Below, in pieces: positions 1-55,848 of a stretch of 55,848 nucleotides of DNA (within the stretch, counting starts at the first letter, position 1; each line of letters begins with the position of its first letter). The notes beneath the pieces were generated by a model. That model did not search any database. It saw only the letters and a program-made list of their open reading frames with translations, and was not told the DNA's origin. This DNA comes from Acidobacteriota bacterium. Its GTDB lineage: Bacteria > Acidobacteriota > Terriglobia > Bryobacterales > Bryobacteraceae. The position numbers and the translations under genes were made by a program. Location: NCBI GenBank assembly GCA_016871015.1, contig VFZX01000006.1, positions 1 to 55,848 on the forward strand. Direction: 5' to 3'.

Positions 1-79
1 TCGCGATGTAGGCGCGGCACGCTGGCTCACTCTCAAACCGCTCGTCGAACTCCTCGATGGTCTTGGGGAAGTCCTCCAT
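1..79 (-). CDS. IS1595-family transposase, N-terminal fragment cut by the window edge
   Basis: Twenty-six codons are visible, opening MEDFPKTIEEFDERF and continuing through a Cys-Arg-Ala-Tyr segment. This matches the start of IS1595-type transposases, in which an acidic amphipathic N-terminus leads into a CxxC zinc-binding segment that here lies outside the window. The ATG is at 77-79. The element probably inserted into the neighbouring ISAzo13-like remnant, since homology to that transposase stops near 137. The family call rests on a short stretch and is moderate. Confidence 0.55.
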   Translation of the reverse strand, partial: MEDFPKTIEEFDERFESEPACRAYIA

Positions 80-136
80 TCTCCGAATCTACATATTGTG
101 GTCTGCTGAGTCAAGGGGATATCCACCTGCTCTCAA

Positions 137-270
137 ATCAAACTGAGCACTGCGGTCGGGATGGCTGCTGCCTTCTTGCGCCTTGCGGTTGGCCTGCAGG
201 CTATAGCCCATTTCATGAAGCAGTTCGGCCACCACCGGATAGCTCACCTCATGCCCCATGGTTGCCAATT
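137..270 (-). pseudogene. ISAzo13-family transposase internal fragment
   Basis: About 45 codons on the minus strand carry the diagnostic ISAzo13 block: GHEVSYPVVAELLHEMGYSL followed by QANRK and a HPDRxAQF motif. There is no start, catalytic core or C-terminus. The left side abuts sequence leading to the IS1595-type transposase start; the right side (about 270) joins directly to the phosphoesterase tail. This is dead transposon debris. Confidence 0.7.
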
Positions 271-273
271 CCT

Positions 274-528
274 CGGACTCACTACGACGCTTATGCCGAA
301 CCGATGTGGCGAGCCTTTTCCGATACACCGGACCTCACGCCCTATCGCGCCGAACCGCCTCGCACCAGGCTCGACATGATCAATCCTCCGCGCCCGGGAC
401 AAGCAGCGCTCTTTGACCGGATCGATTCAGGAGAGGACGATCTGATGAATGACGTGCTCTGGCGCGCCATCATGAAGACCGATCCGCCGCCTCCGGTGCG
501 CAGCTACCAACCCGTCTCGCCTGTGTAA
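274..528 (+). pseudogene. C-terminal remnant of an alkaline-phosphatase-superfamily phosphoesterase
   Basis: The plus-strand frame ending in TAA at 526-528 reads THYDAYAEPMWRAFSDTPDL, then a proline-rich stretch and an acidic tail (GEDDLMNDVLWRAIMKTD). This resembles the C-terminal end of bacterial phosphoesterases that carry a YncE-like beta-propeller, where a DAxAxPMxxAF...PDLTPY block precedes the stop. The catalytic domain is missing; homology begins exactly where the ISAzo13 fragment ends. The remnant ends just before the convergent oxidoreductase stop at 529. Family assignment is from memory and moderate. Confidence 0.4.
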
Positions 529-2370
529 CTACCTCGCTCCCCTCGCAAACAACGCCTGGCAGAACTCCCCACGCGTCACCGGACCCACGCCGCCCACCCC
601 CGGCAGCCACTCCCCGAGAGTCTCCCGCGTAAACACCGCCGGTTTCGACGGAGACTCCTTCCCCACCCCCAACCTCCACCACCGGACCGCCGTCTCCGCA
701 TCGACCGCCTCCCCGCTCCGGGCATGGTAGTCCTCGAAGAACCCCTTCGTGCCGAAATATTGCAGCGCCCGGAACGCCGGATCCTTGCGGTCGATATCGC
801 GAAAGTACGTGATCACCTGTCCGGCATCCAACCGCGCGCGCTGCAGCTTCGCGACATCCACCGCCCGCGGCTCCACTCCACCCGCGATCGCCAGATGCGC
901 CGCCGTCCCAGCCGCCTGGCCCAGCGCCATCCACGTCGGCTCCAGCCGCACCGTCGAAAACGCGACATGCGTCGTTGACGCCGCCACCGGGACCAGCAGC
1001 CCGTCCACAGATTCCGGCACCATGATCCGGTACGGCATCTGATAAGGCCGTGTCAATTGGTCCAGCATGAAGATGTAGCCCTCGAGCGCCACATCGTGAC
1101 CCTTCTCGCGCTTCCTCACCGGAAAGCTGTCCACCGGAAACTCGCCCGCCGCGATCGAATCCGCATGGATCCGCGTCCGGCCCGAGCCCGGCGCAAGGAT
1201 CGTGTCGTTCTCCGTCAGCGTGTACAATCCGGCGAGCCTACGCGCCTCCCGCACGTAGAGCTGAAACGGGAAATTGCCGCTGTCTTCGAACTCGTCCTTC
1301 GCCAGGTGATACCGGCGCGCCAGGGCCCGCTGCTCCGGCGGAACCGCCCCGTCGTTCTGCAGGAAGTACAGCAATCCCAGCGTGATGTTCCGGATCCTTT
1401 CCGAGATCCTCTCGCGCTCCTCCCACGAAGCTTCCGGATACGCGTAATTCTCTCCGGCGAACGGAAAGCCCAGCGGCCGGGGATTCATATTGACGTCAGT
1501 CTTTTTGTTTGGCAGCTCGGCGATCGACAATGCTCGCACCACCGTGTTGAACGTTGGACCGAAGTACCCGACCCCTTCCTTGTGCACCTTCGGCGGACCC
1601 ATCCGTCCCGCCTTCCAGTCATCAATGTAGCCGAGGTAGCGCGTGCGATCGTAGTCCGGCGGCGGCGCTGTCAGAACGCGGCTGTTCGCCGGATCCGAGC
1701 TCAAACACAACCGGTACGTGTAAGCTGTAATCCGCTTGTCGCCCTCGCCGGTGCTACCGCTCAAGAAGGTGCGCGTCTCGTAATCCTGATAGATCACGCC
1801 GGCGTGAAGCTCGTTGAACTCCGACCGTTCCTCGCGGCCCAGCCGGTACCGCGCGCCCGCGTGTGCGAACAGGTCGCCCTCGTAGCTCCCGTCAATGAAC
1901 ATGCGCCCGCGGAACTCCGTGACCTCGCCGGTCGCACGGTTCTTGGCCCGGAGCCCAGTCACGCGCCTCGTGCCGCGGATCACTTCTTCCAACCGGTGAT
2001 TCGTGAACACGCGGACCCGGTTCTCGCGCGCCACCATCCGGTCGATCACGCGCTGCGCCACCGACGGCTCATAGTAGTAGCCGTCGCGCGACAGCTTCAC
2101 GTTTTCGCTGCCCGGTCCGTACGTCTCGACGTAGTGCGCGTGGACAAGGCCCGTGAACTCGCGAAACAGGCCGCCGATCGCCTCACGCGTCTCGATGTCG
2201 GACTTGCCCAATCCGCTCGTCGTCATGCCCCCCAAATGCTTGTGATACTCGATCAGCGCGGTACTCCGGCCGTTGCGCGCCGCGGTGACGGCAGCCGCCA
2301 CTCCTCCCGGCGTACCGCCATAGACAACAACGTCGAAGTCGAGCGCCAGGAGAAAGAATGCAAGCGTCAT
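529..2370 (-). CDS. FAD-dependent oxidoreductase, secreted or periplasmic type
   Basis: This 613-residue protein starts with a short hydrophobic stretch (MTLAFFLLALDFD) running into an N-terminal Rossmann dinucleotide loop, VVVYGGTPGGVAAAVTAAR at about residues 14-32, then an acidic residue in LIEYHKHLGG. This is the PF12831-type FAD oxidoreductase often found next to polysaccharide-degrading genes. Its substrate is unknown; a role in oxidising a sugar released by the neighbouring hydrolases is inferred. The ATG at 2370 overlaps the TGA of the upstream sialidase-like gene (2367-2369) by an ATGA junction, so the two are translationally coupled. An upstream in-frame extension to 2439 lies inside that gene and was rejected. 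Confidence 0.85.
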   Translation of the reverse strand: MTLAFFLLALDFDVVVYGGTPGGVAAAVTAARNGRSTALIEYHKHLGGMTTSGLGKSDIETREAIGGLFREFTGLVHAHYVETYGPGSENVKLSRDGYYYEPSVAQRVIDRMVARENRVRVFTNHRLEEVIRGTRRVTGLRAKNRATGEVTEFRGRMFIDGSYEGDLFAHAGARYRLGREERSEFNELHAGVIYQDYETRTFLSGSTGEGDKRITAYTYRLCLSSDPANSRVLTAPPPDYDRTRYLGYIDDWKAGRMGPPKVHKEGVGYFGPTFNTVVRALSIAELPNKKTDVNMNPRPLGFPFAGENYAYPEASWEERERISERIRNITLGLLYFLQNDGAVPPEQRALARRYHLAKDEFEDSGNFPFQLYVREARRLAGLYTLTENDTILAPGSGRTRIHADSIAAGEFPVDSFPVRKREKGHDVALEGYIFMLDQLTRPYQMPYRIMVPESVDGLLVPVAASTTHVAFSTVRLEPTWMALGQAAGTAAHLAIAGGVEPRAVDVAKLQRARLDAGQVITYFRDIDRKDPAFRALQYFGTKGFFEDYHARSGEAVDAETAVRWWRLGVGKESPSKPAVFTRETLGEWLPGVGGVGPVTRGEFCQALFARGAR

Positions 2371-4537
2371 GGGCGCAGCTTCGACACCGGAATCTCCGCG
2401 ACCTCGATGTCTTCCTTGTTCGTCGCATAGATCACCCACAGCGATCCGCCGTGCTCGATCGCATGCGGATACTGCGCGGTGCCGCTGCCCTTCGCCCGGC
2501 CCTCGAACCGGCGCGGCGGAAGGTTCTTGCGGATCGCCAGCGCCCGGTCAAAGGTCCATCCATCACGGCTGAACGAAACCGCCAGCGGATCGCGTCCCTT
2601 GGGATTCGGATTGTTGATCAGGAAGTACGCGCCGTTCGAAAGCCGCCCCGGAAAGTTCTTCGAGGTCGCGTCTGGATAATTGGTCCGCACTGGTTTCGAC
2701 CAGGTGCGTCCGTGGTCCGCGCTCAACGCGCGCAGCATCACGCCGGACCTCGAGTTGTCGCGCACGATCATGTGGACCTCGCCGCCTTCCGTCGCGTAGT
2801 AGGTCGGCTCGTCCATCTTGTCGAATGGCGGCTCGGACGCGACCGGTGTGTGCTTCCAGGCGCCCGGCGAATCGGCGAGCGCCATCGTCACGTTCATGTC
2901 GCGGTCGCGGCAGACCAGAGCCAACATTCCGTTCAACCGCTCGGGCGGGAAGTTGTTCATGCAATCGTCCGCATAGACGCCGCGCGGCTCCCATTTCCGT
3001 CCAGTCCACTCGAACCGGCGCAGACTCAGGTTCTTCCACACGACGCTCTTGCCGCGATTCCGGTAGTCCGCGCTTTCGATGTAGGCGGCGAGCGCGGTCA
3101 GCTTGCCCCCCGTGACATAGATGCCGCGCGCGATCCAACGCGCCGGACCCTGTGGTCCATCCGGATCGGCGGCGAGCACTTCCGCCTTCGACCAGCGGTG
3201 CCCGTCGCGGCTGGTCGCGTAGAGGACCTGTTGATCGGGATCCTCTTCACCTACCATGCTCGACGACCACATCGCCCAGAAGCGGCCATCGTGGTGCGCG
3301 ATGTAGGAATGCAGGTTGAAACCCGAGACCTTCTCCACGCCGCGGAACACGGTCGAGTGCCGCGCAGGCGCTTCCGGCAGCGCGTTCACGTCGTCGAGCA
3401 TCCCCGTGCGGCTCAGCAAATGAGAAGCAGTTCTCACCGGAGGCAGACCGAACGACTCGACCGGATACTCCGAGATCTCGATGTCCTCCTTGTTCGTCGA
3501 ATAGATCACCCACAGCGAGCCGCCATGCTCGACGGTGTGCGGATACTGAAAGCTGTTCGGACCCTTCGCCCGGCCTGGATGCCTTTGCTGCGGAGGGTTC
3601 AACCGCAGCGCAACCGGACGCTCGAACGTCCAGCCATCGCGGCTGAATGAGATTGCGAGCGGATCCCGGCCGCTCTGGTTCGGGTTGTTGATCAGGTAGA
3701 ACCAGCCGTTCGACAGGCGTCCCGCGATGTTCTTGCTCGTGGCGTCGGGGTAGTTCGTGCGCACCGGAGCGGTCCACGTCCGCCCCGCGTCCTTACTGAT
3801 CGCGCGATACAAATAGCGGGACCGTCGCGCGTCGCGCAGCAGCATGTGGACAACTCCGTCCGCATCGGCGTACTCGCTGGGCTCGCTCATGCGGTCGTGA
3901 GGCGCTTCACCCGGCAGCTTGGCCGTGATCCAGCGGCCATTCTGTTCATGCGCCGTGTACATCCTGGCGAAACTGTCCCTGCACGTCATCACCGCCGGAC
4001 CCCCGTGGGAGCGCGGCGGATAGTTGTTCATGCAGTTGTCCACCATCACGCCCTGATCCACCCATCGCCCGCCGCTCCACTCGAAGCGGTGAAGCCGCAG
4101 CCCATGCCAGCTCTCGCGGCCCGTGGGTGCGTCGCGCGGGCCCTCGTAGCCCGCCGCCAGCGCGAACAGCTTGCCCCCCGCCGCATAGATCCCACGTGCA
4201 ATCCAACGCCGCGGACCCTCAGGCCCATCCGGATCCTCCACCACTACCTGCGGCGATGACCAGGTGTGGCCTCGCTGCTGGTCGCGTAGCGGATCAACTG
4301 GCTCGAGCTGTCTTCATCCACCTGGCCCGAGGACCACATCGCCCAGAAGCGCCCCTCGAAATGCGTGACGTAGGAGTGCAGGTTGAACTGCCACTTCCCT
4401 GCCTCGGCACGGTAGACGGTGCTCGTCCTGGCCGCGACCGTGCGCAGGCTCTTCGGCTGCCTGAGCAACGAATCATCGGCGAGCAGCTTCCCGGGCTGCG
4501 CCGCGATCGCCAGGAACATCGCGAACTCAATCGGCAT
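2367..4537 (-). CDS. Tandem-duplicated sialidase-like (BNR/Asp-box) protein, frameshifted
   Basis: Two homologous units of about 350 residues lie head to tail. Each contains FNLHSY-x-x-H-x-x-GRFWAMWSS, WIARGIY, CMNN-[FY]-PP, a VRTNYPDATSKN block, FSRDGWTF and an EHGGSLWVIY-x-TNKEDIE ending. The second unit begins near 3422. This fits a secreted sialidase-like beta-propeller hydrolase. The first unit is broken by one missing nucleotide near 4270: the frame from 4537 reads RYATSSEATPGHRRR-stop, while the other frame resumes GHTWSSPQVVVEDPDGPEG to the end at 2367. The first ATG is at 4537; an ATG at 4519 gives a cleaner leader. It sits between the sulfatase (11-nt overlap) and the oxidoreductase (4-nt overlap). 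The shift may be a real mutation or a base-calling error. Confidence 0.7.
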
Positions 4538-5966
4538 GACGGGCTCCCTTCCATCCAGCGGCCATGCGCCTCTTCATTTCGTCGCGCTGCGCCTTGTACT
4601 CTGGATCGCCCACGACATTGACGCTCTCCGCCGGATCCCGGCGGTGATTGTAAAGCTCAGCTTCGATCACCTCGTGGTCTCGCCTCCACTCTGTATAGCG
4701 CATCGTCTCGGTACGCATCGTGTATCCCATCACTCCACCTTTCAAGATGCTGTCCGTCGACTGCCCTGCGGATTCCCGCGCCGGACGCGGATACTGGCTG
4801 AACGCCGCGGTCTTCCATTTCGCCTTCGCCGGATCCTTCAGGAGCGGCATGAAGCTCTGCCCTTCCAGGTTGTCCGGCGCGCACAATCCGCACAGCGCGG
4901 CGAGCGTTGGATACAGGTCGACGAACTCGACGAGCCGCCGGCACCGTCCGCCCGCGCGCGACACACCGGGAGCCGAGACGATTAACGGCGCGCGTGTCGC
5001 CGCTTCATATCCAGTCGACTTGCCCCAGTGGCCGTGCTCGCCCAGGTGCCATCCATGATCGCCCCACAGCGCGACCACTGTGTTCGACGCGAGACCCAAC
5101 CGGTCGAGCGCCGTGAGAACCCGGCCGATACAGGCATCCGCGTACGCGGTGGCCGCGTAGTAGCCGTGCATCGCCTCGCGGATCTTGGCCTCGGAGACTG
5201 GCCCTTCCTTCGGAAAGTCGGCGTAGCTGCGCAGCTCACTATAGGATGGGATCGCGAAGCGCGACGCTCCGCGCGCAGGATCGGGATTCACGGCCAACGG
5301 AAGGCGCGAGCGGTCGAACAGATCCCAATACTTACCTGGCGCGGTGAACGGCAGGTGCGGCTTGGTGATACCGACGCCGAGGAAGAACGGACGGTCCTGG
5401 ATGCGTTCAAGTGTTTGAACGGCATCGGCGGCGACGCGCCCGTCGATGTAGGCTTCATCCGCCACGTCCGCGCGTTCGGTGGCCGCTGTCTTCACCCAGT
5501 CCTCGGGCGGACGGTTGGCGGCGAGCACGTATTGATCCCGCTTGGTCACCATGTGGAGCCGCTTGGGAACGCTCCAGCTTGCGCGGTCGTTCATGATCTC
5601 GCTGCCGTGGAAGACCTTGCCGATGTTCTCAGTGTGATAACCGTTGTTCAAGAACAGCCGGGGCAGTGTGACAGCTCCAGGCTCGCTGCGATGGAACGGC
5701 GTGTTCAGGTCATGGACTCCGATCGTGTCCGGCCGGAGCCCGGTGAGCAATGAAGCGCGCGACGGTCCGCAGAGCGCCTGCTGGCAGTAGGCGCGCTCGA
5801 ACACGACGCCGCGGGACGCCAGCGCGTCGATGTTCGGTGTCCGCGCGGACCGGTCGCCGTAGCAGCCAAGCTGCGGGCGCAGGTCGTCGACTGCGATCAT
5901 CAGGACGTTGCGGTGCGCCGCCGCGAACGCGGACAACAGGAGGGACCGGCGCGTCAGGTGATGCAT
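4527..5966 (-). CDS. Sulfatase, iduronate-2-sulfatase-like, exported
   Basis: The 479-residue protein opens with a twin-arginine-like leader (MHHLTRRSLLLSAFAAA). The metal-binding IAVDDLRPQLGCYG block is at about 24-37 and the formylglycine site CGPSR starts at Cys66, with TGLRPD downstream. LWGDHGWHLGEHGHWGKS supplies the second metal-site motif. Such enzymes hydrolyse sulfate esters on glycans and need conversion of the cysteine to formylglycine before export. It is the first gene of a leftward operon with the duplicated sialidase-like protein and the FAD oxidoreductase. A TATAAT hexamer lies 11 nt upstream of the ATG. Confidence 0.9.
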   Translation of the reverse strand: MHHLTRRSLLLSAFAAAHRNVLMIAVDDLRPQLGCYGDRSARTPNIDALASRGVVFERAYCQQALCGPSRASLLTGLRPDTIGVHDLNTPFHRSEPGAVTLPRLFLNNGYHTENIGKVFHGSEIMNDRASWSVPKRLHMVTKRDQYVLAANRPPEDWVKTAATERADVADEAYIDGRVAADAVQTLERIQDRPFFLGVGITKPHLPFTAPGKYWDLFDRSRLPLAVNPDPARGASRFAIPSYSELRSYADFPKEGPVSEAKIREAMHGYYAATAYADACIGRVLTALDRLGLASNTVVALWGDHGWHLGEHGHWGKSTGYEAATRAPLIVSAPGVSRAGGRCRRLVEFVDLYPTLAALCGLCAPDNLEGQSFMPLLKDPAKAKWKTAAFSQYPRPARESAGQSTDSILKGGVMGYTMRTETMRYTEWRRDHEVIEAELYNHRRDPAESVNVVGDPEYKAQRDEMKRRMAAGWKGARHAD

Positions 5967-5977
5967 GCCAGATGGCG

Positions 5978-5983
5978 ATTATA
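5978..5983 (-). promoter_or_regulatory. -10 element of the sulfatase operon
   Basis: A perfect TATAAT on the minus strand lies 11 nt before the ATG at 5966. No convincing -35 box is seen 16-18 nt further upstream. The implied transcript would have a 5' leader of only about 5 nt. Confidence 0.5.
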
Positions 5984-6009
5984 GCCCGCCGGGGAAACCG
6001 CTATCATGG

Positions 6010-6163
6010 TGGCTTGAGCCGCAAGAGGAGACCGCTGCATCTCGGTGTTTCGCTCCGGACTGTCCAGAGGCAATGGAGTTACACCGACTACCGGTTCATC
6101 GTCGGGTTCCGCATAGATGCAGCGAAGACGCTGTTTGGCCTATTTGGCAGCGACAAGAAGTAA
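6010..6163 (+). pseudogene. Possible remnant of an ECF sigma factor helix-turn-helix
   Basis: One plus frame contains LGVSLRTVQRQWSY, which resembles the region-4 helix-turn-helix of ECF sigma factors of the acidobacterial/planctomycete type. The preceding EETAA lies in a different frame, as after a one-base deletion, and the following TDYRFIVGFRI tail to the stop at 6163 does not match. No start codon with a leader is evident. The rest of the 5967-6173 gap shows nothing else. Weak call. Confidence 0.25.
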
Positions 6164-6173
6164 CGTCGGCAAC

Positions 6174-7724
6174 TCACGGCTGCCCACAGGTAAAGTTCGC
6201 GGCGTCGTTCACCTCCCCCGACCCCTTGTACTTCGCCACCAGCGGAAACGCGCACAACGGACGCGTCTTTTCCACCTCCCGCTGCCCCTGGTCCTTATAC
6301 CGTGTCGCAATGATCCGCTCCGGCGCGACCCCCTGCTCCACCCACCGCTCGAGCGCCGCGCCGACATCATGGTCCGCATCCTTCTGCGCGGGCGCCGCCT
6401 GGCCGAACACATTCGCGCCGGACCCGCCCGCGCAATGCTGCACTCCCGGCGCCATGAACAGCCGCACGAACTGCCGGGTCCGGTCCGCACCCAGCTTCTT
6501 CTCGACTGACTGGAAATAGTCGATCGTGTTCTGCCCCGGAATCGCCGCGTCGGACCACCCATGGTACAGGATCAGCTTCCCTCCCCTGGCCTGGAACTTC
6601 GACAAATCGGGATTCGTCGCATCGAGCGTCTTGGCCAGCCGCCGCGCGGCCTTGTAATCGCGGTCGACATCGAACGTGCGGAAATCCCAGTCCGGGTTGT
6701 TGTACACCATGTTCTTGAAGAACTGGGTGCCGAAATTGTACATCGAGCTCTTCTCGCGCTCCGGCCCCGTGATCCACGGACCCCAACCGCCAGCCTCGGC
6801 CTCTCCTCCGGGTGAAACCGCCGGGAACAGCGTGCTTCCCTTCCCCGTCAGCGGTCCCGACTGGACTTTTTTGAGCGCGGCGAGCTGCGGCGCTGTCAGG
6901 CAGGAATCCGACTCGGCCCCCTTGCATTGGAGCACCGCGGGATCGAACCGGCACGTGGCCGGATTTTCGAGAACCCCGTCTTTCACCCCATCGTTTGCGT
7001 CGCAGGCGGCACGCACCGCCGCTTGGATGGCCGGAAGCTTAGCTTGCGATATATAGGATGCGGGCTCGCTGAGCAGCGCCTTGACTCCCCACGCGGCGGA
7101 GGTCAGCAGCCGGGTCCAGTAGTTGGCCGGTGCGCCAGCGACGATCCCGTCGTAGTCTTCCGGAAACCTCTGAGCCTCCATGAGCGCCTGGCGTCCGCCA
7201 TTGGAACAGGAATTAAAATAGGACCGCTTCGGGCCCTGGCCATAATGAGCAGCGATGAGCGCCTTGGCGGCGACCGCGGTCTCATGGATCGCGCGGTAGC
7301 CAAAGTCGGCAATCTTGTCCTGCTGGTTCAGTGCCCAACGCGCGTCCTGGCCTCCAGCGCGGTGTCCGGTGTCCGTACCCGCGGTTGCATATCCGCCATT
7401 CACCACCGCGGCGAGCTGGGCGTAACCGACCGATCCCGCGTAGCCGCCGTTGCCAACCCCCTGAAACTTGCCGTTCCAGTCGGAGGCGGGCATCCAGACT
7501 TCGAGCCAGATGTTGGATCCGGCGGCGGGCTTGATGGTCCCCGACACGCGGCAGAAGTCGCGGCGGAGCCGGACCGGATTGCCCTCCGGCGGCTTAAACT
7601 CCCCGGCCTTGACCAGTGCGGCGGTTTCGATGCGGGTGTGTGGAAGGCTGAGTTTGGCGAGATCAGCGCAGGGTGTCGACGCGTAGAGCGTGACGGCGGT
7701 GGCAACGAAGAGAGCGGACTTCAT
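6174..7724 (-). CDS. Tannase/feruloyl esterase family protein
   Basis: This 516-residue protein has a Sec signal peptide (MKSALFVATAVTLYASTPCA). It shows the tannase/feruloyl esterase fold signature: nucleophile context FNSCSNGGRQALMEAQRFP, catalytic Asp in LILYHGWSDAAIPG, and catalytic His in APGVQHCAGG, where the CS/HC cysteines form the family's disulfide next to the active site. It hydrolyses ester bonds of plant phenolics such as gallate or ferulate esters; the exact substrate cannot be read. The start at 7724 was chosen for the signal peptide; ATG 7733 is an alternative. It is monocistronic and transcribed away from the ParA locus. Confidence 0.85.
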   Translation of the reverse strand: MKSALFVATAVTLYASTPCADLAKLSLPHTRIETAALVKAGEFKPPEGNPVRLRRDFCRVSGTIKPAAGSNIWLEVWMPASDWNGKFQGVGNGGYAGSVGYAQLAAVVNGGYATAGTDTGHRAGGQDARWALNQQDKIADFGYRAIHETAVAAKALIAAHYGQGPKRSYFNSCSNGGRQALMEAQRFPEDYDGIVAGAPANYWTRLLTSAAWGVKALLSEPASYISQAKLPAIQAAVRAACDANDGVKDGVLENPATCRFDPAVLQCKGAESDSCLTAPQLAALKKVQSGPLTGKGSTLFPAVSPGGEAEAGGWGPWITGPEREKSSMYNFGTQFFKNMVYNNPDWDFRTFDVDRDYKAARRLAKTLDATNPDLSKFQARGGKLILYHGWSDAAIPGQNTIDYFQSVEKKLGADRTRQFVRLFMAPGVQHCAGGSGANVFGQAAPAQKDADHDVGAALERWVEQGVAPERIIATRYKDQGQREVEKTRPLCAFPLVAKYKGSGEVNDAANFTCGQP

Positions 7725-7908
7725 GAAGTCCATTATGCACCATACCAAGCCCAAGGTGCCTGTGCCAGAACCGCGCCACAAGAAGCTCAGTTCCCCGCCC
7801 CCCATGGAACTGATCTAAACCTAAGTATATCATCGGTTTACGCCGTGTGTCCAGTGGAATCTCCGGCGAAATCCACGGGCTCCGGCGGGCCGCGTCTTGC
7901 GTATTTCT

Positions 7909-7949
7909 GGCTGTACAGCTTGACAGCCGTATAGAAAGCAGGCTATGCT
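7909..7949 (+). promoter_or_regulatory. parA promoter with overlapping palindromes
   Basis: TTGACA at 7920-7925 and TATGCT at 7944-7949 are separated by 18 nt, placing the transcription start at about 7956-7957, at the second ATG of parA. The 10-bp palindrome GCTGTACAGC (7910-7919) touches the -35 box, and GGCTGT (7909-7914) pairs with ACAGCC (7923-7928) around it. Autorepression by the partition proteins at this site is inferred, as is typical of parAB operons. The same 10-mer recurs at 8829-8838 inside the next gene. Confidence 0.6.
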
Positions 7950-7956
7950 GCTTGCA

Positions 7957-8649
7957 ATGCCCACCATCGTCTCCATCGCCAACCAGAAGGGCGGGGCAGG
8001 CAAAACCACCCTCTGCCTCAACCTCGCCGGTGGACTCGCCGAAGCCGGCTACCGCGTCCTGGTCATCGACGCCGATCCCCAGCAAAGCGCCTCGAAGTGG
8101 CGCAACCGGACCGAGGACAACGGCCTCGGCTTCGACCTGATCTCGATGCCGCGTCCAGGCCTCCACAAGGATCTGCCCAAAATGAGCCTCGACTACGAGT
8201 TGGTGCTGATCGACACGCCCCCCGGACTAGCGGACCAGCAGGGGCAGGGAAGCATCACGATCGGCGCCGTCCTCGCCAGCCAGTTCGTGCTGATTCCCGT
8301 CCAGCCCACTTTTCTCGATTACGAAGCTTCGGCCATGGTCGTGCCGCTCCTGCAGCAGGTTGCCGCCTTCCGCCCCGACATCCGGGCCCTGGTGGTGATC
8401 AACCGCAAGCCTACCACCCGCTCCCGGCTGGCGAGCGAGGCGCGCGCCGCCGCCGTGCAGTTCTTCGGATCCTCGCGCCTGCCGCTGTCGGTGCTTGAAA
8501 CCGAGATCAGCGACCGCACCGGGTTCAAGGAGTCCCCCGGCACCGGGCAGACCGTGCTCCGCTACGATCCGGCGTCCAAGGGCGCCGAGGAAATCCGCAA
8601 ATTGACCCTGGAGGTGATCGAATGTCTAAAAGCCCCCGTCCAAGCCTGA
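7957..8649 (+). CDS. parA: ParA-family partition ATPase
   Basis: The deviant Walker A motif is intact: IANQKGGAGKTTLCLNLA at residues 7-24 from this start, followed by VLVIDADPQQSASKW (Walker A') and YELVLIDTPPG (Walker B). At about 230 residues it is a short plasmid-type ParA without an N-terminal DNA-binding domain. It should move replicon copies on the nucleoid together with a centromere-binding partner. The start at 7957 fits a leaderless transcript; ATG 7945 is upstream in frame but lies inside the -10 box. Its 3' end overlaps the ribbon-helix-helix gene by 28 nt, so the two form an operon. Confidence 0.88.
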   Translation: MPTIVSIANQKGGAGKTTLCLNLAGGLAEAGYRVLVIDADPQQSASKWRNRTEDNGLGFDLISMPRPGLHKDLPKMSLDYELVLIDTPPGLADQQGQGSITIGAVLASQFVLIPVQPTFLDYEASAMVVPLLQQVAAFRPDIRALVVINRKPTTRSRLASEARAAAVQFFGSSRLPLSVLETEISDRTGFKESPGTGQTVLRYDPASKGAEEIRKLTLEVIECLKAPVQA

Positions 8650-9038
8650 CACAGTTGGGGCGCGTCGAGCTGCCGGAGAGGAGCGCGCCGAGCATACCCG
8701 CGGAACTCGAAACGGCGGTGCTGGGAGGCGGTGGGACAGCTCCCGCGCCAGAAGCGGACATCCAGCCAGCCGTCAAGCCAGCTCCCCAGCCTCCAACCCA
8801 GCCACACACCAAGCCGGATGCACAGCAAGCTGTACAGCAATACAGTCCCGGCACCCGCCTCATCGCCAAGTCCGGCCCAAAGCGCCCTCAACCCACCCAA
8901 AGCGTCACCTACCGTCTCCCGGTGGACCTCTACAACCAGCTCTCCGACGTCGCCCACGACTACCGCCTCAACATGACCGACATCGTCGTCGAGGCGCTCG
9001 AACGGCACCTCGTCCATTTCCCCCTCCGCCGCCGGTAG
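8622..9038 (+). CDS. Ribbon-helix-helix DNA-binding protein, probable ParA partner
   Basis: The 138-residue protein has a proline/glutamine-rich disordered N-terminus (residues about 45-85) and a C-terminal ribbon-helix-helix unit: SVTYRLPVDLYNQLSDVAHD then LNMTDIVVEALERHL. This matches the layout of small centromere-binding ParB/ParG-type partners: a flexible arm plus an RHH dimer. It overlaps parA by 28 nt and converges on the replication initiator. The 10-mer palindrome GCTGTACAGC at 8829-8838 lies within its coding sequence and could be a second binding site. The partner role is inferred from context. Confidence 0.7.
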   Translation: MSKSPRPSLTQLGRVELPERSAPSIPAELETAVLGGGGTAPAPEADIQPAVKPAPQPPTQPHTKPDAQQAVQQYSPGTRLIAKSGPKRPQPTQSVTYRLPVDLYNQLSDVAHDYRLNMTDIVVEALERHLVHFPLRRR

Positions 9039-9046
9039 TCCCGCCT

Positions 9047-10597
9047 TTAGAACAACGCGAGCTGGCTGTTGGCCAGGAACTCCTCCATCGACATCATCGG
9101 AATCTCCTCCGCAAGCCGCCGTTTCAAGCATTGGACCAGCAGCGCCCGCCGCTCTCCCTCGCTCCATTCCTCGACCGACGGACACGTCTGCGCCAGATCC
9201 TTCCACAGCGGCTTCAACCGGAGCGCGACTTCACCCTCGTCCATCGAGGTCTCCATGTACCGGGACACCACCTCATCCTGGTAGGCCCGGTAGCGCTCCT
9301 CCGCCGCCAGCCGCCGCGTCTCGGCTTCCGCCCGGCCGCCATTGCGCGCCATCTGGTCCTGTTCCTGCCGGACCCGCAGGTCGCGCCGCCGCGTCGTCTC
9401 AAATCCCGCCGGTGGCTGGACATTCTGCTGGACCATGTAGACGTAGAATCCAGCCGGGTTGAAGAACTTCCCTTTCGGCGCCGACCGGATCAAGTGGTCG
9501 CAGTACTCCAACTGATCCTCCACCGGCTGGTCGTCGGCGACATCGAATAGAAGCTGCCGCGCCTTATCCTCACGCACTCCGCGGTCGGTGAGCATTTTCA
9601 CCTGCCCGTCAAACCGCGGATCCTGTACGCCGCTGTCGCGCGGCTCGCGCCCGGCCAGCCGCAGCCGGAACTCGCGCGAAAACCGCTCGCCCGCCAACAG
9701 GATCAGCTTGAAGTCGGTCTTGTCCGCCGTCCGCGAGATCTCCCAGTCGCCGAGGAACTGGTGCTCCTTGAGCTCGATCAGCGCGGGCGCGAAGTTTTCC
9801 CGGATCTTGGACAGGTGCTCCCACTGCTTGATGTTGAGCTGCTGGCACAGTTCCGAATAGCGCTTTTCCACCGGACGGCGCTGCGAAGCGTAGAACCAGA
9901 TCTGCAACAGCGGCACCAGCGCTTTCGAGATGTTGCTGCGAAGCTTCCGGTAGCAGTTCAGGTCCACCGGCAGCACGTAGTTGTGGTTCAGGTTCTCCAA
10001 CTGCCATTCCGACATCCACACGTAGTTCTGGTCCGCGGTCCGCCCATCGGGGAGCTGCTGCCCCACTTGGACCACCCGTTCGAACACGTGGAATACATCC
10101 TTGGCCCAGGTCTTCTGGCCCGCGAAGTAGACTAGGTTCTGCGACCGGATTCCGGTCAGCGTCATCCGTTCGAGCCAGAGCCCGATCTCCTCGTAGTTCT
10201 TCCCTGATGGATTCATCCCCAGGATCTTGAGCAACTGGTAGGTGGTGAATCCGATCGGATTGGCGACATGCCCCAGCCGCTTCTTCAGATCGGTGACGAT
10301 CTTCTGGAAGGCGAAGTACTTGTCCTGGTCGGCCGTGGTCGGGAGCCCGTGATCGGGCGACGGATAGATCGTCGCGGTCGCCTGGATCTTCCGGCCCCGG
10401 TCCTCGCGGACCACCTGGACCGTCTTGCTGCGCCGCGTGTCGAGCCCCTTGTGCGACGGCGTGAAGAACCCCATCGAGTTGAGGTTCTTCTCGATCTTGA
10501 TGACCTCCGGGACGCCCGCCTGCTGCTCAGCTACCCCAGGAAGCACCGCTGGTACCAAGGCCTTTTCGGTCATGTCTAGGCAGTAGAATTGTTGCAT
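9047..10597 (-). CDS. RPA-type (RepA/TrfA-like) plasmid replication initiator
   Basis: A roughly 516-residue basic protein with the hallmarks of the replication initiator protein A family. A central winged-helix core contains NPIGFTTYQLLKILGMNPSG and YEEIGLWLERMTLTGIRSQ, then SNISKALVPLLQIWFYASQ, followed by a long charged C-terminal region. Such proteins bind iterons and open the origin. It reads away from a field of nine iterons at 10720-11056, the normal arrangement for an iteron replicon. The start is unresolved: GTG 10624, ATG 10612, 10597 or 10573 are in frame and none has a good ribosome-binding site; 10597 is a compromise. Confidence 0.75.
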   Translation of the reverse strand: MQQFYCLDMTEKALVPAVLPGVAEQQAGVPEVIKIEKNLNSMGFFTPSHKGLDTRRSKTVQVVREDRGRKIQATATIYPSPDHGLPTTADQDKYFAFQKIVTDLKKRLGHVANPIGFTTYQLLKILGMNPSGKNYEEIGLWLERMTLTGIRSQNLVYFAGQKTWAKDVFHVFERVVQVGQQLPDGRTADQNYVWMSEWQLENLNHNYVLPVDLNCYRKLRSNISKALVPLLQIWFYASQRRPVEKRYSELCQQLNIKQWEHLSKIRENFAPALIELKEHQFLGDWEISRTADKTDFKLILLAGERFSREFRLRLAGREPRDSGVQDPRFDGQVKMLTDRGVREDKARQLLFDVADDQPVEDQLEYCDHLIRSAPKGKFFNPAGFYVYMVQQNVQPPAGFETTRRRDLRVRQEQDQMARNGGRAEAETRRLAAEERYRAYQDEVVSRYMETSMDEGEVALRLKPLWKDLAQTCPSVEEWSEGERRALLVQCLKRRLAEEIPMMSMEEFLANSQLALF

Positions 10598-10621
10598 AGA
10601 CAAGGTCCGCATCGCAAAGGG

Positions 10622-10640
10622 CACACAACCGGTTGTTGTG
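10622..10640. promoter_or_regulatory. Palindromic operator candidate upstream of the rep gene
   Basis: A perfect 12-bp palindrome ACAACCGGTTGT at 10625-10636 is extended by outer CACA and TGTG. It lies between the iterons and the rep coding sequence. Rep proteins of iteron plasmids commonly autoregulate through such inverted repeats; that role here is inferred. Its sequence is unrelated to the iterons, so a different regulator is possible. Confidence 0.45.
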
Positions 10641-11060
10641 AAATATCTGAGAACACAAAATCTAAGACACTATAGGCGGCGCAGAGGTTCAGTATTATCA
10701 ACATGTTACGGGTCGTCCGCTTCCGCCCCGGTACGACGGGAATTCTTTCGAGCCACGATGCACTCTTCTTTCAAGGTACGACAGCCCTTCCGCCGCCCCA
10801 CGATACCGGCTTCCGGCCAGGTACGAGTGGGCCGGAAGCCCTCATGGAAGCGGATTTTCCGTCCAGGTACGAGGAAACCGCCTCCGGGATATCGTACCTC
10901 GACGGAAAAAAGCCGCCACTATCGTACCTCGACGGAAAAGCACTGGCTGCCGCCCGCATTCCCTCGTACCTCGACGGAAATCCAAGCCCCGCCATTTCCG
11001 CCACGGTACGAGCCCCAACGTGAAAATCCCGGGCCAGGATTTCCGTCCACCCCCGATACC
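10637..11060. other. Probable iteron-type origin of replication (oriV)
   Basis: A non-coding stretch between the rep gene and the next gene combines an AT-rich segment (about 10637-10710, in contrast with the GC-rich surroundings) with nine 17-bp iterons at 10720-11056. The AT-rich part would serve as the unwinding element and the iterons as initiator binding sites. The adjacent RPA initiator and parA/RHH pair complete a plasmid-type replicon. Plus- and minus-strand open frames here only reflect the repeats. Confidence 0.7.
10720..11056. repeat. Iterons, 17-bp units (consensus TTTCCGTCSAGGTACGA)
   Basis: Forward copies lie at 10720-10736, 10765-10781, 10810-10826 and 10856-10872. Inverted copies TCGTACCTCGACGGAAA, identical to each other, lie at 10892-10908, 10922-10938 and 10964-10980. 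Forward degenerate copies follow at 10995-11011 and 11040-11056. One further half-matching copy may sit at 10787-10803. Conservation is highest in the central four. The forward-inverted-forward order and irregular 30-45 nt spacing are visible directly. Confidence 0.85.
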
Positions 11061-11133
11061 CGCCGTGCCGTAACGATCTGCCCGCGGATAACACTTTAGC
11101 TGCGCTGGTATTGCTCAACCCAAGGAGGCTCAG

Positions 11134-11760
11134 ATGCCCTCGAAACTCACCCTTTGCCTGCTCATTGCCTTCACGATCTCGTGCACGGCTCCGGCCCCGC
11201 AAGACCCCAGGCAGCAGTTGACCCAGTCCCTGCGCGGCGTCGACGTGGCGGGCTACAACTTCTCGATGCAGGAAGACGAGTCCCAGTCCGTTGCCTCGCT
11301 GACGAACGGCGCCGTTCGCAAGTTAATCACGCTGGAGCCCGCCACCCAGAGCGTCACCCTAAAATACGCCAGCACCAAAGACCTGAAGACGAACGCCGTC
11401 CGCATCACCAGGACCGAAGCTGTCCGGGCCGAATCCGGCCTCGAGTTGCGCGCCACCGACATCGCATCCGGCGAAATCCTGGTCCGCCACCGCTTCCCGC
11501 AAGTGGATCACACGCCAACCCCACCGCAGCCCACCTTCGACTCCCTCGAACAATGCATCGCCGACTTCCACTGCAAACAGGGTGCCACCCTGCTGTGCGA
11601 GGCAAACCGCACTTGCCAGACCCAGTTCGCGGGGATCACCTGCCGTCTCAAGAGCGGTGACACCTTCAGCGTCCATCTGATCATCCAACCCACCGCGCCC
11701 CGCTGCACGTTGGCCGGACTGATGGCGGATTTCGAGGGCTTGGTCCTGTCCCGGCGCTGA
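11134..11760 (+). CDS. Secreted hypothetical protein, possible lipoprotein
   Basis: This 208-residue protein begins with a hydrophobic leader ending in TISC followed by APAPQDPRQQ, which could be a signal-peptidase-II site although the -3 residue is atypical. The rest is a beta-rich domain with paired cysteines (CIADFHC, CEANRTC, ITC) that probably form disulfides after export. I do not recognise the family. The ATG has a strong ribosome-binding site, AAGGAGG at 11122-11128, five nt upstream. It sits just beyond the iteron field and is convergent with the DUF4350 gene. Confidence 0.75.
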   Translation: MPSKLTLCLLIAFTISCTAPAPQDPRQQLTQSLRGVDVAGYNFSMQEDESQSVASLTNGAVRKLITLEPATQSVTLKYASTKDLKTNAVRITRTEAVRAESGLELRATDIASGEILVRHRFPQVDHTPTPPQPTFDSLEQCIADFHCKQGATLLCEANRTCQTQFAGITCRLKSGDTFSVHLIIQPTAPRCTLAGLMADFEGLVLSRR

Positions 11761-11807
11761 CCGCTCTTGCTGCGCGCGTTTGGCGGTGAATTCCGACGGG
11801 TTCCCCG

Positions 11808-12680
11808 CTAATCGGCCCCGGACAGCCACCGCAGCACGTTCACCACGAACTGCGCGTTCTCCTTCGCCTTGGGATGATTCATCCCCATCGCCGCACCCGC
11901 CCCGGTGAGCTGCGCCGAAAACATTGCCGCTTCACCGAACACCGCCACCCGCCCCTTGCCCTTCCGCAACACCGCCCCTTGATACCATCCCGCAACAGAG
12001 ATCCGCGGGGTCTCGTCCGTGAACTGGCCCGCCTGGTCGGGCAGCAGGGCGATGTAGCGAGGACCCAGAACGAGCAGCGGTTCCGCCCCCGGCGCCTGAA
12101 ACGCGGATCCGGTAAACGTCGCCACCGACCCGATCCCACGGGTGATCGTGTGATTCCGCAGCGCCTCGCCCCGCGTGAACACGTCCGGTGAGCCTGCCCG
12201 CGGCTCCTGGCGCACGTATCCATTGGCGAACCGGACCCCGAGAGCATGTCCCAGCACGCTCGCCGCGCCCGCAAACGGCATATGGTCGGCGATCAGCAGC
12301 AATGACCCGCCGCCGTTGATCCAGTCCACCAGCGCCTGAATCTCGCCGGACTTGAACGCCGAAGGAGTCGGAAGCTGCCAGTGGTTGTGGTTGCGCGGAT
12401 GGAGCGCGTTGGCGATCACCAGAATCCGGGCCGGGCCGGGCGATTCAGCGGCGAACGGAGCCCGCGACGGCTCCACACGGTAGCCCGCGGCCCGCGCCAG
12501 TTTGACGAAGCCACTGAAACGGCCCTCCACGGTATGGAAGTTGTGATGCGCCTCATCCAGCAGGACCAGCGGTCCGGCCCCTGGCGCAAATGGAGGATTC
12601 GGGATCTGGGGGGTGAAGCCTGGATCGGGACTCTGCTGGGCCGCGGCGCTCAGCGAGATCAGTAGAACAAGGAAGCGCAA
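11808..12680 (-). CDS. DUF4350-domain secreted protein
   Basis: About 290 residues: a signal peptide (LRFLVLLISLSAAAQQ), then a glutamine-amidotransferase-like DUF4350 region with LVLLDEAHHNFHTVEGRF, VLVIANALHP, WINGGGSLLLIADHMPFAG and VAVFGEAAMFSAQL. Function is unknown; the fold resembles proteins annotated as secreted or membrane-associated amidotransferase-like regulators. The start is taken as TTG 12680 because it begins the signal peptide; the ATG at 12773 lies inside the upstream small gene. It is probably co-transcribed with the small membrane protein at 12718-12879. Confidence 0.7.
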   Translation of the reverse strand: MRFLVLLISLSAAAQQSPDPGFTPQIPNPPFAPGAGPLVLLDEAHHNFHTVEGRFSGFVKLARAAGYRVEPSRAPFAAESPGPARILVIANALHPRNHNHWQLPTPSAFKSGEIQALVDWINGGGSLLLIADHMPFAGAASVLGHALGVRFANGYVRQEPRAGSPDVFTRGEALRNHTITRGIGSVATFTGSAFQAPGAEPLLVLGPRYIALLPDQAGQFTDETPRISVAGWYQGAVLRKGKGRVAVFGEAAMFSAQLTGAGAAMGMNHPKAKENAQFVVNVLRWLSGAD

Positions 12681-12717
12681 CTCTGTGGATACCCCGCCGC
12701 CGGGGCTGGTGTCAAGC

Positions 12718-12879
12718 TCAGTCGCGGCGGTGGAAGATCTGCACACCCACATCCAGGCTGAGAAGATACCCAACGGCCACGCCCAGTACCGCGTAGACCA
12801 GCATTACCCAAAACAGCGACCTTGTGGTACCCGGCCGTCGCGGCGGACCGCCAGGTGGAATTGGAGCTGTGGGATGCAT
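12718..12879 (-). CDS. Small single-pass membrane protein (53 aa)
   Basis: A proline-rich cytoplasmic start (MHPTAPIPPGGPPRRPGTTR) is followed by one transmembrane helix, SLFWVMLVYAVLGVAVGYLL, and a short tail. No family is recognised. A TACTCT hexamer lies 9 nt upstream of the ATG, consistent with a promoter giving a very short leader. It ends 37 nt before the DUF4350 start on the same strand, so the two probably form an operon. Confidence 0.5.
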   Translation of the reverse strand: MHPTAPIPPGGPPRRPGTTRSLFWVMLVYAVLGVAVGYLLSLDVGVQIFHRRD

Positions 12880-12894
12880 GCCTATTTGAGAGTA

Positions 12895-13266
12895 CCCGGC
12901 GAGACCCCCAGTGCAAACAGAGGAAAGTACCGAGATGCGTGAACCGGCGGTCCTGGACCCCCGCTGTTGAGCCCGTTTCGTGCGTCCGAATCCGCGCTCT
13001 GCGCCTCTCCTAGGGTCGAAAGGCGAAGGAAGGGAGCCGTACGCGGCCTCAAACCGGGCTAGTACCGGCACCGTGCGAGTCCTTACTGGCCGATGGACGT
13101 GTTGTAGTTGGCGTCCTGGAACCGGTGGTATCCACAACCGCTGGGTCCACAGGGCGGGGAAGAGCGTGTTGGTCCCACCGACCGGTTGAAGCTTGGTGAT
13201 CGATCGGAACGCAGCCACCCGCCATGCCTGGCTAAATGGCACTCGACGTGCCTGCCTGTAGCCAGA
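12895..13266. other. Gap with no convincing gene
   Basis: No frame on either strand in this 372-nt gap has a recognisable domain, signal peptide or start context. Minus frames read Trp/Tyr-rich fragments (for example YHRFQDANYNTSIGQ then a stop near 13090) that may be debris of a larger gene, but no family could be assigned. No tRNA, repeat array or terminator is seen. Confidence 0.5.
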
Positions 13267-13797
13267 TCAAGCAGGAATGTAGGTCAACCGGATGACAGCT
13301 TCGTCGATCCGGTCATAAGCCATGAGGCGGAGCGGCGGTCTGGGTCCGGCGAAATAGGGTTTGCCATGGCCAAGCACGACGGGATGCAGGTAGATCCGAT
13401 ACTCATCGATCAAGCCAAGTTCGGTGAGGCTCCTGGCCAAGTCCGGACCAGCAACTTCGATCTCCCCGGTGTGCTCCGCCTTCAGCGCGCGGATCGCGGC
13501 CTCCAAGTCACCTCCAACAACCGTGGCGTTGGGGCCCGCCGCCTTCAACGAGCGCGAGACGACCCATTTCGGCTGCTTCCGCCATGCCGCCGCGAAGGCG
13601 CGTTCGTCCGTGTCCCACTCGGGATGATCATCATCCCAGTAACGCATGACCTCATACATGCGGCGGCCGTACACACTGCCCGCCTGCGTCTGAGCCTCCG
13701 CGATGAAGTGGCGGAAAAGCGTTGGGCTTGGCACAAACGCCATATGGTCGACGAAGCCGTCCAGGGACTGGTTCATTCCGAACACGAGCTTCGCCAT
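13267..13797 (-). CDS. Dihydrofolate reductase family (RibD C-terminal-like) protein
   Basis: This 176-residue single-domain protein opens MAKLVFGMNQSLDGFVDH. It has GRRMYEVMRYWDDD, WVVSRSL, the GPDLARSLTELGLIDEYRIYL block and a PVVLGHGKPYF end, all typical of the DHFR/RibD-C reductase family of unknown substrate (YwjB/YyaP type). The ATG lies 2 nt after the ribBA stop codon, so the two are one transcription unit. Because RibD-C domains act on a riboflavin precursor, a link to flavin synthesis is possible but unproven. Confidence 0.85.
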   Translation of the reverse strand: MAKLVFGMNQSLDGFVDHMAFVPSPTLFRHFIAEAQTQAGSVYGRRMYEVMRYWDDDHPEWDTDERAFAAAWRKQPKWVVSRSLKAAGPNATVVGGDLEAAIRALKAEHTGEIEVAGPDLARSLTELGLIDEYRIYLHPVVLGHGKPYFAGPRPPLRLMAYDRIDEAVIRLTYIPA

Positions 13798-13799
13798 GC

Positions 13800-14927
13800 T
13801 CAACTGTCCTCCGTCCCCAGCGGCACCAGCGAGGTGATCTCGATCCCAAACCCCTCCAACGCGACAATCTTCCGCGGATGGTTGGTCAACAGCCGGATCC
13901 GGTGCAGTCCCAGATCCGCCAGAATCTGCGCCCCAATCCCCACCTGGTGCTGGAGCTGCCGCTGGCCCTCCTGCGTGTTGTAGTGCGAAAAGTCCCGCGC
14001 ATGGGGGACCAGCTCGCCATTCACCGTGCCGATGCCGGGGCCCGTCTGGTGCAGATACACGAGGACCCCCTTGCCCTCCCCCGCGATTCGCTCGAGCGAC
14101 CGCTGCACCAGCGTCCCGCATTCACACGCGGTGGACCCGAGCACATCGCCGTACACGCAATGCGAGTGCATCCGGACCAGCACGTCCTCCTGCCCCGTGA
14201 CATCGCCGCGGACCACCGCCATGTGCCGCTCCGGGTCCACCGAACTCCCGAAAGCAATCGTCCGGAACTCGCCCGACCGCGTCTTAAGGACTCCCTCGGC
14301 GAGCCGCTTCACGATCCGCTCAGTCCGCAGCCGGTGCTTGATCAGGCTCGCCACCGAGATCATCCGGATCTCGTGCCGCGCGCAGAATCCGGCGAGTTCA
14401 GGAACGCGCGCCATGGTGCCGTCCTCGCTCATGATCTCGCAGATCACGCCGCCGGGCCGGAGTCCGGACATGCGCGCCAGATCGACCGCCGCTTCAGTCT
14501 GTCCGGCACGGACCAGCACGCCGCCTTCGCGCGCGCGCAACGGGAAGACGTGGCCGGGGCGCGCCAGATCCGTGGGCCGGGTCCGTTCGTCCATCGCCAC
14601 GCGGATCGTCAAGGCGCGGTCGGCCGCGGAGATCCCGGTCGTGACTCCCAAACGCGCGTCGATCGCCTCACAGAACGCGGTGCCGAAAGTGGACGTGTTG
14701 TTCGCGCTCATCAGCGGAAGCTGAAGCCCGTCGCACCGCTCCGGCGGCAAGGCCAGGCAGATGAGCCCGCGGCCGTGGGTGGCCATGAAGTTTACCGCCT
14801 CGGGGGTGATCAGTTCGGCGGCCATCGTGAGGTCGCCTTCGTTCTCACGGTCCTCGTCATCGACGACCACAAGCATCTTGCCAGCGCGGAAGTCCTCCAG
14901 GGCTTCCGGGATAGTGGCGAATGGCAT
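13800..14927 (-). CDS. ribBA: RibBA: DHBP synthase fused to a degenerate GTP cyclohydrolase II-like domain
   Basis: The N-terminal half carries the 3,4-dihydroxy-2-butanone-4-phosphate synthase motifs: [35 protein letters not shown] and RPGHVFPL. The usual G-H-T-E site reads [11 protein letters not shown]. The C-terminal half resembles GTP cyclohydrolase II and keeps the zinc cysteines (HSHC...ACECG, C-x10-C-x-C). However, the family motif YLRQEGRGIGL reads [11 protein letters not shown], and the catalytic D-x-R before YGIGAQIL is replaced in [12 protein letters not shown]. The second activity may therefore be lost, as reported for RibBX proteins. ATG 14927 is preferred over TTG 14936. The DHFR-family gene follows. 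Confidence 0.85.
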
Positions 14928-15054
14928 GTCGATCAAAGCCCACGGAGAGAACGGCTTTCACCGTCCTCCCCTTGAAACTGCCTCCGAGCCGCGTTAATGC
15001 ACGCGGAAGCGAAAGAGTCGCATCTCCGTCTAGGTTACACTATCCCGCGGCGGA

Positions 15055-18000
15055 TTAGAACTCGATTCGGAAACGGAATTGGAAATTGCGGGCGCCGCTC
15101 ATCTCGCGTCCGCCGCCGCCCTCGCGCAGTCGCGTGACGCGGGCAACGGTCTGGGGTACGGAAATGTTGGCGTCGGGGAAATCGAAATGGGGATGGTTGA
15201 ACAGGTTGGTCATCATGCTCTGGATGATGAAGTTCACCCGTTCGGTCACCGCGAACCTCTTCACCACTACCAGGTGATGCAGGTTCATTCCGGGGCCTTC
15301 GAGCACATTGACCCCTGAATTGCCGTAGCGGCCGGCGGGCGGAGCGGCGAAGGAGGCAGCGTCGAACCAGAGGTGCGGGAGGCGCTGGTCCGGGGGCCGG
15401 TTGCCCGGACCGATCCTGTCGGGGAGTCCGCCGAAGGTGTTGGTGTTCGAAGGATCCGCTCCAGCGAAGCCCGGCGAGAAATACTGGCCGCTCTGGAAGT
15501 AAGTGATCCAGCCGAGCTCCCATCCGCCCACGGCCAGGTCGACCGGCTTGGGCGCGGTTCCGAGGTACCGCTTGCCCTTGCCGACGGGCAGGTTGTAGGT
15601 CACGTTGGCGACGTAGCGGTGCCGGGAGTTGAACTGTTCCCGGTTCCAGGAGTAGTGGTTGTAGGGATCCTGGAGGTTCGCGAAATTGCTCGACGCGTTC
15701 GAGAATGTGTAGTGGGTGTTGAACACCAGCGAGCCCGCCTTCTTTTGCAGCTCGAACTGGGCCGAATCGTAGTTCGATGCGCCATCGCTCAGAATGATGC
15801 TCGCGTTGACGAACTGTTGAAACGGGCGCCGCGCCGGGGTGAACGGGATCAGGCTCGGTTGCGGCTTGTTGATGCCGAGTCCGTAGTTGAGGCCGCGGCT
15901 GCGCGACCCGATGTAGGAAGCGCGTGCTCCGAGGTTCATCATCAGCTCGCGCTCGATGCTCAGGTTGAATTGGTGGATTCCGCCGTTGTCGGTGTTGACC
16001 GGGTATCCGGACACGCTTTGCGAGGGAACCGTCGCGGTGGCCAGCGAAGCCGGGAATGGATTCGGGAAGGCGAGCACAGGACGGCCGTTCTCGATCGAAT
16101 TGAAGTAGCTTTCGCCGATCTGGAAGGGTCCGCCGCCCTGGACGCGATGCAGCGGCCCGAGCGCTTCTGAGTAGATCCCGTAGCCGCCTCGCACAACGAA
16201 CTTGTCGGTGATGCGGTAGGCGGCCCCGATGCGGGGCCGGAAGTTCCGCTTGTCGGGGTTGGGGAACACCTGTCCCTCGACGATGCGGATGTTGCGCGGA
16301 TAGAGCGGACTCACTTTCGAGAGGGTGCCGCGCGGGATGATCACGTCGCCCGAGCGCTCATCCCAATTGAATTGAAGGCCGTCCTGGAATAGGGAATGGC
16401 GGAAGTAGTCCCAACGCAGGCCGAGGTCGAGCGTCAGCTTCGAACTCACCTTGAAGGTGTCGGTGAAAAACAGGCCGAGCTCGTAGGCGTGCTGCCGGCG
16501 CTTGGTCAGCGGATCGAGGCGCGTGCTGTTGTTCGGGAATCCGAGCAGAAAGTCGGCGAACGGCTCTCCGGCCACGCGTCCATCGCCGGTGAGGTTCCCG
16601 TTGAAGGCGAAGGTTCCGTAGTTGCCCTCGGGGATTCCGCCGTTGAAGTCATGGAACGAACGCAGCTCGGCGCCCCACTTCATCACGTGGCGGCCCATTG
16701 AGAACGTCATCGCATCATTGAACTCGAAATCGTTGCGGCTCAGGTTGACGCCGCCGGGCTGCTGGCGGAGAGTCTCGAGTCCGACGATGTCCATGCGGGG
16801 GAAGCCCATCTGCGAGTGGCCTCCGCGGTTGACGCCCTGCAGTCCGATTGCCGTCACGGCGGCGTCGCCCTTTTGGGGAGTGAATCCATCGATCGTGTCC
16901 CCATCGATGAAGTAGTCGCGCGCCCAGCCGAACAGCGCGGTGTTGACGAAGCGCGGGGAGAAGGTATGGGTGTCGCTGACGGCGAGCGAGTGGTGGTTGC
17001 GCATGCGCGTCCAGGTCCCGAGCTTGTCGAAAGGTCCGTTCAGGACGTAGGGGGTTAGCCGGTTGATGAAGCGTCCGAAGAGCTGATTCTTGCTGCTCAC
17101 CACGTAGTCGATGCGGTCGGTCACGCTGTCCCACTTGAAGAGGTCGGTTGGCCAGCGGTGGAGGAACTGGTAGTTCTGGAAGATCGAATTCTCCTGGCCG
17201 CGGTTGGGCTGCGGGATGAAGGTGTCCATCGTCTTTTGTGAGACCGCATTAAAGCGCGCGGTGGGAATCCGGTTGCCCGCGAACGGCGCGCGGTCGGCGA
17301 GGGGGTCGCGGACCGTGGTCGTGAAGTCGCTGAAATCGCCCGCACGCATCCGGAGCGTCGGGACGTTCCGGAGGTAGAAGCTCTGGCTCGGGATCCGGAC
17401 CATCGAGTACGCGGCGTAGAAGAAGAGCTTGTTCTTGATGATCGGTCCGCTGACGTTGGCCCCGCCGCGGTGTTCCTTGTACGGAGTCTTGCGGGGTTCG
17501 AAGAAGGTGCGGGCGCGCAGCGCGGAGTTGTTCAGGTCATAGTAGACGCGGCCGTGCCACTGGTTGGTGCCGCCCTTGGACGCCATCGAGAATTGCGCCA
17601 CGCGGGAGAACTCGGCGGAGTTGTTGACGGCGACAACCTGGAGATCCTCAAAGTCCTGCATGTTCTGCACGAGGTTGACCGTGCCGTCGTTGGTGACGCC
17701 GTCCATGTTCTCCGCCACCTGCGTGGAGGGCTGTCCGGCGAAACGCAGCGCCCATCCGCCCTGCTGGGTCTGGATGTTCGGCAGTGTGGTCATGTAGGCC
17801 TGCGGGAAGAAGCTCTGGCTGAGCGGACTATCGACGAAGGCTTCGCGGTCGAACCCGCCGGAGATCTGGCTGCCTTCGGTGGCGATCACCGCCGCCCCTC
17901 CCGTGACCGTGACTTCGGTGCCGACGGATCCGATCTCGAGCTTGACGTCGATCCGGCGCATCTCTCGCGCGCGGATGAGAATGTCGTTCGCGATGTAGTT

Positions 18001-18243
18001 CTTGAAACCCGAAGCGGCCGCGGTCAGCCGGTAGGTGCCTTGGGTGATGTAGGGGATTTCGAAGTCGCCGTTTTCGTTCGATTCGACTTCGCGGGAAGAA
18101 TTGGTGCCGGTGTGGGTCAACGTCACCTTGACGTTTGGCACCACGGCGCCGGTCTGATCTGTTACAACGCCGCGGACCGTTGCCAGGTCCGTTTGCGCCA
18201 AAGCGAGGGCTGTGAATAGGAAAGTCGCAATAGCGGAACGCAA
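15055..18243 (-). CDS. Oar-type TonB-dependent outer-membrane receptor
   Basis: The 1062-residue protein has a signal peptide (MRSAIATFLFTALALAQ). A carboxypeptidase-regulatory-like beta-sandwich follows at about 20-105 (VRGVVTDQTGAVVPNVKVTL and NGDFEIPYITQGTYRL), then a plug region and a long beta-barrel rich in aromatic residues, ending in FQFRFRIEF, a typical C-terminal beta-signal. Acidobacteria encode many such receptors, thought to import glycans or other large substrates. The start is TTG at 18243 with AGGAGG six nt upstream. It is divergent from a sulfatase, suggesting that the receptor and enzyme serve the same sulfated substrate. Confidence 0.9.
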   Translation of the reverse strand: MRSAIATFLFTALALAQTDLATVRGVVTDQTGAVVPNVKVTLTHTGTNSSREVESNENGDFEIPYITQGTYRLTAAASGFKNYIANDILIRAREMRRIDVKLEIGSVGTEVTVTGGAAVIATEGSQISGGFDREAFVDSPLSQSFFPQAYMTTLPNIQTQQGGWALRFAGQPSTQVAENMDGVTNDGTVNLVQNMQDFEDLQVVAVNNSAEFSRVAQFSMASKGGTNQWHGRVYYDLNNSALRARTFFEPRKTPYKEHRGGANVSGPIIKNKLFFYAAYSMVRIPSQSFYLRNVPTLRMRAGDFSDFTTTVRDPLADRAPFAGNRIPTARFNAVSQKTMDTFIPQPNRGQENSIFQNYQFLHRWPTDLFKWDSVTDRIDYVVSSKNQLFGRFINRLTPYVLNGPFDKLGTWTRMRNHHSLAVSDTHTFSPRFVNTALFGWARDYFIDGDTIDGFTPQKGDAAVTAIGLQGVNRGGHSQMGFPRMDIVGLETLRQQPGGVNLSRNDFEFNDAMTFSMGRHVMKWGAELRSFHDFNGGIPEGNYGTFAFNGNLTGDGRVAGEPFADFLLGFPNNSTRLDPLTKRRQHAYELGLFFTDTFKVSSKLTLDLGLRWDYFRHSLFQDGLQFNWDERSGDVIIPRGTLSKVSPLYPRNIRIVEGQVFPNPDKRNFRPRIGAAYRITDKFVVRGGYGIYSEALGPLHRVQGGGPFQIGESYFNSIENGRPVLAFPNPFPASLATATVPSQSVSGYPVNTDNGGIHQFNLSIERELMMNLGARASYIGSRSRGLNYGLGINKPQPSLIPFTPARRPFQQFVNASIILSDGASNYDSAQFELQKKAGSLVFNTHYTFSNASSNFANLQDPYNHYSWNREQFNSRHRYVANVTYNLPVGKGKRYLGTAPKPVDLAVGGWELGWITYFQSGQYFSPGFAGADPSNTNTFGGLPDRIGPGNRPPDQRLPHLWFDAASFAAPPAGRYGNSGVNVLEGPGMNLHHLVVVKRFAVTERVNFIIQSMMTNLFNHPHFDFPDANISVPQTVARVTRLREGGGGREMSGARNFQFRFRIEF

Positions 18244-18274
18244 GTTCCACCTCCTGGATTAGGGAATGCAATGA

Positions 18275-18308
18275 TTCTATACCAAAACCGGCGTCCGTTT
18301 GGTACGCT
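18275..18308. promoter_or_regulatory. Divergent promoter region, TonB receptor / sulfatase
   Basis: On the minus strand an extended -10 (TGGTATAGAAT, TATAGA at 18276-18281) faces the receptor gene. On the plus strand TACGCT at 18303-18308 lies 7 nt before the sulfatase ATG, the spacing of a leaderless start. No good -35 is visible for either. The two promoters share about 30 bp, so common regulation is likely. Confidence 0.45.
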
Positions 18309-18315
18309 AGCTGCG

Positions 18316-19812
18316 ATGATCACCCGCCGCACCGCCGTCGGAGCACTGGCAGCCGCCCCGGCGGCTCGGCCCCAAGGCAGGAAGCCGAACTTCCTGTACA
18401 TTCTCGCCGACGACCACGCAGGCTACGTGTTAGGCGCCGCGGGCAACCGGCTGGCCCGGACGCCCAATCTCGACCAGCTTGCCCGCGAGGGCACGCATTT
18501 CCGGAACCACTTCTGCAATTCGCCAGTGTGCACGCCGTCACGGCAGTCGTTCTTCACCGGACAGATGCCGTCGATGGCGGGAGTCACGGTGCTCCGCACG
18601 CCGCTGTCGAATGACAAGCCGACCCTTGCCAAGCAGTTCAAGAATGCGGGATACCAGACCGCGGTGATGGGCAAGATGCACTTCAACCAGCCGTCCCGCC
18701 CGGGCCTGCATGGATTCGATCACGTGATGTGCGAGGACGTGGTGGGCCGCGAATGGCAGAAGGCGGGGCCGTCGCGCGCGGTGGCTGAGTCCGTCAAGGT
18801 GAAGCCGCAGTGGCGGCCGTTCCGCGATCCCGCCAACATCTGGTTGAACGCGGACAAGCTCCCCTTCGGCCGTTACGATCACGACATGCGGGGCAGCTTC
18901 CTGGCGCGGCAGGCCTGCCAGTATCTCGAGGACAACAAGGACAGCCAGTTCGCCCTGTGGGTGAGCTTCCAGGAGCCGCATTCGCCATTCGACTTCCCGG
19001 TCGAGGACGCCGGGGCGTTTGATCCGGCGCGGTTTCCGGTGCCCAAAGTGGGATCCGAGGACGCCTGGCAGATTCCGCTCATCTTCAAGGACCTGAAGCC
19101 GGAGGAGAAGCAGGGCATCATCGCCGCCTACTACACGTCGGCGCGTTTCCTCGACCGCAACATCGGGATCGTGCTTGACAAGCTGAAGTCACTGGGGCTC
19201 GATGGCAACACCACCGTCGTCTACATGGCCGACCATGGATATTCGCTCGGCCAGCACGGGCGGTTCGAGAAGCACTGCGGATATGATCCGGCGCTGCATG
19301 TTCCGCTGATCCTGCGGCATCCGGGCCGGATCCGGGCGGGACACGCGGTCACGGAGATGACCGAGCATATCGACGTCCCGGCGACGGTCTGCGACATCAT
19401 GGGTCTGGATCCGCTGCCGGTACTGCACGGCCAGTCGCTGCGGCCCTATCTCGAGGGGAAGGCGCATCCCTCGCCGCGGACCCACATCTTCAGCCAGTAC
19501 CTTGAAAACGAAGAGGCCTTTGTCCGCACGGACCGGTGGAAGTACATCTTCTGTACCGGGCAGCGGAAGCGTACCGACGGATACCTCATCGCGGATCCGA
19601 CGCCAGGGCGGTACAAGCGGCTCTATGACCGCAAGGCGGATCCGGGCGAGTTCACCGATGTCGCGGCGGAGAATCCCACGGTGGTGGCGGAGATGGAAGA
19701 CCTGATCCTGGAGCGGTTCCGCCGGACCCACCCGGAGGCGGACAAGGAGCCGGGGAACCAGCCGTCGCGCGAGGATGCGATTGCCTGGTACGTCCGTCCG
19801 CGGGACGCATAA
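18316..19812 (+). CDS. Sulfatase, Tat-type leader, CTPSR active site
   Basis: This 498-residue enzyme begins with a twin-arginine leader (MITRRTAVGALAAAPAA). ILADDHAGYVLG at about 29-40 supplies the first metal ligands, Cys72 in CTPSR is the formylglycine precursor, and YMADHGYSLGQHGRFEKH is the second metal/substrate motif. A C-terminal subdomain contains RTDRWKYIFC and the YDRKADPGEF turn. It resembles arylsulfatase A/choline-sulfatase-like family S1 members; the substrate is unknown. ATG 18316 was chosen over 18271 because it starts the leader and follows the -10 by 7 nt. It is divergent from the TonB receptor. Confidence 0.9.
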   Translation: MITRRTAVGALAAAPAARPQGRKPNFLYILADDHAGYVLGAAGNRLARTPNLDQLAREGTHFRNHFCNSPVCTPSRQSFFTGQMPSMAGVTVLRTPLSNDKPTLAKQFKNAGYQTAVMGKMHFNQPSRPGLHGFDHVMCEDVVGREWQKAGPSRAVAESVKVKPQWRPFRDPANIWLNADKLPFGRYDHDMRGSFLARQACQYLEDNKDSQFALWVSFQEPHSPFDFPVEDAGAFDPARFPVPKVGSEDAWQIPLIFKDLKPEEKQGIIAAYYTSARFLDRNIGIVLDKLKSLGLDGNTTVVYMADHGYSLGQHGRFEKHCGYDPALHVPLILRHPGRIRAGHAVTEMTEHIDVPATVCDIMGLDPLPVLHGQSLRPYLEGKAHPSPRTHIFSQYLENEEAFVRTDRWKYIFCTGQRKRTDGYLIADPTPGRYKRLYDRKADPGEFTDVAAENPTVVAEMEDLILERFRRTHPEADKEPGNQPSREDAIAWYVRPRDA

Positions 19813-19815
19813 AAA

Positions 19816-19847
19816 TTGGCACCCGCCGGCGGGCTCGCGCGTATATA
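19816..19847 (+). promoter_or_regulatory. Promoter of the ECF sigma operon with internal palindrome
   Basis: TTGGCA (19816-19821) and TATATA (19842-19847) are separated by a long 20-nt spacer that contains the perfect 12-bp palindrome CCCGCCGGCGGG (19822-19833). The -10 is 7 nt upstream of the ATG at 19855. The palindrome could be an operator or simply a hairpin from the preceding gene's 3' end. Confidence 0.4.
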
Positions 19848-19854
19848 GCCGTGA

Positions 19855-20364
19855 ATGGAGCTGACGGCAGCCGGGTTCGGCGATGTGGTCCGGTCACACC
19901 AGGATATGGTGTACTCGATCGCCTGGCACTACTTCCGCGATCGTCACCAGTCTGAAGAGATCGCACAGGAGGTGTTCCTGGAGCTGCACCGGAACTTGGC
20001 CTCGATCGAGTCCGATTCACACATGGCGCACTGGCTGCGGCGGGTTACGGCCCAGCGCTGCATCGACCAGACGCGGCGGTTGCGGCTGCGTCCGCGGTCC
20101 GGGCTGGAGTCGGCGCCGGAGCCTTCCTCTCCGGCGAGCCATGCGGATCCTCTGCTGAGCAGCCTGCTGGCACGGCTGGTGGATGCGCTGCCGGACCGGG
20201 CGCGGATGGCGGTCATCTTGCGGTATCAGGAAGATATGGATCTCGGGGAGATCGCCTCGGCGATGAACATCCCGGCTGGATCGGTGAAAAGCACTCTGCA
20301 CCGGGCGCTGGCGCTGTTGCGGGGCAAGCTCGAGCGGACCACCGCGGGGAAAGGAGTTCGATGA
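19855..20364 (+). CDS. ECF RNA polymerase sigma factor
   Basis: The 169-residue protein has region 2 at about residues 5-75 (VRSHQDMVYSIAWHYFRDRHQSEEIAQEVFLEL, including the -10-recognition helix) and region 4 at about 110-160 (LPDRARMAVILRYQEDMDLGEIASAMN then GSVKSTLHRALALLR). It directs RNA polymerase to a specific regulon, probably controlled by the membrane protein encoded next. Its promoter suggests a leaderless transcript. The following genes overlap or abut, making a four-gene operon with two small secreted proteins. Confidence 0.9.
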   Translation: MELTAAGFGDVVRSHQDMVYSIAWHYFRDRHQSEEIAQEVFLELHRNLASIESDSHMAHWLRRVTAQRCIDQTRRLRLRPRSGLESAPEPSSPASHADPLLSSLLARLVDALPDRARMAVILRYQEDMDLGEIASAMNIPAGSVKSTLHRALALLRGKLERTTAGKGVR

Positions 20365-20633
20365 TGGATCTGGAACAGGAGTTGCGGCAGACTCTGGCGC
20401 GCAAGCGTGCGCCCGCCGGGTTCGCGGACCGGGTGATGGAGAAAACCCGGACCCAGGCCAGGACCCGCACGGTCCCGTGGCGATGGGCGGTGGCGGCCGC
20501 GGTGCTCGTGTGTCTGGGCGGAGGATGGTGGAAGGTGGATCAGGCGGGGCGCGAGCTCGAATCCGCGCTGCGGATCGCGTCGAGCAAGATTGATTTGGCG
20601 GAAAAGAAAGCGAGTGAGGTATTCGTACGATGA
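20361..20633 (+). CDS. Small single-pass membrane protein, putative anti-sigma partner
   Basis: Ninety residues: a charged cytoplasmic N-terminus (about 1-40), one transmembrane helix (WRWAVAAAVLVCLGGGWW) and a short exported amphipathic helix. It overlaps the sigma gene by 4 nt and the next gene by 4 nt. The position and topology fit an anti-sigma factor, but no zinc HxxxCxxC motif is present, so the role is inferred from context. ATG 20364 is a possible alternative start. Confidence 0.65.
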   Translation: MMDLEQELRQTLARKRAPAGFADRVMEKTRTQARTRTVPWRWAVAAAVLVCLGGGWWKVDQAGRELESALRIASSKIDLAEKKASEVFVR

Positions 20634-21193
20634 AATATTTACTGATGCTGACCGTGGCGGGTGGAGCCATGGCGCAGGAATTTCAGAACCTGATCGACTG
20701 GTCAAAGTTTGAGTCCAAGGCCGACGAGACCGTGAACGTCAACCTGGACGGGATGATGCTCCAGTTGGCCAAGGGGTTTGTGGGGGGCAAGGACGGCCCG
20801 CCCGGGGTCCAGGGCGTGGTTCAAGGTCTGCGCGGGGTGTTTGTGCGCTCGTTCAAGTTCGACCGGGTGGGCGGGTATGCGATCGAGGACGTGAACGCGC
20901 TGCGGGCCAAGGTCACCTCGATGCAGTACCAGGCGATCGTCGACGTGCGAAGCAACAAAGGCAGCGGGGACAACACCAGTATCTATGTGAAGACCAACGG
21001 CGAGGTGATCGACGGGCTCGTGGTGATCGCGGCCGAGCCGCGCGAGCTGACCGTGGTCCACCTGGCGGGCAACATCGATCCGTCGGCGCTGCAGCAATTG
21101 GGCGGGAAGTTCGGCATCCCCAATGTCCACCTGCAGAGCGGGACGCCCAAGCCGGCGGCCAAGAAGCAGGGAAAGGATGAAGAGGATGAGTAG
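20630..21193 (+). CDS. DUF4252-domain secreted protein
   Basis: This 187-residue protein has a signal peptide (MKYLLMLTVAGGAMAQ), a DUF4252-like domain (residues about 20-165, with LRGVFVRSFKFDRVGGY, YQAIVDVR and PRELTVVHLAGNIDPSALQQL) and a lysine/glutamate-rich tail. DUF4252 proteins often sit beside ECF sigma factors and their function is unknown. It overlaps the upstream membrane-protein gene by 4 nt and the next gene by 8 nt. Confidence 0.75.
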   Translation: MKYLLMLTVAGGAMAQEFQNLIDWSKFESKADETVNVNLDGMMLQLAKGFVGGKDGPPGVQGVVQGLRGVFVRSFKFDRVGGYAIEDVNALRAKVTSMQYQAIVDVRSNKGSGDNTSIYVKTNGEVIDGLVVIAAEPRELTVVHLAGNIDPSALQQLGGKFGIPNVHLQSGTPKPAAKKQGKDEEDE

Positions 21194-21644
21194 AGTACTG
21201 GCCGCGGCCATGCTTCTCACGGTGCCGCTTCTGGCGGTTGAGGGTCCCGAAGACGATCTGGACTTCGACCGCGCGGTCAGGGAGATTACGGCCCACTCCG
21301 GAAAGAAGCCGTTGCGGATCCCGCTGTTGGGCCTGGTGGGTTTGGTGTCGTATGCAGGGGCCCCAGCCGGGGCCAAGGGACTGCGGGTCGCGGTGTTTGA
21401 AGACGTGAACGGCGCGGCGGAGGCGGTGGTGCGTGCGGGCGCTGGAAAACCGGTGGCCGAGGTCCGGAGCCGGCGCGGCAACCATGTGCGGATCTTTGCC
21501 CGCGATTCAGGCAAGTGGGTGAAGCTGCTGATCGTGGCGGACAGCGGACGGCAGTCGGTGGTGTGCGGACTCTCCTTGCGGCCCGACCGGTTCGCACGGT
21601 TCCTCGAAACCAAAACGATGGACCGGCGTCAGAGTACAATATGA
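21186..21644 (+). CDS. Secreted hypothetical protein of the sigma operon
   Basis: About 152 residues with a signal peptide (MSRVLAAAMLLTVPLLAVEG) and a compact alpha/beta domain, including VRSRRGNHVRIFARDSGKWV and LIVADSGRQSVVCGL. It may be a diverged DUF4252-like partner, since both proteins end their domain with a self-association-like beta strand pair, but this is a weak resemblance. It starts inside the end of the DUF4252 gene; an alternative ATG is at 21177. Fourth gene of the sigma operon. Confidence 0.65.
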   Translation: MSRVLAAAMLLTVPLLAVEGPEDDLDFDRAVREITAHSGKKPLRIPLLGLVGLVSYAGAPAGAKGLRVAVFEDVNGAAEAVVRAGAGKPVAEVRSRRGNHVRIFARDSGKWVKLLIVADSGRQSVVCGLSLRPDRFARFLETKTMDRRQSTI

Positions 21645-21646
21645 AC

Positions 21647-22504
21647 ATGTGGCGTGGATTGTCCGTCGCGCTCGCTGTTGCCGCCGTTTCCTGGGGCCAG
21701 GAGGGCTTTGGATCGCTTTTTACGAAGGCTCCGAAGCACATTGATGACGCCCTGCGGGAGCGGGTCAACTTTTTCTACGAGCGGCAGATGGCGGGCAAGT
21801 CGCGCCAGGCGGACGCGGCCGTCCATGAGGACAGCAAGGATCTTTTCTTCGAGGCTCCGAAGCTGCAAATGCGCAGCTTCAAGATCGTGTCGATCAACTA
21901 CGAGGAGAACTACCAGCGGGCGAAAGTCGTCATCGACATGGACACTGATTTCCATTTTGTAGGGTTCGGAACCATGAAGGTGAACCGGCCGGCAGGTTCG
22001 ACGTGGAAGTTCGATCAGGGCCAGTGGTGGTGGTTTGTCGAGAACTCTTCCTCGAAGGACAGTCCGTGGGGACTTCTTTCGCCCGGTCCCGGACAGGCGC
22101 AGGCTGACTTCAACAAGTACATCTCGAGTAACGAGATGACGGTCGACAAGCTTCGGTCGAAGGTCAAGGTGGATAAGGACAAGATCGAGCTTCCGAGCGA
22201 CCGGGACGCGGCGGCTGAGGTCATCATCACTAACGACTTCGACGGCCCGGTGACAGTGTCGATGCAGGCCGATGACTTTGGTGGCGTGGTAATTAATCTC
22301 GAAGGGAGCCGGATCGAGCGCGGCCAGACCGCCAAGCTGACCGTTACCAGCCGCCCGGTGGGACCAGCGAAGAAGCCGGACCTGCGCGTGTTGCTGATCG
22401 TTGAGCCGATCGGCAAGCACATCCCAATCCTGGTGACGTTCGCCTATCCCCAGTTCAACGAGCCTAAACCCGGCACCGTGGTCCCGGTTCCCGGCAAGAA
22501 GTGA
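21647..22504 (+). CDS. Secreted hypothetical protein
   Basis: A 285-residue protein with a signal peptide (MWRGLSVALAVAAVSWGQ). Its N-terminal half has DALRERVNFFYERQMAGKSRQ and HEDSKDLFFEAPK, suggesting an NTF2-like or cystatin-like helix plus sheet. The C-terminal half (about 185-285) reads like an immunoglobulin-type beta domain. No family is recognised. TACAAT at 21635-21640 lies 6 nt before ATG 21647, so a separate leaderless promoter is likely. ATG 21641 is two codons upstream in frame. Confidence 0.7.
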   Translation: MWRGLSVALAVAAVSWGQEGFGSLFTKAPKHIDDALRERVNFFYERQMAGKSRQADAAVHEDSKDLFFEAPKLQMRSFKIVSINYEENYQRAKVVIDMDTDFHFVGFGTMKVNRPAGSTWKFDQGQWWWFVENSSSKDSPWGLLSPGPGQAQADFNKYISSNEMTVDKLRSKVKVDKDKIELPSDRDAAAEVIITNDFDGPVTVSMQADDFGGVVINLEGSRIERGQTAKLTVTSRPVGPAKKPDLRVLLIVEPIGKHIPILVTFAYPQFNEPKPGTVVPVPGKK

Positions 22505-22530
22505 ACCGGCGGCACTTCCGCGGGGTTTTG

Positions 22531-22836
22531 ATGTCGAAAACAGAGCCCACAACCATCTGCCAGACTCCCACTCCAGGCAAGAGGCCAACACGCATCGCGC
22601 AATGGAAGTATGAGGCTGTGCGAAAAGCGATCCGGAAATCGGTCCCACGCCGGAAGGAGGGGATCGAATTCCAGGAGCTGCCGGAGCTTGTGGCCAGAGC
22701 GCTGCCGCCCGGCGAACAGGCGCGGCTGGGCTCGGTGCTGTGGTACACGGTGACCGTCAAGCTGCACATGGAAGTGACCGGCGAGCTGGAGCGCGTCCCC
22801 GGTGCGTCACCGCAGCGTGTCCGGCTCAAACGATAA
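22531..22836 (+). CDS. DUF6958-like small protein
   Basis: This 101-residue basic protein contains KYEAVRKAIRKSVPRRKEGI, LPELVARALPPGEQARLGSV and WYTVTVKLHMEVTGELERV. It matches my memory of the DUF6958 family, a small alpha/winged-helix-like protein of unknown function with a conserved LGSVxWYTxTVKL motif and a final basic segment. It lies 26 nt after the preceding gene; GGGG five nt upstream may serve as a ribosome-binding site. No signal peptide, so cytoplasmic. Confidence 0.7.
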   Translation: MSKTEPTTICQTPTPGKRPTRIAQWKYEAVRKAIRKSVPRRKEGIEFQELPELVARALPPGEQARLGSVLWYTVTVKLHMEVTGELERVPGASPQRVRLKR

Positions 22837-22890
22837 TGGTTCTCCGCCGCAGCCTGACGGTGCGCTAGAGTACGATTAGCGGGTTCAGGC

Positions 22891-24048
22891 GTGGCTGCGG
22901 TAAAGATTCAAGCGAGGGAACAACGCCAGCGGCGGGCCGCGGTCAATGTGATCGCGTTCGGCACGCTGATCACGCTTGTCTATTTCGGGCGCGATTTCCT
23001 GGTTACGCTGTTCACCGCAGTGACGATTGGATTCATTCTGGAGCCCTTCGTCGACCTGGTGATGCGGCTCCGGCTCCCGCGCGCCGTGGCGAGCTTTCTG
23101 GTGTGCTCGATCGCGCTCACGCTGCTTTACCTGTTGGGCGTCGGCGCCTACACGCAGATCGCCGGACTGATCGAGGACATGCCCGCGTACAGCGCGCGCG
23201 TCAACGAGCTTTCGTCCGAGGTGGTGAAGAACCTTGAGGAAGCCGAGCGCGGGGTGCTGGCGCTGTTCACGCCCAAGCGGGTCCGGGATGTGCAAAACCC
23301 GGCGGCCGCGAATCCCGCGGCGCGCAAGCGGCGTGCGCCCGAGCCCCCGCCCCCGCCCCAGCCGGAAACGCCGCAGATCCAGGAAGTGAGGATTCATGCC
23401 GAAGGATCGCCGCTGGTGAATTTCGTCTATCAGCACTGGGAGCGCATCTACCAGGTGCTGCTGCTGGCGAGCTTTATTCCGTTCCTGGTTTACTTCATGC
23501 TCAGTTGGCGCGATCACATGCGCCGCCACTACCTGCAGCTCTTCCACGGGCAGGGCCGCCACGCCGCCGGCCGGAGCTGGCAGGGGATCGCCGACATGGC
23601 CCGGGCTTACGTGGTGGGCAATTTCGTCCTCGGCGTGATCCTGACCCTGTTCAGCGGACTGTTCTTCTGGCTGTTCCGGATCCCATACTTCCTCCTGGTT
23701 GCTCCGTTGAGTGGATTCCTGAGCCTGATCCCCTACGTTGGACTCCCGCTCGCGTTGATCCCGCCGTTATTCGCGGCTCTACCGGTGTACAACAAGGTGG
23801 GTGCCTACCTGATCATTGCGGCGGTCGTCGGGGGACTGCACCTGATCGCGATGAACCTGTTGTATCCATTGCTGGTGGGTTCGCGGGTTCACCTCAATCC
23901 GCTGGCGGTGACCATCGCGCTGATGTTCTGGGGCAGTGTCTGGGGTGCAATGGGACTAATCTTTGCAATCCCGATCACCGCGGGGATTAAGGCGGTGCTG
24001 GATAACGTGCCGGAGCTCGAGGCATACGGAAAGTTGCTTGGGGATTAG
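22891..24048 (+). CDS. AI-2E/PerM-family permease
   Basis: The 385-residue inner-membrane protein has the PF01594 layout: paired N-terminal helices (FGTLITLVYFGRDFLVTLF and FLVCSIALTLLYLLGVGAY), a cytoplasmic or periplasmic loop with a proline-rich insert (EPPPPPQPETPQ, about residue 150), then four to five helices including GFLSLIPYVGLPLALIPPL. The family covers AI-2 exporters, sodium/proton antiporters and uncharacterised transporters; substrate cannot be inferred. It starts with GTG; TACGAT lies 14 nt upstream. Confidence 0.85.
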   Translation: MAAVKIQAREQRQRRAAVNVIAFGTLITLVYFGRDFLVTLFTAVTIGFILEPFVDLVMRLRLPRAVASFLVCSIALTLLYLLGVGAYTQIAGLIEDMPAYSARVNELSSEVVKNLEEAERGVLALFTPKRVRDVQNPAAANPAARKRRAPEPPPPPQPETPQIQEVRIHAEGSPLVNFVYQHWERIYQVLLLASFIPFLVYFMLSWRDHMRRHYLQLFHGQGRHAAGRSWQGIADMARAYVVGNFVLGVILTLFSGLFFWLFRIPYFLLVAPLSGFLSLIPYVGLPLALIPPLFAALPVYNKVGAYLIIAAVVGGLHLIAMNLLYPLLVGSRVHLNPLAVTIALMFWGSVWGAMGLIFAIPITAGIKAVLDNVPELEAYGKLLGD

Positions 24049-24186
24049 TACAGTTAGAGACCCGGCGTGGCGTTGACCACTCCCACGAGCTGCGGGTGGC
24101 CGGAGTACACCAGACTCCTCTCGGTGTGCAAGGGGAAAGTGACGGCGTCCCGATCCCGTGTCCCAGGCCGCGTTATCATGATGTGC

Positions 24187-25503
24187 GTGCGTCTCATTCC
24201 CGCGTTGTTGACCGCTGCCATCGCGTTGGCGGAGTCGCGTGAGGACGAGGTCAAGCCGCTGCTGGTGATGATCAAGGCGCAATGGGAGGATCGCGCGCAG
24301 GACCCGCCACAGAACGGAGCCGGGATCATCTTCGGGCACCAGTCCGGCCGGCTCTACATCGCGACCGCAAACCACGTTGTCCGCTACGGACCCCGCGAGG
24401 CGAAGAAGATCGACCTGCTGCTGAAGTGGCTTCCCGGCGAGACCCGCACCGCCGCGCTCACCCGTCACTTCGACTCCGCGCTCGACCTCGCCGTGCTCAT
24501 CATCACGGGCGCGCCTGACCTCGCGGTTCCGGCGCTGCCCTTCAACGCGCTTGGTAATTCAGGGAGCCTCACGCGCCGGGGGCCAGTAAAGGTTGAGACC
24601 ATGGGCTATCCGGGTGGCAAGGAGTGGTTCGCGCGGGCCGCGCCGGACGTGGTCTCGGGGGGCGACCGTGACACTGTGCGGTTCGACGCGGCCTGGATCG
24701 GACCTGGATATTCAGGCGGCGGACTGTTCACCGACCGGTGGGAGATCGTCGGCATGATCCGCCGAGACAACCCGCCTGAGGGCGAGGCGGTCCGGATCGA
24801 GCGGGTGATCGAGCGCCTAAAGGAGTGGGGCTATCCGGTGGGGCTGTCGAAGGATGAGCCCGTGGCCGCCTCGCCACCCAAAGTTTCGCCTGACAGGCCT
24901 CTGGTGAAGAAGCAACGCGCTGGAGCAGTATGGATCCGCCCGGGGACGTTCCTGATGGGTTGCTCCCCGGGCGGGTTCTGTCTTCCCAGCGAGGCGAATC
25001 CCCCAGTGCGAACCACGATTGCGAAAGGCTTTTGGATGAACGAGACCGAGGTCAACCAGACGGAGTATGAGCGGCTGATCGGCTCCAATCCGAGCCAGTT
25101 TCGCGGCCCCAGCAATCCGGTCGAAAACGTTACCTGGCATCAAGCCCAAGCCTACTGCGCCAAGGCTGGAGGCAGGCTGCCCATCTCGGCGGAATGGGAA
25201 TATGCGGCGCGTGCCGGAACCACGGGAACGGCGTACGGCGACTTGAAAGAGATCGCCTGGGGAAGCCACCACAATACCAGGCAGACGCAGAGAGTCCGGC
25301 AGCTGAAGCCGAATTCGTTCGGCTTGTACGACATGATGGGGAACGTCTGGGAGTGGACCGCAACCGACTTCGATGCCTTGAACAAGGAGGTGCGTGGAGG
25401 CTATTGGGGAAGCGCCGTCCTATCATTGCGGGTGTCGCTACGCGGCAGGCGGGCTCCAACGGACCACGACAACACGCTCGGGTTCCGCTGTGTGTGGGAC
25501 TGA
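24187..25503 (+). CDS. Secreted trypsin-like protease fused to a formylglycine-generating-enzyme-like domain
   Basis: 438 residues from GTG 24187: signal peptide (MRLIPALLTAAIALA), then a trypsin-like domain with His63 (IATANHVV), Asp100 (SALDLAVL) and Ser176 (GPGYSGGGLF). From about 250 there is an FGE/SUMF1-fold domain (WIRPGTFLMGCSPGG, MNETEVNQTEYERLIG, NPVENVTWHQAQAYC, GRLPISAEWEYAARAG, MMGNVWEWTATD, LGFRCVWD). The two catalytic cysteines of true FGE are absent: the RGGYWG region carries Ser, Leu and Val instead. The domain is therefore probably a binding module. TATCAT ends 7 nt before GTG 24187; ATG 24181 is an alternative. First of four genes. Confidence 0.8.
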   Translation: MRLIPALLTAAIALAESREDEVKPLLVMIKAQWEDRAQDPPQNGAGIIFGHQSGRLYIATANHVVRYGPREAKKIDLLLKWLPGETRTAALTRHFDSALDLAVLIITGAPDLAVPALPFNALGNSGSLTRRGPVKVETMGYPGGKEWFARAAPDVVSGGDRDTVRFDAAWIGPGYSGGGLFTDRWEIVGMIRRDNPPEGEAVRIERVIERLKEWGYPVGLSKDEPVAASPPKVSPDRPLVKKQRAGAVWIRPGTFLMGCSPGGFCLPSEANPPVRTTIAKGFWMNETEVNQTEYERLIGSNPSQFRGPSNPVENVTWHQAQAYCAKAGGRLPISAEWEYAARAGTTGTAYGDLKEIAWGSHHNTRQTQRVRQLKPNSFGLYDMMGNVWEWTATDFDALNKEVRGGYWGSAVLSLRVSLRGRRAPTDHDNTLGFRCVWD

Positions 25504-25548
25504 GATCGATCGAAATCCGATAAACTGAACTCGATCACCCGGGCCCCC

Positions 25549-26598
25549 ATGCCGCCAACACGCTCACTCCTGCCTATCTTCCTCATCGCGGCCTGCTGGG
25601 CACAGCAGCCTCCGGCTCTGCACGAGGACCGCCTCGTCATGCTCACCGCCGAGTTCGACGAAGGACCTGCACAGAACGGCGCCGGCGTCATCTTCGGCTC
25701 GGCCGCCGGCCGCATCTACATCGCCACCGCCAACCACGTGATCCGCTCCGGACCCAACACTGCGAAATCCGTCAAGGCATTCGTCAAGGGCCGTCCGGGC
25801 GAGTCATTCGCGGTCAAGATCCTCGAACACTCTGATCCCATCCTCGACCTCGCTGTTGCCGCCATCACCGATCCCGACGCCCTCGGACAAAAACCCGCCG
25901 CGCGTATCCTCGGCGACTCGGCCACGCTGAAGCGGGGCGACAAGGTCTGGTCCACCGGCTATCCACAGAGTCGCCGGTGGTATTCGCGGCCAGCGCCCGA
26001 CCACATCCAGCGCAGCGCGGCGGACTCCATCCGGTTCGACTCGCCGTTCATTTCGGCCGGCTACTCAGGCGGCGGCCTGTTCGACGAGCGCGGACACCTC
26101 GTCGGAATCATCAAGCAGGACGCACCGCCGGAAGGCGTCGCGATTCCGATCGAGCGGGTGCTCGAACGGCTGCGCGAGTGGGGCTATCCGATTGAGATCG
26201 AGCGCGCCGCCGTCGAGCAGTCAGCCGCCCAGCCCCGGACGCTCGTGGTGCGGCTCCTGCGCGTCATCGTCAAAGAGGACGGGTCGAGTGGCGCCACGAA
26301 CTGGGACTTCCGCGCTACCGTGAACGGCAATGTCCTGCTTGACTGGCGGGAGAAGTCGTTCGACGATGACGCGGGCCGCAACGTCTATGTCCCAAATCAG
26401 GCCGAGACGAAACTCATTGAGGCGCCCGCCGGCCAACCGGTCCGCCTGGTGATCACCGGCGACCACTCGCACGGCGAGCGGCTCCCCATCAGCAAGGACA
26501 CCACCCTCGCCCCCGGAGCTGAAGTGGAGGTCCCCGTCTCCACCGCCCGGAGCCGCAAGGGAGACTTCATTTTCGTCTTCTCGGTTGTGCCAAAATGA
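25549..26598 (+). CDS. Secreted trypsin-like protease, paralogue of the upstream protease domain
   Basis: 349 residues with a possible lipoprotein leader (LLPIFLIAACWAQQ). The trypsin-like domain aligns almost residue for residue with the upstream gene: His63 (IATANHVI), Asp100 (PILDLAVA) and Ser173 (GYSGGGLF), ending with ERLREWGYPI. A different C-terminal beta domain (about 225-349) replaces the FGE-like module and may bind ligand or wall polymer. It overlaps the next gene by 4 nt. Gene duplication followed by swapping of the C-terminal module is the simplest reading. Confidence 0.8.
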   Translation: MPPTRSLLPIFLIAACWAQQPPALHEDRLVMLTAEFDEGPAQNGAGVIFGSAAGRIYIATANHVIRSGPNTAKSVKAFVKGRPGESFAVKILEHSDPILDLAVAAITDPDALGQKPAARILGDSATLKRGDKVWSTGYPQSRRWYSRPAPDHIQRSAADSIRFDSPFISAGYSGGGLFDERGHLVGIIKQDAPPEGVAIPIERVLERLREWGYPIEIERAAVEQSAAQPRTLVVRLLRVIVKEDGSSGATNWDFRATVNGNVLLDWREKSFDDDAGRNVYVPNQAETKLIEAPAGQPVRLVITGDHSHGERLPISKDTTLAPGAEVEVPVSTARSRKGDFIFVFSVVPK

Positions 26599-27317
26599 GC
26601 GCGAAGATGACCGTCTCGCGCATTCTCGCTCTCCTGTCCGTCACGCTCCCCGCGTTCCAGCAGGACCGTTGCGCTGAGTTCGGCCTGAAACGCGCGGGTG
26701 GCGTGAACGGCTACGACTGGCGCGACAACCGGTGCGAGGGTGAGTACATCCGTGACGTTGCTAGCTCGGCGGATCTGCAACTGGTCTCCTTCGGCGCGCC
26801 GGTACCGGCCTCCGCGTTAACTGGCGCGAGTCCCATCAGCCTCGCCTGGGCAACAGCGGGCGCTGCGTTGCGCATCCGCGGCGAAAGCCTCCGCTCCCGC
26901 CACTACTACCGCATGGATGCCAAGCCCGGCGCGGTGAATTCGTTTCAGTGGCCCACCCGTGTGCTCAGCCAATTCAAGCTCCAGGACCGGGAACTGGGTA
27001 TCGTGGCCTGGACCGGAGCCGGGAGTGCAGTGCGCTATGTTCCGATAGAGGTCAACGGATCCAAGACCGTCGCCATTCTGGTGCGGCCTGCCGCCGAGTT
27101 GAGCGAAGTGTACATGACGTTGCGCGCTGAGCCCTCGGGCACGGTCGTCGCGCGCGACAAGGCGCTGGGCTTGAACGTCTACCCGGCGGGGCGGGGATTC
27201 CAGGTTGCGCTCCCAAAGCTCCCCAGACCCGGACTGTACCGCCTCAGTCTGGCGGCGACGTTGCGTGACGGAGGATCAGCCAACGGCGTCTACGTCCTCC
27301 AGCTTCCGGCGAACTGA
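26595..27317 (+). CDS. Secreted hypothetical protein of the protease operon
   Basis: 240 residues with a signal peptide (SRILALLSVTLPAFQQ) and two cysteines near the N-terminus (DRCAEFG, NRCEGEY). The remainder is beta-rich with SLAWATAGAALRIRGE and PGLYRLSLAATLRDGG, as in immunoglobulin-like or carbohydrate-binding sandwiches. No family is recognised. It overlaps the upstream protease gene by 4 nt and ends 2 nt before the next, so it is translated together with both. Confidence 0.7.
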   Translation: MSAKMTVSRILALLSVTLPAFQQDRCAEFGLKRAGGVNGYDWRDNRCEGEYIRDVASSADLQLVSFGAPVPASALTGASPISLAWATAGAALRIRGESLRSRHYYRMDAKPGAVNSFQWPTRVLSQFKLQDRELGIVAWTGAGSAVRYVPIEVNGSKTVAILVRPAAELSEVYMTLRAEPSGTVVARDKALGLNVYPAGRGFQVALPKLPRPGLYRLSLAATLRDGGSANGVYVLQLPAN

Positions 27318-27319
27318 TT

Positions 27320-28375
27320 ATGGACCAACAGTCCGCGGCTGCCCGGCTTCGCCAGCACCTTGCCAACCGCGCTCGGGAATACGCAGAGTCCGCACTGAAA
27401 CAGGACGGGCAGGCTCCCTTGGCGGACGTGCGGAAACTGGAAGCGCTCTCCCGACTCGCCGCGATGGCCGAACCCGCCGCGCCGAAGCCCAGCCACCGCG
27501 GCATCGCGATCGTCTTCGCGATTCTCTCGCTCTCGGTGGTCTCCCTGATGCTGTTTAAGCGGGCTACGAAGACTGCCGTGGAGCTCGAGGCCTTGGTGAC
27601 CGCGGTCCGGTTCAGAATAACAGAGCCGGTGCAATCGAGGAGCCTGCTTGTGAAATCGATCTCGGTCAGCGGGGCCAACATCTCGGATCCGGATGAGGTG
27701 CTGGGCCGCGCACCGGTGGGCGCTCGAATCGAAGCAGACGGCGGCGCGATCACCGTGCAACATATCAAGCTCTCCAACGCCACCGTGGTGACGCTCGAAC
27801 GCGATTCGCAGTCCGCCCTGCAGTTCGACATCAACGGCGAAGGCGCGGTGATCGAGGTAAGCCTGAGTGGAAAACTGCGGGTCTCGGGCCGGCCAGCCGA
27901 GTTCAAGATCCCGCGCTCACTGTCGTTCACCACGGGCGCTTCCCCGGCCGACATCCGCTTCGTCTTCCCCGGCGACGCGGATGCCGATCTATTCCGCCAG
28001 TGGCCCATCGATTCCCTGTCTACCTTCGAGGCCGACGAGTCGCGAACGCGCCGGGTATCGTCGATCAAGTCTGGCGCCATTTTCTTCGAGGAACTGAACA
28101 GCCAGGAGCGGAAGCTCCGCGAGGCAGAGCACATCCAGTTCGGCGCGGTGGATGGGCGCATCCGGACCGCGCGCTTTACCAAAGGCGAGATTGCCCTGCG
28201 ATTTGACGGCACGATCCAAGGTCTGACGACCGGCGCTGGCGATCCCCGTCCGCTGATGCCCACCTGGCTGGACCTGGCCCGCGCGAACCAGCCGCTGGTC
28301 CTGCTGTGGACCACGGCGGCCTACATCATCGGAGTCCTGTTCGCGATTCTCAAGTGGCTCGACTTCAACGTCTGA
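27320..28375 (+). CDS. Two-helix membrane protein with large extracytoplasmic domain
   Basis: The 351-residue protein has an N-terminal cytoplasmic segment of about 58 residues and a transmembrane helix (GIAIVFAILSLSVVSLMLF). A beta-rich exported domain follows (about 80-320, with GAVIEVSLSGKLRVSGRP), then a C-terminal helix (LVLLWTTAAYIIGVLFAIL). No family is recognised. It is the last gene of the protease operon and would anchor or sense the secreted partners at the membrane; that role is inferred from topology and order. Confidence 0.7.
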   Translation: MDQQSAAARLRQHLANRAREYAESALKQDGQAPLADVRKLEALSRLAAMAEPAAPKPSHRGIAIVFAILSLSVVSLMLFKRATKTAVELEALVTAVRFRITEPVQSRSLLVKSISVSGANISDPDEVLGRAPVGARIEADGGAITVQHIKLSNATVVTLERDSQSALQFDINGEGAVIEVSLSGKLRVSGRPAEFKIPRSLSFTTGASPADIRFVFPGDADADLFRQWPIDSLSTFEADESRTRRVSSIKSGAIFFEELNSQERKLREAEHIQFGAVDGRIRTARFTKGEIALRFDGTIQGLTTGAGDPRPLMPTWLDLARANQPLVLLWTTAAYIIGVLFAILKWLDFNV

Positions 28376-28410
28376 CCGCCCCCGCCCGTCCGGTGTTATC
28401 ATCTTTTTTC

Positions 28411-29553
28411 ATGAACCGCAGACAAGCCCTCCTCACCCTCGCGGGCGCCGCTGTTCCCGCATGGGCGCGCGCCAAAGAGTACATCGTCTACGTAGGCACC
28501 TACACAAACGGCAACAAGAGCAAAGGCATCCACGCCTTCCGCATGAACGTGAAGACGGGAGAGCTCAGTCCGGTGGGGCTGGTGGGCGAGGTCACGAATC
28601 CTTCGTTCCTGACGATCCATCCCAACGGCCGGACCCTTTACGCCGTGAGCGAGATCGCCAATTATCAGGGACAGCGCAGTGGCGCGGTGACCGGATTCCA
28701 GATCGACCGCAATACCGGCATGCTCACTAAGCTGAACACCTCGGCCACCAAAGGTGACGGCGCCTGCCATCTCGTGGTCGATAAGACCGGCAAGAATGTC
28801 GTCGTCGCCAACTACGGCGGAGGCAGCGTGGCCTCGATTCCGATCAAGGACGACGCGGGCAATCTGGGCGATGCGTCCGCGTTCATTCAGCACAAGGGAA
28901 GCTCGGTCGACAACCGCCGCCAGATGAATCCGCACGCGCACTCGGTGAACATCTCCGCCGACAACCGCTTCGTCATGGTCGCCGACCTCGGACTTGACCA
29001 GGTGCTCGTCTATCAGCTCGATCCGGCCCAGGGATCGCTCACGCCGCACAATCCGCCGTTCGCCAAGGTGACGCCCGGCGGCGGACCGCGCCATTTCACC
29101 TTCCATCCCAAGGGCAAGTTCGCTTACACGAACCAGGAGATGAAGTCGGCGGTGACCGCATTCCGCTGGAACGCGGCCTCCGGTGTGCTCGACGAGATCC
29201 AGGTGATCTCGACGCTTCCACAGGACTACACTGGAACCGGCAACTCCACCGCCGAGATCCTGTGCCATCCCTCGGGCAAGTACGTCTACTGCTCCAATCG
29301 CGGGCACGACTCGATCGCCGTGTTCAAGGTCCACAAGGACGGCAAGCTCACGCGCATCGGCAACGTCTCGACCCAGGGCCGCACGCCGCGCAACTTCAAC
29401 ATCGACCCGTCCGGGCGCTGGCTCATCGCTGCCAACCAGGCCACCGACAGCATTGTCCTGTTCCGGATCGGCAAGGACGGCAACCTCACCCCGGCTGGCC
29501 AGAAGCTGGATGTCGGCGCGCCGGTGTGCGTCAAGTTCCTGCAAGTGGCCTGA
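28411..29553 (+). CDS. Lactonase family (Pgl-type seven-bladed beta-propeller), Tat-exported
   Basis: 380 residues: a twin-arginine leader (MNRRQALLTLAGAAVPAWARA) followed by seven WD-like repeats of the PF10282 lactonase family, with YIVYVGTYTNGNKSKGIHAF, PNGRTLYAVSEI, DKTGKNVVVANYGGGSV, HPHxHS-type HAHSVNISAD and DGNLTPAGQKLDVGAPVCV. Cytoplasmic relatives hydrolyse 6-phosphogluconolactone; the export signal argues for an extracytoplasmic lactone instead. TATCAT (28397-28402) lies 8 nt before the ATG. Confidence 0.88.
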   Translation: MNRRQALLTLAGAAVPAWARAKEYIVYVGTYTNGNKSKGIHAFRMNVKTGELSPVGLVGEVTNPSFLTIHPNGRTLYAVSEIANYQGQRSGAVTGFQIDRNTGMLTKLNTSATKGDGACHLVVDKTGKNVVVANYGGGSVASIPIKDDAGNLGDASAFIQHKGSSVDNRRQMNPHAHSVNISADNRFVMVADLGLDQVLVYQLDPAQGSLTPHNPPFAKVTPGGGPRHFTFHPKGKFAYTNQEMKSAVTAFRWNAASGVLDEIQVISTLPQDYTGTGNSTAEILCHPSGKYVYCSNRGHDSIAVFKVHKDGKLTRIGNVSTQGRTPRNFNIDPSGRWLIAANQATDSIVLFRIGKDGNLTPAGQKLDVGAPVCVKFLQVA

Positions 29554-29712
29554 GCGCTGCCGTTGCGCTACATTCATTTCAGGGTGCTCGCACCGGCCTG
29601 CCGGACATTCGAAATTCTTAATTGAAATGTTTTCGCGGGTTGCCGCATCCAGGTCCATTGGACCCGCCGTATTGTCAAGCGGGACCGGAAACGGAATTCA
29701 AAGGAGATTGAG

Positions 29713-30084
29713 ATGAATCGTAGGAAGTTCAACAGTGTCATCGGCGCCGCGGCTGCCGGATTGATGGCGGCGGGGTCCGCGCGGGTGCTGGTGGCGCAGG
29801 CCAAGGTGGAAAAGCACATCTGCAAGGGCAAGAACACGTGCAAAGGGCAGGGAGGCTGCAAGTCCGGCGACAATGGCTGTGCGGGCAAGAACACCTGCAA
29901 GGGCAAGGGCGGATGCGCCACGGTGAAGCACGGCTGCGCCGGCCAGAATGAATGCAAAGGCCTCGGTGGCTGCAAATCCGGCGATAAGGGTTGCGCGGGC
30001 AAGAACACGTGCAAGGGCAAGGGCGGCTGCGCGGTTCCGATGCAGCATAGCCGGCTGCGCGTGCGTCGCGAAGTCTTGGCGTAA
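29713..30084 (+). CDS. bufA2: BufA2-like bufferin precursor, 12-Cys repeat RiPP with Tat-like leader
   Basis: The 123-residue product has a leader with a twin-arginine motif (MNRRKFNSVIGAAAAGLMAA) and, from about residue 37, four 19-residue repeats, each with three cysteines in the pattern CxGxNxCKGxGGC plus a 6-residue spacer (12 Cys in all). A basic tail without Cys follows. Bufferin precursors are made by MNIO enzymes that convert cysteines to thiooxazoles and act as periplasmic copper-binding peptides. The MNIO and DUF2063 genes follow directly. AAGGAGA at 29701-29707 is a good ribosome-binding site. Assignment to the A2 subfamily is from memory. Confidence 0.82.
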   Translation: MNRRKFNSVIGAAAAGLMAAGSARVLVAQAKVEKHICKGKNTCKGQGGCKSGDNGCAGKNTCKGKGGCATVKHGCAGQNECKGLGGCKSGDKGCAGKNTCKGKGGCAVPMQHSRLRVRREVLA

Positions 30085-30091
30085 GGTGGGA

Positions 30092-30126
30092 GTGAGCGGC
30101 GGAGAAGCGAAGACTCCGCCGCTCAC
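30092..30126 (+). promoter_or_regulatory. Intercistronic hairpin between bufferin precursor and MNIO gene
   Basis: GTGAGCGGCGGAG (30092-30104) pairs perfectly with CTCCGCCGCTCAC (30114-30126) around a 9-nt loop, a 13-bp stem with 10 G-C pairs. No T-run follows, so it is not a classical terminator. It ends 3-12 nt before the two candidate bufB starts and would cover the ribosome-binding region. An effect on the precursor-to-enzyme ratio is inferred. Confidence 0.7.
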
Positions 30127-30137
30127 CTGTGACTCCC

Positions 30138-30983
30138 ATGGCGAACCGATGGGGCTATCCGGATCTGGGCTTCGGTGTCGGGCTCCGGACGGTCCACTTC
30201 CCCTACATCCTGAACCAGCATCCCCGCGTCGACTGGTTCGAAATTCTGTCGGAGAACTATATGGACACCGGGGGGCGTCCGCTCTATGTGCTCGACCAGG
30301 TGGCCGAGCGCTACCCCGTCGTCCTGCACGGTGTCTCGATGTCGGTGGGTAGTACGGATCCAGTGAACTTCGAATACCTGCGCAAGCTGAAGTCGCTTGC
30401 ACAGCGCATCAACGCGCGCTGGGTGTCGGATCACCTGTGCTGGACCGGGGTCGCCGGGCTGAACGTCCACGATCTGCTGCCGATGCCCTACACGGATGAG
30501 TCCCTGCGGCATGTGGTGGAGCGGATCCGCGTGATCTCTGATTTCCTCGAACGTCCGTTGGTGCTCGAGAATCCCTCGACCTACCTCGAGTTCCACGTGT
30601 CTACTTGGAACGAGTGGGATTTCATGGCCGAAATGGCCGGACAGGCCAACTGCGGATTGCTGCTTGACGTGAACAACGTCTACGTAAGCGCGTTCAATCA
30701 CGGATGGGACGCGAACGCCTACATCGACCGCATCCCCGCGGACCGCGTGGTGCAGATCCACCTGGCCGGGCACACCCATAAAGGGACGCACATTCTCGAC
30801 ACCCACTCGGATCACGTGGTGGATCCCGTGTGGGAGCTCTACCGGCGTGTCTACCAGCGCATGGGCGGAATCGCGACGCTGCTTGAGTGGGACGAAGACG
30901 TGCCGGATTTTGAAACCGTGCATGCCGAAGCGCTGAAGGCGCGGCGGTATCGTTCTTCGGGAGAAATCCGTGAGGCAGCCTGA
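30138..30983 (+). CDS. bufB: MNIO (DUF692) bufferin-modifying iron oxidase
   Basis: 281 residues of TIM-barrel type with the multinuclear non-heme iron oxidase signatures: LGFGVGLRTVHF, WFEILSENYMD, VVLHGVSMSVGS, WVSDHLCWTG, RPLVLENPSTYLEF, LLLDVNNVYVSAFNHG, QIHLAGH, LDTHSDHVVDPVW and LLEWDEDVP. The conserved His, Asp, Asn and Glu side chains bind two or three irons. Known relatives use O2 to rearrange cysteines of a precursor peptide. Start may instead be GTG 30129. It overlaps the DUF2063 gene by 14 nt. Confidence 0.88.
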   Translation: MANRWGYPDLGFGVGLRTVHFPYILNQHPRVDWFEILSENYMDTGGRPLYVLDQVAERYPVVLHGVSMSVGSTDPVNFEYLRKLKSLAQRINARWVSDHLCWTGVAGLNVHDLLPMPYTDESLRHVVERIRVISDFLERPLVLENPSTYLEFHVSTWNEWDFMAEMAGQANCGLLLDVNNVYVSAFNHGWDANAYIDRIPADRVVQIHLAGHTHKGTHILDTHSDHVVDPVWELYRRVYQRMGGIATLLEWDEDVPDFETVHAEALKARRYRSSGEIREAA

Positions 30984-31734
30984 CCTGGGCGCGATACAAC
31001 GTTGGATGCAGGCGGTGATCCTGGAGCCGGGTCCGTGCGGAGATGCGAAAGCGCGCCGCATCGTCCGCCCCTCGGCCGCGATGACGCCCGGGGAGAGGCT
31101 GGAAGTGTATCGCGGCATGTACGGCGCGCGTCTGGCGGAGGCGCTGGAGGCGGACTTCCCCATGCTCGCCGGACTGCTGGGCGAGGAGTTGTTCGCCGAG
31201 TTCGCGAGCCTCTACATTTGCGAGCATCCATCGCGCTCGTACACGCTGAACGATCTCGGGCGCAATGTTCCGGCGCTCCTGGCCAAGCTGGATGGATTGC
31301 CGTCACCGGCTCTGTCCGTCGATCTGGCGCGATTCGAGCTGACGGTGTCGGAAGTGTTCGATGAGGAGGAATCCCCGCGGCTCACGACGGATCAGTTGGC
31401 CGCGGTGGATCCGGAGAGTTGGGGCGTGGCGCGGCTGCGTCCCATTCGCGCGTTCCGATTGCTTGAGCTGGGCTATCCAGTGCACCTGTACAAACAACGG
31501 CCCTCCAAACGGGCGCGCCGGACATGGCTCGCCGTGTACCGCCGTGACTACGCTGTGACCTGGCACTCGCTCACGCGGCCCGCGTATGGCGTGCTGTCGC
31601 GCCTTGCCGAGGGGGAACCGATCGGTGCTGTACTCGCCGGGATCCGCAACCGGGATCGCGTGTTTGCCTGGTTCCAGGAGTGGAACCAGGAGGGCTTCTT
31701 CGAAGCGATCGAGGTCCAGTCAACGGCGCGCTGA
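30970..31734 (+). CDS. bufC: DUF2063 family MNIO partner (putative DNA-binding domain)
   Basis: 254 residues. The N-terminal half is the DUF2063 domain (RWMQAVILEP, MTPGERLEVYRGMYGARLAEALEADFPMLAGLLGEELF, RSYTLNDLGRNVPALLAKL). The C-terminal half, DLARFELTVSEVFDEEES onward, is the partner region that helps present the precursor to MNIO. Despite the database name, these proteins act as RiPP recognition partners in bufferin-type systems. GTG start at 30970 inside the end of bufB (14-nt overlap) indicates translational coupling. Confidence 0.85.
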   Translation: MRQPDLGAIQRWMQAVILEPGPCGDAKARRIVRPSAAMTPGERLEVYRGMYGARLAEALEADFPMLAGLLGEELFAEFASLYICEHPSRSYTLNDLGRNVPALLAKLDGLPSPALSVDLARFELTVSEVFDEEESPRLTTDQLAAVDPESWGVARLRPIRAFRLLELGYPVHLYKQRPSKRARRTWLAVYRRDYAVTWHSLTRPAYGVLSRLAEGEPIGAVLAGIRNRDRVFAWFQEWNQEGFFEAIEVQSTAR

Positions 31735-32211
31735 CGGATCTCCTGCCGGAGGCGGCAGTTTGGTGCGTTTGAACTGGAACACGGTCTTCCGGTTCTTCCC
31801 GCCCTGATCCCCTTCGATGGTCGCGGTCAACGACTGTGGATCGGTCAGTTCATAGGTGATGATCTTCGGATGGTCATGCTGGGGATTCTCAAACACCGCC
31901 AATTTCGGTGAGGATCTGGTGAGCTTGAAACCCGTCGGCGGTCTGCCATTCGGTTGCGCGACGTAATAGACGCCATCCGGACGCGTCTCAATCCGGAGGA
32001 ACTCGAACATCACCATCTTTTCCCCCGCGAGCGTGCGGCTCATGCCGAGCATCGCTCCGCCCGACGGGGTCAGCCAATGCTCTTCTACTTGGGCCCGGCC
32101 GAGGGAGCCTGCCCAAGAACCAGCGATCCAGGCAAGGTCCGATATCGAGGCTGGGGCCTGAGCCAAGAGGGGAGCGGCCACCAGAAGTGAGACGGGAAGC
32201 AAGCTGTGCAT
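31720..32211 (-). CDS. DUF6265 secreted protein
   Basis: 163 residues with a signal peptide (MHSLLPVSLLVAAPLLAQAP) and the DUF6265 lipocalin-like pattern: ISDLAWIAGSWAGSLGRAQVEEHWLTPSGGAMLGMSRT at about 22-60 and a beta-rich remainder with ENPQHDHPKIITYEL. Function unknown; the fold resembles small ligand-binding barrels. It overlaps the convergent bufC 3' end by 15 nt and lies 19 nt downstream of the AraC gene on the same strand, so the two may be co-transcribed. Confidence 0.75.
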   Translation of the reverse strand: MHSLLPVSLLVAAPLLAQAPASISDLAWIAGSWAGSLGRAQVEEHWLTPSGGAMLGMSRTLAGEKMVMFEFLRIETRPDGVYYVAQPNGRPPTGFKLTRSSPKLAVFENPQHDHPKIITYELTDPQSLTATIEGDQGGKNRKTVFQFKRTKLPPPAGDPSARR

Positions 32212-32230
32212 AGACTGAATTCTACGCGCT

Positions 32231-33025
32231 TCACCGCGCCGCGTCTTGGAATTTTCCGTCACGGTAGAACTCCACCATCCCTCGCCCCGCGCGAAAGTAC
32301 GCATCCGGACTCTGGCCGGAGAACGCGCGAAAGTCGTTCGCCATGTGCGCCTGATCATAGAATCCGCACTCGGCAGCGATATCGGCCCACCGGACCCATT
32401 CTCCGGCTTCATGCAGCGCGACCACGTGCTGGAGCCGGGCGATTCGCGCCAGCGCTTTGGGCGTGATCCCTGCCGCGGCCAGGAACCGGCGTTCCCACTG
32501 CCGGATCCGAAGCTCGCCTGGAACAAATGAGTCCATCCCGCCGCACCCGTGCGACGCCTCGATCGCGCGAATCGACCAATGGATCAGCGGGTCCGGACGT
32601 ATCGCGCCTGCCAACAGCCGCCGCAACGCCTGCACCACGGCCGCTGGGCGGTCCGCCGAGTTCCCTATCTCCTCGCGGAGCCTCCTTGCCCACACACCGA
32701 GCACACTCTGAAGGTCCAGTAGCGAACCCGCCAAGTCGGCTGCTGGAGCCAGGCATCCTCCCGCTTCGGGCCGCAGCCGGACTCCGAGCGCGTCCATCCA
32801 CCCGTTGGGCGACAACACCAATGCCGACCGCAACTGTCCGGCAATCACGGACTCCGGCTGCGCTGCCCCGTTCACGCGGGGCGGTGCGCCGAAGTGGATC
32901 ACCAGCTCCATGCGGCCGTCGGGCAGGATCACCTGGCCGTCAGGTGCAAGCACTCCTCGCAGCGTCCAGATGGATTCAACCCAAGGCGCCAAGTCCGGCG
33001 GAACCGCGTACTGCCCGAAGTCCAT
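32231..33025 (-). CDS. AraC-family transcriptional regulator
   Basis: 264 residues: an N-terminal DUF6597-like sensing domain (LAPWVESIWTLRGVLAPDGQVILPDGRMELVIHFG) and a C-terminal AraC double helix-turn-helix (SFVPGELRIRQWERRFLAAAGITPKALARIARLQ and WADIAAECGFYDQAHMANDFRAFSGQSPDAYFR). The ligand is unknown. It starts 3 nt after the ferrochelatase stop, so it shares the hemH transcript, and is followed by the DUF6265 gene. Confidence 0.87.
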   Translation of the reverse strand: MDFGQYAVPPDLAPWVESIWTLRGVLAPDGQVILPDGRMELVIHFGAPPRVNGAAQPESVIAGQLRSALVLSPNGWMDALGVRLRPEAGGCLAPAADLAGSLLDLQSVLGVWARRLREEIGNSADRPAAVVQALRRLLAGAIRPDPLIHWSIRAIEASHGCGGMDSFVPGELRIRQWERRFLAAAGITPKALARIARLQHVVALHEAGEWVRWADIAAECGFYDQAHMANDFRAFSGQSPDAYFRAGRGMVEFYRDGKFQDAAR

Positions 33026-33028
33026 GGG

Positions 33029-33997
33029 CTACCTGCCGGGGGGCCGCGCTGGAAGGCAACAATGCTCCGAGCAGAGTCCCGGCTCGACGAGCGGCTCGCC
33101 CGATTGATACTCCTCGATCAACTCACGGATCATCGTGATGAAGCGCGGATGGCACCCCACCGTCGCGGCGCGGACCATCTCGATGCCCAACTCCGCGCAC
33201 ACCGCACGCGCATCTTCATCCAGATCCCAGAGGATCTCCAGGTGGTCCGACAGGAATCCCACAGGGGCGATCACCACTCGCGCGGGACGCTCGGCTTTCA
33301 GGTAGGCTGTGATGTCCGGCTCAAGCCATGGCTGCGACGGGGGGCCGCTGCGGCTTTGATACGCCAGCACCCAGTCCGGATTCTCCACCCGGCGTGCGAT
33401 CCCGGCACACGTGAACCGGAGCTGCCGCTCGTAGGCACACCCCTGGGCCATGGCCGACGGAATGCTGTGCGCCGTGAAGATGATCCGCGCGCCGGGCAGC
33501 CGCGCCAGGGCTTCCTGCACCCGCGCTGCCGAAGCCTCGAGAAACCCGGGATGGCCGTAGAACACGCGGATCTTGTCGATCTCCGGGGCGCCGCCGCCAG
33601 CGGCCTGCGCCGCCTCAATGTTCTCGCGGTACTGCCGGCATCCTGAATAGGAGCTGTAGGCCGAGGTGACGAAAGCCAGCGCGCGCCGGACTCCGTCCGC
33701 CGCCATCCGCTGTACCGTATCCGGCAGCAACGGATGCCAGTTGCGGTTTCCCCAGTACACCGGCAGGCTTGTGCCATGCGCGGCGAGTTCGGATTCCAGC
33801 AGCCCGATCATATCGCGCACCTGATCATTGATCGGACTCCGGCCCCCAAAATGATAATAGTGCTCCGCGACCGCCAGCATCCGCTCGCGCGGAACGTTGC
33901 GGCCACGAAGCACGTTTTCAAGAAACGGGATGACGTCGTCGCGCTTCTCCGGTCCACCGAAGCCAACCACGAGAAGCGCGTCGTATCGATTCGCCAA
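33029..33997 (-). CDS. hemH: Ferrochelatase (protoporphyrin or coproporphyrin type) with C-terminal cysteine cluster
   Basis: 322 residues. It carries the HemH/CpfC motifs LLVVGFGGPEKRDD, YHFGGRSPINDQ, IIFTAHSIPSAM with the metal-inserting His, and PVGFLSDHLEILWDLDEDA with the partner Glu. It inserts Fe2+ into a porphyrin at the end of haem synthesis; sequence alone does not settle the substrate. The C-terminus ends in CSEHCC and an internal Cys sits in RFTCAGI, which may bind a [2Fe-2S] cluster as in some bacterial ferrochelatases. Start is TTG 33997 with GGAAG upstream; TAAGCT lies 9 nt before it. Confidence 0.88.
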   Translation of the reverse strand: MANRYDALLVVGFGGPEKRDDVIPFLENVLRGRNVPRERMLAVAEHYYHFGGRSPINDQVRDMIGLLESELAAHGTSLPVYWGNRNWHPLLPDTVQRMAADGVRRALAFVTSAYSSYSGCRQYRENIEAAQAAGGGAPEIDKIRVFYGHPGFLEASAARVQEALARLPGARIIFTAHSIPSAMAQGCAYERQLRFTCAGIARRVENPDWVLAYQSRSGPPSQPWLEPDITAYLKAERPARVVIAPVGFLSDHLEILWDLDEDARAVCAELGIEMVRAATVGCHPRFITMIRELIEEYQSGEPLVEPGLCSEHCCLPARPPGR

Positions 33998-34009
33998 GAT
34001 TCTTCCAGC

Positions 34010-34678
34010 TTACGGCATCTCCACCTGGACCTTCATCAGGTTGCTGAGGGTGCTCTGGGCCGTACCGACCTTCGAGCGCAGCCCCACCATCACCGGACCC
34101 ACGCCCAGCGCGGACGGAACGATCGCTCCGATGCCGACTCCCTGCGCGGAAATATGCACGAGCGTGCTGGCGACTTGAATCACCATGTTCCCTTTCCGGA
34201 ACTCGACAATAGCGTTGGTGGCGTCCACACCATAGCCGAACACGGTGATTGTCCCACCGTGCCACGCCGAGGCGTTCGCCTGGCAGCCGTTGAACATGTT
34301 GACGCACAACGAACGGGCGATCGGCCGCTGGGGCTTGGCCGCCACGTTGAATTCGAATTTCTCGCTGGTGCCGTTTGCGCCCTCGACGTAGCCGTAGTAC
34401 TTGCCTGCGGCAAGGATGCAGCCGCCCGATGCGAGCCGGACGTACATCTCGTGGTCCGTGCCGGCGGGGTTGAGGGTGAATGGACAGGTGGAGGCCTGGC
34501 CGGTGGCGTCGTTGACCATGGTCAGCTTGGGGTTGTTCGAGGGGGCAAGGCCGGAGCCCTGAATGGTGATCAATTGGCCGAATCCGGACGCGGCGGTTTC
34601 GGGAACTACGTTCATGACGACCGGCTGGGCGGAAAGGGTCCATGCGGCCAGCGCCAGAATTGCGAAGAAGTTTTTCAT
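34010..34678 (-). CDS. Secreted hypothetical protein, IPT/TIG-like
   Basis: 222 residues with a signal peptide (MKNFFAILALAAWTLSAQ) followed by a beta-sandwich that opens like an IPT/TIG domain: VPETAASGFGQLITIQGSGLAPSNN. A second sandwich has GGTITVFGYGVDATNAIVEFRKG and PSALGVGPVMVGLRSKVG. Acidobacteria encode many such secreted proteins of unknown function. Cysteines in TCPF, GGCIL, LCVN and NGCQ may form disulfides. It ends just upstream of hemH on the same strand. Confidence 0.75.
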   Translation of the reverse strand: MKNFFAILALAAWTLSAQPVVMNVVPETAASGFGQLITIQGSGLAPSNNPKLTMVNDATGQASTCPFTLNPAGTDHEMYVRLASGGCILAAGKYYGYVEGANGTSEKFEFNVAAKPQRPIARSLCVNMFNGCQANASAWHGGTITVFGYGVDATNAIVEFRKGNMVIQVASTLVHISAQGVGIGAIVPSALGVGPVMVGLRSKVGTAQSTLSNLMKVQVEMP

Positions 34679-34860
34679 GTGGGTTTGTGTCTCCGCAACC
34701 AGAATGCCGCGGACCGTCCGCTACAGTCGTCCGGAGATTGTAATGATTTGGTAAGAATCAGGGGCGCTTCAAGTTGTGCCGCCGGTACCGTGCTGGAAAG
34801 ATCGCTCCGCCCTTGAGACTCAAACCATACAGACTGTCGACGGCCCGCACCTTCCATGAA

Positions 34861-36381
34861 TCACTCCGGCTTGTGCGCGCCCCGCTTCCGCGCCGCCTCC
34901 CTCACCTCCGCGGGCAGCGCCGTATTGAACGATGCGCCGAACCCCGTTGTCTGCCGGTACGCATATGCCTGCCACGGGTCCCGTCCCTCAATCCGCGGAT
35001 CTCCGGTCTTCCGCAAATACGCCTCCAGCCGCGTGCGATGATCCGCAAGCGCCGCGTGATGCGCCGGATCCGCCGCCAAATTCCGGACCTGGTGCGGATC
35101 CGCGTTCACATCGTAGAACTCCTCCGCCGGACGCTTGCCGAAGCACAGCTCATACTCCCGCGCGAACCGCCGTTGATTGCCAGGCGCGGTCATGAAGTCC
35201 TTCGTTGGGCAGCCGTCGACATCGCCGTGATAGGTCAGGTTCGACGAAACGAACTCCGGCCCGCCCGTCGGCCACCGGTCCGGCGCGAAGTTGCGCAGAT
35301 ACTGATAACGCGCTGTCCGTAAGCCGCGGATCGGATACGTCGCCCCGTCTGGCCGGCACATCGTGTGACGCTCGAGCGCTGTGTACACGCAATCGCGCGC
35401 CGGATCCGGCGCTGCCGAATCAAGCAGTGGCATCAGACTGCGTCCCGCCATGCCTTCGTGCGGCGTGAGTCCGGCGGCTTCCAGCAGCGTGGGCGCGAAG
35501 TCCACGTGGCTCACGAAGTCCTCGACTCTGCGTCCACCCTTGATCCGCGAGCCCCACCGCATCGCCAGCGGCATGTGGACTCCGGGCTCATACAAGTTCA
35601 CCTTCGCCCGCGGGAACGGCATCCCGTTATCGCTGGTCACCACGATCAGCGTGTTGTTCAGCAGCGAGCGCTTCTCAAGCGCCGCAACCACGCGTCCCAC
35701 CTGGGAGTCGAACCACTCCACCTCCGCCTGGTAGTCGAGAAGATCGGACCGGATCCCGGGAGTGTCGGGCCAGTAGGGCGGAACGGTCACGCCGTCCAGC
35801 TTCTTGCCCATCCGGAGACCGCTCCCCTTCTCATACACACGGTGCGGTTCCGTGCACCCGAACCAGAAACACCATGGACTGCCAGCCGGTGCGGCGGCCA
35901 GGAAGTCCTCGAAGTTGGCCGCGTAGTCGCGTGGATCGATGGCCGCGTGCGGCGCCGGATCAAGGCGGCGAGTGTTGAACTCCTTGCCAACTGGATGGCG
36001 CGTGAGTCCCGCCGCGCGCCAATCGCCCGGGGCCCAAGCCTTCCCCGTGAAGCCAACTGAGTATCTGGCATCCTCGAGCCGGTGCGTGAACAGTGTCTGG
36101 TCCGGCGGCATGGTCCCGTACAGGACGCCGGCTTCGCCCAGTTGCCAGATGTGCTTGCCCGTGAGCACCGCGCTGCGCGATGGCGTGCACGAGGGCGACG
36201 CACAATAGGACCGGGTGAACAGCACTCCCTCCCCGGCGATCCGGTCAAACACCGGCGTGCTCGCACCTGGTGACGGCCACGTCATGTCGTCCGCGATGAC
36301 GAACAGAATGTTCGGACGGTCCTGGCGCCGCGTCCCGCAGGCAGCAAGCGCCGCTGAAGCCAACAGAGACCGCCGCGTCAT
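34861..36381 (-). CDS. Sulfatase with Tat-type lipoprotein leader, CTPSR active site
   Basis: 506 residues. The leader MTRRSLLASAALAAC combines a twin-arginine motif with a lipobox (LAAC, Cys15), indicating a Tat-exported lipoprotein. FVIADDMTWPSPG at about 28-39 carries the first metal ligands, Cys65 in CTPSR is the formylglycine precursor, and VVTSDNGMPFPRAKVNLYEPG holds the second metal site. It resembles heparan N-sulfatase-like S1 enzymes. ATG 36381 is preferred; 36393 is upstream. It is convergent with no near partner and transcribed alone. Confidence 0.88.
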   Translation of the reverse strand: MTRRSLLASAALAACGTRRQDRPNILFVIADDMTWPSPGASTPVFDRIAGEGVLFTRSYCASPSCTPSRSAVLTGKHIWQLGEAGVLYGTMPPDQTLFTHRLEDARYSVGFTGKAWAPGDWRAAGLTRHPVGKEFNTRRLDPAPHAAIDPRDYAANFEDFLAAAPAGSPWCFWFGCTEPHRVYEKGSGLRMGKKLDGVTVPPYWPDTPGIRSDLLDYQAEVEWFDSQVGRVVAALEKRSLLNNTLIVVTSDNGMPFPRAKVNLYEPGVHMPLAMRWGSRIKGGRRVEDFVSHVDFAPTLLEAAGLTPHEGMAGRSLMPLLDSAAPDPARDCVYTALERHTMCRPDGATYPIRGLRTARYQYLRNFAPDRWPTGGPEFVSSNLTYHGDVDGCPTKDFMTAPGNQRRFAREYELCFGKRPAEEFYDVNADPHQVRNLAADPAHHAALADHRTRLEAYLRKTGDPRIEGRDPWQAYAYRQTTGFGASFNTALPAEVREAARKRGAHKPE

Positions 36382-36518
36382 CGTTGATCCCACAGGATCG
36401 CTTCGCCGCGCGCATCGCCCTGGTGCTCGATGTGGTGGTACTCTTGAATCGCGCCGTTCGATTGTCCCATCGGTTGAGACAGCAGCCCTGGCGGGAGGCC
36501 TCCAATCCGTAGCCTACC

Positions 36519-37043
36519 ATGAAGCACGAACACCACTACGCTCTATCTCTCCATTGGACTGGCAACCGCGGCACGGGAACCAGCACCTACCAGGCCTACA
36601 GCCGCGACCACGTGATAGAGATCCCCGGCAAGCCAGCGTTGCAGGGTTCTTCCGACCCGGCCTTTCGCGGCGACGCCTCGCGGTACAACCCCGAGGATTT
36701 GCTCGTGGCCGCGCTTTCCGCGTGTCACATGCTGTGGTATCTGCACCTGTGTGCCTCCGCGGGGATCGTCGTGACGGCGTACCGTGACGATGCTTCAGGC
36801 GTCATGGTGATGGACTCCGACGGTGGCGGGCACTTCTCCGAGGTGGTCCTGCATCCTGAGGTGGCGATCGAAGATCCGTCGCGCGAGCAGGACGCTCTGC
36901 GGCTCCACGAGGATGCTCACCGGTTGTGCTTTATCGCCCGCAGCGTCAACTTCCCGGTGCACGCCATTGGGCGTTGTGTTCACCCAGCGCAGGCGGCGGA
37001 TCCTCAGGGAGCGGCAAAGGCGACGGAGGCCGAACGCGGTTGA
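36519..37043 (+). CDS. OsmC-family peroxiredoxin-like protein
   Basis: 174 residues of the OsmC fold: YNPEDLLVAALSACHMLWYLHLCASAGI contains the first redox cysteine in ACHML and an extra Cys, while RLCFIARSVNFPVHAI contains the second redox cysteine. OsmC proteins detoxify organic hydroperoxides in the cytoplasm. No operon partner. The 3' end overlaps the convergent CaiB-type gene by 98 nt, so the last 30 residues may be unconserved read-through. Confidence 0.85.
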   Translation: MKHEHHYALSLHWTGNRGTGTSTYQAYSRDHVIEIPGKPALQGSSDPAFRGDASRYNPEDLLVAALSACHMLWYLHLCASAGIVVTAYRDDASGVMVMDSDGGGHFSEVVLHPEVAIEDPSREQDALRLHEDAHRLCFIARSVNFPVHAIGRCVHPAQAADPQGAAKATEAERG

Positions 37044-37908
37044 CGCAGCAGTCACGGCCCTGAGTCCTGCTGAGCCACCATTCGAGATCGCGGCCGGCGA
37101 TGGTGTCGGCGGCAATCCAGACGAATTCCTGGTCGAACTGGTGGCTGATCCAGTCCGGCTGCTCCACGGCGGTGCAGAATTCCCGCCAGAACTTCGGCTC
37201 CAGCGCCGCGACCGCGAGGTATTCGCCGTCGGCGGTGTCGTAGAGGTTGTAGCAAGGGTAGACGCCGGACAGCGGATTCGGCGCACCCGCGGCCGCGAAT
37301 GCGCGCGGAGCAAGCGCAACCGGAGCCAAGCCCTCGACCATCGACACAACGAGCCGCGCGCCCGCGCCGGTCCGGGCCCGGTCCAGTAGCGCCAACAGGA
37401 TCTTGTTGACCAGTTGGAGCGACCCGCCCGCGATGTCCGCGATGGGTGCGGCGGGAATCCGGGGAGGCCAGCCAAGCAAGCCCGCGGCCGCGAGGTAGTT
37501 CAGATCGTGGCCCGCCTCGGTGGAACCATCCGCGTGCCCCGTGAGCGAAGCGAAGATCAGCCGCGGATTCACCGCGGCCATCTCGCGCGGACCCAAGCCG
37601 AGCCGGTCCATCACGCCCGGACGGAAGCCTTCCACGAGTACATCCGCCCCGGCAGCCATCCGCAGCAAAGCCGCTTTGCCGGACTCGCTCTTGAGATCCA
37701 GCACGACGCTCTGCTTGCCGGCGTTGGTGAAGCGGAAGATGGCCCCGGTGCCATCGATCAACGGAGCCATCGACCTTCCGTAGTCGCCCTCGCCAGGCGC
37801 CTCGATCTTGACGACGGTGGCGCCGGCCTCGCGCAGCATCATGGTCGCGACAGCGCCGGGCAGCAGTCGCGTCAGGTCGAGAGTGGTGATTCCTTGGAGC
37901 GGTTTCAC
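36946..37908 (-). CDS. CaiB/BaiF-family CoA transferase, short C-terminus
   Basis: 320 residues. The N-terminus has the family signature LQGITTLDLTRLLPGAVATMML, EAPGEGDYGRSM and NAGKQSVVLDLKS. The catalytic Asp is in GHDLNYLAAAGLL, followed by GWPPRIPAAPIADIAGGSLQLVNKILLAL. These enzymes move CoA between acyl donors and acceptors. The C-terminal part after DWISHQF is about 30 residues shorter than usual around GRDCCVNRV, suggesting an internal deletion. Start GTG 37908 with GATAAT 6 nt upstream. It overlaps OsmC. Confidence 0.83.
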   Translation of the reverse strand: MKPLQGITTLDLTRLLPGAVATMMLREAGATVVKIEAPGEGDYGRSMAPLIDGTGAIFRFTNAGKQSVVLDLKSESGKAALLRMAAGADVLVEGFRPGVMDRLGLGPREMAAVNPRLIFASLTGHADGSTEAGHDLNYLAAAGLLGWPPRIPAAPIADIAGGSLQLVNKILLALLDRARTGAGARLVVSMVEGLAPVALAPRAFAAAGAPNPLSGVYPCYNLYDTADGEYLAVAALEPKFWREFCTAVEQPDWISHQFDQEFVWIAADTIAGRDLEWWLSRTQGRDCCVNRVRPPSPLPLPEDPPPALGEHNAQWRAPGS

Positions 37909-37915
37909 ACCGGCA

Positions 37916-38225
37916 TTATCCCACCTGTCCCTCGGGCATCTTCAGGATCGCGCCCACGGCATCGGAAAGGCGCTGCCAACTCCCTGTCCCATCCTCGAGC
38001 TTCTTGCGGCCGAGTCGAGTGAGCCGGTAGAACTTCGCCTCACGCCCGCTCGGCTGCGATGATGCCTTTCTGCTCAAGGCGGTGCAGTGCGGGATACAGC
38101 GAGCCGCCGGGCACCTGAATCACCGAGTTCGAAATCTGCTGCAGGCGCTGCGCGATCGCTTTGAGCAGCAGGATGTCAAGTGTGCCCTGCGGCAGGTCGG
38201 ACTTTTGAGGAGCGGACTTTTTCAT
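37916..38225 (-). pseudogene. PadR-family regulator, frameshifted and deleted
   Basis: The start MKKSAPQKSDLPQGTLDILL is typical of acidobacterial PadR regulators. The residues that normally carry the first part of the winged helix (LGPxHGYGIA) are missing, and the protein jumps to AQRLQQISNSVIQVPGGSLY. After GIIAAER the frame changes: one frame stops, while the other continues GREAKFYRLTRLGRKKLEDG to a stop at 37916-37918. Two lesions make it non-functional. PadR normally represses the adjacent permease, which is also decayed. Confidence 0.8.
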
Positions 38226-38459
38226 GATGGGATCGACTTTGGATGCCCGGAATGAAGGCAGGCCAGTCGCCAGCATGGACACGATTCCGATCCCTGCTGC
38301 GGCCAGTGCCGGAAGATCCCCGCCGGGTGGTCCACGCCGCCGAACTCGGGACGCACCTGCCTCGGCTTCCGGGACGCCGGAGTTCACCAGCGCGGCGATC
38401 CGCTCTTCGACATGGAACTGCAGTTCCTTCCGGATCTCCGAGTTGCGGTCGAAGGCCAT
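38226..38459 (-). pseudogene. Acidobacterial duplicated orphan permease (ADOP/MacB-like) remnant
   Basis: The two ends of an ADOP permease are joined. The N-terminal segment (MAFDRNSEIRKELQFHVEER, then IAALVNSGVPEAEA) directly precedes the C-terminal last helix and tail (ALAAAGIGIVSMLATGLPSF, RASKVDP). About 700 internal residues are missing, leaving only the family termini. It lies immediately upstream of the PadR remnant, the usual partner order. This identifies the locus as a deleted macrolide-export-like ABC permease operon. Confidence 0.75.
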
Positions 38460-38565
38460 GACGATACCTTTCGCTTCTACTGTTCTTGCTATCGCACGAT
38501 AGATCGAAGTGCAAGGGGTTGCTCGCAGAAAACCTGAACTCGGCGGTGCTGTTATAACGGAGAGA

Positions 38566-40161
38566 ATGCAGAGTTCCGCGCGCGGCCCTTCTTCGCTCCT
38601 CCTCGACACCACGATTGGAGACCAATTGTCGATCACCGCCGCCCGGGACCCGGATCGCGAGGCGCTCGTGTCCTGCCACCAACGCGTCCGCCTGACGTGG
38701 GGTGAGCTGGACGAACGGGTAACCCATTGGGCGTGCGGCCTCCTCGGCTTGGGACTCGTTCCGGGCGACCGCGTCGGCGTCTGGTCGCCTAACTGTTGGG
38801 AGTGGGCGGTGCTGCAGCTTGCCTGCGCCCGTGCCGGACTCGTGCTGGTGAACGTGAATCCCGCCTACCGCTCGCACGAGCTCAGCTATGTCATCCGGAA
38901 ATCGCGGATGCGGGCGCTGTTCCTGTGGGAGAGCGACCATCGCGCCAACTACCGGAACATCCTGAGCCAAACCGGCGCCGAACCGGAATGGACCGTCTAT
39001 TTTGAGGAGGGCAGGGAATACTGGCGGGCCGCCGGGGAGTTGCCCGGGCCATTGGACTGCCATGACGCGGTGAACATCCAATACACCTCGGGCACCACCG
39101 GATCGCCCAAGGGAGTCCTGCTGACCCATCACAATATTCTCAACAACGGACTCCTCGTCGGCCGCCAGATGAGGATCACCGCACAGGACCGGATCTGCGT
39201 CCCCGTGCCCCTGTATCACTGCTTCGGGTGCGTGATGGGAGTGCTCGCCTGTGTGGCGCACGGCTCCACGCTGGTCCTCCCCAACTGGACGTTCGATGCG
39301 CGGGCCACGCTGGATGCGATCCACCAGGAGCGGGCTACCGCAGTGTACGGCGTGCCCGCGATGTTCATCGCCGAACTGGAACACCCGGAGTTCGCCCGGT
39401 TCGACGTGGCTTCACTGCGCACCGGAATCATGGCCGGCGCTCCCTGTCCGGTCGAGGTCATGCGGCGTGTGGTGGACCAGATGCACTGCCGCGAGATGAC
39501 GATCGCCTATGGCCAGACGGAGAGCTCGCCGGTAATCACCATGTCCGGAGCCGGCGACGACCTGGAGGTGCGCGTCTCGACCGTGGGCGCGGCGCTGGCG
39601 GAGACCGAAGTCAAGATCGCCGACCGCGACAACGGATCCACAGTCGAGCGCGGAGTGCAGGGTGAGCTGTGCACGCGGGGTTACCTGGTCATGCGGGGCT
39701 ATGACGGCGAGGCCGAGGCGACCGCCAAGGCGATCGACGCCGATGGGTGGCTCCACACGGGCGACCTGGCTGTGATGCGCGAGGACGGCAACTGCAAGAT
39801 CACCGGCCGCGCCAAGGACATGATCATCCGTGGTGGCGAGAATGTGTACCCGCGCGAGATCGAGGAGTTCCTATACACCAACCCGAAGATCGCCGACGTT
39901 CACGTGGTGGGCGTGCCCGACCTGCGTCTTGGGGAATGCATCTCGGCATGGGTCCGGCTCAGGGCGGACGCGGAGATGACGGAAGAGGAACTCCGCGAGT
40001 TCTGCCGGGGACGCATTGCCCACTTCAAGGTGCCCAAGTATATCCGGTTCGTCGACGGCTTTCCGATGACGGTAACGGGGAAGATCCAGAAGTTCAAGAT
40101 GCGGGAAGAAGAGATTCAGCGGCTCGGACTGGAAGAGGCCGCGCGGGTGGCGACGGCATGA
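38566..40161 (+). CDS. Acyl-CoA synthetase (AMP-binding, FadD/AAE type)
   Basis: 531 residues with the ANL superfamily motifs. The P-loop IQYTSGTTGSPKGVLLTHHN lies at about 171-190, followed by YHCFGCVMGVLACVAHG, GAPCPVEVMRRV, IAYGQTESSPV, GWLHTGDLAVM, ITGRAKDMIIRGGENVYPREIEE and the catalytic Lys in MTVTGKIQKFKM. It activates a fatty or carboxylic acid to its CoA ester. TATAAC and GGAG precede ATG 38566. It is coupled to the GHL10 gene by an ATGA overlap. Confidence 0.9.
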   Translation: MQSSARGPSSLLLDTTIGDQLSITAARDPDREALVSCHQRVRLTWGELDERVTHWACGLLGLGLVPGDRVGVWSPNCWEWAVLQLACARAGLVLVNVNPAYRSHELSYVIRKSRMRALFLWESDHRANYRNILSQTGAEPEWTVYFEEGREYWRAAGELPGPLDCHDAVNIQYTSGTTGSPKGVLLTHHNILNNGLLVGRQMRITAQDRICVPVPLYHCFGCVMGVLACVAHGSTLVLPNWTFDARATLDAIHQERATAVYGVPAMFIAELEHPEFARFDVASLRTGIMAGAPCPVEVMRRVVDQMHCREMTIAYGQTESSPVITMSGAGDDLEVRVSTVGAALAETEVKIADRDNGSTVERGVQGELCTRGYLVMRGYDGEAEATAKAIDADGWLHTGDLAVMREDGNCKITGRAKDMIIRGGENVYPREIEEFLYTNPKIADVHVVGVPDLRLGECISAWVRLRADAEMTEEELREFCRGRIAHFKVPKYIRFVDGFPMTVTGKIQKFKMREEEIQRLGLEEAARVATA

Positions 40162-41276
40162 GGTGGATACTGGCCGCCGTGGCCCTGCCCGTGTTGGCGA
40201 TGACCGAGATCCGGGGCGTGTGGGTGGACCGCTCCTCGCTGGTGTCACGCGACGAAATCCGCACGACGCTCAGAAATCTGGCGGATGCGCACTTCAACAC
40301 GGTCCACGTGAACGTCTGGTCGCGCGGGTACCCGCTGTGGCACAGCCGGGTGTTCGAACGGGAGACCGGGATTTTGACCGATCCTGGGATGTCTGGGCGG
40401 GACGTGCTTGCCGAAGTGATCGAGGAAGCCAGGCCGCTTGGACTGGCCGTGATCCCGTGGTTTGAGTATGGATTCGTTGGGGGTTGGGACGGATACTTTC
40501 CCGGACCCGGGCGGCGGGGTGTGATCTTTGAAACGCATCCCGATTGGCTGGCGATGACGCGGGCAGGCGTGTCAGCGTTCCCGATCCAAGGCGGTGGCGG
40601 GAACTTCTTCTGGATGGTCCACACGCGGCCCGATGTCCAGGATTTCCTGATCGCGCTCGTCGCCGAGGTCGCGGGGAATTATGCGGTGCCAGCGGTCGAA
40701 TTCGACCGCGCGCGGTACCCCCAAATGGATTGTGGCTATGACGCCTATACGCGGCAGGCATACGCGGACGCCCACAACGGCAATCCGCCCCCCGACGATC
40801 CGAACAACCCGAAGTGGGTCGAGTGGCGGACGGGGAATCTGAACGCGTTTATGAGACGGCTCTATCAAGGGGTCAAGGACGCTGACTGGAGAGTACTCAT
40901 TACCAACGCTCCAGTACCCCTCCCCACTAGCGTGCCAAATTTTGCCCAAAATTATGGGGATTGGGTCCGCGAAGGGAGTCTCGATTTTGTCTCGCCGCAA
41001 GTTTACCGGCGGGACGTGGCCAGTTTTGAGCGGGACCTTCAAAATCAGATCCGTGCGCTTCCGTCGGCCCGGCGGCTCGTACCAGGACTGGACATCACGA
41101 ATTCGGGTCCTGACGAATTGGTCAAGATGATCTCCGCGGTGCGGGCTCAAGGACTGCCGGGAGTTGTGGTATGGTACTATCGTAGTCTCCTTACTATGGG
41201 TGCGCTCCCGCATTTGCGGGCGACCATATTCGAGGAGAGGGCAGCTTTACCCTGGCGGCGGGCTAGAGTCGAGTGA
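40158..41276 (+). CDS. Glycoside hydrolase family GHL10-like secreted protein
   Basis: 372 residues with a signal peptide (MRWILAAVALPVLA) and the GHL10 (PF02638, DUF187) TIM barrel: EIRGVWVDRSSLVSRDEIRTTLRNLADAHFNTVHVNVWSRG, LGLAVIPWFEYGFVGG, PAVEFDRARYPQ and LDFVSPQVYRRD. Members cleave peptidoglycan or other glycans but the activity is unproven here. It is translationally coupled to the acyl-CoA synthetase (ATGA overlap), an unusual partnership. Confidence 0.83.
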   Translation: MRWILAAVALPVLAMTEIRGVWVDRSSLVSRDEIRTTLRNLADAHFNTVHVNVWSRGYPLWHSRVFERETGILTDPGMSGRDVLAEVIEEARPLGLAVIPWFEYGFVGGWDGYFPGPGRRGVIFETHPDWLAMTRAGVSAFPIQGGGGNFFWMVHTRPDVQDFLIALVAEVAGNYAVPAVEFDRARYPQMDCGYDAYTRQAYADAHNGNPPPDDPNNPKWVEWRTGNLNAFMRRLYQGVKDADWRVLITNAPVPLPTSVPNFAQNYGDWVREGSLDFVSPQVYRRDVASFERDLQNQIRALPSARRLVPGLDITNSGPDELVKMISAVRAQGLPGVVVWYYRSLLTMGALPHLRATIFEERAALPWRRARVE

Positions 41277-41350
41277 TCCCGTACCGGGACTAGGAGATTC
41301 CGGCTCCCTTCCTAAGGCGGTAAGGGCGCGCCTTTCAGCGGTACGCTGAA

Positions 41351-41379
41351 TTGGTTCCGTACTAGGACGGCTATACAAT
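41351..41379 (+). promoter_or_regulatory. Sigma-70-type promoter for the response regulator gene
   Basis: TTGGTT (41351-41356), a 17-nt spacer and TACAAT (41374-41379) form a good housekeeping promoter. Transcription would start near 41386, giving a leader of about 53 nt before ATG 41439, with AGAGGGA at 41424-41430 as a ribosome-binding site. The rest of the 41277-41438 gap holds only a short CCCG-TAC-CGGG hairpin just after the upstream stop. Confidence 0.65.
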
Positions 41380-41438
41380 CAGTTTTGGGTACTGGAATCG
41401 TGACACCAGTTGCACTAACACACAGAGGGATCGAGACT

Positions 41439-42215
41439 ATGGAAAGCGTATCCACTCTCGCGGCGCCGGTCGAAGCCGGAGCGGAGCAGTTCGACAGTAT
41501 TGCGGTGCTGGACGAACCAGAAGAGAGCAAACCGCAGCCTGCCAAGATTCGGGTTGTGCTGGTGGACGACCATCCGATTGTGCGCCAGGGGCTGCGGAAG
41601 CTCCTGGAGCTGGAGGGCGACATGGAAGTCGCCGGCGAAGCCGAGAACGGCCGCCAAGCGCTGGAGGTGGTCGAAGACACCCGTCCAGACGTCGTGCTGC
41701 TTGACCTCAAGATGCCCGGCATGGACGGCCTGACCGCGCTCCAGACGCTGCAGCACGGGATGGCCCGGACTCGGGTCATCGTCCTGACCGCTTCCGATGA
41801 CAAGAATGAATGGGTGCAGGCGATGAAGCTCGGATGCGCCGGGATCGTCGTGAAGCAGACCCAGCCGGACCTGATCGTGAAGAGCATCCGCAAGGTCCAC
41901 GCGGGCGAAATCTGGCTCGACTCGCACACGACGGCGGCGCTAATGCGGCAGTTCGCGGCTCCGGGCGACGGACTGAACGGCTCCAACGGCAAGGGTGGGC
42001 GCGAGCGGTCTCCGCTCAGCACGCGCGAGCGCGAGATCGTGGGTCTGGTGGCGCAGGGCTACAAGAACAAGGAAATGGCCGAGAAGATGTTCATCAGCGA
42101 GCAGACAGTCAAGAACCACCTGCACAACATCTTCGACAAGCTCGGCGTTTCCGACCGTCTGGAACTCGCGCTATACGCTATCCATAAGGGACTTCATCTG
42201 CAGGCCGAGAAGTAG
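41439..42215 (+). CDS. NarL/FixJ-type response regulator, orphan
   Basis: 258 residues: a disordered N-terminus (about 1-35), a receiver domain with VVLVDDHPIVRQGLR, phospho-acceptor Asp89 (VVLLDLKMPGMDG) and IVLTASDDK, then a LuxR-type helix-turn-helix (LSTREREIVGLVAQGYKNKEMAEKMFISEQTVKNHLHNIFDKLGV). No histidine kinase is nearby, so its partner is unknown. ATG 41439 follows AGAGGGA by 8 nt. The 3' end overlaps the convergent desaturase by 38 nt. Confidence 0.9.
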   Translation: MESVSTLAAPVEAGAEQFDSIAVLDEPEESKPQPAKIRVVLVDDHPIVRQGLRKLLELEGDMEVAGEAENGRQALEVVEDTRPDVVLLDLKMPGMDGLTALQTLQHGMARTRVIVLTASDDKNEWVQAMKLGCAGIVVKQTQPDLIVKSIRKVHAGEIWLDSHTTAALMRQFAAPGDGLNGSNGKGGRERSPLSTREREIVGLVAQGYKNKEMAEKMFISEQTVKNHLHNIFDKLGVSDRLELALYAIHKGLHLQAEK

Positions 42216-43068
42216 CGGCGGGCGCGTACACACGGCGCGGCGGCGGCTGGAGGTCCCACACGACCCCCAGCCACGACAGCGCCTTGAGCACGTAGTAGCT
42301 CTGGTCGATTTCCCACCAGAAGAACCCCATCCGCACCGATGACGGCGCGTAGTGGTGGTTGTTGTGCCAGCCCTCGCCGAGCGTGATCAGCGCCAGCAGG
42401 AGATTGTTGCGGCTGCCGTCGCGGGTGAAGTAGCGGCGGCTGCCAAAGACATGGGCCAGGGAGTTAATGCTGAAGGTGCCGTGGTAGAGGGCGACGGTGC
42501 TGATCAGCCATCCCCAGACGAGCATCTGCCAGCGCGTCGTCTGCCAGCCCGGCTGAGCCACCTCCGCCCACCATCCGAACAGGTACACCAGTCCGCCCAG
42601 GCCCAGACCCGTGAAGTGATGGTGGTCGTTCAGCCAGACCAGCTCCCGGTACCGCGCCAGGTTCTGGATCAGGTTCCAGCGGGTCGCGTCATTCTTGACG
42701 CACAGGAACCAGATCATGTGCGACCACCAGAATCCGTGCCGGACCGGCGAATGGATGTCGTCCTCTTCGTCGGAGTTGGCGTGGTGGTGCCGGTGCAGGG
42801 ATGCCCACCACAGGACTCCCTTCTGCAGCGACATCGATCCGAGCAAGGCGAGCACGAACTGGAATCCGCGGCTGGTCTTGAAGCTCGCGTGGGCGAAGTA
42901 GCGGTGGAATCCGGCGGTGATGCCGAACATCCGGATCCAGTACAGGGCCGCACAGGTGATCACGGCGGCCCACGAGACGCCCACTGCGAACGCGAGCAGA
43001 CATGCGGCGTGCATCAGGAAAAAAGGCGTCGAGCGGCGCCAATGGATATTATCGTTGCCAGCAGACAC
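42178..43068 (-). CDS. Acyl-CoA desaturase (delta-9 type)
   Basis: 296 residues, integral membrane, with the three histidine boxes of membrane di-iron desaturases: HRYFAH at 55-60, HRHHH near 92 and HNNHH near 235, plus the long hydrophobic helices ALYWIRMFGITAGF and LVYLFGWWAEVAQPG. It introduces a cis double bond into fatty acyl-CoA. GTG start at 43068, preceded by GGGGAG, 2 nt after the YjbQ stop, so it ends a YjbQ-desaturase transcription unit fed by glmS. Its C-terminus overlaps the response regulator gene tail to tail. Confidence 0.88.
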   Translation of the reverse strand: MSAGNDNIHWRRSTPFFLMHAACLLAFAVGVSWAAVITCAALYWIRMFGITAGFHRYFAHASFKTSRGFQFVLALLGSMSLQKGVLWWASLHRHHHANSDEEDDIHSPVRHGFWWSHMIWFLCVKNDATRWNLIQNLARYRELVWLNDHHHFTGLGLGGLVYLFGWWAEVAQPGWQTTRWQMLVWGWLISTVALYHGTFSINSLAHVFGSRRYFTRDGSRNNLLLALITLGEGWHNNHHYAPSSVRMGFFWWEIDQSYYVLKALSWLGVVWDLQPPPRRVYAPAATSRPADEVPYG

Positions 43069-43070
43069 GG

Positions 43071-43490
43071 CTACTCCCCGATGAGATGCATCACCACGGT
43101 CCGCGAGTGCGGACTCGACCGGTGTTCATAAACGTAAATCCCCTGCCAGGTTCCCAGGACCGGTTGTCCACCGGCCACCGGAAGGCTCAACTGCGTCTGA
43201 GTGAGAGCGGCGCGGATGTGCGCGGGCATGTCGTCAGGCCCCTCCATAGTGTGGCGGTAAAGGCGGCTGTCCTCCGGGACAAGCCGCCGGAAGAATTGTT
43301 CGAGATCGTGGACCACGTCCGGATCGGCGTTCTCCTGGATCAGCAGCGACGCCGAAGTATGGCGGATGTAGACCGTGAGGAGACCGTCGCGGATCCCCGT
43401 GCGGCCCACCCAGGATACCACCTGCGCGGTGATTTCCTGCAAGCCCTTGCCGCGCGTGGAAACCTGGATCCGCTCCTGGGCCTGACGCAA
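43071..43490 (-). CDS. yjbQ: YjbQ/UPF0047 family protein
   Basis: 139 residues of the YjbQ fold: STRGKGLQEITAQVVSWVGRTGI, VYIRHTSASLLIQENADPDV, DLEQFF, YRHTMEGPDDMPAHIRAALTQTQLSLPV, GTWQGIYVYEHRSS and RTVVMHLIGE. Relatives have thiamine-phosphate-synthase side activity; the true role is unknown. TTG start at 43490 with AGGA overlapping the glmS stop codon, so it is coupled to glmS. Confidence 0.85.
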   Translation of the reverse strand: MRQAQERIQVSTRGKGLQEITAQVVSWVGRTGIRDGLLTVYIRHTSASLLIQENADPDVVHDLEQFFRRLVPEDSRLYRHTMEGPDDMPAHIRAALTQTQLSLPVAGGQPVLGTWQGIYVYEHRSSPHSRTVVMHLIGE

Positions 43491-43495
43491 TCGTC

Positions 43496-45352
43496 CTACT
43501 CGACCGTGACGCTCTTGGCGAGATTCCGCGGCTGGTCCACGTCGCACCCGCGCCGGACCGCGATATGGTAGGCAAGAAGCTGCAGCGGCACGATCTCCAG
43601 GATCGGCAGCGTCAGCTCATTGGCGTCGGGGATCGTGACCACGTGGTTGGACACCTTGGAAATCTCCTCGGCGTCCTGCTCGCAGGCGATCGACACGACG
43701 ATCCCTCCGCGCGCCCGCACTTCCTGGATGTTGGACAGCGTTTTCTCGTAACGGATCCGGCTCTCTTCGCTATCCGGATCCCGTGTCGCGAGCACCACCA
43801 CCGGCAGCGACTCGTCGATCAGCGCATTTGGCCCGTGCTTCATCTCGCCGGCGGGATAACCTTCGGCGTGGATGTAGGAGATCTCCTTGAGCTTCAGGGC
43901 CCCTTCGAGCGCGATCGGGTAGTGGATCCCGCGGCCGAGGAACAGGAAATCGCTCGCCTTGAACAGAGCGCGCGCAAGTTCCTCGTACTGCGCGTTCTTC
44001 GACAGCACGGCCTCCATCTTGCCCGGCAGCCGGACCAGATCCTGCACCAGGCCGTCGATCGCCTCCGAAGTCATCCGCTCCCGCACCTGGCCCAGGTGCA
44101 TGGCGAGCAGCAAGAGGCTGGTCAACTGGCAGGTGAACGCCTTGGTCGAGGCGACGCCAATCTCCGGGCCCGCATGCGTCAACAAAGTACCCACGGCCTC
44201 GCGCGTGATCATGGATCCCACGACGTTGCAAATGGCGAGCGTCTTTGAGCCCTTGAGCTTGGATTCGCGCTGAGCGGCCAGCGTGTCCGCGGTCTCACCC
44301 GATTGCGAAATCACCACCGTGAGCACGGACGAGTCGATAATCGGATCGCGGTAACGGTATTCGCTGCCGTAGTCCACCTCCACCGGAATGCGCGCCAGCC
44401 GCTCGATCATGAACTTTCCAGCAAGCGCAGCGTGCCAGCTCGTGCCGCAGGCGACGATCTTGACCTGCCGGAACTCCTCGAACTCCCGCGCGCTCAGGTT
44501 CACCTCATCCAGGAAAATGCGGCCCGTTTCCTGGCTCACGCGGCCGAGCATCGTGTCGCGGATGGCGCGCGGCTGCTCAAAAATCTCCTTGAGCATGAAG
44601 TGCTTGTAGCCGCCCTTTTCCGCCATGATGGGATCCCACAGAATGTGGGAGACATTGCGCTTGATCGGACCGCCGTCAAAGCTCGTCAACCGCACGCCGT
44701 CGGCTGTGATGACGGCCATGTCGCCGTCGTCGAGGAAGATAATGTCGCGGGTGTGCTGCAGAATCGCGGGAACGTCCGAGGCGAGGAAGTACTCCTGTTC
44801 ACCAAGTCCGACGACGGCGGGTGGACCAAACCGTACGCCGACAATCTTGCCTGGATCGGAGCGCGCGAGCACGCCCAACGCGAAGACGCCACGGATCTCC
44901 TGCAGCGCGCGCCGGACCGCGTCCTCGAGGTTGCCGTCCAGGTACTTCTCAATCAGGTGCGCGATGATCTCGGTGTCGGTCTCCGACACAAACCGGTGGC
45001 CTTCGCTCTCCAGCTTGTGCTTGAGCTGCAAGTAGTTCTCGACGATTCCGTTGTGGACCACCACCACGTCGCCCTTGGGGCCGCGGTGCGGATGCGCGTT
45101 CTCCTCCGTCGGACGCCCGTGCGTGGCCCAACGCGTGTGTCCGACGCCGAAGCAGCCCGCGACCGGCGTCTCGCGGACGGTCTCCTCGAGGTTTCTCAGC
45201 TTGCCGGATGCCCGGCGGACGGACAGGATGTTCTGCTCATCGAGCACCGCCAGACCGGCCGAATCGTATCCGCGATACTCCAGCCGCCGCAATCCGTCCA
45301 GAATAATCGGAGCTGCGCTCCGGGTTCCTACGTAGCCAACAATTCCACACAT
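43496..45352 (-). CDS. glmS: Glutamine--fructose-6-phosphate aminotransferase (isomerizing)
   Basis: 618 residues. The N-terminal amidotransferase begins MCGIVGYVG with the nucleophile Cys2 and has [11 protein letters not shown] and NGIVENY. Two SIS sugar-isomerase domains follow ([73 protein letters not shown]), and the C-terminus ends VTVE. It makes glucosamine-6-phosphate for peptidoglycan and LPS. It is an essential core gene, so the replicon carrying this window is a chromosome or chromid. purS lies 32 nt upstream on the same strand. Confidence 0.97.
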
Positions 45353-45384
45353 ATCCTATTCATCGGTGGTTCACCCTAGCTCCT

Positions 45385-45630
45385 TTAGCCTTCCAACTCG
45401 ACCCGGTAGTCTTCGATCACCGGATTCGCCAGGATGTCCCGCGCGACTTCCTCCAGTTGCTTCTTTGCGGCCGCGGCGTCGGTTCCCTCGGCGAGCCGGA
45501 TCTCGAACACCTTATCCTGCCGGACATCCTCAATCTGCCCATAGCCCCGGCTCACCAGAGCGGAGCGAATCGTTTGTCCTTGAGGATCCAGTACAGTTCT
45601 CTTGAGGGAGACCGTGACGCGAGCCTTCAT
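45385..45630 (-). CDS. purS: PurS, FGAM synthase small subunit
   Basis: 81 residues with the PurS fold signature: KARVTVSLKRTVLDPQGQTIRSALVSRGY, VFEIRLAEGTDAAAAKKQLEEVARDILANPVIEDYRVEL. It is the structural subunit of phosphoribosylformylglycinamidine synthase with PurL and PurQ, which are not in the window. AAGGAG precedes the ATG, and TACAAT lies 9 nt upstream inside the dinB tail. It ends 32 nt before glmS. Confidence 0.93.
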   Translation of the reverse strand: MKARVTVSLKRTVLDPQGQTIRSALVSRGYGQIEDVRQDKVFEIRLAEGTDAAAAKKQLEEVARDILANPVIEDYRVELEG

Positions 45631-45637
45631 GCTCCTT

Positions 45638-46147
45638 CTATTGTAGCCGCGCTTTCGCGATCGAGCGCAGCAGGAGCACCGTCGTCACCGCCTGGCCCAG
45701 ATGGCGCTGGGTGTGCTCGGCGATGTGGACCACAAGTCCCTGAACCGTGGTCGGCAGCATTTTCCGTCCCACGTACCGGGGATCGGCGAGAGTCGCGGGA
45801 TCGATGGTCCGCGCGTAATCCAGGCATTTTTCGAAATCAGCGTCGAGGGCCGCAAGCAGTTCCGCCACCGTAGCGCCCGGCTCGAGCTCCCGCTTCAACC
45901 GGTCAAGCTGCTCCGGACTCAGTTGCCCGCCCTTGAGATAGGTGCTCAGGCGGTCCACCGCGCCGCCGATGTGCCGGACATGGAATCCGGCCGGCGTCAT
46001 GCCGTGGGGGCGGCTCCAGATCTGGTCCGGGGTAAGACCCTCGAGGTGCCGCGCTAACTCCTGGCGGGTCTGCTCGAACGTGTAAAACAACGGCGCGGCA
46101 TGCGCGCCAACGCCCTCAATGGGACCGCTCAGCCAGGGTTCGCTCAA
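45638..46147 (-). CDS. DinB-superfamily protein
   Basis: 169 residues of the DinB/YfiT four-helix bundle: FEQTRQELARHLEGLTPDQIW, GFHVRHIGGAVDRLSTYLKG with a metal-ligand His, and VVHIAEHTQRHLGQAVTTVLLLRSI with the second His pair. Such metal-dependent proteins include thiol transferases and glutathione-S-transferase-like enzymes. The TTG start at 46147 overlaps the stop of the small secreted-protein gene (TTGA). An ATG at 46189 would overlap that gene further. It ends 7 nt before purS. Confidence 0.75.
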   Translation of the reverse strand: MSEPWLSGPIEGVGAHAAPLFYTFEQTRQELARHLEGLTPDQIWSRPHGMTPAGFHVRHIGGAVDRLSTYLKGGQLSPEQLDRLKRELEPGATVAELLAALDADFEKCLDYARTIDPATLADPRYVGRKMLPTTVQGLVVHIAEHTQRHLGQAVTTVLLLRSIAKARLQ

Positions 46148-46296
46148 CGCCCTCCACCCTTCACCGGCTCCTCCACATGCTCCGGACATGGCGTCTCAGG
46201 GGCAACGCGCGCCCCGCACCGGTCGACCGGCGCCAACCCGGGCCGCCATAGGACCACCATCCCGACCGCCAACGCCATCCAGGAGAAACTCCTCAT
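46144..46296 (-). CDS. Small secreted protein (50 aa)
   Basis: This short frame encodes MRSFSWMALAVGMVVLWRPG followed by a short mature part with two cysteines and a proline/valine-rich tail. The hydrophobic start looks like a signal peptide. It has AAGGG upstream of the ATG, and its TGA overlaps the dinB TTG start (TTGA), so the two are likely co-translated. No homologue is recalled. Confidence 0.45.
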   Translation of the reverse strand: MRSFSWMALAVGMVVLWRPGLAPVDRCGARVAPETPCPEHVEEPVKGGGR

Positions 46297-46347
46297 CGCA
46301 CATCCCTTCTGTCGATACTATGACGAAGTGGCGGCCGAAAAGTTCCG

Positions 46348-47226
46348 CTATTTGTCCAAAAGGCCGCGATTTCGCATCCATTCGGCCAGCCGGGCCGGCC
46401 AACTGCTAAGCGTCTGGTCGGCCCAGCCGAGCCCGACGCCGTGTGGACCGCGTTCGTAAATGTGCATCTCGGCGGGTACCCCCGCTTTGCGCAACGCGAG
46501 GTAAAACAGCACGCTGTTCTCCGGCGGGACCCCCGTGTCTTCATTGGTGTGGAACAGAAACACCGGCGGTGTCTGGCTGGTCACCTGAAGCTCGTTGGAA
46601 AGATGCTTGACCAGGTCCGGGTCCGGATTGTCGCCGAGAAGATTGCGGCGTGAACCCTTGTGGACATAGTCCGTGGTGAACGAAATCACCGGATAGGAAA
46701 GCACGGCGAAATCGGGGCGCGATCCGGCGCGGTCGACCGGATCAGCCGCCGCCGGATTGCCAGAGTCAAAGTGCGTGGCCGCTGTCGACGCCAAATGGCC
46801 CCCGGCCGAGAATCCCCAGATCCCGATCTTGCCTGGATCGATGCCGGACTCCTGCGCCCGGGCGCGGACGGTGCGGATGGCCCGTTGCGCATCACCGATC
46901 TGGACCGGATGCCGGTACCGGGGTCCGAGCCGGTATTTGAGAACGAATGCCGTGACCCCTAGCGAATTCAGCCATTCGGCGATCTGCCTGCCCTCGTGAT
47001 CGATGGCGAGGGCTCCGTAGCCGCCACCTGGACAGACCACCACCGCCGTTGCGGTTTTGCGGCCGCGCGGTATGTAAATCGACAGAGTCGGCTTGTCAGC
47101 GTCCTCGCCGCCCACGGTGCCCGGCGCTCCGGCGGGCCACAAGAGCTCGACTTTTGGGGGTGGACCGCCGCGCTGAGCGAACAAGCTGGCGGCGAGCAGG
47201 GCAGAGAGCAGGGTGGTGCGGATCAT
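46348..47226 (-). CDS. Secreted alpha/beta hydrolase (esterase/lipase-like)
   Basis: 292 residues: signal peptide (MIRTTLLSALLAASLFAQ), oxyanion-hole motif VVVCPGGGYGALAIDHEG, nucleophile elbow GIWGFSAGGHLASTA, acid Asp in HTNEDTGVPPENS and the catalytic His in RGPHGVGLG. It belongs to the acetyl-xylan/BD-FAE-like esterase group and probably removes acyl groups from plant glycans. ATG 47226 starts the signal peptide; a TTG at 47235 is upstream. It is divergent from the fourth sulfatase. Confidence 0.88.
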   Translation of the reverse strand: MIRTTLLSALLAASLFAQRGGPPPKVELLWPAGAPGTVGGEDADKPTLSIYIPRGRKTATAVVVCPGGGYGALAIDHEGRQIAEWLNSLGVTAFVLKYRLGPRYRHPVQIGDAQRAIRTVRARAQESGIDPGKIGIWGFSAGGHLASTAATHFDSGNPAAADPVDRAGSRPDFAVLSYPVISFTTDYVHKGSRRNLLGDNPDPDLVKHLSNELQVTSQTPPVFLFHTNEDTGVPPENSVLFYLALRKAGVPAEMHIYERGPHGVGLGWADQTLSSWPARLAEWMRNRGLLDK

Positions 47227-47307
47227 GGAGACCAATTGAGAGTCTATCCGATCTGCTCCCGCCTATTGCGCCACTGCCGCGGCTCATGATAAATTTCCAG
47301 ACCACCG

Positions 47308-48996
47308 ATGTCGATCAACCGGCGTGAGCTCCTTTTAGGACCGGCGGCAGCCGCCGTGCTTCCCCGCGCGGCCCAGGCCCAGAACCGCCCGAACATCCTG
47401 CTGCTGTTTACGGACGAACTGCGCTTCGACGCCCTCGGTTGCATGGGCAACCGGCACCTCCGGACACCGCACCTGGATGCTCTGGCCGCCTCCGGAGTCC
47501 GTTTCACCAACGCCTTCACGCCCACCCCGGTCTGCATTGCCGCGCGGATGTCGCTCATCAGCGGACACCGCTCCCGCCTGACACGGTGGACGGCGAACAG
47601 CAAGCTCCCCGGGCCGGATGCGCGCTTCCCGACGATGATGGACGCCCTCCGGGAAGGGGGCTACCGCACGCACGCGGTCGGCAAGATGCATTTCTCGGGC
47701 CGCCACTTCGGCCTCCACCGGCACGAAAGGATGGAGGAGGCGGTCCACCGGCGGATCGACGACGACTACCTCATGTACCTCAAGTCGCGGGGCGTGCGGA
47801 CCCGGCATCCGCAGGGCTTGCGCGACCTCCTCTACTTGCAGCCGCAGACCTCGGGGATCGCGGCCGAGCATGCCCAGTCCACCTGGATTGCCGACCGCAG
47901 CGTCGCCTTTATCCGCGAGCACCTGCGCTACCGCGGCTCGCAGCCATTTTTCCTGTGGAGCTCCTGGATCGCGCCACATCCACCGTTTGCACCGTGCGAT
48001 CCCTATGCCGGAATGTACCGGCCTGAAGAGATGCCGCTTCCTTATTACACGGACCGTCCGCTGGCGAGCCTGCCGTTCCCGGCCTGGAGCGAGCGTGCGC
48101 GTCTGGACGGCGCGCACCTGGATCCGCCACGGCTGCGCCGGATGAAAGCGCTCTATTACGGCCAGATCTCTCATATCGATGACGGCGTGGGGAGGATCCT
48201 GGCCGAGATCGAACGCCAGGGAATCGCCGGGAACACGGTGGTGATCTTCACGAGCGACCATGGCGAGATGCTTGGGGACCACGGGCTAGGGCACAAGTCC
48301 GTGCCGTATGAACCGTCGGCGCACATCCCTCTCCTGCTGCGGTGGCCGGGCCGGACCCAGCCCGGACGCGGGTGCGATGACCTGGTGGGGCTCACGGACT
48401 TGTTCCCCACCCTGTTGGACGGCCTGAAGCTGAGCTATCCGGGCGATTATCCGGCTCTGACTGGAGAGAGCCTCATTGGGCGGCCAGGCGGCGGACTGGC
48501 GAAGCTGCGCGAGTCCTATGTGGTCGACTTCGGCCAAGGGGCGCGCCGGTGGTTGAGCCTGCGGACGAAGTCGCATAAGTATGTTTTGTGGGCCGCGGGC
48601 GGCCGGGAGGAGTTGTACGACCTCGAAGCCGATCCCGAGGAGCGCAACAACCTCGCGGCAACAGGAGCCACGGCGGCGTTCCGGACAAAGGCGCTCGATT
48701 GGGAGACCCGGCAAGGCCTGAAGGAGTCGTTTGAGAATGGCGCCTTCCGCCGGTATCCCGAACCTCCGGTCCCGGATGGTCCTCCTCGGTCGGTGGTGCT
48801 CAATGAGGGCCGGTGGCCGGCGAACTTGCCTGAGGATGAGCGTGCAGGCGTCGAGAGCTACGCCGAGGCGTTCACCCGCGCGATCAGCCGCGAGACCACG
48901 CTGTCGCCGGAGGAGTTGAGCTTAGGGCTCTACAAGAAAGGCAAGGGAGAGCCGCTCGCTGGAACTCCATGGGAGGAGGCTTGGCGCCGGGCGTGA
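47308..48996 (+). CDS. Sulfatase, twin-arginine leader, CIAAR active site
   Basis: 562 residues. The leader MSINRRELLLGPAAAAVLPR carries a twin-arginine motif. LLLFTDELRFDALGCMG holds the first metal ligands. The formylglycine site is C-x-A-x-R (Cys76 in VCIAARMSLISG) rather than C-x-P-S-R. FTSDHGEMLGDHGLGHK is the second metal site. A C-terminal tail of about 110 residues (from LKESFENG) extends beyond the usual fold. The enzyme belongs to the phosphodiesterase/arylsulfatase S1 group; the substrate is unknown. It is divergent from the esterase. Confidence 0.88.
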   Translation: MSINRRELLLGPAAAAVLPRAAQAQNRPNILLLFTDELRFDALGCMGNRHLRTPHLDALAASGVRFTNAFTPTPVCIAARMSLISGHRSRLTRWTANSKLPGPDARFPTMMDALREGGYRTHAVGKMHFSGRHFGLHRHERMEEAVHRRIDDDYLMYLKSRGVRTRHPQGLRDLLYLQPQTSGIAAEHAQSTWIADRSVAFIREHLRYRGSQPFFLWSSWIAPHPPFAPCDPYAGMYRPEEMPLPYYTDRPLASLPFPAWSERARLDGAHLDPPRLRRMKALYYGQISHIDDGVGRILAEIERQGIAGNTVVIFTSDHGEMLGDHGLGHKSVPYEPSAHIPLLLRWPGRTQPGRGCDDLVGLTDLFPTLLDGLKLSYPGDYPALTGESLIGRPGGGLAKLRESYVVDFGQGARRWLSLRTKSHKYVLWAAGGREELYDLEADPEERNNLAATGATAAFRTKALDWETRQGLKESFENGAFRRYPEPPVPDGPPRSVVLNEGRWPANLPEDERAGVESYAEAFTRAISRETTLSPEELSLGLYKKGKGEPLAGTPWEEAWRRA

Positions 48997-48998
48997 TC

Positions 48999-49472
48999 CT
49001 ACCGGGCGCACTCCTCCGGTTCGTCATGCCGGCTGGCGAGCATCTTGTCGATCGTTGCATCGAGCACTGAAATGTAGCCCTGCACATCCAGCGCGCCCGG
49101 GTCCGGCTTGCCGCGGATCTCGTAGAGCCAGCCGCGCTCGTACGGATCGGAATCGATGAGTGAGATATCGCGGTCGGTGGCCGGATTCACACGGATGAAC
49201 TCGCCCGCGGCCACGGCGTACACATCGGTCACAGCCTTGAAACCCTCTACCCATCCGATGACGGCTCCGAGCTCCACCCGGGTCCCCGGCGATGGGGAGA
49301 ATCCGAAGTCGACCAGGTCGCCGAGCATGCGCGTCGCGAACTTGGTGAAGCCTGCCCGCCATAATCCGGGCTCCGCCTCGAGCAGCCAGTAGTGCGCGCG
49401 TGTATAGCGCAGGCCGACGGGGAGCCGCGTGCCGAATCGCGACTTGCGGTAGGCGATCGTCCCGGATTCCAA
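48999..49472 (-). CDS. Glycine cleavage H-like lipoyl-domain protein, isolated
   Basis: 157 residues with the GcvH hammerhead: a beta core ending in VIGWVEGFKAVTDVYAVAAGEF (lipoylated Lys79, in place of the usual VESVKAASD) and NPATDRDISLIDSDPYERGWLYEI. There are no gcvT or gcvP neighbours, and the N-terminal segment differs from standard H proteins, so an alternative lipoyl-carrier role is possible. Start TTG 49472 with TATAAT 6 nt upstream, an apparently leaderless start. Confidence 0.75.
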   Translation of the reverse strand: MESGTIAYRKSRFGTRLPVGLRYTRAHYWLLEAEPGLWRAGFTKFATRMLGDLVDFGFSPSPGTRVELGAVIGWVEGFKAVTDVYAVAAGEFIRVNPATDRDISLIDSDPYERGWLYEIRGKPDPGALDVQGYISVLDATIDKMLASRHDEPEECAR

Positions 49473-49494
49473 CCGGTCATTATAGCGGCGTCGC

Positions 49495-51564
49495 TCACTC
49501 CGGCGATGCGATGGACTTCAACGACTCCGCGGCTGCCTCCTTCACGCGCGCGTCTCCACCGGCCAGCGCCTGCTCCAGGTGGCGGCGCGCACCCGCCCGG
49601 TCGCCGCTTGCCGCCAGCGCTTCCCCAAGTCCCAGATGCGCTGCCGCCAGCGCCGGATCGAGGACCAGTGCCTGGCGATAATACCGGACTGCCGCTGTCC
49701 ATCCACCGTTCGCCGCGCTCAGGTTCCCCAGCGCGGTGAAGCTGTGCTTGGCCAGTGGAGATCCGGGCGCCAGCGCAACGGACTTCCGGTGATGCGCCCC
49801 GGCCCGAGGCAGATCCCCCGCCAGTAACAGCGCACTCCCGAGATTGGAATGCGCATCGGCGAAGTCCGGCCGCGTCCGGATCGCTTCTTCGAGCGCGCGC
49901 CGGGCGCCCGCGAGATCGCCCTTTTCGATCAGCACGCAGCCCAGCGCGTTGTGCGCCTCGGGATAATCAGGATCGCGCTCCACGGCGCGCTGCAAGACCG
50001 TGCGCGCCTCCTCCAGCCGGCCGAGGTCGCGGTAGCACTGTCCGAGTGAGTGCAGCACAGCGGGATCCTCCGGCGCTGCGTCTCTCGCCCGCTCGAGCAC
50101 GCCCGCGTCGTTCAACAGTTCGCCCAGATTCCGGAGCGCCGGGACGAAACGCGGATGCCGGTCCAGAAGGCCGCGATACTCGCGGATTGCGCCGGACCGG
50201 TCCCCCGCCGCGGCCCGGGCCTGCGCCAGAGCGAAGTAGGGCTGCGGATCCGTAGGCTTCAGCCGCGCGATCACCGCTTCGAGCCTGGGAATCCCGCCCG
50301 CCAGATTGCTGCGCTGCACGACTTGCGCCACCGCGAGATGCAGCTCGTCCGGCTCGCGTGGATAGTAGGCCGCCACCTCGCCCAGGTGCCCGCGTCCCGG
50401 CGTCTCATGGCGCTCCCGCCGGGGCGCCAGCGGATTCTCCGGCGCCCGCCGCATAATCCGGTGGTCAGTCATCACCGCGTGGACCACATCTTCCGTCCGC
50501 CGCTTCGGCATGTGGCAGCCCGCGCACTTGGACTCCGCCGGATGCCTGGCCAGCGCGGCGTGGCACTGCCGGCAGGCGCGGTCATACGCGGTCTCCGCTT
50601 CCACTCCGCGCGGGACCCGGTGCGGATCGTGGCACGTGGTGCACTGCATCGTTCCGCTCTTCACGAAACAGGCCGACTGCCGCAGCCGGTAGACCGAGTT
50701 CACAATCTCGAACTTCCCCTCGCGGCCAGTCCCCGGCGCATGGTCAAAGTGCAGCGTGAACTGCGCCAACGGCTCGCCCGGCCGGTAGGAAAACGCCCCC
50801 CGGCCGAACCGGATCAGCGAGTTCGGAAGCGGGAAGCTGGTGGTCTCCAGGTGGCACTGCATGCACACTTCCATGCCGCGCTCCCGCCCCAGCCGCGCCG
50901 GATTCACAATCGACTCGCGCCGGCCGCCCGACTCCACGTGCGCGCTCCCCGGACCATGGCACCGCTGGCAGTCGATCCCTTCGGGCAGCTCCGCCGCGAA
51001 CTCCGGTTCCGCCGCGGGCTGCATGTCCAGCGCCGCCGGATAGGCGTTGTGGCAGAACATGCAGTCCGTGCTGATCTTGCGGCGGAAGTCCTGGTGATCG
51101 GGCCGGTCATACCCCGGACTCATGGCGAAGAAGCCGCCATTTTCCGGATACCACGCCACTGGCATCTCCACCAGGCGTCCCTGCGCGGTCCTGTGGATGT
51201 AGCTGCGCGCGTGATTGCCGGATCCCATCACATAGTGGATCTCGCGCTCGACCGCGTTCACTTCCCGGCCGTCGCCGTCCGTCTGCCAGCGGCGGAGAAA
51301 GTAGCGCCCCTCCCGGCTGGAATATTGATAGGACCGCTCCGACAGCGGGTGATCCAACCGGCCGCGTGCCCAGTTCTCGCGCCGCATCTGCTCTCCCGTG
51401 GCGCGGAAAAAGGACTGCGCCATGCCGGTCCGCGCGTAGCTCTTCGCGATTTCCGCATGGCAGCCCGCGCACACCACGGGCTTTACGTAGCTGGCCTGCC
51501 GCGGCGCCGGCGGCCCGCACGCGGACAACGCAAGAATGCCGGCCGCCAGCAGTGGGTTACGCAC
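49495..51564 (-). CDS. Multihaem cytochrome c lipoprotein with C-terminal TPR domain
   Basis: 689 residues. The leader ends ILALSACGPP (lipobox LSAC), so a lipoprotein facing the periplasm or outside is likely. Seven CxxCH haem sites follow (CAGCH, CMFCH, CQRCH, CMQCH, CTTCH, CRQCH, CAGCH) over residues about 32-335. The last third is a run of tetratricopeptide repeats (for example AHNALGCVLIEKGDLAGARRALEEAI). The haem region likely transfers electrons and the TPR region mediates protein contacts. GTG start at 51564 overlaps the GNAT gene end by 8 nt. Confidence 0.9.
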   Translation of the reverse strand: MRNPLLAAGILALSACGPPAPRQASYVKPVVCAGCHAEIAKSYARTGMAQSFFRATGEQMRRENWARGRLDHPLSERSYQYSSREGRYFLRRWQTDGDGREVNAVEREIHYVMGSGNHARSYIHRTAQGRLVEMPVAWYPENGGFFAMSPGYDRPDHQDFRRKISTDCMFCHNAYPAALDMQPAAEPEFAAELPEGIDCQRCHGPGSAHVESGGRRESIVNPARLGRERGMEVCMQCHLETTSFPLPNSLIRFGRGAFSYRPGEPLAQFTLHFDHAPGTGREGKFEIVNSVYRLRQSACFVKSGTMQCTTCHDPHRVPRGVEAETAYDRACRQCHAALARHPAESKCAGCHMPKRRTEDVVHAVMTDHRIMRRAPENPLAPRRERHETPGRGHLGEVAAYYPREPDELHLAVAQVVQRSNLAGGIPRLEAVIARLKPTDPQPYFALAQARAAAGDRSGAIREYRGLLDRHPRFVPALRNLGELLNDAGVLERARDAAPEDPAVLHSLGQCYRDLGRLEEARTVLQRAVERDPDYPEAHNALGCVLIEKGDLAGARRALEEAIRTRPDFADAHSNLGSALLLAGDLPRAGAHHRKSVALAPGSPLAKHSFTALGNLSAANGGWTAAVRYYRQALVLDPALAAAHLGLGEALAASGDRAGARRHLEQALAGGDARVKEAAAESLKSIASPE

Positions 51565-51997
51565 AGACCTGGAGTTTCTTGGCCATCTCCACACGGTCGT
51601 AGCCCGGCACGAATCCGTCCTTGATCACTTCCACGATCCGGTACCCCAGCTTCTCATAGAACGGATACACGAGCGCTCCGGTAGCAAGTGTCGACACCTC
51701 GTGCCCCTCGCGTCCGATGTCGCGCAGCAGCTTCATCACCACCAGCCGGCCGACGCCCATCCGCTGGACGCCGCGATGGACCATCACCCAGCGGATCCGC
51801 GCCCCGTCCCGGCCGCCCGCGCCCACGATGCGTCCGTCATGCTCGGCGACGAAATACTGATCGGTGTGCGTGGAAATCCCGTCGAGGTAGGTTTCGTAGA
51901 CCCCCTTTTCGGCAGGCGCGAAAAAATCCGGGATGTTGGTGTCGAACACCTCGAGACAGGCGCTCCGGTCCTCAACTCGGTACGGCCTCAGGTCCAT
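51557..51997 (-). CDS. GNAT-family N-acetyltransferase
   Basis: 146 residues with the GNAT core: MDLRPYRVEDRSACLEVF, YFVAEHDGRIVGAGG, the acetyl-CoA loop VHRGVQRMGVGRLVVMKLL and LATGALVYPFYEKLGYRIVEV. The substrate is unknown. TACAAT (52005-52010) lies 7 nt before the ATG with GAGGGA between, consistent with a very short leader. Its end overlaps the cytochrome gene by 8 nt, so the two share a transcript. Confidence 0.87.
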   Translation of the reverse strand: MDLRPYRVEDRSACLEVFDTNIPDFFAPAEKGVYETYLDGISTHTDQYFVAEHDGRIVGAGGRDGARIRWVMVHRGVQRMGVGRLVVMKLLRDIGREGHEVSTLATGALVYPFYEKLGYRIVEVIKDGFVPGYDRVEMAKKLQVCA

Positions 51998-52032
51998 TCC
52001 CTCGATTGTAGCGGCGGGGCACTGCGCCGCGC

Positions 52033-53037
52033 CTATGGAACTTCGTTGTTCACGGCCTGGATCAGCGCTTGGATATAGCCGTATCCCATCGCGAACGCCT
52101 GGAGCCCGCCAGGATCCGCGGGATGTTTCGGCATGTGATCCGGACACAGCGAGCCAGCGAAACCGGTGTCGCGCAGGATCCGCATCACTTCGAGGAAGTT
52201 CATCTCGCCCTCGTCCGGGAACACCTCGTCGAAATGATGCAGGCGGCCCTTGATGTTGCGCATGTGGATCTGGTAGATCTTGCCCTTGCCGCCCAGGTAC
52301 CGCGTGATGGGCAGCACGCCGCGGCGCGGATCTTTGAGGCCTTCGGCCACGGTGCCCAGGCAGAGCTGGAATCCGTTGAACGGACTGTCCACCACGGCTT
52401 CGTACCGCTTGATGGCTGCGAACACGTCAGGCGAGTCCCAGTTGTCGGCGCCCTGGTAACCGAATGGCAGTCCCGGCGGATCGTAGGGATGACAGGCCAT
52501 GCGCACGCCGGTCTCCTTGGCCGCCGGGATCACCTTTTGCAGGAAGTTGGTAATCCGCTCCCAATAGTCTTCGGCGGGCACACGGCCCGCGTCCCCCACG
52601 GGCAGCGACTTCCAGTCCGGCTCCAGGCGGAAACCGGCGTAGGTGACGCCGCCACGTCCCGGAGTCTTTGTGTTGCGCCGGATCGGGATCAGAGTCCAAT
52701 GGTAGGTGACGATGGTGACGCCCACCTGCTGGGCCTTGCGGAGATTGTTCTGGATGATCTCGATCTCGCGGTCGCGTTCGACGCCCTTGGCGAGCTTGAT
52801 GTAGTCCGAGTCCATCCGGATGGCTTCGAAGACCACGCCATGGCGGTCGCAGTCATCGCGCATCCGTTTGAGTTCGTCCGGATCCCAGCCCGCGACGCCC
52901 GGCCGTTTGCGGACCTGGGCGGTGATGTGGCGCACCCCGTGCCGCAGGTTGAATTCGAGGTTTTCCTTCGACGTGATCCCGTTTCCCGCGACGCTGTGAT
53001 AGTCGCCGCCGACGTGCATGAGCGTGTTCTTCTTCAC
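52033..53037 (-). CDS. UxuA-like mannonate dehydratase family protein
   Basis: 334 residues. Its TIM-barrel blocks are MHVGGDYHSVAGNGITSKEN, GVRHITAQVR, FEAIRMDSDYIKL, a HYWT-like VTYHWTL, MACHPYDPPGLPFGY, GFQLCLGTVAEG, YQIHMRNIKG and DHMPKHPAD. The conserved His, Cys and Asp residues fit the UxuA metal site. True UxuA dehydrates mannonate; this secondary family member may act on a related sugar acid. GTG start at 53037 with TACGAT 8 nt upstream. Confidence 0.82.
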   Translation of the reverse strand: MKKNTLMHVGGDYHSVAGNGITSKENLEFNLRHGVRHITAQVRKRPGVAGWDPDELKRMRDDCDRHGVVFEAIRMDSDYIKLAKGVERDREIEIIQNNLRKAQQVGVTIVTYHWTLIPIRRNTKTPGRGGVTYAGFRLEPDWKSLPVGDAGRVPAEDYWERITNFLQKVIPAAKETGVRMACHPYDPPGLPFGYQGADNWDSPDVFAAIKRYEAVVDSPFNGFQLCLGTVAEGLKDPRRGVLPITRYLGGKGKIYQIHMRNIKGRLHHFDEVFPDEGEMNFLEVMRILRDTGFAGSLCPDHMPKHPADPGGLQAFAMGYGYIQALIQAVNNEVP

Positions 53038-53077
53038 GGGCGAAGATCGTATCACATCCTTGAGATGTCCCGCCTGG

Positions 53078-53389
53078 TCACGCCGCACGCTTCGCCGGCT
53101 TGATGCGGATGTCGACCTCAAGACCGGCATCGGTCAGCATGTTCACCAATGCGTCTAGTGAGAATTGGCTCAATTTTCCGCGGAGTAAATCCGATATGCG
53201 TGCCTGGCTCGCTCCCAGGCGCTTCGCGGCGGCCGCTTTGGTCAACCCCTCGGTCAGGATGAAGTTCCTCAGCGCCGTTACCATCTCGGAGCGAATGTGC
53301 AGGTTTCGAGCTTCGGTTGGAGAAAAACCGAGGTCGATGAAGATGTTTCCGCTTCCCTCTATGATTTCAACACCAGTGCTTTTTCTCAC
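53078..53389 (-). CDS. XRE-family antitoxin-like regulator (orphan)
   Basis: 103 residues. After a short N-terminal arm (FIDLGFSPTEARNLHIRSE) comes a helix-turn-helix (LTKAAAAKRLGASQARISDLLRGKLSQFSLDALVNMLTDAGLEVDI), the pattern of HigA-type antitoxins paired with RelE/Gp49 toxins. GTG start at 53389 follows AAGGAG by five nt. The upstream 20 codons (RRYAIMLEAKKERK-stop) could be the tail of a lost toxin; no complete toxin gene is present. Confidence 0.75.
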   Translation of the reverse strand: MRKSTGVEIIEGSGNIFIDLGFSPTEARNLHIRSEMVTALRNFILTEGLTKAAAAKRLGASQARISDLLRGKLSQFSLDALVNMLTDAGLEVDIRIKPAKRAA

Positions 53390-53574
53390 TTGCGCTCCTT
53401 TTTTGCCTCCAACATTATCGCGTAGCGTCTCTTGCCGAGGTCGATATTTCATGATCTCCGCACGCATCAGACCGTGTTCGAGGAGGTTGCGGTTCCACGG
53501 GAATTCGATTTTCAAAGATCTGGTGGGACGGAGTGGGACAAATTTTTGTCCCGCCCCGCCGCTCAAGAATCAGG

Positions 53575-54186
53575 CTACGGGGCCGTCGCCGCGCGCGCCC
53601 CACGTTGCCTTTGTGCGGACATGCCAGGCGGCGAGCGCGATGGCGATGACGAGGTCGTCGTGCACGGTTCGCGCGAGGATCCATAGCTCGTATGGCCGCG
53701 GCCGGAGATGTTGGCGTGGAAGTGGAGCAGCTCCTCGCGCAGGTCGCGGTAGTTCGGCAGGCTGCGCGGAATCATCAACTGTCCCTGGTCGAACATCAAG
53801 TAGAGGGCGGAGATGAGATCGCGCTTGGGGACGTGATGCACGCCGTTCCCATAAGACGCTGTCTGGCCGCCGGTGAGCACGACCGGAATCATGTTGACGG
53901 GGATCCTGGCGGCGCGGAGCATCTCGACGACAGGAGCGCCGAGACCGGTGGAGTCGACGATGAGCGTGGTCCGGCCGCGCATATCTGGAGCGCTGGCCAT
54001 CGCACGAAGACGGTCCGTTATGTTTCCGAACGAAGTTCCGAGCGGAAAGCGGAGGGCCTGCCGGAGGATCCACTTGACTTGTCCGCGCTCGATGACGGCC
54101 AGCGCGGAGTAGTCGTTGGCGTGTCCGAGATCGAGTCCGGCGGTGACGAAGCGCCTGTTGGAGGGTTCGCCGAAATAGAGCGGCAT
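53575..54186 (-). CDS. Terminase nuclease-like (RNase H fold) protein, C-terminal frameshift
   Basis: About 203 residues: FVTAGLDLGHANDYSALAVIERG opens the RNase H fold with its first acidic pair, TTLIVDSTGLGAPVVEML follows, then RDLISALYLMFDQGQL. The expected last acidic motif (VHDDLVIAIALAAW) is present only in a neighbouring frame ending at 53570, so one base is lost near 53675. It starts at ATG 54186 overlapping the stop of the ATPase gene (TGATG). Together the two look like a split large terminase. Confidence 0.7.
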   Translation of the reverse strand: MPLYFGEPSNRRFVTAGLDLGHANDYSALAVIERGQVKWILRQALRFPLGTSFGNITDRLRAMASAPDMRGRTTLIVDSTGLGAPVVEMLRAARIPVNMIPVVLTGGQTASYGNGVHHVPKRDLISALYLMFDQGQLMIPRSLPNYRDLREELLHFHANISGRGHTSYGSSREPCTTTSSSPSRSPPGMSAQRQRGARAATAP

Positions 54187-54935
54187 CACAGGCTCCAGTG
54201 GCTGAATTCGTTGGTGAGGGCGCGCGAGAGCAACTCCGGCGAGAAGAGCTGGGAGCGCGTGTCCATGAATTCGCAGAGATATTCCTGGCGGAAGGACCAG
54301 TCGCCAAGGCTGTTCCGCTCTTCGTCCAGGAACTGTTTGGAGATGCGCTGGCAATCGGTGGCAGGCACGGAGATGCGCAGCCAGGGCTGCCCGCCGGTCC
54401 ACTCGTCATAGAAGAAGCCGCGGCGTCCGCGCGGAGTGGAGAGCAGAATCATGCGTCCGGTAGCTGAGGCGGCGAGCATCGGACGGACAGCGCTGTAGAC
54501 GGCATCGGGCACGAGGGCCGCTTCGTCGACCACGACCAGGGACGGTGCCGAGAATCCGCGGATGGTGTTCTCCTTGCCGGGGAGCGCGACGGCGCGCGAC
54601 TGGTTGAGCATCAGTAGGGAGTAGCGGTTGGCACCGTCGGGCTTGGGCGAGAGTCCGGCGCGGCGGAGGAACCCGGCGATCTTCCGCAACATTTCTGCCG
54701 ACTGGCGTTGGCTGGGACTGACGATGACGACGAGCGATCCAGCGGGGGCGCAGCAAAGGTGATGGACGGTGAGCGCGGCAACGATGGTGGATTTGCCCCA
54801 TTGACGCGTGCAGTTGAGGAGAATCCGCGTGTCCGGTGCGCGGAGGATGCGGGCCTGGACGGGGTCCGGTTGGAGTCCGAGGACGGTGCTGGTGAACGCG
54901 ACCGGATCCAGGTGGTGGGACAGGGACAGTTCCAT
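54186..54935 (-). CDS. Terminase large-subunit-like ATPase
   Basis: 249 residues with a terminase-type ATPase: LLNCTRQWGKSTIVAAL (Walker A, about residues 40-50), SLVVIVSPSQRQSAEMLRK, ALPGKENTIRGFSAPSLVVVDEAALV (Walker B DEAA) and LLSTPRGRRGFFYDEW (coupling motif). It lacks the nuclease half, which is a separate gene. ATG 54935 lies 1 nt after the stop of the HTH protein, making a tight trio. No capsid, portal or tail genes are nearby. Confidence 0.82.
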   Translation of the reverse strand: MELSLSHHLDPVAFTSTVLGLQPDPVQARILRAPDTRILLNCTRQWGKSTIVAALTVHHLCCAPAGSLVVIVSPSQRQSAEMLRKIAGFLRRAGLSPKPDGANRYSLLMLNQSRAVALPGKENTIRGFSAPSLVVVDEAALVPDAVYSAVRPMLAASATGRMILLSTPRGRRGFFYDEWTGGQPWLRISVPATDCQRISKQFLDEERNSLGDWSFRQEYLCEFMDTRSQLFSPELLSRALTNEFSHWSL

Positions 54936-54936
54936 G

Positions 54937-55167
54937 TCAGGCCTCGAGGGCGCCGAGCTGGGTGGCCCGGTGGCGCTGGAGGGCGGATTTGGAGACGCCA
55001 TAGTGCGCGGCGATATCGCGGAGGGGAGTGGTGAGGAGGGGGAGGCCGATGGCTTCGCGGTCCGGGTGGGTGCCGGTGGAGTCGGCGGGCCGGTGGCCTG
55101 GGGTGGGGTCCGGTGAGATGATGACTGGCCCGGTCGCGGCAGCGGAAGATGTTGAAGAAAATGACAT
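54937..55167 (-). CDS. Terminase-small-subunit-like HTH protein
   Basis: 76 residues: a serine/threonine/proline-rich N-terminus (about 1-30) and a helix-turn-helix PLRDIAAHYGVSKSALQRHRATQL preceded by HPDREAIGLPLL. The usual zinc cysteines of the related HPxR-type proteins are absent. It would recognise a packaging or other DNA site for the downstream ATPase. It ends 1 nt before the ATPase start. Confidence 0.65.
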   Translation of the reverse strand: MSFSSTSSAAATGPVIISPDPTPGHRPADSTGTHPDREAIGLPLLTTPLRDIAAHYGVSKSALQRHRATQLGALEA

Positions 55168-55226
55168 TGTGTAGGTCCTGGAGGGGGCTGTAGCCCGCCA
55201 ACGGTTTGACGATACACGAGTGTCAA

Positions 55227-55304
55227 GGGGGTGGAGGGGTGGAAAGGGCGGTTGGTGTGGGGTGAGTGGGGTGGAAGTGGTTAAGGATGAAGGGGTTGGG
55301 GGAA
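55227..55304 (+). repeat. G-rich tract with quadruplex potential
   Basis: The plus strand contains at least six runs of three to five guanines (55227-55231, 55236-55239, 55246-55248, 55259-55262, 55268-55271 and later ones to 55304). The minus strand is pyrimidine-rich. It sits between the terminase trio and the small gene at 55380-55673. The rest of this 212-nt gap (55168-55379) contains a TTGAC/GTCAA inverted pair near 55206 and nothing else clear. Confidence 0.5.
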
Positions 55305-55379
55305 ATGAAAAATATTTTGATTTTAGGAGAATGGTTTTGGGCGGGAATGGCGGGGGTCCGGAAGTTGTTGATTTCGTTA

Positions 55380-55673
55380 CTATCGGATGCGGATGGGATC
55401 TGTGGGTTCAGCCGGTTTCGTATCGACCTGGGAACTGTCCAGTACCGTGGGCACGGGCTGGATGGCTTCGAGGGTCAGATTGCGCTGTTCGCGCCAGCGG
55501 GAAAGATTGGAGATGGCCACGAAGCAGGCCCGGCGCGTGTTCGCGTTCCGGATGCTGGCGCATATCGATGCACTTTCTGCCGCAAGACATTCGACCGCAA
55601 AACGATGGGCGGTTCCCTCAATGCTCAGAAACACCCGCGCGGATACCGGTGTCCCGGCACTGTAGGAGTCCAT
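55380..55673 (-). CDS. Small hypothetical protein upstream of the terminase trio
   Basis: 97 residues with a plausible folded pattern (GTPVSARVFLSIEGTAHRFA, VECLAAESASICASIRNANT, RRACFVAISNLSRWREQRNL) and a proline-rich tail. No family is recognised; codon positions look like a real gene, and it lies on the same strand upstream of the terminase-like genes. No ribosome-binding site is visible. A 13-bp inverted repeat AGAAC-GAA-GTTCT at 55677-55689 touches its start and may be an operator. Right of it (to 55848) two TTGACA boxes but no gene are seen; an ATG ends the window. Confidence 0.5.
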   Translation of the reverse strand: MDSYSAGTPVSARVFLSIEGTAHRFAVECLAAESASICASIRNANTRRACFVAISNLSRWREQRNLTLEAIQPVPTVLDSSQVDTKPAEPTDPIRIR

Positions 55674-55848
55674 GTGAGAACGAAGTTCTGAAAACCTACC
55701 GGCACTCCTCTCATTCCAACGTCCGCTTCAACTGTGCGAACCGGAGACATCCTTGACAAGTGTGCCGGTGGGCGGTTGACACAAACGAAGGGTAACCGGG
55801 GGACAGCGGTTAAGCTGGGGGATGCCCTGGCGAGAGGTGAGCCGCATG

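Follow-up and report, generated by a model that had tools for sequence, protein, structure and literature searches.

The locus described here raises the question of why two paralogous trypsin-like protease genes with different C-terminal modules should be followed by genes for two proteins of new families, and whether the four belong together. The window (the whole stretch of DNA analysed, 55,848 nt) comprises positions 1-55,848 of the forward strand of contig VFZX01000006.1 (assembly GCA_016871015.1) of an Acidobacteriota bacterium (soil; Bryobacteraceae). Four plus-strand ORFs occupy 24181-28375 and are separated, in order, by a 45 nt gap, a 4-nt overlap and a 2 nt gap (Table 1). The initial annotation had described such a row of neighbours, with two paralogous protease domains of the same catalytic spacing and a two-helix membrane protein, and this description held. 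Both proteases match Trypsin_2, and their trypsin regions are 47% identical. The triads read His63/Asp100/Ser176 in gene 1 (counted from GTG 24187; ATG 24178 and ATG 24181 are further start options) and His63/Asp100/Ser173 in gene 2 (counted from ATG 25549), and residues 61-79 and 326-344 of gene 4 form hydrophobic stretches. The C-terminal modules do differ, as had been claimed, but the FGE/C-type-lectin identity of the gene 1 module had been missed. Signal-like N-terminal sequences, read by eye, suggest that the products of the first two genes and of gene 3 are probably exported.

Table 1. Features of the protease locus. DGR, diversity-generating retroelement.
Feature	Position	Strand	Evidence
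Gene 1: probably exported protease, trypsin-like (HtrA-like), ending in an FGE/C-type-lectin domain	24181..25503	+	Pfam
Gene 1, Trypsin_2 domain	24316..24756	+	Pfam, residues 46-192, E 5.9e-14
Gene 1, FGE-sulfatase (C-type-lectin fold) domain	24922..25497	+	PF03781, residues 248-439, E 2.9e-36
Gene 1, segment at the place of the DGR variable repeat in related FGE proteins	25393..25503	+	
Gene 2: trypsin-like protease, probably exported	25549..26598	+	Trypsin_2, residues 44-187, E 6.2e-16
Gene 2, C-terminal domain without known family	26221..26598	+	
Gene 3: member of a new family, predicted beta-sandwich, N-terminus signal-like	26595..27317	+	Alignment, AF2
Gene 4: predicted two-pass membrane protein, new family	27320..28375	+	Alignment, AF2, hydropathy
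Gene 4, predicted first transmembrane helix	27500..27556	+	Hydropathy
Gene 4, predicted second transmembrane helix	28295..28351	+	Hydropathy

A profile match together with an intact His-Asp-Ser triad places both proteases among the Trypsin_2 or HtrA-like enzymes. The trypsin domain resembles HtrA and DegQ structures by PDB sequence comparison, which also makes the gene 2 protease HtrA-like, and the HtrA, DegP and DegS models match it below their curated cut-offs. Across the proteases of the module described below, His and Ser are present in 25 of 25 and Asp in 23. DegS is a membrane-linked sensor protease that signals by proteolysis, and its catalytic domain and that of HtrA are the closest by sequence. 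The locus could then encode an envelope stress or quality-control protease of the DegS/HtrA type which senses no adversary; the C-terminal repeats or FGE domains would pick misfolded or specific substrates, with gene 3 as a co-chaperone and gene 4 as a scaffold or regulated substrate. We consider this unlikely. HtrA and DegS proper carry a C-terminal PDZ domain, whereas the C-termini found here are mostly of other kinds and exchangeable: Pfam found no PDZ domain in genes 1 and 2, and the single one among 20 scanned proteases (at locus L062), though it speaks for the relationship, leaves the great majority without. Genes 3 and 4 are not known to belong to the DegS pathway.

Among PDB sequences the FGE domain of gene 1 is best matched by Treponema denticola variable protein 1 (2y3c, E 9.3e-21), a DGR variable protein that is not known to have a trypsin domain or partners like genes 3 and 4. 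Catalytic formylglycine-generating enzymes have an active-site cysteine pair near the C-terminus. In the alignment of gene 1 with sulfatase modifying factor 1 an RC position reads RV, in a low-scoring piece that does not extend to the other cysteine. The C-terminal domain of gene 2 had no match in Pfam or among PDB sequences and was detected in two of 150 genomes, its own and, weakly, G057 (E 1.7e-4). According to Pfam, the protease C-termini at the various loci consist of FGE, RCC1, RCC1 with TPR, NHL, ankyrin, ankyrin with PDZ, TPR, or CsgG with PEGA domains, or are of unknown type. More than one protease may occur at a locus: the window and contig 14 of G711 have two each, and G045 has three.

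Searches of Pfam, NCBIfam, PADLOC, PHROGs and PDB sequences gave no convincing match for gene 3 or gene 4. The alignment of the gene 3 family contains invariant C and CEG positions, and the AF2 model (pLDDT 85.2, pTM 0.80) reached a best Z of 5.8 (89 residues, rmsd 2.9) in comparisons with FN3-type folds, under the safe level of the comparison tool. The gene 4 family has a beta-rich middle part and a motif, R(S/P)LMPTWL, ahead of the second helix. Its model (pLDDT 79.7, pTM 0.66) gave a best Z of 4.6, on the N-terminal helices, which is not a convincing match. Some candidate relationships were too weak to be credited: bacterial gasdermin for gene 4, a low-scoring entry among the weak and scattered structure matches listed; Cupin_2 (E 0.028) and BT_MCC_alpha (E 0.043) for gene 4 members; DUF2523 (E 0.053) for a gene 3 member; and PDB sequences at E 0.28 and 0.49. 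Both termini of gene 4 are tentatively placed in the cytoplasm, a weakly supported topology: of 17 gene 4 proteins compared, 10 have more basic residues ahead of the first helix, 4 have equal numbers and 3, including that of the window, have fewer. Gene 4 was not found in the collections of viral contigs, plasmids and phages that were searched.

A search for the same gene order in other genomes gave a divided answer: the gene set recurs outside this strain, while the order protease-protease-gene 3-gene 4, with the proteases upstream, was seen only in the window. A profile scan found gene 4 at 22 loci in Acidobacteriota, Ca. Brocadia, Anaerolineae, Rhodocyclaceae and Burkholderiales. Gene 3 adjoins it in 20 of these and a trypsin-like protease lies nearby in 19, and 16 have gene 3, gene 4 and the protease on the same strand in this order. 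Because gene 4 (for the first five genomes, both new genes) was the means by which the loci were discovered, the result lies in the share with a protease and, less strictly, in that with gene 3. Separate searches of 150 genomes found genes 3 and 4 in an identical set of five; in the host's order gene 3 occurred in 8 of 257 genomes and gene 4 in all eight. The 22 do not include G652/L103 (E 1.5e-4; by eye the ORF is another protein) and the duplicates L056 (of L084), L104 (of L057) and L064-L066 (of L036, L035 and L037). The protease profile of the locus scan was built on 11 members; when 18 of the 19 protease loci (all except G097) were rescored with Pfam, 17 exceeded the Trypsin_2 cut-off of 27.6 bits and L081, at 22.1 bits, fell short of it. 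At four loci (L038, L067, L080 and L083) gene 4 is disrupted or survives as a remnant.

Pairwise distances of the three parts were correlated (r 0.91, 0.88 and 0.88) over the 16 loci where gene 3, gene 4 and the protease are all undisrupted, with a Mantel p of 2e-4, which is the floor of 5000 permutations, and with a contribution of shared host ancestry to the correlation. No extra neighbour family recurred in at least three of 21 loci (flanks of up to 6 kb, contig allowing); the other recurring neighbours amounted to four matches, each common to two loci. That two unrelated gene pairs have come together by chance is hardly credible given the protease adjacency and the correlated divergence, even though the order in the window is unlike that at other loci and, among the three loci with no protease nearby, L037 and L057 have genes 3 and 4. 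The grouping of the four genes is beyond chance. These comparisons of sequences show that genes 3 and 4 and a protease of the trypsin type are conserved as a set and diverge together, while loci differ by exchange of the C-terminal part of the protease. The set is also sparse (10 of 257 genomes of the host's order) and its neighbours differ, which argues against the quality-control protease considered above, and the exchange of C-termini and the DGR-rewritten FGE versions are likewise unlike housekeeping.

The reading we favour, tentatively and at somewhat short of even confidence, is a three-component sensor-protease module outside the cytoplasmic membrane which is triggered by a ligand and signals inward via gene 4, probably in conflict or defence. 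The protease and gene 3 would be exported. The C-terminal module, the FGE lectin fold in gene 1 and the domain without known family in gene 2, would bind the ligand, while gene 4 would keep the complex at the membrane and take up the signal. Binding might activate or free the protease, which would then act on gene 4 (or gene 3) by cutting or rearranging it; the gene 4 helices could carry this change on to the cytoplasmic N-terminus. In the window a single pair of genes 3 and 4 would serve two proteases with different C-terminal modules. The output would be cytoplasmic: at L100 a CHAT caspase-like domain (Pfam, E 1e-29) is fused N-terminally to gene 4, and elsewhere a partner of the short helical N-terminus would presumably act. 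The ligands may be biological adversaries, that is molecules of phages, predators or competitors, as suggested by the exchange of binding domains and by the DGR rewriting of some FGE versions. The suggestion in the initial annotation of a surface protease sensor or a conflict or defence device survives as a suggestion.

A probably exported protease with a variable C-terminus might also be pictured as a secreted offensive toxin whose binding domain is aimed at competitors, genes 3 and 4 then providing immunity or aiding release; the presence of more than one protease at some loci and a decaying gene 4 at others would suit it. However, the protease domain is retained while the likely binding domains vary, and a CHAT domain on gene 4 suits inward signalling, and we regard the toxin as distinctly improbable. 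The CHAT-gene 4 fusion was observed at a single locus.

The claim that no described system has this gene order stood up: none was matched in the libraries searched or found in the literature searched, and the module is apparently undescribed in bacteria so far. No whole protein matched PADLOC; there were partial matches to trypsin or ankyrin parts, and none to genes 3 and 4 (all at E up to 0.01). Besides the DegS/HtrA proteases and the Treponema protein, three known systems are similar in some respects, and the comparisons with them refer to portions of the published descriptions. DGR-diversified putative antigen sensors of multicellular bacteria comprise FGE/C-type-lectin sensors and trypsin- or CHAT-type effectors around a core of STAND NTPase or MoxR-vWA-VMAP; the peptidase often belongs to an adjacent protein, and localisation is mixed (Dore et al. 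2024, PMC10907252). The likeness extends to the genome studied here, the DGR of which targets a trypsin-FGE protein in trans. The present module differs in that protease and sensor form one chain, genes 3 and 4 are added and no NTPase domain, the component expected of a MoxR-vWA-VMAP or STAND ternary conflict system, was seen in the ten window proteins scanned (19855-29553). The EACC1 system resembles the module in having a constant membrane component next to a protease whose C-terminal domain may be any of many kinds, but that component is described as having one TM helix and a caspase-type protease as partner (2020, PMC7159879). Here gene 4 has two hydrophobic helices and a large beta-rich part, the proteases belong to Trypsin_2 and a third protein is present, which sets the module apart from EACC1 as described. 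The NucA-trypsin system shares the trypsin-like peptidase core, sometimes in several copies as at some loci here, but is defined by the NucA endonuclease (Kaur et al. 2020); beside genes 3 and 4 no third partner recurred in the comparison of shared neighbours at 21 loci.

If the favoured sensor-protease reading is right, a type of modular recognition that has been described mostly with NTPase cores would gain two new protein families and a transmembrane route of its own, and hypermutated lectin-fold sensors would be tied to a protease outside the membrane. Whether invaders are sensed at the envelope by diversified receptors would become testable with three genes. A bolder version, which we hold to be rather unlikely, sees an extracytoplasmic counterpart of NLR-type immunity, with exported proteases bearing interchangeable, sometimes hypermutated recognition domains, a CHAT effector in one lineage and a new two-pass transducer. 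Were it true, invaders would be detected before entry and a cytoplasmic effector fired.

The host of the window possesses a DGR with the C5 template, and RVT_1 and bAvd are present. Its trypsin-FGE paralogue C299 differs from this template over 86 nt at 16 positions, all 16 at adenines, and at none of 59 non-adenine positions (p 1.3e-10, an optimistic figure, the scan leaving adenine mismatches unpenalised); beyond the 86 nt a 3-nt insertion and one G-to-T change were noted by eye. Judged by this pattern, C299 is a target of the DGR in trans. The equivalent segment of gene 1 was not matched by the C5 template over the threshold, and gene 1 was rejected as a current target. No template for this segment exceeded the scan threshold in seven loci, and no place for it elsewhere in its own genome was among the matches listed; the assembly may lack the template.

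In G097, comparison of the protease following gene 4 with its opposite-strand neighbour gives a synonymous count of 1 in 25 for the variable segment against 116 in 225 ahead of it (p 2e-6). This pattern fits templated copying in an operon-linked trypsin-FGE relative. Other pairs lack this mark: their synonymous counts within the variable segment are 5 of 24 and 7 of 19, and the comparison of gene 1 with C299 gives 11 of 18. In G097 (a 94% complete assembly) no template was found and the RT match was one of only 30%. A degenerate-pattern search for templates of the G097 and G045 copies found none: of its six matches, five fell in trypsin-FGE genes already known and one at another place in G045, and none reads as an unmutated template. 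DGR hypermutation, like a two-pass membrane partner and a CHAT fusion, would be unexpected for digestion, and we give little credence to a nutritional or adhesive surface protease that binds or degrades polymers outside the cell by means of exchangeable modules. What such a reading has in its favour is the ability of FGE-fold and propeller modules to bind sugars or proteins, and the many hydrolases that soil bacteria secrete. Judged by eye, the C5 DGR has a cis variable protein that seems to lose its reading frame at the end, which, like the weakly supported topology of gene 4, lessens confidence in the favoured sensor-protease reading.

The two trypsin-like proteases (genes 1 and 2), the beta-rich protein (gene 3) and the two-helix membrane protein (gene 4) proved to be, as the initial annotation had proposed, four neighbouring open reading frames on one strand (24181-28375; the start codons are guesses), and the catalytic triad positions it gave for both proteases were right. 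The set is conserved beyond the strain. A three-profile scan of fetched loci yielded 22 gene 4 loci in all, once duplicates and locus L103 had been removed. Gene 3 adjoined gene 4 in 20 of them, a protease was present in 19, and 16 showed the same-strand order gene 3, gene 4, protease. The arrangement in the window, with both proteases upstream, departs from the usual order. The other exceptions were L100 (gene 4, gene 3, protease), L083 (end of gene 4, then protease), L037 and L057 (no protease) and L080 (gene 4 remnant alone). Gene 4 was broken or partial at L038, L067, L080 and L083, and some of this breakage may be assembly error. At L080, in a genome of the window's genus (G638), gene 3 and the protease were both absent from the 18 kb fetched, and no clear kinship was found between its flanks and those of the window.

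Single-sequence searches with gene 3 and gene 4, run separately, picked out the same five of 150 genomes from the order, and the matches adjoined in all five. With 11-member alignments, gene 4 was detected in 10 and gene 3 in 8 of the order's 257 genomes. All eight also had gene 4, and the two genomes with gene 4 only (G638 and G088) carried partial copies. Gene 4 was further listed in 4 of 148 genomes in the class of genome G515, one of these being judged false, and in 2/396 of a phylum sample (first profile, four members). The 11 named loci from the gene 4 profile, all metagenome-assembled genomes, are titled Acidobacteriota, Candidatus Brocadia, Anaerolineae, Rhodocyclaceae and Burkholderiales. 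L057 and L064 are Solibacteraceae and Bryobacter records, from the same family as the window genome.

Across the 16 loci with all three parts undisrupted, pairwise distances taken separately for gene 4, for gene 3 and for the trypsin domain were correlated with one another (r 0.91, 0.88 and 0.88; each p at the test's floor of 2e-4). The three therefore mostly travel together, and host relationship adds to the correlation. Flanking sequence was compared for 21 loci, reaching as far as 6 kb if the contig was long enough; four protein matches were each common to two loci, and no neighbour protein was common to three. The AI-2E transporter and the lactonase that flank the module in the window were unmatched in the flanks of other loci.

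Genes 3 and 4 had no Pfam match up to E 0.1, and no match to other families or to PDB sequences was accepted; they are two new families. Structure models were built on 11 sequences each. Gene 3 was modelled as a beta-sandwich (pLDDT 85.2, pTM 0.80), whose best fold comparisons were fibronectin type III domains (Z 5.8), a likeness that is suggestive only. In the gene 4 model (pLDDT 79.7, pTM 0.66) the N-terminus is helical; a helix at 60-79 and the last helix, at 325-346, enclose a long beta-rich part. Both helices exceeded 1.5 by hydropathy in 16 of 18 gene 4 proteins, the exceptions being that of genome G558, without the second helix, and a CHAT fusion whose first helix reaches 1.39. Of 17 proteins, 10 had more basic residues before the first helix than after it, 4 had the same number on both sides and 3, the window protein among them, had fewer before it, so that the positive-inside rule weakly suggests an N-terminus inside. 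The fusion, a single case seen only at L100, starts with a CHAT domain (PF12770, E 1e-29), which is taken to be on the predicted cytoplasmic side.

The C-termini of the proteases are exchanged between loci. Among 20 proteases read with Pfam, these were FGE (window gene 1 and one of three proteases of genome G045), RCC1 (L059, L060), RCC1 with TPR (L058), NHL (L063), ankyrin (L061, L083), TPR (L038), Sel1 below cut-off (L102) and CsgG with PEGA (L100). L062 had a TPR-trypsin-ankyrin-PDZ architecture, and regions without an accepted match occurred at L067, L056, L081, L082, L099 (twice), L101 and in window gene 2. By alignment, the remaining G045 proteases, both of genome G097 and C299, a paralogue on the contig of that name in the window's own genome, are also trypsin-FGE proteins. 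The best PDB match of the gene 1 FGE domain was a Treponema variable protein (2y3c). The His and the SGG serine were present in all 25 proteases compared and the triad Asp in 23 (exceptions G045 T3 and G665b). The N-termini resemble signal peptides, as judged by eye.

The favoured, if tentative, reading is that the protease, presumably exported, would use its C-terminal module to sense a ligand outside the membrane. Together with genes 3 and 4 it would form a membrane-bound complex, and once activated would signal inward via gene 4. The same module might instead serve envelope quality control, its protease might be an offensive weapon, or it might have a role in digestion or adhesion. Comparable systems are known: DGR-diversified FGE sensors with trypsin or caspase effectors, and systems of a constant component plus a variable domain, have been described (Dore et al. 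2024 PMC10907252; Kaur et al. 2020 PMC7159879; PMC8195603; PMC7517822). In the passages covered, however, the cores of their trypsin or caspase systems are NTPase, NucA or single-TM EACC1, and genes like 3 and 4 are absent. The module thus appears akin to these systems, adding two new families. No description of the three-gene set was found in the open-licence papers searched.

A link to diversity-generating retroelements (DGRs) came from the window's own genome (8.66 Mb, 720 contigs, 99.74% complete, 2.01% contamination), where contig C5 carries RVT_1, an FGE variable protein and bAvd (PF22296, E 3.2e-19). In this cis protein the variable repeat is, by eye, one base longer than the template, and the coding sequence lacks the usual end and there appears out of frame; the protein may therefore be broken or mis-assembled. 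C299, a third trypsin-FGE protein of the genome (59.5% identity to gene 1 upstream of the variable part), differs from the C5 template at 16 positions of 86 nt, all within the template's 27 adenines (hypergeometric 1.3e-10, an optimistic value because adenine mismatches carry no penalty in the scan). C299 is therefore a remote target rewritten by the C5 DGR. Neither gene 3 nor gene 4 lies on its 10-kb contig. G045 and G097 proteins over the scan threshold had 6 to 14 non-adenine mismatches to this template. Window gene 1 is not a current target. Its segment has 11/18 synonymous changes against C299.

In G097, one trypsin-FGE gene directly follows gene 4 and a second copy lies on the opposite strand. 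Synonymous differences affect 1/25 identical residues in the variable segment versus 116/225 upstream (Fisher p 2e-6), and 19 of 20 differences fall at codon positions 1 and 2. Such a pattern marks segments copied from a single template, but no template was found in G097, where the sole reverse transcriptase (RT) match was 30% identical. G045 has three tandem trypsin-FGE genes downstream of gene 4, whose segments differ synonymously too (5/24 and 7/19). No template was found for them, though a DGR-type RT (62% identity) is present in G045. At another G045 locus, L046, three cytoplasmic-looking cousins of the trypsin-FGE proteins lie beside an RT of this type.

Features of the window and of related loci
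Feature	Location	Strand	Content
Gene 1	window 24181-25503	co-directional with genes 2-4	Trypsin_2 + FGE-sulfatase (residues 248-439), Pfam
Gene 2	window 25549-26598	co-directional with genes 1, 3, 4	Trypsin_2, Pfam
Gene 3	window 26595-27317	co-directional with genes 1, 2, 4	
Gene 4	window 27320-28375	co-directional with genes 1-3	
Upstream flank	window 22891-24048		AI-2E family transporter
Downstream flank	window 28411-29553		7-bladed lactonase
Sigma factor region	window 19855-21193		ECF-type sigma factor, short one-helix protein, DUF4252 protein
Cysteine-rich region	window 29713-31734		Cysteine-rich repeat protein, two further genes
Gene 4 remnant	L080 7660-8302		broken gene 4
CHAT fusion	L100 6954-9035		CHAT-gene 4
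C5 DGR	L015 6099-10598	-	RT, bAvd, template repeat, FGE protein with variable repeat
G045 DGR-type RT	L046 3794-14247	-	RT, bAvd, three Trypsin_2-NACHT-FGE proteins

Two further gene groups lie near the module in the window. The short one-helix protein after the ECF-type sigma factor may, by eye, be its anti-sigma. The two genes after the Cysteine-rich repeat protein seem to encode a DUF692/MNIO enzyme with its partner, and the set resembles a bufferin-type modified-peptide operon.
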